A stretch of 27,862 nucleotides of DNA from the IMG/VR virus record IMGVR_UViG_3300047322_000155, positions 1 through 27,862 of that record; one strand, 5' to 3'. Positions 1 to 27,862 of this stretch are shown here, piece by piece. This DNA is from a virus. How positions within the stretch are numbered: position 1 is the first letter of the stretch; each line of letters begins with the position of its first letter. A program made the position numbers and the translations under genes. The notes under the pieces were generated by a model. That model was not told where the DNA came from. It did not search any database and saw only the letters and a list, made by a program, of their open reading frames with translations.

Positions 1-482
1 ACTGCGGCGGGAATGGGCAAAAACGCTGGCATGCCGTTATCCGCGAAGCCAAAGAGCGTGCTCGCGCGATCTGCAGCAAGCGGCAGTGTTCCATCTATCG
101 TGTATTCTGTGACGGGGTATCGCACCGCGCGACCCTCTGCAGCGCCGCGGTCCTGCAAAGCCTGCCAGATACGATCAAAGTCGGCGTTGACGGTCTGCGC
201 CAGCAAGTCGCCATTGTCCTGATAGTCGGTGTCTCGCTCGAGCGCGACGGACCGATACAAAATGATCTTGCTGCCCTGCGCAGGCGGCGATATGAACTGG
301 ACAGATCCGCCGGTTGGGCTCCCAACCCCATTGATTGAATATTGGCCGCCAAGCGACTGCGTCGCACCGTTTTGCAGCACGACCAGATCGTCGCTTTCAA
401 GAATGGCGAACGGGAACGGAAACAGCGTGGTGATTCCGTTGCCTTGCGAGGAAATGATCGGATCTTGAACGGGGACTGTCAC
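1..482 (-). CDS. Tail fibre/spike protein, N-terminal part (cut by window edge)
   Basis: The minus-strand frame opens at a GTG at 482 and stays open to base 1, giving 160 residues without a stop. A Shine-Dalgarno GAGAGG at 490-495 lies 7 bases ahead of the GTG and decides the start. The protein begins MTVPVQDPIISSQGNGITTL and continues with FPFPFAILESDDLVV, LQNGATQSLGGQYSIN and a later DTDYQDNGDLLAQTVNADFDRIWQALQ segment. This is the usual layout of podovirus fibre N-termini: a small beta domain that docks on the tail, then an alpha-helical NADFDRIW-type segment. It follows the large terminase in the same direction. The receptor-binding part lies outside the window, so specificity cannot be judged. 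The fibre call rests on pattern recognition; the reading frame itself is clear. Confidence 0.85.
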   Translation of the reverse strand, partial: MTVPVQDPIISSQGNGITTLFPFPFAILESDDLVVLQNGATQSLGGQYSINGVGSPTGGSVQFISPPAQGSKIILYRSVALERDTDYQDNGDLLAQTVNADFDRIWQALQDRGAAEGRAVRYPVTEYTIDGTLPLAADRASTLFGFADNGMPAFLPIPAA

Positions 483-519
483 GCGGCGGCCTCTCAGGTG
501 GCGCGCCGAACTAGCGGCG

Positions 520-2154
520 CTACATTTCGAGCGTCACTTCGTGCACGCCCGTCGATGGACGCCAATCGTGCGACTGATCACCTGTCGGATTCCCGACCAA
601 TTTCCCGATGCGAACCGGCGTTTCGAGGATCGCCGACGCGCCAGAGTCTATGAAGTCGTCTGGCTGCGTCTTGATGATCGGATTGAATTGCTGCATCTGG
701 TCCCACACAGGACCGTCCAGAACGTCAACGTGCGCCCACAGGATCCCTGACCGAAGCGGCCCCTCAAGGCCAGCTAGAATCTTTTCGTTCTTGTTGACGG
801 TGGCTGTGCGATCGATCACGCCGCACTGCAGGCGCCGTTGGCTGATTGCCTTGCGCAATAGCTGCGGCGCGAACGTGCCGACGCCGTTCGTTTCCACGTA
901 GATTTGCGGTATTGAATACCGCTCGATCAGATCGCAAATCTGCATGACCTGACCGCCTTCTATCTTTGCGTTATCGTGCGCGAAAACAGCAAACTCTCCA
1001 AGCATGGCCTGCGCGACGTGCCAGTAGTAGTTGCCGGCCGCATCATCAAGAATCAGGGAAACGACCGAATCGTCACCGCCAGCCTTGCCGGTGGCGCAGT
1101 CCCAGTAGGCGCGCGCGCTTACGATGCGCGCGGCGCCGAGCATCATGCGGGCTTCTCGGTTTGCTCGCTCCACAACCGGGTGCACTTCGTACGGCCGCAG
1201 CTTTTCCGGATCAAGGCGCACTTCGCCGATAGGCTTGGCGTGGAGTTGATACTGGCTATCCCATTCGTTAATCGTGCGCGTCTCTCGCCGGCGCTTTTCG
1301 AGCTCATCGGCATCGAATCGCTCAGGCCACGCACACCCGGCATAGAAGTCGATCAGGCAGTCAGGAGATTGAGCAAACCAGACGCGATTGCCTTCCTCGA
1401 CGAAGTAGTCGATACCCTCCCGAAGCAGCCGGGCAGACTTCCCAATGCCGGAAAAGACGCAGTCCGGACGGAACGGGATGTCGTATCGCTCAGCCTTCGC
1501 AGCCTCGATGCGGTGCTCGTGCGCGAACATTTTTAGCGTGAGGCAGTCCGCGCCGAGCTTCTCTATCTCGTCGTACAGCGAATCGTGGGTGTGCGGCGTG
1601 CCGATGTAGAGCTTACGGCCGCCGGGGACGAGAATGTGCGTCTGCTCGCCAAGGCGATAGCGAAGCTTCTCCCGCGCCTCTGGCGTCTGGATGTTGCGCG
1701 GGACTTCGACGTCGTCGTTCTGACACTCATCGGCGCGCGCGCTGGTCACGTTCGACAGAATGCCCTTCGCGTACATGCTAGCGTTTCGATGGTCGGCGGC
1801 ACCGATTACCCACCACTGCTCCACCGTGCCCTGCCCAGGCGGCAGCATGCCAGCCGTGAGCGGGTGCTTGCGGATGACATTCTGTGTGTCGCGACTGGTC
1901 TTGTAGGCGGTGCCGTCCGACTCTGACTGGTGCAGAATCCGGTAATTTCCGTCTTCGTAATAACGCCACGCGTTATAGATGGCGAGTAGCGTCGACTTGC
2001 CGAATCCGCGAAAGCAGCGAAGCACCGCGAGCGGGCCGCGGTTCTCCATCCAGTGGCATGCAACGATGTGAACTTCCGGGACCGTCCAGTGCATGCGATC
2101 GGCCCAAAGTAGGAAAAACGCGAGGAACGATATCTTACGATTCACCGGCGGCAC
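520..2154 (-). CDS. Terminase large subunit (DNA packaging ATPase/nuclease)
   Basis: This is the motor that pumps DNA into the prohead and cuts the concatemer. The 544-residue length fits the T7 gp19-like branch. The N-terminal ATPase shows a Walker A motif CFRGFGKS at residues 47-54 and an ADECQNDDVEVP stretch near 141-152 in the Walker B position. The C-terminal RNase H-like nuclease shows YWDCATG (Asp352), IYVETNG (Glu421) and DDFIDSGA (Asp503), which fit the acidic metal-binding set. The listed start is a GTG at 2154, overlapping the small-subunit gene by 20 bases; a second GTG at 2142 would remove four residues. Neither has a strong ribosome site, so the exact start is uncertain. One copy of the 18-bp late-block repeat lies in the C-terminal coding part at 584-601. 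Confidence 0.95.
   Translation of the reverse strand: MPPVNRKISFLAFFLLWADRMHWTVPEVHIVACHWMENRGPLAVLRCFRGFGKSTLLAIYNAWRYYEDGNYRILHQSESDGTAYKTSRDTQNVIRKHPLTAGMLPPGQGTVEQWWVIGAADHRNASMYAKGILSNVTSARADECQNDDVEVPRNIQTPEAREKLRYRLGEQTHILVPGGRKLYIGTPHTHDSLYDEIEKLGADCLTLKMFAHEHRIEAAKAERYDIPFRPDCVFSGIGKSARLLREGIDYFVEEGNRVWFAQSPDCLIDFYAGCAWPERFDADELEKRRRETRTINEWDSQYQLHAKPIGEVRLDPEKLRPYEVHPVVERANREARMMLGAARIVSARAYWDCATGKAGGDDSVVSLILDDAAGNYYWHVAQAMLGEFAVFAHDNAKIEGGQVMQICDLIERYSIPQIYVETNGVGTFAPQLLRKAISQRRLQCGVIDRTATVNKNEKILAGLEGPLRSGILWAHVDVLDGPVWDQMQQFNPIIKTQPDDFIDSGASAILETPVRIGKLVGNPTGDQSHDWRPSTGVHEVTLEM
584..601 (-). promoter_or_regulatory. 18-bp late-block dyad, copy C (inside terminase, before tail fibre)
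   Basis: The minus strand from 601 reads TTGGTCGGGAATCCGACA, differing from copies A and B at one central base. Both GTCGG/CCGAC arms are kept. It lies in the C-terminal coding part of the large terminase, 101 bases before the tail fibre GTG, in the same orientation as the other copies. Being coding, chance is a greater concern here. Confidence 0.5.
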
Positions 2155-2497
2155 GCTTCAGAAAGCCCGCGCGAGCGGTGCCGTCCTGAACCTTCTTGAC
2201 CAGATCGGCGGCTCGCTTCTCGGCGTCTTTAATCTTTCTGTCCATTTCGCCATCGCTGTACGGATCGCGGCCGAGAGCCTGCTTGTCGTTGGCGATGAGT
2301 TTGCGTGTTTCGTGCGCGAGCATCACCGTCGCAACGGCGTTCTTCTTTTCCCAATAACGGTCACCGCGCTGCTCTTTCGTGAGCTGGTCGCCCATTGAGC
2401 CCACACCGGGCCAGTTGTCTGGATCAGCTTCGTCGAGATAGACGTCAATCAGACGTTCCTCGAGATCGCGCAACCGCTCAATCTGGTCATTTCGCAT
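2135..2497 (-). CDS. Probable terminase small subunit / DNA packaging protein
   Basis: This 120-residue protein begins MRNDQIERLRDLEERLIDVY. Its ATG at 2497 overlaps the stop of the preceding internal virion gene as TAATG, so I reject a 22-residue upstream extension. It contains a DPDNWPGVGSMGDQLTKEQR stretch followed by GDRYWEKKNAVATVMLAHE, then a charged helical tail. I recognise this NWPG/RGDRYW-KKNA pattern from small proteins encoded directly before podovirus large terminases. No catalytic motif is present, as expected of a DNA-recognition subunit. Position directly upstream of, and overlapping, the large terminase supports the role. The function is a family and neighbourhood inference. 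Confidence 0.78.
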   Translation of the reverse strand: MRNDQIERLRDLEERLIDVYLDEADPDNWPGVGSMGDQLTKEQRGDRYWEKKNAVATVMLAHETRKLIANDKQALGRDPYSDGEMDRKIKDAEKRAADLVKKVQDGTARAGFLKRAAGES

Positions 2498-5103
2498 TAT
2501 TGCGCCCCCGCAATGGTGGAGAGGTTCGGTGCACGCTGTGGCGATGTCGCTCCCGGCTGCCACCAGTATTCATTCCCGTATTCTTTATTCGAACGATTGA
2601 TGTTCCGCTGTGTCACGCCAGGCGAAACATTCTCTGCCAGATTGTCCCAGATTAGGCGGTTCATAACCGTCTTCCAGTACCACAGATTCACAATAGGAAG
2701 GTTAGATTTTGCCACCTTAACCAGGTCAGCACCGACGTGCGTCTCCTTTCCTTCTGCGGCTGCTTGGGCGTTCTCAGCGAGGGCGTGCACGGGCTGAAAG
2801 ATCGTCGACAGTACCGGGCCACCGACCAGACTTGACAGCAGCGAGCCGTAATCAGAGCTGGTGAAAGCGGCGTTCAGCATGTCGCCAGCGAAGCCCGCGC
2901 CGCCACCTGTCGTGAATGCGCGAGTCCAGAACGACGCGGCATGCTTCAGATCGCCGCCAAGCGACTCTGGGTCTTTGCCGGCCAGCAGATTCTTTATCTC
3001 CGTTGTGATCGCGCCGATCAGCGTCGTGCTGACGATCAGTGCCGTGCCGTATGCCAGAGGATTGGCGAGCGCCGGCGCACCGTCGACCTTGAAGTCGCCA
3101 GAGCGCCGCATTTCTGCGAGTCGCCCCCAATGACGGGTCACCATTGCGATAGGGAAGCTCTTGAACTGCATGAACGTCTTTTGCAGTTCGCCCGACCACG
3201 TGCCCGGGTTGCCCGACGCGATAACCTTAGTAGTCAGGTCCGGATTGAGCACGGCGAACTCGCCTTCCTCGCGGATCATGCCGAGGATCTTCGGCACGAC
3301 GTTGGGCGCATCGGCGTGGCCTGTCTCATAGATCGAATCGGGCGTCAGATAGCTATTGCCGGCGAACTTGCCGGGTTCCGCCTGATTGACTACATCCCAA
3401 TCGGCTGGCGTGATACCCGCACGCGTCATCGTACGCCGGTCCCATTCCGTCAAATCGGCCCATGGCGTTTTCGATATCTCGGCGAGACCTCGCATCATGT
3501 TGGCCTGAAAGCCAGTGCGCAGCGCGTCGGTCCAGCCCGTCACGCCGCCGAACTTCATCGTCGACGCCGAGAGGTTCTTGGCCCAATCCGTCGCTAGATT
3601 GTCCGTTCCCCAACGCGTCATGCCATGCTCGAGCGTCTCGGCGATGAGCCCCTGCGACGAAAGCCACGAGCGCAAATCCTTCGAGCCTGGCGTCATCAGG
3701 CGCGCCGCCGTGCCGAGCGTCCGGAAGAACGGCACCTTGTTGTAGTTGGCCGTCACGAACATCGTTCCGACGTCGCCGAGCGCCGCGAGCACCGTCCCCT
3801 GCAGTTTGATCGCGCCCACGGTCGTGCGCACGGTTTCGAACTTCTTCGCGAGAGCGGGATTGACAGGCGTGTTGGTGACGCCATTCACGTAGTTCCAGTA
3901 GGCGCCGATCGACGTCATGCCGCGCTCGAGGATATGCACCGGCGTCGCGTCGTGCTCGGCGGTTCGGTCGATCTGCGCCATGATATTGCGCGTCGGGTTC
4001 GGCCCATAGCGCTCGACGAGCGCGATGTTCTTCGCCATGCCAGTGACGTGATCGTTCAGCGCCCCGAGCAGCGACCCCTCGCCATATGACCGGTTGTATT
4101 CCAGGTGAGCGTCAGCGTCGACGAAGTGCAGAAAGCGGTGTTCGGAATTCGCATTCGCGCGGGCGCCGACCGCGCCGCGGACAGTCGTGATCTCGCGCGG
4201 CGACGTGCCGGCGATTTCATCCCAGATGCCTGGCGCGCGCTTCTTGACGTCCTTACCCTTCGCGGCGATGTTGGCCTCCTGCCACGGCCCGCGCGCCTCG
4301 CCCGTCAGAAGCTGGCGAAGCTCCACGTCGGACATTACATCGCCGTTGTCGTTCAGGTATTTCGAGCGGTCGAGCAGCGGCATAACGAAATCCGACCAAG
4401 CGCGCCGCGCGACGTCTGAGCCGTTGCCGAGCACCTTCGCCTGATTGTGGCGGATTGGCACATAGCCGTATCCGACGTCGCCGACCTTGCCACCGGACGC
4501 ATTGAAGCGCTTGCGCATCGACTCGTTGGTCTTGCTGATCTGCTCGGCGGCCGCCTTGGCGACTTCGTTTCCAGTCGATCCATCCGCCTTCTTGTAGATC
4601 TCGCGGATGATGTCGCGCTCCATCGCAGGATTGTCGACGTCGAACGCGCGCGCGAGGAAGTTCTGACCATGCTTCATTGCATCGATTGCGCCCATCGTCT
4701 GGCGCATATAGTCTGCCTTGATCGCACCGGACATGACATACGTCTGCTCGATGTCGGCTTTCACGACTTTCTCACGCGCATGCTTGTCGTGAGCTTTCTC
4801 GGGCTCCGCATAAAGAGCGTCCTCGATTCGATTCTGTGTTTCGAGCTGCTTGGACACCTGCAAAAGCTTGCGTTGCTTTGCCAGTTCAGCTTCTTCCGTT
4901 AGCTGCTTCGAAGCCCATTCAGCGCCGGCCTTGATGCGCTCGCCCGTGGACATGCCGCGCCACGCGTCGATGTCTTTGTTGGCGACTGAGCGCATACCGG
5001 CGCGCACGCGGTTCTCAATGTTATCTAGCTCGGCTTTCGTCAGCGGCTTGCGGCCCGCCGCTTCGCGCACAGCCTGCACTGCGTTTGCGCACTTTTCATG
5101 CAT
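2497..5103 (-). CDS. Large internal virion (ejection) protein
   Basis: The 868-residue protein starts at 5103 with GGAG eight bases upstream. The first 130 or so residues are highly charged and helical, with coiled-coil-like runs such as EEAELAKQRKLLQVSKQLET. The long middle has no motif I can name. A hydrophobic, glycine-rich region follows: LANPLAYGTALIVSTTLIG near 680-700, then a GGGAGFAGDML segment. It is the third of three consecutive long genes between the tail tube genes and the terminase. In T7-like viruses the gp14/gp15/gp16 core proteins, which are ejected and form a channel across the cell envelope, occupy the same place. The hydrophobic C-terminal region fits such a protein. The assignment rests on position, size and composition. 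Confidence 0.75.
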   Translation of the reverse strand: MHEKCANAVQAVREAAGRKPLTKAELDNIENRVRAGMRSVANKDIDAWRGMSTGERIKAGAEWASKQLTEEAELAKQRKLLQVSKQLETQNRIEDALYAEPEKAHDKHAREKVVKADIEQTYVMSGAIKADYMRQTMGAIDAMKHGQNFLARAFDVDNPAMERDIIREIYKKADGSTGNEVAKAAAEQISKTNESMRKRFNASGGKVGDVGYGYVPIRHNQAKVLGNGSDVARRAWSDFVMPLLDRSKYLNDNGDVMSDVELRQLLTGEARGPWQEANIAAKGKDVKKRAPGIWDEIAGTSPREITTVRGAVGARANANSEHRFLHFVDADAHLEYNRSYGEGSLLGALNDHVTGMAKNIALVERYGPNPTRNIMAQIDRTAEHDATPVHILERGMTSIGAYWNYVNGVTNTPVNPALAKKFETVRTTVGAIKLQGTVLAALGDVGTMFVTANYNKVPFFRTLGTAARLMTPGSKDLRSWLSSQGLIAETLEHGMTRWGTDNLATDWAKNLSASTMKFGGVTGWTDALRTGFQANMMRGLAEISKTPWADLTEWDRRTMTRAGITPADWDVVNQAEPGKFAGNSYLTPDSIYETGHADAPNVVPKILGMIREEGEFAVLNPDLTTKVIASGNPGTWSGELQKTFMQFKSFPIAMVTRHWGRLAEMRRSGDFKVDGAPALANPLAYGTALIVSTTLIGAITTEIKNLLAGKDPESLGGDLKHAASFWTRAFTTGGGAGFAGDMLNAAFTSSDYGSLLSSLVGGPVLSTIFQPVHALAENAQAAAEGKETHVGADLVKVAKSNLPIVNLWYWKTVMNRLIWDNLAENVSPGVTQRNINRSNKEYGNEYWWQPGATSPQRAPNLSTIAGAQ

Positions 5104-5105
5104 AT

Positions 5106-7043
5106 CTAGAACTCCGTACCAATGAAGCAGTTAGCCGCGACGCTGAACAGCTTTGCATCATCCAGCGTGGCTGCGTGCTCGTTGTCGATCACCTCTAGCG
5201 CCGACTGGATCGTGCCATTGTGTTCGGCCACAGTCGGATCGGACGAATCAAGATGCACTGGTATAGTCGGGTCCGCAACGGCCGCTTCGCGTACGTTCGC
5301 CTCAACTGCGCTCACTTGCGGCTCAGACGTCTGCTGAAGACCACTCACACGAATAGGCGAATCGCTCGGCGAGACCTCGCCAGGAGGGCGCGGAATGTCT
5401 ATAGATGCGTCGGCTGAATTCGCTGCCCCCGCTGACGCACTCACTGAATCTCGCCTCAGCTGCGCTGGGTCTTCTGCGAATGCCACATCGCCGACGGCGC
5501 GCTCGAACGCGTAGTACGAGTCGTGACCGGTTATTGCATCTGGCAACCGGTCGCTGATCTGCGGGAAGCCGCCGTCATTCATCTGTCGCGCCGCCGCATC
5601 AAAGGCGTCTTGATGAGCTGCCATCCCCGCCACGTCTGTCTCAGGGAGAATGTTTGCTTCGTCAACGATGTTCTGCCCATGAGATGCGAGCGCGGCATCA
5701 ACCTGCTCGGGCGTTGCATCGAACTTGACGGTGTTGATCTGCTGCGTAGCGGCGAGGCGATCGTACTTGCGCAGGTACTTGATCGTCTCGGGATCTGTCG
5801 GCGCACCACCGGCATGCACCGCTTGAGCCTGCTTTACACCGCCGTTGTATTCGGTGAGTGCAGCGCGCACGTCGCCGTCATACCGCTGTAGCAGGTCTTT
5901 CGCATAAGCTGCTGACGCATCGATCGAGTTGACCGGGTCAGTCGGATCGCCCTTGCCGAACGCCGCCCAGGTATCGGGCGTGAATTGCATCACACCCTTC
6001 GCGCCCTTCGGGCTCACCTGATTGCTGTTTGACTGCTCGCCGCGGTTCTTGATGAACAGCAGCATTTCGGGCGGTACGCCGGCGGCCTGCGCTGCTTGCG
6101 TTGCGTACGCGTCGAGCTGCGGCGCGTTGTATCGCAGCGCCTTGCGTGCATCGACCGACATGTCGGTTATCGGCACATCAATCGGCGGTGTCTTGGGCGC
6201 GGCCGCGGCGGCTTCGGCTGTCGATTTCGCGCCGCGCGCCGTTGATACCACATGTGCGCCAGCAAATACGCCAGCGACCAGCGTTGATGCCGCAAGGTTT
6301 GTCGGGTCGAGCGGATCAATCTGATCGGCAAGATGATCATAATTTGCGTTTCTCAGGATCGCCTTCTCAGCGGCACCCTGTGCGATGCCCATGCCAGGGC
6401 CACCAACGGCCACTAGCGCGGCCGTGCGCGCAAGGGTCGAGCCCGCGACAGGGAGAACGGCGCCAGCGCCCCCTAGCGCGCCATCGACGGCGCCAACAGC
6501 CGTGCGCGTACCAACGTCTACGCCCTGTCGTTTAAGGTCTTCGGCGCGCGACATGCCGATCGACACGCCGCCAGCCACCGCGCCGCCCGCCGGCCCGAAC
6601 AGAAGCGCAGATGGCAGGATCTGTGTGAGTCCGCTTACCGCGCCCTGCACTATCTGGTCGGTCGCCGTGGTATTGGTTGGATCGGGCTTGAGCGTATCCG
6701 CCAGGTCATAAGCCGCAGCGCCGGCGCGAGATTCGAACAGATGCCCGGCGCGCTGCTTGGCGAGCGCATCATTTATCTGCTTGTCCTGCGCCGCTTGCGC
6801 CTCGGGGCTCATTGCCGCGCCAGCCGCCGAATCCGGGTCGACGTAAAACTGCGACAGGCCCGCAGTAGTGTCCGCGAGTGCGCCGCCGAACTGGAGTGCG
6901 CCTTGTCCAAAGCCGCGACCCACCGCGCGTGCAATCGAAGTGATCGATGTTGACGGTGAGGTCTGAGGAACCGGCACATTCACCTGATTGGAGCCGGAAA
7001 GATACTGGTTGGTCGAATCTGCGTAGAGGTCGTCGATTGGCAT
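5106..7043 (-). CDS. Internal virion protein with lytic transglycosylase (SLT) domain
   Basis: The 645-residue protein starts MPIDDLYADSTNQYLSGSNQ at 7043, with GAGG six bases upstream and just past the previous stop; an upstream 16-residue extension is rejected. Alanine/glycine-rich hydrophobic stretches lie at about 130-215. Residues about 305-430 form a soluble lytic transglycosylase fold: a GVPPEMLLFIKNRGEQSNSN segment with the predicted catalytic Glu336, then VSPKGAKGVMQFTPDTW and later ALTEYNGG near 395-402. Such domains in virion proteins cut peptidoglycan locally so that DNA can pass during infection, as in T7 gp16. Here the domain sits mid-protein and in the second core gene rather than at the N-terminus of the largest one. 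The tail beyond 430 is acidic and probably flexible. The enzyme domain is clear; the ejection role comes from context. Confidence 0.9.
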   Translation of the reverse strand: MPIDDLYADSTNQYLSGSNQVNVPVPQTSPSTSITSIARAVGRGFGQGALQFGGALADTTAGLSQFYVDPDSAAGAAMSPEAQAAQDKQINDALAKQRAGHLFESRAGAAAYDLADTLKPDPTNTTATDQIVQGAVSGLTQILPSALLFGPAGGAVAGGVSIGMSRAEDLKRQGVDVGTRTAVGAVDGALGGAGAVLPVAGSTLARTAALVAVGGPGMGIAQGAAEKAILRNANYDHLADQIDPLDPTNLAASTLVAGVFAGAHVVSTARGAKSTAEAAAAAPKTPPIDVPITDMSVDARKALRYNAPQLDAYATQAAQAAGVPPEMLLFIKNRGEQSNSNQVSPKGAKGVMQFTPDTWAAFGKGDPTDPVNSIDASAAYAKDLLQRYDGDVRAALTEYNGGVKQAQAVHAGGAPTDPETIKYLRKYDRLAATQQINTVKFDATPEQVDAALASHGQNIVDEANILPETDVAGMAAHQDAFDAAARQMNDGGFPQISDRLPDAITGHDSYYAFERAVGDVAFAEDPAQLRRDSVSASAGAANSADASIDIPRPPGEVSPSDSPIRVSGLQQTSEPQVSAVEANVREAAVADPTIPVHLDSSDPTVAEHNGTIQSALEVIDNEHAATLDDAKLFSVAANCFIGTEF

Positions 7044-7050
7044 GGCGGCC

Positions 7051-9201
7051 TCAGAACGGGTTATTGATCTGGTCTGGCGTCTGCACCACACCGGCCGCTG
7101 GCTTCGCCTTCTGCCCCAACGTAAGGTGAACTGTTACGGGAGCACCCGCCGCGTCCTGAACGAACTTCGAACCGGTAGCGACTGCGTACGTGCCGCGCAC
7201 GCCCACGCGCACCAGCTGGTAACTCGGGAACTTCGACATGAAATCCGCAACAGGAATGGGCTTGCCGTTGGCGTAGACGGTATCGATCGGCTTGCCGTTG
7301 AGCGTGTTTTCGATATTGCTCGCATCGGCGCTTTTTACGCTTGACTGGAAGTCCTTTTCGAGCCAGCCGTACGGCATCGCGACGCGGTTCGGATTGCCGT
7401 TGTATCGCGTGCCGCCCGTCGTCGAAATACCGCCTGTCGCAGCGTTGATGCCGTCCTGAATATCGGCGCTGTTCGGCACAGTGCGACCATTGCGCGCGGC
7501 GCTGCCGATCGCAATGTAATAGGCGCTCTCCTTCGCGTCAGCCGCCTGGTCGGGAGGCATGGCGCCGTCGATGGCGGTCGCGATTTGGGCATGCATTCCG
7601 GTTCCGGCGACCTCGTCGACCTTGACCGACTTGTCCTGAATTGCCTGCTGGCCAGAGAGAATGAATGCGCCGACTGGCTGGCCGGTGATCGTCGTGAGCG
7701 GCGAGCCGTTGCCGCCCGCGGCGCCAGCTTTAAGTGCCAGAGCGACAGCCGGATTCTTTTCCTGCCACTGCTTGGCGAGGTCGTTGATGCGCTGCCCCTG
7801 TCCGAACGCGCCGCCGATGCTGTTCAGCATCTGCGCCTGCGCGTCGACCGGGAGCGCAGTGACGGTTTTCAACACGTTCTGCGCTTCGTCTGGCGTGAGC
7901 AACGAAACCTGCCGCCCGGCCGCCTGATCGATAATGCCTGCCGCCTTGCCGCGCGCCGACAGCGAAGCGGTGAGCGCAGGAATGCTCGATGTGTCGATCT
8001 GCGGCACAGCCTGAATGACGCCGCGGTCAAGCGCAGCATTCCATGGGTCTTTCTGGTAAGCCTCCACGCTCGCCGTGTAGATCTGCTTGCGCTGCTTCAC
8101 TGCCGCCGCCGTGGCGGGATCCGTTCCCACGGCCGGCGTATTGGCCGCGGTCTCGTCGGCCTGAATGGCGGCTCGCATCTGCGGGACTGGCAGCGTCGAG
8201 AAGCCCGCGTTGCGCGCGGCGCCCGCGATCAGTTCCTGCGTCTGACCGGCCAGTGACGTGCCGGAGGTAACTGCACTGAGTTGCTTGATGTAATCGGGGC
8301 TGAACTGCTTGCCCTGATTCATCAGGTCCAACCCTTGATTGAACGCCTGCGCGGCTTGCGTTTCCGCCGCGCGAGCCGCTGCGTCAGACTGATTCTGCAA
8401 TGCGAGGCTTTGCGACACCGCGGTCGACAGCACACGGTTTCTCGCCGTTGGATCAATCTTTCCGGCATAGAAGCCGTCTGGCGACGTCAGATCGGTTTGC
8501 AGCCGCGTGAGCGCGGCGAGATCACCATTGGCGCGCGCAGCGATCACCGCTGTCTCTGCATGGGATGCGTACTGGCTGTCAGCCCAGTTCTGCGCAGCTT
8601 TCTCCGCAGTCGGCTTGGCGATGCCGGCCGCCGCGGCCGCGCTGAGATATGCCGCCCTCGTGCTCGCCACGGTCGCATCAATCGTGTTCGGTGCAACGGC
8701 AATGCTCTTGCCAGCGGTATCTAGCAGCGACTGCGCGTTAGTCGCGATCATCTGCTGCGTGTTCTTTGTCAGCGCTTCCTGTGTGCCAAGTTGGACGGTG
8801 CGATTTAGCGACTGCGTTTGCAGGTTCGCGACGTTCTTGTAATGATTGTCCGGAAGCGCGCCAATGGTCGAGTCATACGACTGCTTCTGCGCATCCTGAA
8901 TCGCCGCCTGATACCCAGTCTGGTCAAGTTCGCCGCTTTGAAGCTTCGTGCCCGCGTCATGCATCGCGAGTTGAAGATTCGTCGCGTGCTGCTGATATGC
9001 GGTCGCCGCGGCAGTGCGCTGAAGATCGTCGTTCATCCGGGACTGCTGCAGGGCCAGCTTGTCGCCGAACTGCTCCAGGGCGGCGCCGACGCCCTGCTTT
9101 GCCTGTCCAGACAGCGCGCCGAAGTCCGCTGCGCTAGTCTGGACTTGCTGGGGCGCCTGGCTGATCACGTCGCCCTGATTGCCGAGTGGAATGCGAGCCA
9201 T
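7051..9201 (-). CDS. Internal virion protein (gp15-like position)
   Basis: The 716-residue protein is rich in Gln, Ala and Thr and is predicted mostly helical, with many NQ/AQ pairs (for example AAETQAAQAFNQGLDLMNQG). It starts MARIPLGNQGDVISQAPQQV; short MARIPLGxQG-type openings recur in podovirus core proteins. It has no transmembrane segment or catalytic motif that I recognise. It lies between the short gp14-like gene and the transglycosylase gene, with gaps of a few bases and the same direction. This matches the second core protein of the T7 ejection set. The long Gln/Ala-rich helical build is that of a structural protein. Function is inferred from order and composition only. Confidence 0.75.
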   Translation of the reverse strand: MARIPLGNQGDVISQAPQQVQTSAADFGALSGQAKQGVGAALEQFGDKLALQQSRMNDDLQRTAAATAYQQHATNLQLAMHDAGTKLQSGELDQTGYQAAIQDAQKQSYDSTIGALPDNHYKNVANLQTQSLNRTVQLGTQEALTKNTQQMIATNAQSLLDTAGKSIAVAPNTIDATVASTRAAYLSAAAAAGIAKPTAEKAAQNWADSQYASHAETAVIAARANGDLAALTRLQTDLTSPDGFYAGKIDPTARNRVLSTAVSQSLALQNQSDAAARAAETQAAQAFNQGLDLMNQGKQFSPDYIKQLSAVTSGTSLAGQTQELIAGAARNAGFSTLPVPQMRAAIQADETAANTPAVGTDPATAAAVKQRKQIYTASVEAYQKDPWNAALDRGVIQAVPQIDTSSIPALTASLSARGKAAGIIDQAAGRQVSLLTPDEAQNVLKTVTALPVDAQAQMLNSIGGAFGQGQRINDLAKQWQEKNPAVALALKAGAAGGNGSPLTTITGQPVGAFILSGQQAIQDKSVKVDEVAGTGMHAQIATAIDGAMPPDQAADAKESAYYIAIGSAARNGRTVPNSADIQDGINAATGGISTTGGTRYNGNPNRVAMPYGWLEKDFQSSVKSADASNIENTLNGKPIDTVYANGKPIPVADFMSKFPSYQLVRVGVRGTYAVATGSKFVQDAAGAPVTVHLTLGQKAKPAAGVVQTPDQINNPF

Positions 9202-9204
9202 GTC

Positions 9205-9753
9205 TTAGCCGTAGTTCGAAGGGGTGTCGAAGCCGGAATAGCTCGACTGATAGTCTGCGTTGAAGCCGCTACTCGATCCGGACGAGCCAGCGGCCGTCTT
9301 CCATCCGCTCGCGTTGCTCGCGCCACCGAGTGCGCCGAGCGCCGAGCGGGCGAGGCCCATCTGACCAGCCTTTACCGCGTCGGCGGCGCCCTGCCGCTCA
9401 TAAAAAGCCTGTAAGCGTTGGTTCGTTGCGCGTGAATCAGAGTTGAGGATCGTGTTCAATGCATCGGATTCGGCGTTCTGCGTTATCTTTTCGCGGATGT
9501 CTACTGCGGTGCCTTGACTAACGTCGACGCCGGACGCAGCCATTGCCGCATTGGCTTGACCGATGTTCGATGTGCCCTGCGTACGAATACGGCGCGCCGC
9601 CTGATAGCCAGCGGACTGCGTCATCGCCGCTGTCTGGTCATCCTGATTCGCCTGCATCGTGAGCTGCTCGGCCTGGGCGTTGGCCTGCTCCTTCTGGCCT
9701 TGTGCATTTACAACTGCTCCGGCGCCCTGCGCGACGAGTGCGAGCCATGCCAT
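9205..9753 (-). CDS. Internal virion protein (gp14-like)
   Basis: This is a 182-residue protein with GGGGTG five bases before its ATG. An Ala-rich hydrophobic N-terminus (MAWLALVAQGAGAVVNAQGQ) leads into a Gln/Ala helical region with QAARRIRTQGTSNIGQANAA, then MAASGVDVSQGTAVDI. The R-x-Q-G-x-x-N-I-x-A-A and ASGVDV-x-x-GTA pattern is typical of the short internal virion proteins of many podoviruses. The last 50 residues are Gly/Ser/Tyr-rich and probably flexible. It is the first of three consecutive core genes. No enzyme motif is visible. It is probably one of the proteins ejected with the DNA. Confidence 0.8.
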   Translation of the reverse strand: MAWLALVAQGAGAVVNAQGQKEQANAQAEQLTMQANQDDQTAAMTQSAGYQAARRIRTQGTSNIGQANAAMAASGVDVSQGTAVDIREKITQNAESDALNTILNSDSRATNQRLQAFYERQGAADAVKAGQMGLARSALGALGGASNASGWKTAAGSSGSSSGFNADYQSSYSGFDTPSNYG

Positions 9754-9756
9754 GGT

Positions 9757-10203
9757 TCACCCCAGATTTGAGAGTGCGGAGCCGATGCGCTTAAGACCGA
9801 GCAGCGCGTACATTTGCACTGTCCGTTCCTCGTCTATTCCGCTGGTGACGCCGATATTGATGTTGACCACTGGCGCCAACGACTTCGCCCAGTTCACATA
9901 CGCGCGCATGAGAGCGAAGCCCGCGAACGACCCGCGATGCTCAGGCCACACGAAGACGCCATAGTCGAACGTGAGCGGAATGTCTGAGAACCAGTCGCCC
10001 GAGAGTCCGCACGCCATACCGCCGATTACCTTGCCGTCCCGCTCATTCACGAACACGACGCCACCGCCGTTGATGAGGGATTCGAACATCGCACGTGACT
10101 TAGCCTCGATGAAGCCAAATGTGCGAAATCTGCCCTCATCGATGAGCGCGCGGGCCATGCGCAGCAGTTCTGGCATATCCGCGTGAGTAGCCTGTCTGAT
10201 CAT
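9757..10203 (-). CDS. GNAT-family N-acetyltransferase within the tail/core operon
   Basis: This 148-residue protein is about the minimal size of a GNAT domain. It opens MIRQATHADMPELLRMARAL (strand 1 and helix 1), has VVFVNERDGKVIGGMACG as the central strands, and then FDYGVFVWPEHRGSFAGFAL. In the last segment EHRGSFAGFAL fits the acetyl-CoA pyrophosphate loop (R/Q-x-x-G-x-A/G). NINIGVTSG and a C-terminal YALLGLKRIG complete the fold. It lies between tail tubular protein B and the first core protein with three-base gaps, so it is transcribed with virion genes. GNAT genes at this position are known in several podoviruses, but the target is not. Modification of a virion or host protein is possible. 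The fold is secure, the substrate unknown. Confidence 0.88.
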   Translation of the reverse strand: MIRQATHADMPELLRMARALIDEGRFRTFGFIEAKSRAMFESLINGGGVVFVNERDGKVIGGMACGLSGDWFSDIPLTFDYGVFVWPEHRGSFAGFALMRAYVNWAKSLAPVVNINIGVTSGIDEERTVQMYALLGLKRIGSALSNLG

Positions 10204-10206
10204 GTT

Positions 10207-12606
10207 CTAGCCGTTGTTCACAGTGAATTGCCGGATTACCGCGAGCACGTGCCACGGGTACGGTTGATCTTGCTCAATGGTGATTTCGGCCTTGTCGTCC
10301 CAGCCCCAGTCCGAAATATCAACGTCGCCAGTGAAAAGCTCTGGCGGTCGATCGAGAACTGATGCGCCGAAATGACGGAACGGAATCGGCTGTCCATCCA
10401 CAACGCACCGCGTCGTGTCTAGCAACCGAACGATTACCCGTCCGGTGCGCTGCTGATTTCCCTGCGATGTGCCGAGACCGCCCGAAATGTTCGGCGTGAG
10501 CAGTACGCCCATGCTGGCGTAGTGAATTCCCACCTCGATCGCGGTGGCTTTCCGCGGCAAGGTGATCTGGCCGTCAGTTACCGTCAACTGCCCCATGAAT
10601 ACTCCGTCCGCCTTCACATCGCAGGCCTTTCCTTCGAGAGTTCCGAGGCCCGTCCAAACGTCGGTCGGCGTGGCACTTGTACCGGTAATTGCGGCATCGG
10701 TCATCACACTGTCGTCGAACCGCTCGACGTACTGCACGGTCGCCCCATTCACCGTCCGCTGCACAACCACAAAGACGACGTCTGCATCGTCAGCCGGGAT
10801 TACGCAGACAGACTTGTAGAGGCCGTCTGTCGTGTGTCGCGCGAAACCGCAGACATTGTCGTCGCGGTCGTATGTCATGCTGATCAGCGCACCATCGGCG
10901 CGCACCATCCATACGACAGGATTCGGCTCAGCCTGAAACGCCATGTCGACGATGCCATCGCCTGTGATGTGCGCGGCGAGGCGTGTGAGGTTCTGCGAAC
11001 GAAATGAGTCAGTGTTGAAGTCATACGCCATCGACCTAATCTTTCGACCGGCCCGTTGCGCATAGATCAACTCATTGGCCACGCGAACCGGACGCGCCTG
11101 CGCGCAACCGAACGTTGACTGGCTGCGAACGCTGATGTTCGTTGGCGTGACACTCGAGGAACTGCCGCCGTCGACCGTGAATTCTTCGCCCTGCGTCAGC
11201 ACGGTCAAGATGCGCGACGACGCAAGATGCTGGATCTGATTAACCTGATCCGAGGATGCTGCATAGGAGAATGCGTCCGAGTCGTCCGTGCCAGGCGTAA
11301 AGTCGTAGTACAGACCCGTCGCACTCGCCCAAACGCTCTCCGGATGACCGTCTGAGCCTGCCGCATAAAGGCGCTGCTGATAGAGACTGACTGCACGCGG
11401 ATAGCCGTCTACGGGATTCCACATAAACGATTTCAGCGACCAGCTATCGGCAGGAGCGGTAATGGTCGCGGTCAAGGCCTTTACGATCCGCCCATAGACT
11501 TTAGCCGCGCTGACGAACTGCGTGATTTCGACAAGGCCGCCGTTTATCGATACGTAACTTCCGACGTCCGTCAATCGCCATGCCGCACCGGAACCATACG
11601 GGTAGACAGTTCCCAGTGTTCCGCCGGCCAGCAAGCTGCCGTTGAATGTGAACGTGACCGTGATCGCGCTTAATACCGACGCGATCGTATAGAGTCCGTC
11701 AAGTCCCGCAGACTCAAAGCCAGAAAGAGCGATTTGCTCACCCACAGACAGGTTATGCTCATCGTTCGTCGTCAGGGTCATCGTGGTGCCCGTCAACGAA
11801 ACCGAAGCGACGCTCAACGGCGCACCGTCCGCTACAAGCGCAACACCACCATTAACCGGGGTGCTGTTGGTAGGCGTTATCGGCACACGCGGCGACTGGT
11901 CCATCTTCCATTCGGCTGGCGCAAACGATGACGCCGCAAACGACGAATTGATTGTGATGTTGACCGACGTGCTGCTATTGACAGCCGTGATTTGCGCCAA
12001 CCCAGATCCCGCAACGATATTGCGCCCAACATCGCTGCTTAGGAACTGCGCTGTCGACGCAGTCGCGATCGTGGCGCCGACACCTAGCGCGCCAAGCGCC
12101 AGAGTCGCGGGCGGTCGAACGCCGATTTCGTCGATTGGGCTCGGATCGAACGGGGCATCCCCTAGGGTCCACGAGGTCTGGAGCACGCGGACGAGTCGCT
12201 TTATCGGGGTCATTGGGTGCGCCAGAAACATGGTGTCGCTGCCCTGTGCAAACTCCACGCTGAAAACGTCTTCGGCTGCCCACGGCGTGTCGATTTCGAT
12301 TGGCGTGGTGCCATTAACGATCTGGCCCGTCGTCGAGAAGAACCGGGCATATCCAGCGCCCAATTCGATCGCATACGCCTGGCTCTTGCTGAATACGAAA
12401 GGAATCAGCCGGGTCGTGCCAGTCGACTTGGTCGGAGCGATAATGCGCGAGCCAGCGCGACGCTTGGCGCCGCCCGCAATTTGCGGGACAGCGTTAAGCA
12501 TGGTCTTCAAGCCGTTCGCGTATCGATCAAGGTCTATGTGTCCAGCAAGATCCGGCGACAACTCGCCGGCGTTAAAATTTGTCTGGACTGTTGTGATCTT
12601 TGCCAT
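10207..12606 (-). CDS. Tail tubular protein B / tail nozzle protein
   Basis: The 799-residue length matches the T7 gp12-type nozzle family. The N-terminus is characteristic: NFNAGELSPDLAGHIDLDRY, then ANGLKTMLNAVPQIAGGAKR and RAGSRII, typical of podovirus tail tube or stabilisation proteins. The middle is beta-rich with many Thr/Ser/Val runs, and the segment QVNQIQHLASSRILTVLTQG precedes EEFTVDG, also typical of the family. It forms the distal part of the short tail below the gatekeeper ring. Its ATG at 12606 lies two bases past the stop of the tail tubular A gene, and it precedes the GNAT gene. I see no odd feature. Confidence 0.92.
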   Translation of the reverse strand: MAKITTVQTNFNAGELSPDLAGHIDLDRYANGLKTMLNAVPQIAGGAKRRAGSRIIAPTKSTGTTRLIPFVFSKSQAYAIELGAGYARFFSTTGQIVNGTTPIEIDTPWAAEDVFSVEFAQGSDTMFLAHPMTPIKRLVRVLQTSWTLGDAPFDPSPIDEIGVRPPATLALGALGVGATIATASTAQFLSSDVGRNIVAGSGLAQITAVNSSTSVNITINSSFAASSFAPAEWKMDQSPRVPITPTNSTPVNGGVALVADGAPLSVASVSLTGTTMTLTTNDEHNLSVGEQIALSGFESAGLDGLYTIASVLSAITVTFTFNGSLLAGGTLGTVYPYGSGAAWRLTDVGSYVSINGGLVEITQFVSAAKVYGRIVKALTATITAPADSWSLKSFMWNPVDGYPRAVSLYQQRLYAAGSDGHPESVWASATGLYYDFTPGTDDSDAFSYAASSDQVNQIQHLASSRILTVLTQGEEFTVDGGSSSSVTPTNISVRSQSTFGCAQARPVRVANELIYAQRAGRKIRSMAYDFNTDSFRSQNLTRLAAHITGDGIVDMAFQAEPNPVVWMVRADGALISMTYDRDDNVCGFARHTTDGLYKSVCVIPADDADVVFVVVQRTVNGATVQYVERFDDSVMTDAAITGTSATPTDVWTGLGTLEGKACDVKADGVFMGQLTVTDGQITLPRKATAIEVGIHYASMGVLLTPNISGGLGTSQGNQQRTGRVIVRLLDTTRCVVDGQPIPFRHFGASVLDRPPELFTGDVDISDWGWDDKAEITIEQDQPYPWHVLAVIRQFTVNNG

Positions 12607-12610
12607 CTAT

Positions 12611-13201
12611 TCAGCGCCCCGGCGCGCGGCTATAGCTCGACATGCGGCCGGCTAGCAGCGGGAAATCGCCTAGCGTTTCCTCGTCATCATCCTGCCCATT
12701 GATCGCTTTCGCCTGCTTCAGCGTCTGAATGAACTGCCCCTGCATCGCCTGCTGCATTGATGCGGATTGCGTAACCGGATAAGCAAGAACAGCAGTCATC
12801 GCCGCCGTTACGACATCGACTAGCGTCGAGTCCCAAGACTGCTCTATCGTGTTTCGGTAGATGTAGACGAGCTTCAGGGCATCGAGATTCGCGAGGATGC
12901 GCTGACCCTCAATCGTGTATTTCAACGGGCAGCCTAGCTCGCCTATCTGAATCGTACGAAGCCAGTCATCTGGCAACTGAAACTGGTAGACATAATCGAA
13001 TGCAGGAGCCTCGGCGACGGGCGCGAGAACAACGCGCTTCGTTGCGCAGTTCCAAGGGTGTGAGCGCAGCACAGCATCGCGCATTTCTGGATATAGGTTG
13101 GCGCAAGCAGTGGCGCGCTTCGACGGATCCGTAAATGACGAAATCGGCGAGTCGCCGAGTCGCAATAGTGCATTCGAACAGATCGATACGCTGCTAGTCA
13201 T
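12611..13201 (-). CDS. Tail tubular protein A (head-tail adaptor/gatekeeper)
   Basis: The 196-residue protein matches the T7 gp11 / P22 gp4 class. It begins SVSICSNALLRLGDSPISSF and contains CANLYPEMRDAVLRSHPWNC, the usual SICN-AL-RLG start and Y-x-x-xRD-x-VLRxHPWNFA element of these adaptors. It forms the ring joining portal and nozzle. A Shine-Dalgarno GAGG lies seven bases before the ATG, and the T-run of a strong terminator (13215-13248) ends just upstream of it. Tail gene expression may therefore depend on read-through. The C-terminus, with GQDDDEETLGDF, is acidic and probably disordered. Confidence 0.93.
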   Translation of the reverse strand: MTSSVSICSNALLRLGDSPISSFTDPSKRATACANLYPEMRDAVLRSHPWNCATKRVVLAPVAEAPAFDYVYQFQLPDDWLRTIQIGELGCPLKYTIEGQRILANLDALKLVYIYRNTIEQSWDSTLVDVVTAAMTAVLAYPVTQSASMQQAMQGQFIQTLKQAKAINGQDDDEETLGDFPLLAGRMSSYSRAPGR

Positions 13202-13214
13202 TGCCTTGCCTCAA

Positions 13215-13248
13215 ACAAAAAATGCCGGGAGCGAGAACCCCCGGCATG
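13215..13248 (-). terminator. Intrinsic terminator after the capsid/decoration genes
   Basis: Read on the minus strand, ATGCCGGG (13247-13240) pairs with CCCGGCAT (13229-13222) and is followed by a T-rich TTTTTTGTTTG run. It lies between the decoration-like gene and tail tubular A, immediately before the latter's ribosome site. It probably lowers tail transcripts relative to capsid transcripts. Confidence 0.85.
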
Positions 13249-13280
13249 TTTCGGAACAACGTCGCCGGGCTGACCGCCCG

Positions 13281-13742
13281 TCAGTCGATCACGTAGTCGA
13301 CGGTCACCGAGATAACTTGACCCGGGCTGACCGGCGTTACAGCGCCAGCGATCGTGCCGTACACGTCGACCTCTTGCTGCGTCACATACGACTGGCCGTT
13401 CTTCGTTAAATTGCCCGTGCCAATCGTGTCCGTCTTCTGCGCCGACGCGATCGAGGTTGCAGCGGCGAGGCCTGCGGCGTCGATCACGGTCTTGTCCGAT
13501 GCCTTGCGCAGACCGATCGCGAGCGTCGAACTTGCCGTACCTGCTGCGGTGTTCAGCCAGCATCCGGTGATGCGCGCACCCTGGGGAATGCGACCGAAAT
13601 AGATCGTGTCGGCGATCTGGCCGGAAATCGATGTGATCGTGCCGAACATGATCCGCGAACGGCCGTTGCGCTCGTTCGGCTGGAGTTTGCTGGGCGGGCT
13701 CGAGAGAACCTTCGCCATCTGTACCGAGTTTGCTTCTGCCAT
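13281..13742 (-). CDS. Putative capsid decoration/head protein
   Basis: The 153-residue protein has AGGAG eight bases before its ATG at 13742. After a short basic N-terminus (SKLQPNERNGRSRI) it is almost all beta-strand-like: ISGQIADTIYFGRIPQGARI, TGCWLNTAAGT, VDVYGTIAGAVTPVSPGQVI, VTVDYVID. No enzyme motif or signal peptide is visible. It directly follows the major capsid gene and is closed by an intrinsic terminator, so it shares the capsid transcript. Small beta-rich proteins in this slot are often head decoration or stabilising proteins. That role is an inference; the gene is clear. A 198-residue frame overlapping it on the same strand (13198-13794) is a composition artefact. Confidence 0.72.
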   Translation of the reverse strand: MAEANSVQMAKVLSSPPSKLQPNERNGRSRIMFGTITSISGQIADTIYFGRIPQGARITGCWLNTAAGTASSTLAIGLRKASDKTVIDAAGLAAATSIASAQKTDTIGTGNLTKNGQSYVTQQEVDVYGTIAGAVTPVSPGQVISVTVDYVID

Positions 13743-13811
13743 GATGTGTGCTCCTGAATCCGTATTGAGATCGATGCGGGACGGTGCCGAGCACCGCCCT
13801 TCACATCACGA

Positions 13812-14702
13812 TCAGAACTGGTAGTCGATCGAGACGACCTTGTTTTCCTGGATTCGGCCTGCGCCGTACGACTCCTGGATGTAGATCTGCGTCGCATTCT
13901 TCTTGTCGCGCCGCGGGCCGATGTCGACGACTCGGTTCATACCGGTGCCGAACTGGATCGCCGACTTCGTGTAAGCGACCGTGGTCTTCACGGTGCTCAC
14001 CGTCTTCAGCGCTTCGTACGGAATCCAGTTGAAGCCGAGCCACTTGCCCGACAGCTTGCCGTCCTGAAGCATCTGGACCGCCATGAAGTCGGCTGACGTC
14101 AGCGTCGTGTCGCTCAGAATGTCCTCGAGCATTTCGGCGTCGTACAACATGTACAGTTCTTCGCCGTTCTGCTCATCGGCCTCAGCCTTGCGGAACAGCT
14201 TTTTCGCCGTGATCAGCTTGGCCTTGGTCATGCCGGTTCCGCCGTCGACGATCTTTTGGCTCGACGGCAGCGCGACTGTGCCGTAAGGCGTAGCTTCAGC
14301 AGTGCGCGTGATCGATGCGGCGAGCGCGGCGCTGTAGATCACAGCATCCTTCGCGCGGTTCATCGCGGCCACACCGTTTTGCGTATAGGTGCCGCCCGGG
14401 TTTGCCTTGAGCTTCGGCACGTCGAACGTGTCGACGGGCGTCGACCAGTCCCAGTCGCCCATCATGATCACGCGCGTGTCGTTCGCGTTGTCCGACCATT
14501 CGGTGTCGCCGAGACGGCTGGTAACCTGATTGGCCTGGGTCGCGGCGACGTTGTTCGCGGTGAACGAGGTGCCGGTTACGCCACCGACGTCGGTAACGGT
14601 GGATTGAAGTCGCGACTCTTTCTGCTGCGCGACCATCATGTACGTGTCCGCAAACTGCTGGACAAATGCGGCGGTGATGCTGTCGTTGACTGCCGTGTTC
14701 AT
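13812..14702 (-). CDS. Major capsid protein
   Basis: The protein is 296 residues from the ATG at 14702, which has GGGAG seven bases upstream. The same frame stays open far upstream, but that part crosses a terminator and the scaffold gene, so the long form is rejected. The start is MNTAVNDSITAAFVQQFADT. The body has WSDNANDTRVIMMGDWDWST, GVAAMNRAKDAVIYSAALAA and KNATQIYIQESYGAGRIQEN, a pattern I associate with HK97-fold capsid proteins of this podovirus group. Position after the scaffold and size support the call. It has its own upstream region (14703-14944) with a terminator and an 18-bp dyad, so it is probably transcribed separately and strongly. Confidence 0.88.
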   Translation of the reverse strand: MNTAVNDSITAAFVQQFADTYMMVAQQKESRLQSTVTDVGGVTGTSFTANNVAATQANQVTSRLGDTEWSDNANDTRVIMMGDWDWSTPVDTFDVPKLKANPGGTYTQNGVAAMNRAKDAVIYSAALAASITRTAEATPYGTVALPSSQKIVDGGTGMTKAKLITAKKLFRKAEADEQNGEELYMLYDAEMLEDILSDTTLTSADFMAVQMLQDGKLSGKWLGFNWIPYEALKTVSTVKTTVAYTKSAIQFGTGMNRVVDIGPRRDKKNATQIYIQESYGAGRIQENKVVSIDYQF

Positions 14703-14864
14703 GGAATGGCTCCCAAAAGGTTCGATGTGTTCTTGTCGCCTTCCAGGGTGTCCGTTACCGGGCCTGTAATACGGCATCACGTCGGCGAACGCGATGCATC
14801 GGGCTTGTCGGGTGTCCGCACGCCACTGCGGGCCGAATGAGCACGATGTTCTTGCAGGTGATGT

Positions 14865-14882
14865 GTCGGAATCCCGACCAAG
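14865..14882 (-). promoter_or_regulatory. 18-bp late-block dyad, copy B (before capsid gene)
   Basis: The minus strand reads TTGGTCGGGATTCCGACA, with arms GTCGG and CCGAC around GATT. It is identical over 18 bases to the copy at 18801-18818. It starts seven bases past the end of the scaffold terminator and lies 162 bases before the capsid ATG. A terminator followed at once by this element fits a promoter or an activator site for the next unit. Confidence 0.65.
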
Positions 14883-14888
14883 TACGGA

Positions 14889-14920
14889 CGAAAAAAAGCC
14901 CCGTGGGGAACACGGGGCTA
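14889..14920 (-). terminator. Intrinsic terminator after the scaffold gene
   Basis: On the minus strand AGCCCCGTG (14919-14911) pairs perfectly with CACGGGGCT (14905-14897) across a short loop, and a run of seven T follows. This is the strongest terminator in the window. It separates scaffold from capsid transcription. Confidence 0.92.
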
Positions 14921-14944
14921 AAGCACTGCTGCGAGGAGACTCAG

Positions 14945-15865
14945 TTATGCGATCGGCGCATTGCCGTATTTGCGCGCGTAGTAAGCGTCTACCTTGGCGC
15001 GCGTCGCCTTGTGGTCGGGATGCTTCGGATTCGTGTTCGCCTCGGAAATGAGAAGCTTCTGAATGTCGCCCTCGCTCGCGAAGCCTGTCGAGGCGCCGCC
15101 GCTGACAGGAACGTCCTCGCCAAACTCTGGCCCGATCGCGGCCATGAGCTTGATGAATGTCGGGTTGTTCGCGAGGCCAGCCTTTTCCAGATCGTCGAAC
15201 GACATGCCTGCGGCTTTGGCGATCGAGTCGCCCGCGCGATAAGCAAGCTGAACATTCTTCGTGTAGGTGCTGTCGTCGGCCCATGCCTTGCGTAGATCAG
15301 CGGTCGCCATTTCCGTGTTGAACGCAACGCCTCCCGCGACCAGTTGCGGCACTAGCTCGAAATAGCGCGACATCACGCCGTCGAACTGCTTCTGCGACAG
15401 ACCGAGGCCGTGCATATCCGAGCGGAACTGCTTGAACATGTCGTCGTTGTTCAGGTCACCCATCGCGTCTTTCAGCGTATCGGGCACCGCAACGGCATAT
15501 TCCTCGGGCGCCTTCGGTGCAGCGCCACCGTCGCCGAATCGCTTCGACAGTTCGCCGTAGCCGCCGGCGAGCTTCTGCGCGGACGCAGCGACATCGATAG
15601 CGCCATCAGCACCCGCGACGCGGTACTTCTCGGGCAACCAGTCGAAGTTGGCACCCGTCGCCGCCGGCTCAGCCGGAGTGCCACCACCAGCGGCTAATGC
15701 AGAACCGCTTGCTGCCGCTCCGCCTGCAGAAGCCGCAGCATCCGACCCTGCGCCGCCCGCACCACCGGCGGGCGCGGCGACGCCACCACCACCGCCGCCA
15801 CCGCTAGCCCCACCATCGCCGCCAGCTTCATCCATGAGCGCATACCGCCTCCAGAGCCATTTCAT
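14945..15865 (-). CDS. Scaffolding protein
   Basis: The 306-residue protein starts MKWLWRRYALMDEAGGDGGA at 15865, with GAGG nine bases ahead. An alternative ATG at 15835 (MDEAGG) would remove ten residues and has GGAGG at a longer distance. Residues 13-70 are an extreme Gly/Ala/Ser tract with a run of seven glycines. Next comes FDWLPEKYRVAGADGAIDVA (DWLP-K-R--G typical of podovirus scaffolds), AQKLAGGYGELSKRFGD, APEEYAVAVPDTLKDAMGD and a helical C-terminal half. Scaffolds guide prohead assembly and leave or stay inside the shell. Position between the connector genes and the capsid gene fits. The low-complexity N-terminus is longer than I would expect. Confidence 0.88.
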   Translation of the reverse strand: MKWLWRRYALMDEAGGDGGASGGGGGGGVAAPAGGAGGAGSDAAASAGGAAASGSALAAGGGTPAEPAATGANFDWLPEKYRVAGADGAIDVAASAQKLAGGYGELSKRFGDGGAAPKAPEEYAVAVPDTLKDAMGDLNNDDMFKQFRSDMHGLGLSQKQFDGVMSRYFELVPQLVAGGVAFNTEMATADLRKAWADDSTYTKNVQLAYRAGDSIAKAAGMSFDDLEKAGLANNPTFIKLMAAIGPEFGEDVPVSGGASTGFASEGDIQKLLISEANTNPKHPDHKATRAKVDAYYARKYGNAPIA

Positions 15866-15895
15866 TTTTTGTGTCCTCGCTGCTTCGTTGGAAAA

Positions 15896-16102
15896 TCAGT
15901 ACGAGGTGCCCGCCGACCACGTGCCGGCGACGTTCTCGTACAGCTTGCGCGCGACCACGTCGATTGCCAGATCGCCAGGCGCGCCGATCTCGGCCGCGGG
16001 CTGACCGATCACGGACGGGATCGAAACCGTCTTCGCGAAACGGGTGTCAGGCGTTGGGTTGGCGGTCCAGCCCGAACCGCCGAGTGTCGAAGTGCCAGTC
16101 AT
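15896..16102 (-). CDS. Small head-region protein with GxPGD-type motif
   Basis: This is a 68-residue protein. The ATG at 16102 has GGAG seven bases upstream, and the gene starts two bases past the previous stop. The C-terminal half, IGAPGDLAIDVVARKLYENV followed by AGTWSAGTSY, matches a short beta motif often seen in phage fibres and head fibres after collagen-like segments (G-x-x-GD-x-x-D-x-x-x-x-x-LY-x-x-x-x-G-W). Here it stands nearly alone on a short protein between the Bbp19-like gene and the scaffold. It may be a small virion surface protein or a minor head component. Function is not established. Confidence 0.75.
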   Translation of the reverse strand: MTGTSTLGGSGWTANPTPDTRFAKTVSIPSVIGQPAAEIGAPGDLAIDVVARKLYENVAGTWSAGTSY

Positions 16103-16104
16103 GG

Positions 16105-16356
16105 TCAATCTCCTTCGGGTTGCTCTGCGCCTGAGGCGCGGTTGATTTGAGACAGAATGTGCTCGACGACCGCGCGACGGCCTGAGCGGAAATCTGTTTC
16201 GCGCTGCGCTTCGAGACCGCCGCGAACGTATGTCGATCCGGCGAATCGGTTGACCAGATCCTCAAGCACGAGCTCGCCAGCCTTCGACGCGAAAAGCAGC
16301 GCATATTCGGCAGGAGTGGCGGCCGGCGGCTGAGCGCCCGGAATATTTGCCTTCAT
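16105..16356 (-). CDS. Bbp19-like small phage protein
   Basis: The 83-residue protein has an ATG overlapping the portal stop as ATGA. The pattern LLFASKAGELVLEDLVNRFA, then AGSTYVRGG, and DFRSGRRAVVEHILSQINRA looks like the small Bbp19-type proteins encoded after portal genes in BPP-1-like and other podoviruses. In these a conserved F-x-x-x-x-G-x-x-VL-x-DL segment and a GRR-x-V-x-x-IL-x-x-I helix recur. The family has no agreed function; the constant place between portal and scaffold suggests a part in head assembly. The family call is from memory of the pattern. Confidence 0.75.
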   Translation of the reverse strand: MKANIPGAQPPAATPAEYALLFASKAGELVLEDLVNRFAGSTYVRGGLEAQRETDFRSGRRAVVEHILSQINRASGAEQPEGD

Positions 16357-17975
16357 TGCTGCGCCACCATGCGGTTAGCCGCGGCCGAACCGGCGGACTT
16401 CAACACGTCGCCAGTCACATCCATGCCGAGTTGCTGTTGTTGCGCTTGCGCGGCTGCGGCCTGCTTCTTCTGCCGGAACTCGACGACCTTGTCGGAGGGG
16501 CGGATAATTGCATCCGGCACGCCGAGACCCTTCCCGGTGTGCCGTACAGCCTCATCGGTATCGACGTTGTCGAGCACGCTAGGATCGACTTGCGCCATCA
16601 CGGACACATCGCCCATAAAGCGCTCGATCGCAGTGACTTCCTCGAGCTTCTGCGCGCGCGCGAGCGGTGACTGGTACTGAACGGTGAAGTTGCGACCACC
16701 CAGCGAGTCGGGAGGCGGCGCAAAGACGCCGGCTCGGAACGCCAGGCCAAAGCAGCGGGTGATCAGCGGTTGCAGGTATTCGGCCTGCAGCCGACCGTAG
16801 ATCGGCCCGAGCAATTGGCGAATCAGATCGACGCGCACGTGCACTTCCGTCGCGGTCATGGCTGGGCCGTCCTGCGGCTGAAGCTGATCAGCCATCAGTG
16901 TGCGGCGGATATTGCCCTGCAGCTTTTCTTTCTCGGTGAATGCGACATTGAAGTTCGCCGCGGGCTGCAGCGGCTTCATGCTGTCGACGGAGTTAGCCAC
17001 AATGATTTTGCGCGGGCCCACCTTGACCGTGCGCGGATTAAGTACGCCATCGTCTTCCGCGATCCACATGCCAGACACGGCCATGTCGAGATTCGCGTAT
17101 TCCAGCTTGACGATGTCGTTGAGCGTGCGTATGTCGGGCAAGGCGTCAAGCACCGGGCCGACGCCGTAGCAGCTATTCGGGATCTTCTTCCAGCGTGCGA
17201 CGACCACGGGCATTTCGTGATAGCCCGACTCGCGCACCGTTGCCTTCACATCGCAGCAGAACGTGACGGACGCTATCGGCAGGTTCTTGGAGCGCAAAGC
17301 ACCAACGGCGGACACGTCGCGTGGATAGATGCAATGGCAGAATTCGAATTGCCGATCCGGTGTCGTCTCGACCACATCTCGGATCTGCGCCGGCAGGGTA
17401 TCGCCGCGCTTGCTGAACTCACGGACGGCCTGTTCGGCGGTGAGCTTATACGGGCGAAACACAGTGTCGATTCGACCGCCGGGACGCGACGACGCCACGT
17501 AGACGCCAGCCATCGGCCAATGCTCGAAGTAGAGCCCGCCGTTGTCGCGGTCCTCGTCGATGTACAGAGCGAACCAGCCCGCACCCATACAGTCGTCAAT
17601 GCAATCAGACGCCTCGGCATCAAAGTTCGCATTGTGGATATTCTCCCACAGCAGTTCGCTTGCGTCGTCAAGCCAGCGCGTTCCCTCGTCGTCTTCGCCG
17701 TTCACGCGCATCTTGAACCACAGCGAGTTAGCCGGCGTCATGCCTGACATGATCGACGCATTCAGCACGCGCTTCGCGTCGCTTGCCGTCGAGTCGAAAA
17801 TCAGCGAAACCGCGCGGGCGATCTCGTTCGCGTCCATCACCGGCCCTTGCAGGCCTGATGCGCGAATGGGATCAGTCAGCATGAAGCAGTCGCGCCACAC
17901 CAGTTCGTGAACGGTGCGCGCGGACTTCAATGCTTCAAGCCGCTTGTACAGGGAATCGCCGAGGCTGTAGGCCAT
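16353..17975 (-). CDS. Portal protein (head-to-tail connector)
   Basis: At 540 residues it has the size of T7 gp8-type connectors. The N-terminal helix is DSLYKRLEALKSARTVHELV, followed by WRDCFMLTDPIRASG and IFDSTASDAKRVLNASIMSG, then MTPANSLWFKM. The D(S/D)TA-x-x-A-x-x-x-L-A--L-SG-TPP-S-WF pattern is the hallmark of this family. A central YGVGPVLDALPDIRTLND is also typical. A Gln/Ala-rich basic tail (RQKKQAAAAQAQQQQLG) ends the protein. Twelve copies would form the DNA channel at one capsid vertex. The ATG at 17975 lies just past the previous gene's stop. Confidence 0.95.
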   Translation of the reverse strand: MAYSLGDSLYKRLEALKSARTVHELVWRDCFMLTDPIRASGLQGPVMDANEIARAVSLIFDSTASDAKRVLNASIMSGMTPANSLWFKMRVNGEDDEGTRWLDDASELLWENIHNANFDAEASDCIDDCMGAGWFALYIDEDRDNGGLYFEHWPMAGVYVASSRPGGRIDTVFRPYKLTAEQAVREFSKRGDTLPAQIRDVVETTPDRQFEFCHCIYPRDVSAVGALRSKNLPIASVTFCCDVKATVRESGYHEMPVVVARWKKIPNSCYGVGPVLDALPDIRTLNDIVKLEYANLDMAVSGMWIAEDDGVLNPRTVKVGPRKIIVANSVDSMKPLQPAANFNVAFTEKEKLQGNIRRTLMADQLQPQDGPAMTATEVHVRVDLIRQLLGPIYGRLQAEYLQPLITRCFGLAFRAGVFAPPPDSLGGRNFTVQYQSPLARAQKLEEVTAIERFMGDVSVMAQVDPSVLDNVDTDEAVRHTGKGLGVPDAIIRPSDKVVEFRQKKQAAAAQAQQQQLGMDVTGDVLKSAGSAAANRMVAQQ

Positions 17976-17978
17976 GAG

Positions 17979-18248
17979 TTATTGCCCGAGGGACGTCTTG
18001 CCCGTTGCCATCACCGAACTGCTGGAGGTTGCGCCAGTCGACGAACCAGCGCCAGTCGCGAGCAGGCTTGACGCAGCGCGCTTCTTCTTGTCCGCTGCGG
18101 CCTGCGCATTGGCCTGCTGCGCTGCCTGAGCGTCGGCAGCATCAGCGGCGCTCGCGGCAGTCGTGGTCGTCGTCGGCGTCGCCGCCGGCTTATCCTTCGT
18201 CCACAGGCCGCCCGGATCGAGGAACTTCGTAAAGCTGAAATCACCCAT
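17979..18248 (-). CDS. Small Ala/Thr-rich protein before portal
   Basis: The protein is 89 residues from the ATG at 18248, with GAGG six bases upstream; an adjacent ATG three bases earlier is too close to the ribosome site. It starts MGDFSFTKFLDPGGLWTKDK, then becomes low-complexity: a run of threonines, Ala/Gln-rich AADAQAAQQANAQAAADKKK and a Ser/Thr/Gly tail. I do not recognise a family with certainty, though a short protein with an N-terminal FLDPGG-like motif before the portal is a familiar sight in podoviruses. It could be a head assembly helper or a minor virion protein. Tightly spaced with its neighbours. Confidence 0.7.
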   Translation of the reverse strand: MGDFSFTKFLDPGGLWTKDKPAATPTTTTTAASAADAADAQAAQQANAQAAADKKKRAASSLLATGAGSSTGATSSSSVMATGKTSLGQ

Positions 18249-18256
18249 CATTGGCC

Positions 18257-18754
18257 TCAGCGGAAGTTTTGCGGCAGCGGCTTCTGAATGGTCGGCACGA
18301 GCCAACCATCGGAGCACAGCTTGGGAGCGGCCAGCGCGGCGGGATCGACTTCGCTGGAATGGGGGAGTTCGCGCGCGGCGGCCGGCGATCCATCTGCGGC
18401 AGGCTTGGCCTCACGCTGCGCGCGGCGTGCGGCTACAGCGGCCTGCGCTTGCTCGCGCGCGGCATCTTGAGAAGGCAGCTCGCCAGCTGCGCGGTAGACC
18501 GTTTCAAGCTCTTTGCGCTTGCCGGCGATAAGCTCGTCGCGCTTCGTCGGCTCGGCGGCGTTCCATTCCTCGAGTGACAAACCGCTCGTCTCGAACGCGC
18601 CTTCGACAATCTCGTTGATCGACACATCGCGGCCAGCAATCTGCATCACCGACATGGGATCGCCGATTCCTGCCAGCACGACCATCGCCGCCGCCGTGCG
18701 CTCAGCCGGCGTGCTCGGCATGCCTGGCTGCTGCGTCTTGTATTCTCTGCCCAT
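18257..18754 (-). CDS. Unknown protein, first gene of the head operon
   Basis: The protein is 165 residues from the ATG at 18754, which has a strong GGAGG eight bases upstream; an ATG 15 bases earlier has no ribosome site and would include the GGAGG as coding. The N-terminal half has EYKTQQPGMPSTPAERTAAA and VSINEIVEGAFETSGLSLEE, probably helical. The second half is Ala/Arg/Glu-rich, and the tail is DGWLVPTIQKPLPQNFR. I recognise no family. It is the first gene after the 18-bp dyad at 18801-18818 and precedes the portal, so it probably belongs to late head assembly. No membrane segment or enzyme motif. Confidence 0.7.
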   Translation of the reverse strand: MGREYKTQQPGMPSTPAERTAAAMVVLAGIGDPMSVMQIAGRDVSINEIVEGAFETSGLSLEEWNAAEPTKRDELIAGKRKELETVYRAAGELPSQDAAREQAQAAVAARRAQREAKPAADGSPAAARELPHSSEVDPAALAAPKLCSDGWLVPTIQKPLPQNFR

Positions 18755-18800
18755 CGCTCGCACCTCCATCCATGGTGCGGCGAGTATTTAGCTCTGGGGC

Positions 18801-18818
18801 TGTCGGAATCCCGACCAA
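18801..18818 (-). promoter_or_regulatory. 18-bp late-block dyad, copy A (before head operon)
   Basis: The minus strand reads TTGGTCGGGATTCCGACA, identical to copy B. It fills most of the short gap between the last early-type small gene and the first head gene, 46 bases before that gene's ATG. A TAAATACT stretch lies 13 bases downstream, which could serve as a -10, but the other copies lack it. Confidence 0.62.
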
Positions 18819-18819
18819 C

Positions 18820-19065
18820 TCACATCTCGACGATCTGGCCGAAGGCAGCAACGAACCTTGGCACGACATCACGAGCGACAACCACGCTTACACCGCAAAG
18901 CGAATCGCCGGTGTCCGGCCGACACCGAACCATCCACAGCTCAACCTCCATGCAGATATGCGCCCACATCTGCGGCGAGAACTCCATGCGAACTGGCGAT
19001 TCACCGTAGTCCCGCCGGAATCGATACAGTGCGTCCTTAACGAAATCCAGATTGGTCATATGCAT
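18820..19065 (-). CDS. Unknown small protein
   Basis: The protein is 81 residues from the ATG at 19065; a second ATG at 19059 is possible. It starts MHMTNLDFVKDALYRFRRDY and contains SPVRMEFSPQMWAHICMEVE and CGVSVVVARDVVPRF. It has mixed helix and strand character with three cysteines and no membrane segment. I do not recognise it. It lies at the end of the early block, directly before the 18-bp dyad that opens the head operon. The start has only a weak GTGAG-type ribosome site. Confidence 0.6.
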   Translation of the reverse strand: MHMTNLDFVKDALYRFRRDYGESPVRMEFSPQMWAHICMEVELWMVRCRPDTGDSLCGVSVVVARDVVPRFVAAFGQIVEM

Positions 19066-19073
19066 GGCTGAAC

Positions 19074-19343
19074 TCACATACGGCGATACTCCGCCGCGCT
19101 CGGCGGTGGCGTCCACGTGGGGGCGCTCTCAATGGCTTTGCCAGTCACCTGCATCCAGAATCTCAGCAGCATCGCGCCGCTCGAGTGCCGCGGCTCTGCG
19201 CCGAGGTTGTGATACCCGAGCAGCGTCGTGCGCGGGATCTGGGTGAAATACGAAATCTGCGCAACGGTGTAACCCGCCCCTCGCACCTCGTCGAGAATGC
19301 GAGACCAGTTGACCAGCGGTGCGGGGGCGAGTTGTTTAAGCAT
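19074..19343 (-). CDS. Small helix-turn-helix protein
   Basis: The protein is 89 residues from the ATG at 19343, two bases past the preceding TAA. WSRILDEVRGAGYTVAQISY followed by FTQIPRTTLLGYHNLG fits a Cro/XRE-like helix-turn-helix: the ..TVAQISYFTQIPRTTLLGY.. part reads as helices 2 and 3. The rest, ML-RFWMQVTGKAIESAPTW and a Pro-rich tail, has no known motif. It may be a regulator of late genes, since it lies just before the late block and no other late activator is seen. That link is an inference from position. Confidence 0.65.
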   Translation of the reverse strand: MLKQLAPAPLVNWSRILDEVRGAGYTVAQISYFTQIPRTTLLGYHNLGAEPRHSSGAMLLRFWMQVTGKAIESAPTWTPPPSAAEYRRM

Positions 19344-19347
19344 AGGC

Positions 19348-19575
19348 TTAGGCTTCTTCCTTGACGCGGACGCCGTTCCAGTAATTGAAGGCAGCGATCT
19401 GTTTTCCATGGCGATCGACAATGACGAGAAGCTGACCGTCGATTGAGAATCGCGCGCCCTTAATCACGACCGTGCCTTCTGCGGTCGTATTGACGATGAA
19501 CTCGGCGTCCTTCTCATCCGCTGCCGACCGAGCGGGCGGATAAATCCCAATCCCATTTCCGATTCCCGAGGCCAT
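19348..19575 (-). CDS. Unknown small protein
   Basis: The protein is 75 residues; its ATG overlaps the previous stop as TGATG. After a Gly-rich start (MASGIGNGIGIYPPARSA) it looks like a small beta sheet: EFIVNTTAEGTVVIKGARFS, then IDGQLLVIVDRHGKQIAAFN and YWNGVRVKEEA. There are no cysteines, no membrane segment and no enzyme motif. I do not recognise a family. Translational coupling suggests it is made together with the low-complexity protein before it. Confidence 0.65.
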   Translation of the reverse strand: MASGIGNGIGIYPPARSAADEKDAEFIVNTTAEGTVVIKGARFSIDGQLLVIVDRHGKQIAAFNYWNGVRVKEEA

Positions 19576-20318
19576 CAGAGCGTCTCCTCGATTGCGTGGA
19601 TAAGGCGCAGCAGATCGGCCATGATGATAGCCTCGCCGGATTCGATCTTGCGGCGCAGCGCGGACAGATGCGGCTTTGCCGGGTGATCGTTGGTTGCCTC
19701 GTCGAGGTGCTCAGTCGAATCGCTGGTAATGCCCGCAAGCAGGACACCACCAGCCGGGACGTTTCCCGCATCACCTGCGGCCAGAGTCGAATCCGAGTCC
19801 GCACCGGCGGCAGAGGTCGTAGCGGAACCAGCGTCGGGTGCGCCCACCACAGCGGGAGCACCGGTCACGCTTCCCACATCAGCGTCCGTAACGACAGAGG
19901 TAGCAGCACCAGCGAGCGACGTGCTCGCATCGGCGTTTCCCTGCTCACCTGCCGTGTCGCCTGACGAGGCAGCCGCCGGCGTGCCGACGACGGGCGATGC
20001 ACTCGGAACAGATGACGAGGTGTCGCTTGCGGATTGGGTGGCCGCAAGCGTGGCAACGTTTGGGGAATCACCACCAACCAGCGATGTTTCCTGCGAGCCA
20101 TCCAAGGCCGGCGATTGCGCCGAATCCAACGCCGAATCCAATCCCTGCTGCTGGAGCGCAGGCTGCGAGGAAGACATTGCAGGCGGCGTCGATTGCGGCG
20201 CGCTCGACTCCCCCGACGCGGCCATGCCAGCCTCCGTGCTGCTCGGCGCCGCATCATCTGCCATATAGAGCGGCATCGCAGCCGCGAAAATCAGTTTGAA
20301 CAGCTTCGAGACCTTCAT
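19575..20318 (-). CDS. Low-complexity Ala/Ser/Gly/Asp-rich protein with signal-like N-terminus
   Basis: The protein is 247 residues from the ATG at 20318, with GGAGAG six bases upstream; a TTG twelve bases earlier is rejected. The first 20 residues, MKVSKLFKLIFAAAMPLYMA, are a basic then hydrophobic stretch like a signal peptide or membrane anchor. Residues about 25-205 are almost only Ala, Ser, Gly, Thr, Asp, Val and Pro with no repeats of fixed length. The C-terminal 40 residues (HPAKPHLSALRRKIESGEAI and a helical end) look folded. I know no family. It might be a secreted or envelope-associated factor, but a disordered intracellular protein is equally possible. Confidence 0.65.
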   Translation of the reverse strand: MKVSKLFKLIFAAAMPLYMADDAAPSSTEAGMAASGESSAPQSTPPAMSSSQPALQQQGLDSALDSAQSPALDGSQETSLVGGDSPNVATLAATQSASDTSSSVPSASPVVGTPAAASSGDTAGEQGNADASTSLAGAATSVVTDADVGSVTGAPAVVGAPDAGSATTSAAGADSDSTLAAGDAGNVPAGGVLLAGITSDSTEHLDEATNDHPAKPHLSALRRKIESGEAIIMADLLRLIHAIEETL

Positions 20319-20359
20319 CGTTCTCTCCAAGTGGGTCGTGGTACTACGGGGTTAATCGA

Positions 20360-20701
20360 TCACGCCTGGTACTGGTAGCCCTTCCAGCGCGCAAAACTCT
20401 GCTCTGCCTGCTCGTCGCTCAAACACGCGATCGCAAGCTTTTCCAATTCCCAATCGCGATAGCGCGTGTCAGCGTCGCTCGCGTTGATTGCACCAACCGT
20501 CGCGCGGATGCATCGATCAGCGAACTGCTCGAGCGTCAGCGGCGTTCGCATCGCGCGCTCAAACCGTGCAAGATCGGCAACACGCTTCGCCATCGCGGCA
20601 ATAAGCTCGTCGCTCAAATGCACGCGCGCGTGTGCGTGCGCGCGCGAGAACGGCGCGCTGTCTAGCGGTTTGATTCCTTCACCAACCTTACAATTCGTCA
20701 T
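20360..20701 (-). CDS. Unknown protein
   Basis: The protein is 113 residues; its start overlaps the previous gene by 14 bases. The N-terminus includes a His/Ala/Arg-rich RAHAHARVH encoded by a long alternating CG/TG tract. The rest is helical, with DELIAAMAKRVADLARFERA, LTLEQFADRCIRATVGAI and a C-terminal ARWKGYQYQA. No domain is recognised. It lies at the end of a run of coupled early genes. Confidence 0.6.
   Translation of the reverse strand: MTNCKVGEGIKPLDSAPFSRAHAHARVHLSDELIAAMAKRVADLARFERAMRTPLTLEQFADRCIRATVGAINASDADTRYRDWELEKLAIACLSDEQAEQSFARWKGYQYQA
20620..20646. repeat. Alternating purine-pyrimidine tract
   Basis: About 27 bases strictly alternate between purine and pyrimidine (CG, CA and TG steps), the classic Z-DNA-prone pattern. 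It lies in the coding part of the 113-residue unknown gene, where it encodes RAHAHARVH. It may be only a by-product of that peptide. Confidence 0.6.
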
Positions 20702-20960
20702 TTCGCATATCCCATTCGTGATCGCCGCTCGCGATGAACGCGGCCAGCGATCTGCGGTTGAACTTCACCAGCGCCTCAACGCGATACGTGCCATCGGCAT
20801 TGAAGTGGCGCGCCGTGGCGAATCCTCGGTACTGAGGCGGCAGATCGACATCCACCAGCACAAGCTCGTCGCAGTCCGGATCGTCATCGGCGCGGCGCAC
20901 CCGGCATACGACACATTCAAACGACTGCGCGCCCTCGAAAGACTGAAACGGCAGTTCCAT
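20688..20960 (-). CDS. Unknown protein with CxxC-like pair
   Basis: The protein is 90 residues from the ATG at 20960. It begins MELPFQSFEGAQSFECVVCR; the ECVVC pair plus a later acidic DDDPDCDELVLVDV and PPQYRGFATARHFNADGTYR suggest a small mixed alpha/beta fold, perhaps metal binding. It lies 14 bases after the YbcO-type nuclease gene. No family is recognised. The ribosome site is weak, so the start could differ slightly. Confidence 0.6.
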   Translation of the reverse strand: MELPFQSFEGAQSFECVVCRVRRADDDPDCDELVLVDVDLPPQYRGFATARHFNADGTYRVEALVKFNRRSLAAFIASGDHEWDMRNDEL

Positions 20961-20974
20961 GCGGACCAGAAGCC

Positions 20975-21397
20975 TCAAGCCGCCTCCAGAATCGGCAGTC
21001 CCATCTTCGCGGCGCGCACCGGGATCCATAGATCGAGCGCAACGTCAAACGTGAGCACCTTCGTTTCGCGTGACGCGGCGCCTTGATCGAGCCACGAGTG
21101 GCACGTGAAGCACCCCGGCACTGTGAATTCGTGTTTTGCCTTGATCCCGGCGCCCTTGCCGTGCTTCGACTGGTTCGAGTGGCACGGGACGACGGTATCG
21201 AGCCGCCCGCAGCACACACCTGGCACGCGGAGGTAGCACGGCTCGCCGCGGCATGCAGCCAGATACTTCGAGCCTTCAGCGACCGTTGGCTTACGCCGCA
21301 CGCTCTTGAGCTTCGAAGTGCCCCTGGCAATTGACGTCGAGCGCGACAGCGTCGCGTACGTCTTGCCGGGCTTGCGAACAAAGCCGCTGCGCTTCAT
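20975..21397 (-). CDS. DUF1364 / YbcO-type nuclease-like protein
   Basis: The protein is 140 residues, with its ATG overlapping the previous stop as ATGA. The basic N-terminus (KRSGFVRKPGKTYATLSRST) is followed by YLAACRGEPCYLRVPGVCCG, then VVPCHSNQSKHGKGAGIKAK and VPGCFTCHSWLDQG. The Cys49/Cys54/Cys62, Cys72-His73 and Cys96-x-x-Cys99-His100 pattern, with GIKA-H between, is that of the DUF1364 family, to which prophage protein YbcO belongs; members resemble HNH-like metal nucleases. Such proteins appear in phage recombination and replication regions, in line with its place here. The catalytic role is inferred from the family. Confidence 0.85.
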   Translation of the reverse strand: MKRSGFVRKPGKTYATLSRSTSIARGTSKLKSVRRKPTVAEGSKYLAACRGEPCYLRVPGVCCGRLDTVVPCHSNQSKHGKGAGIKAKHEFTVPGCFTCHSWLDQGAASRETKVLTFDVALDLWIPVRAAKMGLPILEAA

Positions 21398-21912
21398 GCC
21401 GCCACCTGGCTAATAGCCACGGAGAACGGGTTAATCTTCCCGTCACGGACACGGCGCGCGGCCCTCCACTTGCGGGATCGTTTGGTCGCGGCTACGGCTG
21501 TCGGCTTGCGAGCATCAGGACCAGCACCGATTACCCACACCGCAGCAAGATTTCCCGTCGCCGCCTCGTGAATCCACTCGCCCACGCGAAATTTAGATCC
21601 ACGGGAATTGCACAGAACCTTGTACGTCCAGCCACGCGACGAACCGATACGCTTGGCGAGCTGATTCACCGTGAGACCGCCAACGCTGCAAAGTGCAGAC
21701 TCAATGGCGGCGCAAATAACGGAATATCCAACGCGGCCCGCATGCCCCCGATGCCGCTTGCTGACGATGCCAAGAGCTATCGCATGGTTCTTGGCGCCGC
21801 CGTATGTCCTACCCGGCAACTCCGCGCGCACGCGCAACTTGATCGACTCTTTTCCCGCGTAGATGGCGCGTAGCTTCGCATTTTCGTTTTCATCCCACGA
21901 TTTGCCGCCCAT
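21394..21912 (-). CDS. SANT/Myb-like helix-turn-helix DNA-binding protein
   Basis: The protein is 172 residues from the ATG at 21912, which overlaps the previous stop as TGATG; GGAGG lies seven bases upstream. A GTG one codon earlier is too close to the ribosome site. Residues 1-50, GGKSWDENENAKLRAIYAGK with LPGRTYGGAKNHAIALGI, fit the W-x-x-x-E-x-x-L...LPGRT-x-x-A-x-x-x-A-x-x-LG pattern of phage SANT/Myb-like domains. A second helix-turn-helix is likely at LTVNQLAKRIGSSRGWTYKV. The C-terminal 40 residues are basic. It may be a regulator or a replication accessory factor. Confidence 0.75.
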   Translation of the reverse strand: MGGKSWDENENAKLRAIYAGKESIKLRVRAELPGRTYGGAKNHAIALGIVSKRHRGHAGRVGYSVICAAIESALCSVGGLTVNQLAKRIGSSRGWTYKVLCNSRGSKFRVGEWIHEAATGNLAAVWVIGAGPDARKPTAVAATKRSRKWRAARRVRDGKINPFSVAISQVAA

Positions 21913-22376
21913 CACTTCACCTCCACGATGTCAATGCCATGCACGACCTTCATCAGGTGGCGCTTGAGTTCATACATCGGCGTCAACATGCCCTTCACGT
22001 CCTCGACGATCCGATCACCGGCCGCATTGCGATAAACGAAGTCAGCGACGTACCGGCGCGCGCGACGCTTCTTGCCGGCCACCACCGCCGCGGGCACCAC
22101 GTCAAACGGAACCTGAATCTGCAGTTCGCTGATCTGCCCGGCGCGCTGCATCTGCGCAAGAACCTCGTAGCGCGCCGCCTCGCGGGCGCTATCGAACGTG
22201 ATTCCGTCGACCACCGTTTTGGTGTTGCCGTACTTCCCACGCGCCGCCGGCTCAGCCATGACGCTAGAAAGCTCAGCAGCGGCCCGCGCGATCGGATTTG
22301 ATCCCGAGACACGCGCGGTACCGAAGCGGCCGCCAGAGATCGCGCTTTCAGGGAAGCGAAGGGTGTTCTTGCTCAT
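21912..22376 (-). CDS. DUF1064 protein, nuclease-like (possible Holliday junction resolvase)
   Basis: The protein is 154 residues from the ATG at 22376, two bases past the replication gene's stop; a 75-residue upstream extension is a shadow of that gene. From residue 47 it reads GKYGNTKTVVDGITFDSARE, AARYEVLAQMQRAGQISELQ, RYVADFVY and RIVEDVKGMLT. This is the DUF1064 signature. Asp112, Glu125 and Lys128 (ADF...VEDVK), with Glu66, fit a PD-(D/E)xK-type nuclease site. Phages often encode a resolvase such as RusA in this position after the replication gene, so a branch-cutting role is plausible. The family is firm, the activity inferred. Confidence 0.88.
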   Translation of the reverse strand: MSKNTLRFPESAISGGRFGTARVSGSNPIARAAAELSSVMAEPAARGKYGNTKTVVDGITFDSAREAARYEVLAQMQRAGQISELQIQVPFDVVPAAVVAGKKRRARRYVADFVYRNAAGDRIVEDVKGMLTPMYELKRHLMKVVHGIDIVEVK

Positions 22377-22378
22377 GA

Positions 22379-23329
22379 TCAGAAGTCCGCAGGCAGGAGG
22401 CCATCGCCGAGCGTCGCGACAACCTGGTTGAACCAACGCTCGCCGCTCGTCTTTGCGTGGCGCAAGATGTGATCGATCCACGGACCACGCCCCGCGACCT
22501 TCGCAATGCGCAGCAGGTACATCGGCGTCGGCTCGTCTTTGTGGCGCGCAACGCCTAGCTCTGCGCCCTTCGCATTGATGCCCGCGTCGCCTTCCCACCA
22601 ACTGCCCGCTACCGGAACACCAGCGACAGCTTGCGCGCCGCCCAGAGCCTTCTCGTTGCGAACCCAGTTACGCCACGTCGCATCCCAATCGGTCTTCAGC
22701 CCATCCTTGCCGGCCTTCGCAATCCAGTAGTCCTTGAACGACGCCGCGACCTTGCGAATGTGCTCAGGCGTCCACGTCGGTTGCTCTGCAGCAGCCCAGA
22801 CTCCCAGCGCTTTTGTCAGAACCCAGTCTTTCGGCAAGCGGGTACCGCGCGCAGCCGACGGCGGAGCCGTTGGCGAAGAAGAAATGACGGTTCCTGATGG
22901 TTCATTACGTTTACTGACGTTTCCGTGGTCCGTTTTCGGACCTCTTACCTGCCGTTTTTGGACCTCTTTGCCGCCGTTTTCGGACCTGTTATCCGGTGAA
23001 ATTGGACCGGGTCCGTTTTCGGACGTGGTCCGTTTTTGGGCCTCTTTAACAGGTCCGTTTTTTCCGACGATGATCCGGTACACAACGACTTGCCCGGTGC
23101 TGCCGCAGCGTTTTCCACTGTCCTCAATGAATCCCCATTCCTTCAGGCGCTTGATATTCACCTTGACGGTTTTCGGGTCCTGAGAAGTGGCTTCGGCGAT
23201 ATACGCGATCGACGGGAACGCAAGGAACTCCTTGCCATCCGCGCAATTGGCGATGACGGTGAGCACGAATTTCGCGCTGGAGTTAGGTAGGGACTGCTTG
23301 AGAGCCCATGTGATCGCCTCAACGCTCAC
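22379..23329 (-). CDS. Replication initiation/organiser protein (lambda O-like layout)
   Basis: The protein is 316 residues from a GTG at 23329 that overlaps the previous stop as GTGA. Residues 1-90 are a winged helix: ITWALKQSLPNSSAKFVLTV, FLAFPSIAYIAEATSQDPKT and VKVNIKRLKEWGFIEDSGK. Residues about 87-135 form a polar linker with repeated E-V/A-QKR-x and ENG units, encoded by six iteron-like repeats. The C-terminal half contains WIAKAGKDGLKTDWDATWRN and WVRNE, a segment shared by many phage replication organisers and DnaT-like proteins. It probably binds the origin in its own gene and recruits the host helicase, since no helicase gene is visible here. Confidence 0.85.
   Translation of the reverse strand: MSVEAITWALKQSLPNSSAKFVLTVIANCADGKEFLAFPSIAYIAEATSQDPKTVKVNIKRLKEWGFIEDSGKRCGSTGQVVVYRIIVGKNGPVKEAQKRTTSENGPGPISPDNRSENGGKEVQKRQVRGPKTDHGNVSKRNEPSGTVISSSPTAPPSAARGTRLPKDWVLTKALGVWAAAEQPTWTPEHIRKVAASFKDYWIAKAGKDGLKTDWDATWRNWVRNEKALGGAQAVAGVPVAGSWWEGDAGINAKGAELGVARHKDEPTPMYLLRIAKVAGRGPWIDHILRHAKTSGERWFNQVVATLGDGLLPADF
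22927..23068 (-). repeat. Six iteron-like repeats, putative replication origin
   Basis: On the plus strand, copies of the consensus GGTCCGTTTTCGGACCTCTT have their CCGTTTT core at 22930, 22952, 22974, 23013, 23030 and 23055. The first three are spaced exactly 22 bases, about two helical turns. The best copy contains the dyad GGTCCG-TTTT-CGGACC. They lie in the linker-coding part of the replication gene, as the lambda origin lies in gene O. Confidence 0.75.
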
Positions 23330-23595
23330 GCAGTCACCTGTCCGTCGAACGTCAGCCGATAGTGGACGCCGTGCCCGCGGATCTTCATCTGGACGATGTA
23401 GCCCTCCCGCTCAAGCTCACCGACGAACTTGCGCACAGCCGACTCGCTCATGCCGCACATGGCCGCGAGCTTCTGCACCGACATGCGCCGCTCACCCGTG
23501 TTGAAATCCGCCTCGCGGTACAGCGTGATCAGCGTGAATTTCTTCAGCGCAGGCATATCGACGCCCCACACGAGGTTTTCGTGTTTGATGCTCAT
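23326..23595 (-). CDS. Small winged-helix DNA-binding protein
   Basis: The protein is 89 residues from the ATG at 23595, with GGAGG eight bases upstream and an ATGA overlap with the small membrane peptide gene. MPALKKFTLITLYREADFNT, then RRMSVQKLAAMCGMSESAVR and KFVGELEREGYIVQMKI, reads as a complete winged helix: helix-turn-helix SVQKLAAMCGMSESAVRKFV, then a GY-V wing. It precedes the larger replication protein with a GTGA overlap. It may be an initiator partner or a regulator of replication. No other domain. Confidence 0.78.
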   Translation of the reverse strand: MSIKHENLVWGVDMPALKKFTLITLYREADFNTGERRMSVQKLAAMCGMSESAVRKFVGELEREGYIVQMKIRGHGVHYRLTFDGQVTA

Positions 23596-23675
23596 GGGAG
23601 CGACCTCCAGCAAGCGACGCCAGACAGGACGAACAGAGCGAGCATTGCCAGCGAAACGAAATCGGCGCAGTTCAT
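23592..23675 (-). CDS. 27-residue single-span membrane peptide
   Basis: The frame MNCADFVSLAMLALFVLSGV and ACWRSLP is only 27 residues. Its ATG overlaps the DUF4406 stop as ATGA, and its own stop overlaps the next ATG as ATGA, so the chain of coupled genes is unbroken only if it is real. Residues 5-23 form one hydrophobic helix, and the C-terminus is basic. No ribosome site is obvious, so expression would rely on coupling. It could also be a spacer without function. I do not know a family. Confidence 0.5.
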   Translation of the reverse strand: MNCADFVSLAMLALFVLSGVACWRSLP

Positions 23676-23974
23676 GCGGCCTCCTTTTGCGGTGCATAAA
23701 GCATCGTCATGCCCAGTTCCAGAGCGATATGACGCTCCAGGCGGGCTCCGCGAGACGCCTCGAACCCTGGCAGCAGGTAGATCGCCTCGCACTCACTGAG
23801 CAACGGCAGACACGCGCGCATATACGCCGACCACGGCGACCCTTCGGGAAGCTCGAGTTCTGCCGGGTTGCTAACGTCGTGACCATCGGCACGCAGACGC
23901 GCCGCCGCGGCGCGGAAAGCCGGATAGTTGTTATCGGGGATGCCCGTCATCGGGCCGGCGACGTAGATCTTCAT
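23672..23974 (-). CDS. DUF4406 protein (nucleoside 2-deoxyribosyltransferase-like)
   Basis: The protein is 100 residues from the ATG at 23974, overlapping the previous stop as ATGA; a 21-residue extension is rejected. It begins MKIYVAGPMTGIPDNNYPAF, then RAAAARLRADGHDVSNPAEL, CEAIYLLPGFEASRGARLER and HIALELGM. The AGPMTG start and the RGA-x-x-E-x-x-x-A-x-x-LGM end are the marks of DUF4406, related to nucleoside deoxyribosyltransferases and sugar-nucleotide binders. Members are common in phages and may salvage or cleave nucleotides. The fold is clear, the substrate unknown. Confidence 0.88.
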   Translation of the reverse strand: MKIYVAGPMTGIPDNNYPAFRAAAARLRADGHDVSNPAELELPEGSPWSAYMRACLPLLSECEAIYLLPGFEASRGARLERHIALELGMTMLYAPQKEAA

Positions 23975-24417
23975 TCCGGCTCTGCCATGCCTTCGATGCG
24001 GCCCACCAGCCCGAGCAGTGTGACGATGTGCGACCACGCCACATCCTTAACTCGGCGAACCTCATGACGCTCGACGCGACCGTCTTCGAACGTCCGCTGC
24101 ACTTCCGCGCCAACCTCGCCGTGCGTCTGCCAGCTTTTCGCCATGAATTCGATGACGTCGCTGTCCGCGCACTGCTCCGGCTGCGGCATCTGCACGCAGA
24201 CCATGCCGAGCTCACGTGCGAACGCCTGGGCGATGCGCGAATCACCAGTCACGAGAGACAGTCGGACTGCCTCCTTCAGCGTCAAGTGATTTGCCGTGTT
24301 GTTGGGGTTCACCTTGTTGCGAAGCAGCGCGCTCGACATAGGAAGGCGCGGCGCAAGCGATTCGCACCCTCCCTCGTATTCGTGGGCTACGGCGTGTGCG
24401 GCGTCGAGTACATTCAT
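23971..24417 (-). CDS. CII-like phage regulator (CP76 type)
   Basis: The protein is 148 residues from the ATG at 24417. It opens MNVLDAAHAVAHEYEGGCES, then LAPRLPMSSALLRNKVNPNN and TANHLTLKEAVRLSLVTGDS. The A-x-x-V-x-x-Y-x-GG-x-x-xLA-x-x-x-x-x-S-x-x-L-x-NKxNPxN-x-x-HHLTL-EA pattern is typical of the phage regulatory CII/CP76 family, in which the NK-NPNN-HLTL part follows a helix-turn-helix. It lies directly after the cro-like gene, as cII does in lambda, and probably affects the lysis/lysogeny choice or early gene levels. An upstream 17-residue extension is rejected. Confidence 0.85.
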   Translation of the reverse strand: MNVLDAAHAVAHEYEGGCESLAPRLPMSSALLRNKVNPNNTANHLTLKEAVRLSLVTGDSRIAQAFARELGMVCVQMPQPEQCADSDVIEFMAKSWQTHGEVGAEVQRTFEDGRVERHEVRRVKDVAWSHIVTLLGLVGRIEGMAEPE

Positions 24418-24473
24418 AAAGGGTCCAATCGAATGTTGTGCAGTGCGATGAGGACTACTAAAGTGCAATCACA

Positions 24474-24490
24474 CGCAAGACGAACTTGCG
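24474..24490 (-). other. Stem-loop between cro-like and CII-like genes
   Basis: The minus strand has CGCAAG-TTCGT-CTTGCG, a 6-bp stem with a 5-base loop, four bases after the cro-like stop. No T-run follows, so it is not a standard terminator. Its place resembles that of nutR/tR1 in lambda. Role unknown. Confidence 0.35.
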
Positions 24491-24495
24491 GCTGT

Positions 24496-24720
24496 TTAAG
24501 CAGCGGCCTGCTCTGCGGGGTACAGATCAGGGCGCAATTCATGACGGCTAACGCCAGTGATGCGCTCGATCTTCAGGACGTGGTTCGAAGGGACGTGGCC
24601 GGTGCGGCACATCTTCTGAACGTTCTGCGGGGTGCAATCCAACTGCCGGGCAAGCGCCGATTGGCTGCCGGCCAGTTCGCACGCCCGCTCGATGGGGGAG
24701 AGTTGCGCGGAGATTTCCAT
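24496..24720 (-). CDS. Cro/YdaS-like transcription regulator
   Basis: The 74-residue protein reads MEISAQLSPIERACELAGSQ, SALARQLDCTPQNVQKMCRT, then GHVPSNHVLKIERITGVSRH and ELRPDLYP. This is a single helix-turn-helix of the YdaS/Cro type; the ...SALARQLDCTPQNVQKMCRTG... segment is the DNA-reading part and ITG-SRHELRPD-YP is the usual ending. It is divergent from the S24 repressor, with a good promoter and operator half-sites between them. Its job is probably that of Cro: to turn down the repressor gene and its own operon early in lytic growth. Confidence 0.9.
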   Translation of the reverse strand: MEISAQLSPIERACELAGSQSALARQLDCTPQNVQKMCRTGHVPSNHVLKIERITGVSRHELRPDLYPAEQAAA

Positions 24721-24746
24721 GACAGGGCACTTTCCGGTTGATGGTC

Positions 24747-24811
24747 TACAACCAGAATCTACAACTTACAACCGGATATTTCAACCAATATTTGCAGTGC
24801 CAACTACAACC
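24747..24811. promoter_or_regulatory. Operator half-sites between cro-like gene and repressor
   Basis: TACAAC(C) occurs at 24747, 24760, 24767 and 24805, with the 24760 and 24767 copies in tandem at 7-base spacing; a GGTTGAT at 24736 makes an imperfect dyad with the first. The sites cover the -10 and spacer of the cro promoter. The same heptamer recurs at 25801-25863. Confidence 0.7.
24756..24784 (-). promoter_or_regulatory. Leftward early promoter (PR-like) for the cro operon
   Basis: On the minus strand, TTGAAA (24784-24779) is followed after exactly 17 bases by TAGATT (24761-24756). GTTGTA half-sites lie in the spacer and over the -10. The predicted leader is about 30 bases. This is the best promoter match in the window. 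Confidence 0.7.
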
Positions 24812-24823
24812 GATTTTTGTACC

Positions 24824-25546
24824 ATGCCGCCAATGAGCCAAACCCATATCGGCGTGCGAATCCGTGAGTGCCGGGAAAAGGTCGACTACAGTCAGTCGGA
24901 TCTCGCCCGCGCCCTTGGCATCAAGCCGCAAGCCGTGCAGAAGTGGGAAGCCGGCCAGTCAGCCCCGAGAAACGAACGACTCCAACAGATTGCCGACGCG
25001 CTTAGCACATCTGTAAGGGAGTTGATTCGTGGAACAGAGTTAGAAGGGATTGCCGAATCCGGCAGCATAAAAGATGCAGGCAGCAGTAAAGTTTTCCCCC
25101 TAAGGGGCGCCCAGCGTGGCGCACCCAAAGACAAACGTGGCCTCGTGCCCCTACTTTCGTGGGAGCAGGCTGCTAATTGGGGGCAAACCTTGAACTCGAA
25201 CAATCTCGAAGAAGCCGAGGACTGGCTCCGGTGTCCGTTTAACCACGGAACTGAAGCTTTCATTCTGGAAGTTGCGGGGGAAAGCAACTTCGATCCTACC
25301 GGGCCAAAGTCCTACGCGCCCGGCGAATTCATCGCAGTAGACCCATCCCGAGAACCGGTTAATCGAAGCATGGTCGTCGTCCGAGTCGACCATGAGGACC
25401 GCGTCACGTTTAAGCAGCTGCTGATGGACGAAGGTGGAACGCGACTCCTGAAGGCGCTCAATCCTACGTGGCCCGGCCGCCCTGCCCCGCTTCCTGATGG
25501 CTCGCGGATCATCGGCGTTGTGATAGGGAAATGGGTTCCAGAGTGA
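24824..25546 (+). CDS. CI-like phage repressor with S24 (LexA-type) peptidase domain
   Basis: The protein is 240 residues from the ATG at 24824; an ATG nine bases later is equally possible, and neither has a ribosome site, so the message may be almost leaderless. Upstream extension into the cro gene is rejected. Residues 8-67 are an XRE helix-turn-helix: VRIRECREKVDYSQSDLARA, LGIKPQAVQKWEAGQSAPRN. Residues about 145-238 form the S24 fold, with GES (Ser154), PGEFIAVDP and VTFKQ (Lys197) as the expected Ser-Lys pair. Ala85-Gly86 in the linker is a candidate self-cleavage site. It should keep lysogeny and be inactivated through RecA after DNA damage. Confidence 0.93.
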   Translation: MPPMSQTHIGVRIRECREKVDYSQSDLARALGIKPQAVQKWEAGQSAPRNERLQQIADALSTSVRELIRGTELEGIAESGSIKDAGSSKVFPLRGAQRGAPKDKRGLVPLLSWEQAANWGQTLNSNNLEEAEDWLRCPFNHGTEAFILEVAGESNFDPTGPKSYAPGEFIAVDPSREPVNRSMVVVRVDHEDRVTFKQLLMDEGGTRLLKALNPTWPGRPAPLPDGSRIIGVVIGKWVPE

Positions 25547-25752
25547 ATCTAATACAGAGAATCCCGAGTTTTGGCGTCGTATGGACGTTCTACGTTGCCT
25601 CGACGCTCGGGATCTGGTTCGGCATTGACTGGCTCACTGATAGCCCCACAATCGCAACGTGCGCTGTGGTGTTGTGGACCGGCCCCGGCGTCCTTTGCGG
25701 CTTCAAACTAGTGAATCGACTGGACGAATGGCGCTTCGCCAACCGTCGATAA
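25531..25752 (+). CDS. Small two-span membrane protein after repressor
   Basis: The protein is 73 residues from the ATG at 25531, or 69 from a GTG at 25543 that overlaps the repressor stop as GTGA. The GTG start gives better spacing from a G-rich stretch. Hydrophobic helices at about 14-33 (FGVVWTFYVASTLGIWFGID) and 41-60 (IATCAVVLWTGPGVLCGFKL) suggest two membrane spans with a basic C-terminus. It is cotranscribed with the repressor and closed by a terminator, so it should be made in the lysogen. Such genes often change the host surface or exclude other phages. That role is an inference; no family is recognised. Confidence 0.75.
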   Translation: MGSRVNLIQRIPSFGVVWTFYVASTLGIWFGIDWLTDSPTIATCAVVLWTGPGVLCGFKLVNRLDEWRFANRR

Positions 25753-25766
25753 TGCAGCCACGAAAC

Positions 25767-25790
25767 ATCCGCCGCCCGGCGGATTTTTTT
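25767..25790 (+). terminator. Intrinsic terminator of the repressor operon
   Basis: ATCCGCC (25767-25773) pairs with GGCGGAT (25778-25784) across a four-base loop, followed by a T-run to 25790. It lies 15 bases after the membrane protein's stop and just before the right operator cluster. Confidence 0.9.
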
Positions 25791-25800
25791 CGCCTCCAAT

Positions 25801-25863
25801 TACAACTTTCACTTGCATTCGCAGGTTGTAGGTTGTAATTTGTGGTTGTAGACAAATACAACC
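25801..25863. promoter_or_regulatory. Right operator cluster, five GGTTGTA-type half-sites
   Basis: TACAAC lies at 25801, GGTTGTA at 25824, 25831 and 25844, and TACAACC at 25857. The last two form the perfect dyad GGTTGTAgacaaaTACAACC. The 25824/25831 pair is a tandem at 7-base spacing, mirroring the left cluster. A rightward promoter is expected here (for example TTGCAT-17 bases-TAATTT at 25813-25841), but no pair is convincing. Confidence 0.72.
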
Positions 25864-25876
25864 GAGTGGGGCCGCG

Positions 25877-26005
25877 ATGTTCACGCATACGTATTCGAAC
25901 CTTCGTTCCGGAATAGCCCACTCGCGTGACTTCATCTGCCGAAGCGGCCATGTAATTCGCGGTCGCATCGACACGATATTTTTTGAAGACGTCATCTGGT
26001 GCTGA
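25877..26005 (+). CDS. Possible 42-residue leader peptide/protein
   Basis: This is the first open frame after the right operator cluster: MFTHTYSNLRSGIAHSRDFI, then CRSGHVIRGRIDTIFFEDVI and WC. It has no membrane segment. The ribosome site is only a weak GGGG. The stop lies 12 bases before the next ATG, which has a strong ribosome site. It could be a short early protein, or the region could be an untranslated leader. No family is recognised. Confidence 0.35.
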   Translation: MFTHTYSNLRSGIAHSRDFICRSGHVIRGRIDTIFFEDVIWC

Positions 26006-26017
26006 CAGGAGCGCGCG

Positions 26018-26092
26018 ATGGATACCCAACCTCAACACACTGAGCAGACTCGCACTCGCGATGAGCTCGACTACTTCACGCGGGGCATGTGA
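26018..26092 (+). CDS. Possible 24-residue peptide
   Basis: The frame MDTQPQHTEQTRTRDELDYF and TRGM has AGGAG six bases before the ATG, a strong ribosome site for so short a frame. Its stop overlaps the next ATG as TGATG. The good site may serve chiefly to load ribosomes for the following membrane protein genes by coupling. The peptide is polar with no motif. Confidence 0.45.
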   Translation: MDTQPQHTEQTRTRDELDYFTRGM

Positions 26093-26238
26093 TGGTCCGT
26101 GCCGCCAACGATAACGAACTGCTGGCCGCCTCTCGCGTTCAGCGCGCCGCCGGCGCTTATGCGGCCGTGGTGATGGTTGCAATCGGCTGCGTCTGGTATC
26201 TGTGCGTCGCCTACCGCGCGGGGGCTTTCAATGCGTGA
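26092..26238 (+). CDS. Small single-span membrane protein
   Basis: The protein is 48 residues: MVRAANDNELLAASRVQRAA, then a hydrophobic helix at 21-41 (GAYAAVVMVAIGCVWYLCVA) and a short tail. Its ATG overlaps the preceding stop as TGATG. A basic patch before the helix suggests the N-terminus stays inside. It is the first of several membrane proteins in a chain of overlapping genes. Family unknown; it might be a lysis, exclusion or superinfection factor. Confidence 0.6.
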   Translation: MVRAANDNELLAASRVQRAAGAYAAVVMVAIGCVWYLCVAYRAGAFNA

Positions 26239-26362
26239 TCTCAAATTCCTCGCCCGCATGGTGTTCGCCTTTACGGCCATCGTCCTGATTCTCGGTATCA
26301 CGCATCACTGGGACGAAGCCGAAACTCGGGCCGTGCGCGCCGCCTATTCGCGGGGCGCCTGA
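26231..26362 (+). CDS. Small single-span membrane protein
   Basis: The protein is 43 residues from the ATG at 26231, overlapping the previous gene by 8 bases. It reads MRDLKFLARMVFAFTAIVLI, then LGITHHWDEAETRAVRAAYS and RGA. A basic N-terminus and one helix at about 8-24 are followed by a charged, helical tail. A longer frame upstream on the same strand is rejected because the overlap pattern favours this start. No family is recognised. Confidence 0.6.
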   Translation: MRDLKFLARMVFAFTAIVLILGITHHWDEAETRAVRAAYSRGA

Positions 26363-26508
26363 TGCGCACGCTTTGGCAGATCGTTGAGGACGTCGCAAAC
26401 GGCTCGCTGTCGCGCTGGGACGCCTATCGGCTTGTCCGTGCGCAGATAAGGGCCGCGCGCCGCCAGGCGATCCGTCAAGCGCGCCGCCGGGCTGCTCGCC
26501 ATGGATGA
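26362..26508 (+). CDS. Small arginine-rich protein
   Basis: The protein is 48 residues; the ATG shares one base with the previous TGA. The N-terminal half is MRTLWQIVEDVANGSLSRWD. The C-terminal half is AYRLVRAQIRAARRQAIRQA followed by RRRAARHG. It has about 13 arginines and would form a basic amphipathic helix able to bind nucleic acid or membrane. It lies between two membrane protein genes. No family is recognised. Confidence 0.55.
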   Translation: MRTLWQIVEDVANGSLSRWDAYRLVRAQIRAARRQAIRQARRRAARHG

Positions 26509-26686
26509 CCCACTAATCCTGTTTGCGCTCGCCCTCATCGGACTGGTGGCACTCGCCGTTCTGGCCGCGTGGGCGTGGACGTACACGTGGCCGGTCGATA
26601 CCGGAACTCATGACTTTCATCGGCCGCTCGAGCGGCAAAACCGCGACGCCGGTGCGCGCCGCCACAACCGAAGGAGTGAATCATGA
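26501..26686 (+). CDS. Small single-span membrane protein
   Basis: The protein is 61 residues, overlapping the previous gene by 8 bases. It opens MDDPLILFALALIGLVALAV with one long hydrophobic helix to about residue 28, then TYTWPVDTGTHDFHRPLERQ and a basic, polar tail. The acidic start, single helix and basic tail give an N-out/C-in topology. This is the size and shape of some holins or spanin-like proteins, but no lysis enzyme gene is beside it, so a lysis role is only a guess. Confidence 0.62.
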   Translation: MDDPLILFALALIGLVALAVLAAWAWTYTWPVDTGTHDFHRPLERQNRDAGARRHNRRSES

Positions 26687-26943
26687 AAGAGAAAATCACC
26701 AAGACTCCGGAAGCCATTGAGGCTGAGCGCGAGCAGATCGAAAAGATGCGCGGCGAGATTAAAGCACTTTGCAACAAGGTTCCTCCGGCAGTTCTCTCCG
26801 GCAGTTATCAGACGGCAGTTGCATGGAAGAAAGCCGCCGGCGATGCATACAAGCTCGCCACATCAAAGGCGCCAACGCTGACGAAGCTGGTCGACGCGCG
26901 CACTGCCATGCAAGTTGCCGGGCGCGGCTCGGCAGCGGCATAA
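26683..26943 (+). CDS. Unknown helical protein
   Basis: The protein is 86 residues, with GGAG six bases before the ATG, which overlaps the previous stop as ATGA. MKEKITKTPEAIEAEREQIE begins a charged helix, then MRGEIKALCNKVPPAVLSGS and YQTAVAWKKAAGDAYKLATS. It is soluble and basic, with one cysteine. No family is recognised. It ends the chain of coupled small genes before a gap of 95 bases. Confidence 0.7.
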   Translation: MKEKITKTPEAIEAEREQIEKMRGEIKALCNKVPPAVLSGSYQTAVAWKKAAGDAYKLATSKAPTLTKLVDARTAMQVAGRGSAAA

Positions 26944-26981
26944 CGCTTACCCCGAACCGCGCAGACAGCGCGGCGTGCTTA

Positions 26982-27008
26982 GGGCGGCTAGGTCAGCGCC
27001 CGTTTTTT
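26982..27008 (+). terminator. Weak candidate terminator/attenuator
   Basis: GGGCG (26982-26986) can pair with CGCCC (26997-27001) across a 10-base loop, followed by G and six T. The stem is short, so it may only attenuate. It separates the small-gene chain from the methyltransferase-like gene. Confidence 0.4.
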
Positions 27009-27038
27009 ACAACTGTTCGGCTATGCCGGCGAGGGAAT

Positions 27039-27623
27039 ATGCAGGTACTAATCGGCTGCGAAGAATCGGGAACCGTGAGAGACGCATTCGCTGCCCGCGG
27101 CCACAAGGTTCTCTCGTGCGACCTGATGCCGACCCGTTCGAATGGCCCGCACTACCAGGGCGACATTTTCGACGTGATCGACTATCCGTGGGATCTGGCG
27201 ATCTTCCATCCACCGTGCACGCATACCTCGGTCAGTGGAGCGCGGCACTTCGCAGAGAAATGGATGGACGGCAGGCAGGCGGCAGCCGTTGCCTTCTTCA
27301 TGGCCCTCGTGCGCCGGTCTGCGCATATCCCGCGGACGTGCTTCGAGCAGCCGGTGTCGATCATGAGTTCGCTGTACCGCAAGCCCGACCAGGTGATTCA
27401 GCCATGGCAGTTCGGCCACGGCGAGACCAAGGCGACGTGTCTATGGCTGAAAGGTCTTCCGTTGCTGATGCCAACAGAGATTGTCGAAGGCCGCGCGGAC
27501 CGAATTCACAAGATGCCGCCGAGCCCTGAACGCGCGCGCGAGCGCTCGAAGACATACGACGGAATCGCAACCGCAATGGGTGACCAATGGGGCGGCGACC
27601 TTCTTTCACAAGCTGCCGCATAG
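27039..27623 (+). CDS. DNA methyltransferase-like protein (C5-cytosine type, PPC motif)
   Basis: The protein is 194 residues from the ATG at 27039, with GAGG close upstream; a 90-residue upstream extension is rejected as it crosses the candidate terminator. It reads MQVLIGCEESGTVRDAFAAR (SAM-site-like start), HYQGDIFDVI, WDLAIFHPPCTHTSVSGARH with a PPC motif at 58-60, FEQPVS at 102-107, and FGHGETKATCLWLKGLPLL. Phage proteins of this pattern are usually annotated as DNA cytosine methyltransferases. It lacks a clear target-recognition domain, so specificity and even activity are open. It may protect phage DNA from restriction. Controlled by the right operator cluster if transcription reads through. 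Confidence 0.8.
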   Translation: MQVLIGCEESGTVRDAFAARGHKVLSCDLMPTRSNGPHYQGDIFDVIDYPWDLAIFHPPCTHTSVSGARHFAEKWMDGRQAAAVAFFMALVRRSAHIPRTCFEQPVSIMSSLYRKPDQVIQPWQFGHGETKATCLWLKGLPLLMPTEIVEGRADRIHKMPPSPERARERSKTYDGIATAMGDQWGGDLLSQAAA

Positions 27624-27634
27624 AGGAACCCGAC

Positions 27635-27862
27635 ATGAATACCGATACAGACGCAGTAACAAGGCTGCTAAAGCGCGCAATCGATCTACTCGATACCGCA
27701 CTGGGCGATAGCGATCCGATGATTGATGACGACATGCCTCAAGAAGAGATCGAGGCAGAATATCCGGTCATGTGCGCCATGCAAATCTTGACCAACCTTC
27801 TCACGATTCAGTGCACCCCCACCGCTCCCGCGCAATCGTGCGGTGACGCCGAGCAAGCAGCC
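27635..27862 (+). CDS. Acidic unknown protein, partial (runs off right edge)
   Basis: The ATG at 27635 has AGAGGA eight bases upstream, and the frame stays open for 76 residues to the window end. It starts MNTDTDAVTRLLKRAIDLLD, then TALGDSDPMIDDDMPQEEIE and AEYPVMCAMQILTNLLTIQC, with a Pro/Ala/Cys-bearing end. It is strongly acidic in the middle, with helices on both sides. It follows the methyltransferase-like gene by 11 bases. Family not recognised; the end is missing. Confidence 0.7.
   Translation, partial: MNTDTDAVTRLLKRAIDLLDTALGDSDPMIDDDMPQEEIEAEYPVMCAMQILTNLLTIQCTPTAPAQSCGDAEQAA

Follow-up and report, generated by a model that had tools for sequence, protein, structure and literature searches.

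In bacteriophage Mu, the activators C and Mor act at promoters that lack a functional -35 element, to which they recruit the sigma70 RNA polymerase of the host. CII and Q of lambda are temperate-phage regulators that likewise act on host RNA polymerase; CII uses TTGC direct repeats, and Q, encoded just before the late operon, acts at one late promoter via antitermination. The C proteins of restriction-modification systems are small dimers that bind dyads and are able to activate transcription. Mu C recognizes a single dyad element that is present in four late promoters, and for Mor the dyad has its centre at -43.5 (PMC4287176). In the middle promoters of T4, a MotA box at about -30 replaces the -35 element next to an excellent -10, and AsiA is needed (PMC6755090). 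LUZ100, a temperate T7-like phage of Pseudomonas whose promoters have been mapped, has its own RNA polymerase and phage-specific promoters (PMC10134795).

Here, we analyzed a viral record of 27,862 bases (the window, meaning the whole stretch of DNA). Its late genes follow the Mu-type layout, in which one dyad recurs before several late units and the promoters have a sigma70 -10 but lack a -35. We propose, with a probability of roughly three in four, that these are activator-dependent late promoters, three per genome, at which a dimer of an XRE-type helix-turn-helix (HTH) protein sits on the dyad and recruits sigma70 RNA polymerase. This proposal is based on sequence comparison.

A repeated dyad precedes three late units of a temperate podovirus

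On the minus strand of the window, profile scans matched the large terminase, the T7-like tail tubular proteins, the portal, the capsid and internal virion proteins; in the right part, they matched replication genes together with a CI/LexA-type repressor. This gene content indicates a temperate podovirus whose virion module is T7-like (Table 1). Elsewhere in the window, tandem GGTCCGTTTTCGGACC-type repeats of ~22 bp (22924-23046) lie inside a replication-initiator-like gene and are possible origin iterons, and a 41-nt imperfect inverted repeat (24744-24784 and 25813-25853) flanks the repressor gene region.

Table 1 Features of the window discussed in the text, with positions counted from its first base.
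Feature	Position	Strand	Basis
Dyad, late promoter 1 (portal/head operon); predicted -42 to -25	18801..18818	-	Repeat search, relatives, -10 phase
-10 hexamer AATACT, late promoter 1; predicted +1 near 18776	18783..18788	-	Sequence; phase from 51 sites
Dyad, late promoter 2 (capsid)	14864..14881	-	Repeat search, relatives, -10 phase
-10 hexamer GAACAT, late promoter 2; predicted +1 near 14839	14846..14851	-	Sequence; phase from 51 sites
Dyad, late promoter 3 (tail fibre), in 3' end of terminase gene	583..600	-	Repeat search, relatives
-10 hexamer CACGAT, late promoter 3; predicted +1 near 558	565..570	-	Sequence; phase from 51 sites
Small HTH protein of XRE fold, candidate for the late activator; 115 aa if read from TTG, true start perhaps a later ATG	19074..19421	-	Profile searches, model
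Portal / head-tail adaptor gene	16353..17975	-	phrog_332
Hairpin resembling an intrinsic terminator (GCCCCGTGTTCCCCACGGGGC, then a T run); ends the upstream unit, just before late promoter 2	14890..14917	-	Direct reading
Structured RNA of the capsid leader; two covarying hairpins that share an architecture, and a third	14737..14834	-	Covariation, covariance model
Major capsid protein gene	13812..14702	-	phrog_3437
Large terminase gene	520..2154	-	phrog_38
5' part of the tail-fibre gene, with a GTG start at 482; continues beyond the window	1..482	-	Direct reading
CI/LexA-type repressor, likely lysogeny repressor	24632..25546	+	phrog_4

The 18-mer TTGGTCGGGATTCCGACA occurs in two exact copies (copies 1 and 2) and in a third with one mismatch (TTGGTCGGGAATCCGACA). 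In 100 dinucleotide-preserving shuffles searched with up to three mismatches, the mean was 0.02 matches, and none of the shuffles reached three copies. Copies 1 and 2 occupy gaps, before the portal operon and before the capsid gene, respectively. Copy 3 lies within the last codons of the large terminase gene (VGNPT..HDWRP), and the tail fibre starts ~100 bp further on. Chance or coding constraint as the origin of this copy was weighed against the relative L092 (G002) and rejected: the terminase of L092 stops before the third site, which is thus intergenic and yet present as L092's own variant dyad. The third copy therefore looks selected as a site. In these respects the original prediction was borne out, as it had placed every copy in minus orientation ahead of the head operon, the capsid gene and the tail fibre, had located two of them in non-coding gaps and had regarded their identity as unlikely by chance. 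Its coordinates were right for the first copy and off by one for the second and third.

The sites recur at matching places in related phages

Relatives were collected in two scans of viral contigs, one with the exact 18-mer (11 stretches) and one for capsid relatives (32 loci), and in a scan with the capsid profile across GTDB, with one genome for each species, which returned 42 loci, mostly prophages. Hosts in the latter include Burkholderia, Caballeronia, Herbaspirillum, Variovorax, Pseudomonas, Serratia, Stenotrophomonas, Gilliamella, Acinetobacter and others; among named phages, only Yersinia YeP4-6 are close.

We found the dyad GTCGGGAWWCCGAC at matching places in relatives from Burkholderia, Herbaspirillum, Pseudomonas, Serratia, Yersinia and others. 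In most relatives it lies ~150-200 bp before the capsid gene, with a second copy 3.5-6 kb upstream, before the portal unit, and further sites are present downstream of the capsid (tail fibre/lysis). The search of relatives with distances to genes, suggested together with the original prediction, returned the same places as in the window. Matching capsid and portal dyads occur in dozens of relatives from several proteobacterial genera, and nearly all related viral records have exactly three sites, all on the late strand, while YeP4 has five; shared descent inflates these and all other counts given here. Strong comparative evidence points to the 18-mer as a docking site in promoters that would switch on the virion genes across a widespread temperate phage family.

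Some members (L031, L019 and L048) carry only half a dyad, and in the Acinetobacter relatives the HTH family is present and no recognisable dyad was found; both observations count against the proposal. Across the Acinetobacter and Alcaligenes phages L060, L062, L063, L072, L100 and L101, most of which have the HTH family, neither a recognisable dyad nor the capsid-leader RNA described below was found, and late control may differ in these phages. The Orbaceae/Gilliamella prophages L059, L067 and L070 each have two HTH paralogues, and L067 and L070 share a different dyad, GTGCrAAAwCGCAC, before the capsid.

A phased -10 element accompanies the dyad

The sequence next to the 14-bp dyad, on its downstream side, was compared across 51 non-redundant sites. 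Conservation in this flank was limited to A at position 15 (92%) and T at position 19 (86%), counted from the dyad, corresponding to -11A and -7T of the sigma70 -10 element. The pattern nAnnnT stood at one offset in 44 of the 51 sites; across 5000 shuffled sets, no offset reached more than 10. The 51 sites contain neither a -35 nor an extended -10. From the fixed -10 phase it follows that the dyad spans about -39 to -26, with its centre at about -32.5, i.e. at the location of a -35. The hexamers of the window begin 14 nt past the 14-bp dyad core. The original prediction had seen no shared -10 or -35. Its second half holds, whereas a degenerate sigma70 -10 is in fact common to all copies; this box is too degenerate to be visible from a single genome.

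In 17 whole host genomes (4.4-9.1 Mb), the pattern dyad + N14 + A + N3 + T had 44 matches, all of them on the contig bearing the HTH prophage and within ~25 kb of each other; the reversed-pattern control had 0 matches. Two of these genomes, G048 and G051, have variant sites only and hence no match to the promoter pattern. A general host regulon is not supported, since the sites cluster with the HTH prophage.

A small HTH protein is the candidate activator

Using phmmer and jackhmmer, we identified a homologue of the HTH protein in practically all loci that extend far enough upstream; it is encoded on the late strand and precedes the first late promoter. Its stop codon lies at most ~12 bp from the first late dyad in more than half of the rows having both, and in several loci the TAG stop is made by the dyad flank (ATAG|TCGGG); some Pseudomonas phages have several hundred bp between the HTH gene and the first site, which is a point against the pairing. 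Each of the 17 host genomes contains exactly one copy of the family. The HTH profile had no match in HTVC010P, whose capsid is related. Because the HTH gene ends an operon of lytic direction, a role as late regulator fits.

The protein of the window had no Pfam or NCBIfam family match. Its AlphaFold model has a mean pLDDT of 83, and over 95 in the HTH domain. The closest solved folds are restriction-modification controller proteins, CylR2, SinR and P22 c2 (XRE-type), with Z of ~7-8 over ~65 residues, values that can also reflect a common arrangement. According to the model, the protein has an XRE/Cro-CI-type fold; the PDB matches denote a shared fold and are no evidence of function.

We suggest the following sequence of events. 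The HTH protein would be the product of the final gene in the early/middle operon, and would bind the dyad at about -39 to -26 as a dimer, replacing the missing -35. Bound there, presumably in contact with sigma region 4, it would recruit host sigma70 RNA polymerase to the weak -10 (nAnnnT) in fixed phase. Transcription would begin at the predicted start sites, and all three late units (portal operon, capsid and tail fibre) would be turned on together.

Sites and recognition helix change together

Additional support for this pairing comes from dyad variants. These are the same within one phage, for example GTCAG..CTGAC in L021 (three copies in its record), GCCGG..CCGGC in L061 and GGCGG..CCGCC in L071; the variant of the Thiobacillus locus L051 reads TCCCGGAyTCGGGA (TCCCGGA..TCGGGA). 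The two copies of a phage differ on average at 0.35 of 11 positions versus 2.22 when permuted (23 phages, p<=5e-5), and a recognition-helix Gly (motif TLLG) is present in 36 of 36 rows with the canonical capsid site versus 3 of 17 with a changed site (Fisher 3e-10; 2e-5 once relatives were collapsed by hand), with relatedness only partly removed in both tests. Among close relatives, the sites and the helix residue are both altered in L021, L019 and L048, and neither is altered in L022, which is at a similar distance. Such joint change is as predicted for a trans-acting protein that reads these sites. The phage's own small HTH protein, encoded just upstream, is the likely partner of the dyad GTCGGGATTCCGAC.

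A late-activator site was one of the functions named in the original prediction, and it is strongly supported by what the comparison shows, namely conserved sites, a -10 in fixed phase, the absence of a -35, the gene order and the joint change of sites and helix residue.

The same promoter occurs without the HTH gene

We found the exact promoter in at least 120 stretches of IMG/VR. The HTH protein is encoded in 11 of 24 further IMG/VR records with the promoter, and most of the others have a single site. As about half of these sampled records and two of the seven Pseudomonas genomes having the exact site are without the HTH gene, the dyad is not exclusive to this protein. Where they could be judged, the HTH-less settings are lambda-like Pseudomonas prophages. 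In one setting, the promoter is located 46-50 nt before a conserved 61-aa protein, often near the integrase. In the other, it lies between tail genes resembling lambda I and J (gpI-/gpJ-like), with a terminator within ~75 nt.

The 61-aa protein was always found behind the dyad promoter, in lambda-like Pseudomonas elements or genomes, several of the genomes being without HTH. A search that started from the protein alone identified it in 6 of 399 Pseudomonas genomes, and all six have the dyad and the -10 at the same distance; no HTH was found in three of the six, those within the 199 genomes searched for HTH. The protein had no Pfam or PHROGs match. This orphan (M..FAEAI.AIAPV..RKSRNRF.RECDRWTNRL..) was recorded in L107, L111, L131, L155, L158, L175, L283 and L286-L292. 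Records of the tail-gene setting are L140, L148, L166, L168 and L182, in which the intrinsic terminator suggests a possible small RNA.

Either the genes behind these promoters listen for the activator of another phage, or a second activator reads the same site. The HTH-less promoters are the main evidence against an exclusive pairing with the HTH protein. They are also the reason to consider that a different phage or host protein binds the dyad and that the adjacent HTH gene is merely syntenic. We regard this as rather unlikely: site variants follow the recognition-helix residue, the sites form no general host regulon but cluster with the HTH prophage in the 17 host genomes, and of the regulators found, only the HTH protein occurs in practically every member examined, a comparison made for the HTH family alone. 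A separate and doubtful, though conceivable, idea is that the late regulon of the podoviruses is tapped by unrelated elements, i.e. lambda-like prophages with a single perfect promoter and without the activator. If true, these prophages would sense the lytic programme of a competing phage via its activator, a form of prophage eavesdropping.

Repressor, RNA and polymerase readings of the dyad

The dyad could alternatively be the operator of a repressor, either the HTH protein or another, which blocks otherwise active late promoters in lysogeny. It overlaps the -35 position, where repressors frequently bind, the XRE fold is common to repressors, and 39 of 39 aligned HTH members match PHROG 16553, whose label is transcriptional repressor. 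However, a promoter without -35, without extended -10 and with a two-base -10 is expected to be near silent unaided. Since the promoters described here are of this build, with only -11A and -7T conserved in the -10, activation is favoured over repression. Moreover, a separate CI/LexA-type repressor is encoded, and the HTH gene is situated at the end of an operon of lytic direction. Taken together, repression is an unlikely function of the dyad.

The original prediction had also raised an RNA hairpin (GUCGG-GAUU-CCGAC) for processing or antitermination; in Pseudomonas, it would have a GAAA tetraloop, and a role in stability was considered as well. The inverted repeat does show compensatory changes (in L021, L061 and L071), but these are equally expected for the site of a dimer. 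In L048 (Caballeronia) and the contig L019, the right half (CAAGATTCCGACC) and the -10 phase are kept at both promoters and the left arm is gone, so that an RNA stem is impossible there. Furthermore, the predicted start lies downstream of the dyad, and the dyad of the capsid promoter comes after the terminator-like hairpin. We consider the hairpin very improbable. Least probable of all is that the sites are T7-style promoters for a phage single-subunit RNA polymerase, the non-host polymerase of the original prediction, which would suit the T7-like virion module but is at odds with a sigma70-like -10 in fixed phase at every site type; PF00940 had no match in 11 records, in a search whose control was also without a match.

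A structured RNA in the capsid leader

Between the predicted start of the capsid transcript, which it follows directly, and the capsid ATG, we found a strongly covarying structured RNA of ~98 nt that is present in the capsid leaders of ~35 related loci. Its two like hairpins consist of an outer stem, an asymmetric internal loop C/AYMC and an inner CCG-CGG stem; a GUGGC loop caps the first of them, and the middle hairpin has a conserved GCC loop. In 27 sequences, 96.8% of cells pair, compared to less than 50% in a partner-sliding control, and changes on both sides occur at 10 of 14 pairs; the structure was drawn by us on the same 27 sequences, which favours it, although the contrast is still large. 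RNAalifold returned no structure for the untrimmed leader alignment and a structure for the anchor-trimmed one. With a covariance model, the RNA was detected once per genome in 12 of 13 genomes, each time in the capsid leader and including loci outside the model set; the model did not find it in the Acinetobacter relatives.

No Rfam family matched the leader RNA above the gathering score, and the RNA points to a new family of capsid-leader RNAs. Translational control of the capsid gene or mRNA stability are reasonable guesses at its role. Apart from this RNA, the Serratia prophage L055 contains a match to the Rfam sRNA isrK (RF01394) at 20757-20833, ~10 kb downstream of its capsid gene.

Comparison with known systems

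We found no earlier description of the motif, or of the late promoters of this family, in open-access text. LUZ100 shares temperate features and T7-like organisation with the phage of the window, but was rejected as the same system because it encodes its own RNA polymerase (PMC10134795). The position of the lambda Q gene, just before the late operon, is like that of the HTH gene; neither CII nor Q families were among the profile matches. Restriction-modification C proteins of the C.Esp1396I type are the nearest solved folds to the HTH model, yet 13-16% identity and Z of ~8 denote a shared fold only, and their genetic setting and operator are unlike those described here. The middle promoters of T4 also have a phage box near -30 in place of the -35. 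They differ in their excellent -10, in contrast to the weak -10 found here (only -11A and -7T), and here the box is a dyad with an XRE-fold candidate.

The combination of a -35-replacing dyad with an XRE-fold protein thus seems to be undescribed. Our results offer a proposed late-control wiring for widespread temperate podoviruses with T7-like virions in which no phage RNA polymerase was detected, for which we found no earlier proposal. They also define a putative activator-operator pair that can be tested, and whose specificity would have been switched several times in nature (GTCGG, GTCAG, GCCGG, GGCGG, TCCCGGA). This natural variant set may be of use for reading a recognition code and as a source of orthogonal parts for synthetic biology.

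The likeness to Mu C and Mor lies in a small phage HTH activator, which in our case is a candidate, and in one dyad before several late units. Differences concern the centre of the dyad, -43.5 for Mor versus about -32.5 here, and the sequence of the repeat. A Pfam scan of 39 HTH members (E<=0.1) had no Mor family match among the matches listed (25 of 32 families). Overall, the best reading is that Mu C is the nearest functional analogue, with an unrelated protein and a different geometry in the phages described here.

Follow-up and report, generated by a model that had tools for sequence, protein, structure and literature searches.

The window, which is the whole of a 27,862-base virus record (a 27.9-kb virus contig), contains on its minus strand an O-like replication initiator gene that carries two arrays of repeats within its coding sequence. 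The protein matches HTH_36 in Pfam (5.5e-8) and the PHROG families phrog_11896 (3.6e-38), phrog_1032 (3.1e-28), and the O-like phrog_391 (1.2e-12); NCBIfam gave no match, and none was found among solved structures searched by sequence. The AlphaFold model consists, in order, of a winged helix (residues 1-90, pLDDT at least 90 nearly throughout), a disordered linker (pLDDT below 50 in most of 91-152, the low stretches being 91-111, 113-121, and 123-152), a helical domain at about 161-230, and a tail of lower confidence. When compared with structures, residues 1-90 matched many winged-helix DNA-binding proteins (Z 8-9.3). The features of the gene are as follows.

22379..23329, minus strand: O-like replication initiator gene, 316 aa, GTG start (Pfam and PHROG matches)
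23060..23329, minus strand: N-terminal winged-helix domain, residues 1-90, presumed iteron reader (AlphaFold and fold matches)
23052..23070, minus strand: half iteron, right arm AAAACGGACC only (repeat search)
23027..23045, minus strand: iteron (repeat search, consensus scan)
23010..23028, minus strand: iteron (repeat search, consensus scan)
22993..23011, minus strand: degenerate iteron GGTCCAATTTCACCGG, right arm degenerate (in step with the others)
22971..22989, minus strand: iteron (repeat search, consensus scan)
22949..22967, minus strand: iteron (repeat search, consensus scan)
22927..22945, minus strand: iteron, the best copy, AGAGGTCCGAAAACGGACC, with a perfect dyad (repeat search, consensus scan)
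22915..22922, minus strand: box 1, AAACGTCA, one mismatch to AACCRTCA, its start 23 nt past that of the last iteron
22905..22912, minus strand: box 2, AAACGTAA, two mismatches (box scan)
22895..22902, minus strand: box 3, AACCATCA, exact (box scan)
22885..22892, minus strand: box 4, AACCGTCA, exact (box scan)
22874..22923, no strand assigned: the 50 nt of lowest stability in the gene, a candidate DNA unwinding element (stability profile)
22640..22849, minus strand: DnaT-like C-terminal domain, residues 161-230 (model; PF17948 in family members)

The tail of the protein, residues 231-316 (22382-22639, minus strand; WWEGDAGINAKG..GRGPWIDHIL), resembles the tails of L005 and L328/L329. These have a different middle domain, and the tail would be a third exchangeable module. 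Directly upstream of the initiator, 23326-23595 (minus strand) encodes an 89-aa stand-alone winged-helix protein that is similar to O-like N-domains (phrog_391, 1.6e-7). The same gene is present in L004, L005, L006, L007-L011, L012, L013, L015, and L299. It is possible that this protein is a competitor or regulator at the iterons.

The iteron array

The iteron unit on the gene strand (minus) is AGAGGTCCRAAAACGGACC. From the half copy onward the steps are 25, 17, 17, 22, 22, and 22. The dyad GGTCCG-AAAA-CGGACC is perfect at 22927-22942 and imperfect in the remaining copies. Tandem Repeats Finder (TRF) reports 22930-22995 with a period of 22 and a score of 90, the highest in the record, and the five matches to at least 15 of the 19 consensus letters across all 27,862 bases are all within the array.

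The original prediction, made from the letters of the window, was of six iterons at 22927-23068, with cores at 22930, 22952, 22974, 23013, 23030, and 23055. These positions stand, as do the exact 22-base spacing of the first three copies, recovered by both repeat search and TRF, and the GGTCCG/CGGACC dyad in the best copies; the count does not, as the site at 22993-23011 was missed and there are seven. The earlier 39-base gap is 22 + 17 because a degenerate copy sits in it. A stricter scan, at 14 of 19 consensus letters, recovers five of the seven copies and merges these two steps into 39. The slot of the degenerate copy is also occupied in L004 (gene nt 319). The repeats were also said to encode the linker between the winged helix and the C-terminal part, as in lambda O, and residues 91-152 are indeed disordered in the model.

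Selection on the iteron block and its counterparts in relatives

Is the repetition a property of the DNA or of the peptide? A repetitive, flexible linker (QKR, SENGP) might have been selected as protein, in keeping with the disorder of the linker in the model and with the in-frame repeats of phiV10, L124, and L125. The window gene has 54 near-identical pairs of 12-mers (at most one mismatch, within 150 nt). Synonymous-codon shuffles, which preserve the protein and the codon usage, had a mean of 1.3 pairs and a maximum of 12, and none of 2000 reached 54. The pair distances fall in all frames (14, 19, and 21 by remainder modulo 3), and none of the iteron steps is a multiple of 3. Among 31 relatives, several of which are near-duplicates of one another, the observed value was unreached by 200 shuffles each in 30, and in L126 it was reached by 2 of 200. 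The repeats of L123 (phiV10), L124, L125, and L126 are all or nearly all in frame, and because of this frame gives no support for DNA-level selection in these four.

Codon positions were compared with those of the closest relative, L004, the protein of which is 76% identical without gaps. Counted by codon position (1/2/3), the N-domain has 23/18/50 substitutions, the iteron block 11/13/10, the 42 nt after it 2/3/0, the 30 nt beyond 3/0/0, the DnaT-like domain 1/1/28, and the tail 9/6/33. Third positions in the iteron block are thus no freer than first and second positions, and the pattern of the linker differs from that of the C-terminal part (Fisher p 6e-8) and from that of the N-domain (0.002). 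Within the linker, DNA identity exceeds protein identity (0.77 versus 0.53, then 0.88 versus 0.64), and the reverse is true of the DnaT-like domain (DNA 0.86 versus protein 0.96). The same tendency, less sharp, is present in three other pairs: third-position changes for L007/L006, L012/L013, and L012/L015 are 19/33, 10/27, and 11/24 in nt 241-480, and 28/30, 12/16, and 11/14 in nt 481-690.

The iteron block is maintained as DNA, not as peptide, because codon positions 1 and 2 vary as often as position 3 within the iterons. This is the outcome anticipated for relatives, in which the repeats were to be kept as DNA while the linker peptide drifted: the iteron block has 11/13/10 and the C-terminal domain 1/1/28. 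Conservation as peptide only, with free third positions, is contradicted by these counts and by steps of which none is divisible by 3. QKR and ENG, the peptide repeats that had been regarded as a side effect, are present and arise from one DNA unit translated in different frames, this unit encoding QKR, SENG, and PKT. For the window, selection of the repeats as protein is rejected by the frame, shuffle, and codon-position tests, and we give that explanation almost no credence.

The loci of relatives were collected by protein similarity. Twenty non-redundant genes of the same N-domain type (26 examined) have 58 gaps of 50 nt or less, of which 29 are 17, 13 are 22, and only four are multiples of 3; these genes are kin and the counts are not independent events. 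The steps in L004 are 17, 17, 22, 22, and 22. The relatives hold the array, but with another iteron sequence. The recognition helix is QDPKT in the window only and [QM][DN]RKT in the other 19 of the 20, and the iterons are AGGTCC in the window (G) and mainly AGTnCC (T) in those 19. Covariation of helix and iteron is not proven by the window because QDPKT is a single case. In the broader comparison, nine of nine GGGEM-type initiators have AAGGGTGC iterons and five of seven SIALMTLAWK-type initiators have CCCC[C/T]GCA iterons, the types having been set by our own patterns, which leave 28 of 48 genes unclassified. This comparison goes in the same direction and points to an iteron sequence that varies with the type of N-terminal domain.

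The box array beside the iterons

On the gene strand, four boxes in 10-nt steps, in frames 2, 0, 1, and 2, follow directly 3' of the last iteron. Apart from 22885-22922, neither strand of the record has a cluster of three such boxes (one mismatch, 36 nt). The 20 genes used for counting boxes were picked by their N-domain, not by boxes. At least two boxes (one mismatch) lie within 75 nt past the last iteron in 13 of them, the window included, and the 20 genes have 33 boxes in total, against a synonymous-shuffle mean of 12.1 and a maximum of 20. In all 13 box-bearing genes of the N-domain type of the window, the start of the first box is at +23, counted from that of the last iteron. By the same measure, there are none in L006, L007, L119, L088, L120, L328, and L329; the last iteron of L006 was mis-set by the script, yet no box is present elsewhere in that gene, and the position in L088 was set by hand.

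The boxes might have no role of their own, being half or degenerate iterons or what repeat expansion left behind. The box GGAAC resembles the right iteron arm CGGAAC of the QDRKT relatives, and at the position of the boxes L007, L119, L120, L328, and L329 have GGAACAG- or GGAACTAAA-type repeats instead. However, identical AACC[A/G]TCA boxes follow unrelated iterons (AAAGGGTGC, ACCCCCGCA, ACGGGTGAC) in 10-12-nt steps, and the +23 spacing is the same in all 13 box-bearing genes of this N-domain type. We consider this reading of the boxes unlikely.

A scan of 2.9 million viral contigs was made with DNA alone, no protein being used, for AACCRTCA twice followed by AACCRT with 1-4 nt between. It found at least 120 triple-box stretches, with 80 loci kept, of which 71 are non-redundant among the matches listed. 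In 60 of these 71, the longest ORF has the array on its coding strand. Among the 71 listed ORFs, 48 match phrog_270 (replication initiation), 46 match phrog_678 (O-like), 44 match HTH_36 of Pfam, and four match a RepC N-terminal model; an N-domain model built here (alignment A2) finds 45. Of the 26 that it misses, about ten look like initiator fragments, in most cases truncated by the end of the contig; the others are of low complexity or unrelated, a division that is our reading of the first 50 residues.

The 45 listed initiators contain 146 exact boxes, with 30, 81, and 35 in the three frames. One frame, with the reading EPS, is favoured, and 65 of the 146 are in the other two. The box steps in these 45 are 11 (49), 12 (26), and 10 (21), which is partly imposed by the scan pattern. 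Among the 54 listed coding-strand ORFs of at least 180 aa, a few of which are not initiators, 51 have a 9-mer with three or more copies (one mismatch) in the 170 nt that precede the boxes, and these 9-mers are of many different sequences. By raw count, of 208 steps of 60 nt or less in the 54 ORFs, 74 are 22, 39 are 17, 22 are 21, and 21 are 23; 154 are not multiples of 3. In one box-bearing initiator, L342, the linker contains GAACCATCA-like copies in 15-nt steps, five in a row, more than in the others.

An independent set was made up of 399 bacterial genomes from the order of one Pandoraea relative. The triple box is present in six and the reversed pattern in one. Five of the six are inside an O-like initiator (model E below 1e-20), and one of these five, L454, is the Pandoraea relative itself, which fed the model through its near-identical copy L012. 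In the sixth (L458, a bacterial genome) the ORF has 77 aa and peptide repeats of NRSGKPT type, and it may be what is left of an initiator. Exact triple boxes are specific but not common, because they occur in six of the 399 genomes and in initiators in five of those six.

The box array lies within 22874-22923, with a stability of -1.329 per step (record mean -1.559, sd 0.087), which is 11th in the list of the weakest segments of the record. In L119, L007, L012, L005, and L018, too, the weakest segment and the second array overlap; in lambda the weakest segment follows directly on the iterons, and in L004 it is not at the boxes. In 14 further relatives it is at or beyond the last iteron in six, including L314 where it starts 4 nt before the last iteron, and within the iteron block in eight. 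GC skew was considered as a sign of an origin and set aside; it rises from about -0.1 to roughly 0 over 23-24.5 kb, with nothing clear at the site.

Alternatively, the repeats may be operators for the initiator itself or for the small upstream winged-helix protein, with the origin elsewhere. Dyads would suit a dimeric regulator, and a stand-alone winged-helix gene is directly upstream in the window and in relatives. Against this, the iteron sites are deep in the coding sequence and adjoin the weakest DNA of the gene, and they have a conserved step grammar and companion boxes that are found mostly in initiator genes among the matches listed. We regard operators as improbable here.

The C-terminal domain and the proposed origin

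The C-terminal domain is judged DnaT-like by its family. Seven of 22 family members match PF17948 (DnaT), the best at 6e-5, although the domain of the window itself does not match at E 1. Alignment by hhalign to the DnaT domain of phiV10 gave E 1.4e-4 and a probability of 53. Three helices are predicted in the domain. DnaT is, according to its structural description (PMC4132743), a three-helix bundle with an F-x-x-Y-W set that binds single-stranded DNA, F124-Y127-W128, and F198-Y201-W202 of the window has the same spacing as that set. Fold searches with the domain alone had no significant match, and DnaT was not among the structures listed, so they are no argument against DnaT. The domain profile had two weak and unconvincing matches among solved structures.

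No P-like or other helicase loader was recognised in the nine ORFs around the gene, in a record that may be incomplete. The gene after the initiator, 21912-22601 (minus strand), belongs to the DUF1064/Holliday-junction resolvase family and is not a helicase loader. The genes next to nine box-bearing initiators are DnaC-like (L338), P-like (L346, L362), DnaB-like (L393, L400), a helicase-loader match (L410, 7.4e-7), of unknown family (L341, L347), or without a match (L401). What, then, would read the boxes? A single type of loader is rejected, as the neighbouring loader genes differ among these nine. So is the DnaT-like domain alone, as boxes also occur with other C-terminal domains; for the same reasons the boxes are not a mark of that domain. 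What is left as a candidate is either a single-strand-binding, conserved face of the winged helix, in the manner of plasmid Rep proteins at their DUE repeats, or a host protein.

Taken together, the locus is very probably a lambda-type replication origin inside the initiator gene, and the prediction of a likely origin placed as lambda's is in gene O is supported as far as sequence can tell. The N-terminal winged helix would bind the seven iteron sites, in steps of 17 and 22 bp, and build an O-some. The adjoining weak segment of 50 bp would then melt, the coding-strand AACC[A/G]TCA boxes would be held as a single strand, and the C-terminal DnaT-like domain would help to recruit the DnaB helicase. 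The boxes may be a single-strand capture site, an assignment that we make tentatively, at slightly less than even chances.

With similar reserve, we suggest that the in-gene origins of O-like phages carry a two-layer code. The specificity layer would be the iterons, with a sequence that tracks the winged helix and with steps of 17 and 22. The common layer would be three to five boxes in 10-12-nt steps just after the last iteron, constant whatever the iteron sequence, C-terminal domain, or helicase-loading gene, and acting as the single-strand capture site, the counterpart of DnaA-trios and of the 13-mers in plasmid DNA unwinding elements (DUE). An origin inside the initiator gene is of an already known, classical kind. 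What a specialist would find surprising is a box array common to differing iteron specificities; it looks unreported among the openly licensed PMC papers searched, where no earlier account of boxes or short repeats in DnaT-like initiator genes was found. If the two-layer code is true, the origins of many uncultured phages could be read from the box pattern and the iteron steps. The holder of the melted strand would also be directly testable, with boxes that stay constant while iterons, C-terminal domains, and loader genes vary.

To our knowledge, lambda is nearly the only worked phage model of an origin inside the initiator gene. In lambda and its Stx-phage variants, as in the window, the iterons lie within the initiator gene, in the stretch that joins the DNA-binding N-terminal domain to the C-terminal part, and in lambda a weak, A-rich segment of the coding strand adjoins the last iteron. 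The origin in gene O has four 18-bp iterons and a 38-bp AT-rich part (PMC3349717). According to PMC7466680, the lambda-type iteron is an imperfect inverted repeat around AAAA, ATCCCTCAAAACGAGGGA, like the inverted repeat around an A tract in the window, and lambda O also binds single-stranded DNA. The lambda steps are 20, 24, and 23 against 17 and 22 here; the iteron sequence and C-terminal domain are different, the window has no recognised P-like gene adjoining, and lambda has no AACCRTCA box in the stretch examined, whereas the window has boxes.

Escherichia phage phiV10 p43 (HTH_36 and DnaT) also combines a winged helix and a DnaT domain with linker repeats, of CCCAAAAACGGGA type. Its DnaT match is strong (PF17948, 1e-15), while that of the window is not detected singly, and its repeats are in frame, with steps of 45, 18, 18, 24, and 24, unlike those of the window. 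The closest named phage relative is gp11 of Burkholderia phage Bcep176, which is DnaT-like at its C-terminus by motif. Its iterons are of ACAGTCCCAAAAACGG type in steps of 34, 17, 22, 22, and 22, with arms that differ from those of the window, and it has GGAACAGTAG repeats where the window has AACCRTCA boxes.

Two plasmid systems are also comparable. In the repABC plasmid p42d of Rhizobium etli, silent changes in an A+T-rich part of repC abolish replication (PMC3155836). That origin, like the one proposed here, is within an initiator gene, but it belongs to a plasmid and has no iterons reported, and the window is a phage with iterons. Plasmid Rep proteins (RK2 TrfA and others) hold one strand of the DUE repeats as single-stranded DNA (PMC4081077). 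Iteron plasmids resemble the window in having double-stranded iterons beside an array of short repeats; they have an AT-rich origin with 13-mers, as opposed to an 8-base box within coding sequence that is only moderately rich in AT (58%).

DnaT-like genes were also considered as a set. Of 285 ORFs, 54 lacked the anchor motif and were set aside together with redundant copies and with genes whose 5' part was too short, which left 108 non-redundant genes. In these, short tandem repeats with a period of 5-13 occupy the 120 nt that precede the DnaT-like domain. At least 59 of 60 synonymous shuffles were outscored in 65 of the 108 genes when only periods not divisible by 3 were counted, and in 82 when any period was allowed. 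A repeat score of 10 was reached by 78 of the 108, against one of 108 for an N-terminal control stretch. The strand that carries the repeats is rich in A (47%) and poor in T (9%), and AACC recurs in many of the genes (AACCAAT, 7-nt steps). Part of these repeats may be iterons with short steps. The window is a weak member of the set, with a lag of 10 and a score of 8 that was reached by one of 60 shuffles. Genes with an MHYYxFxIGDY-type N-domain (L019-L022, L033, L050, L179, L202, L261, and others) have AACCAAT or AACCATT immediately ahead of the DnaT-like domain, repeated every 7 nt and out of frame; this N-domain is quite unlike that of the window.
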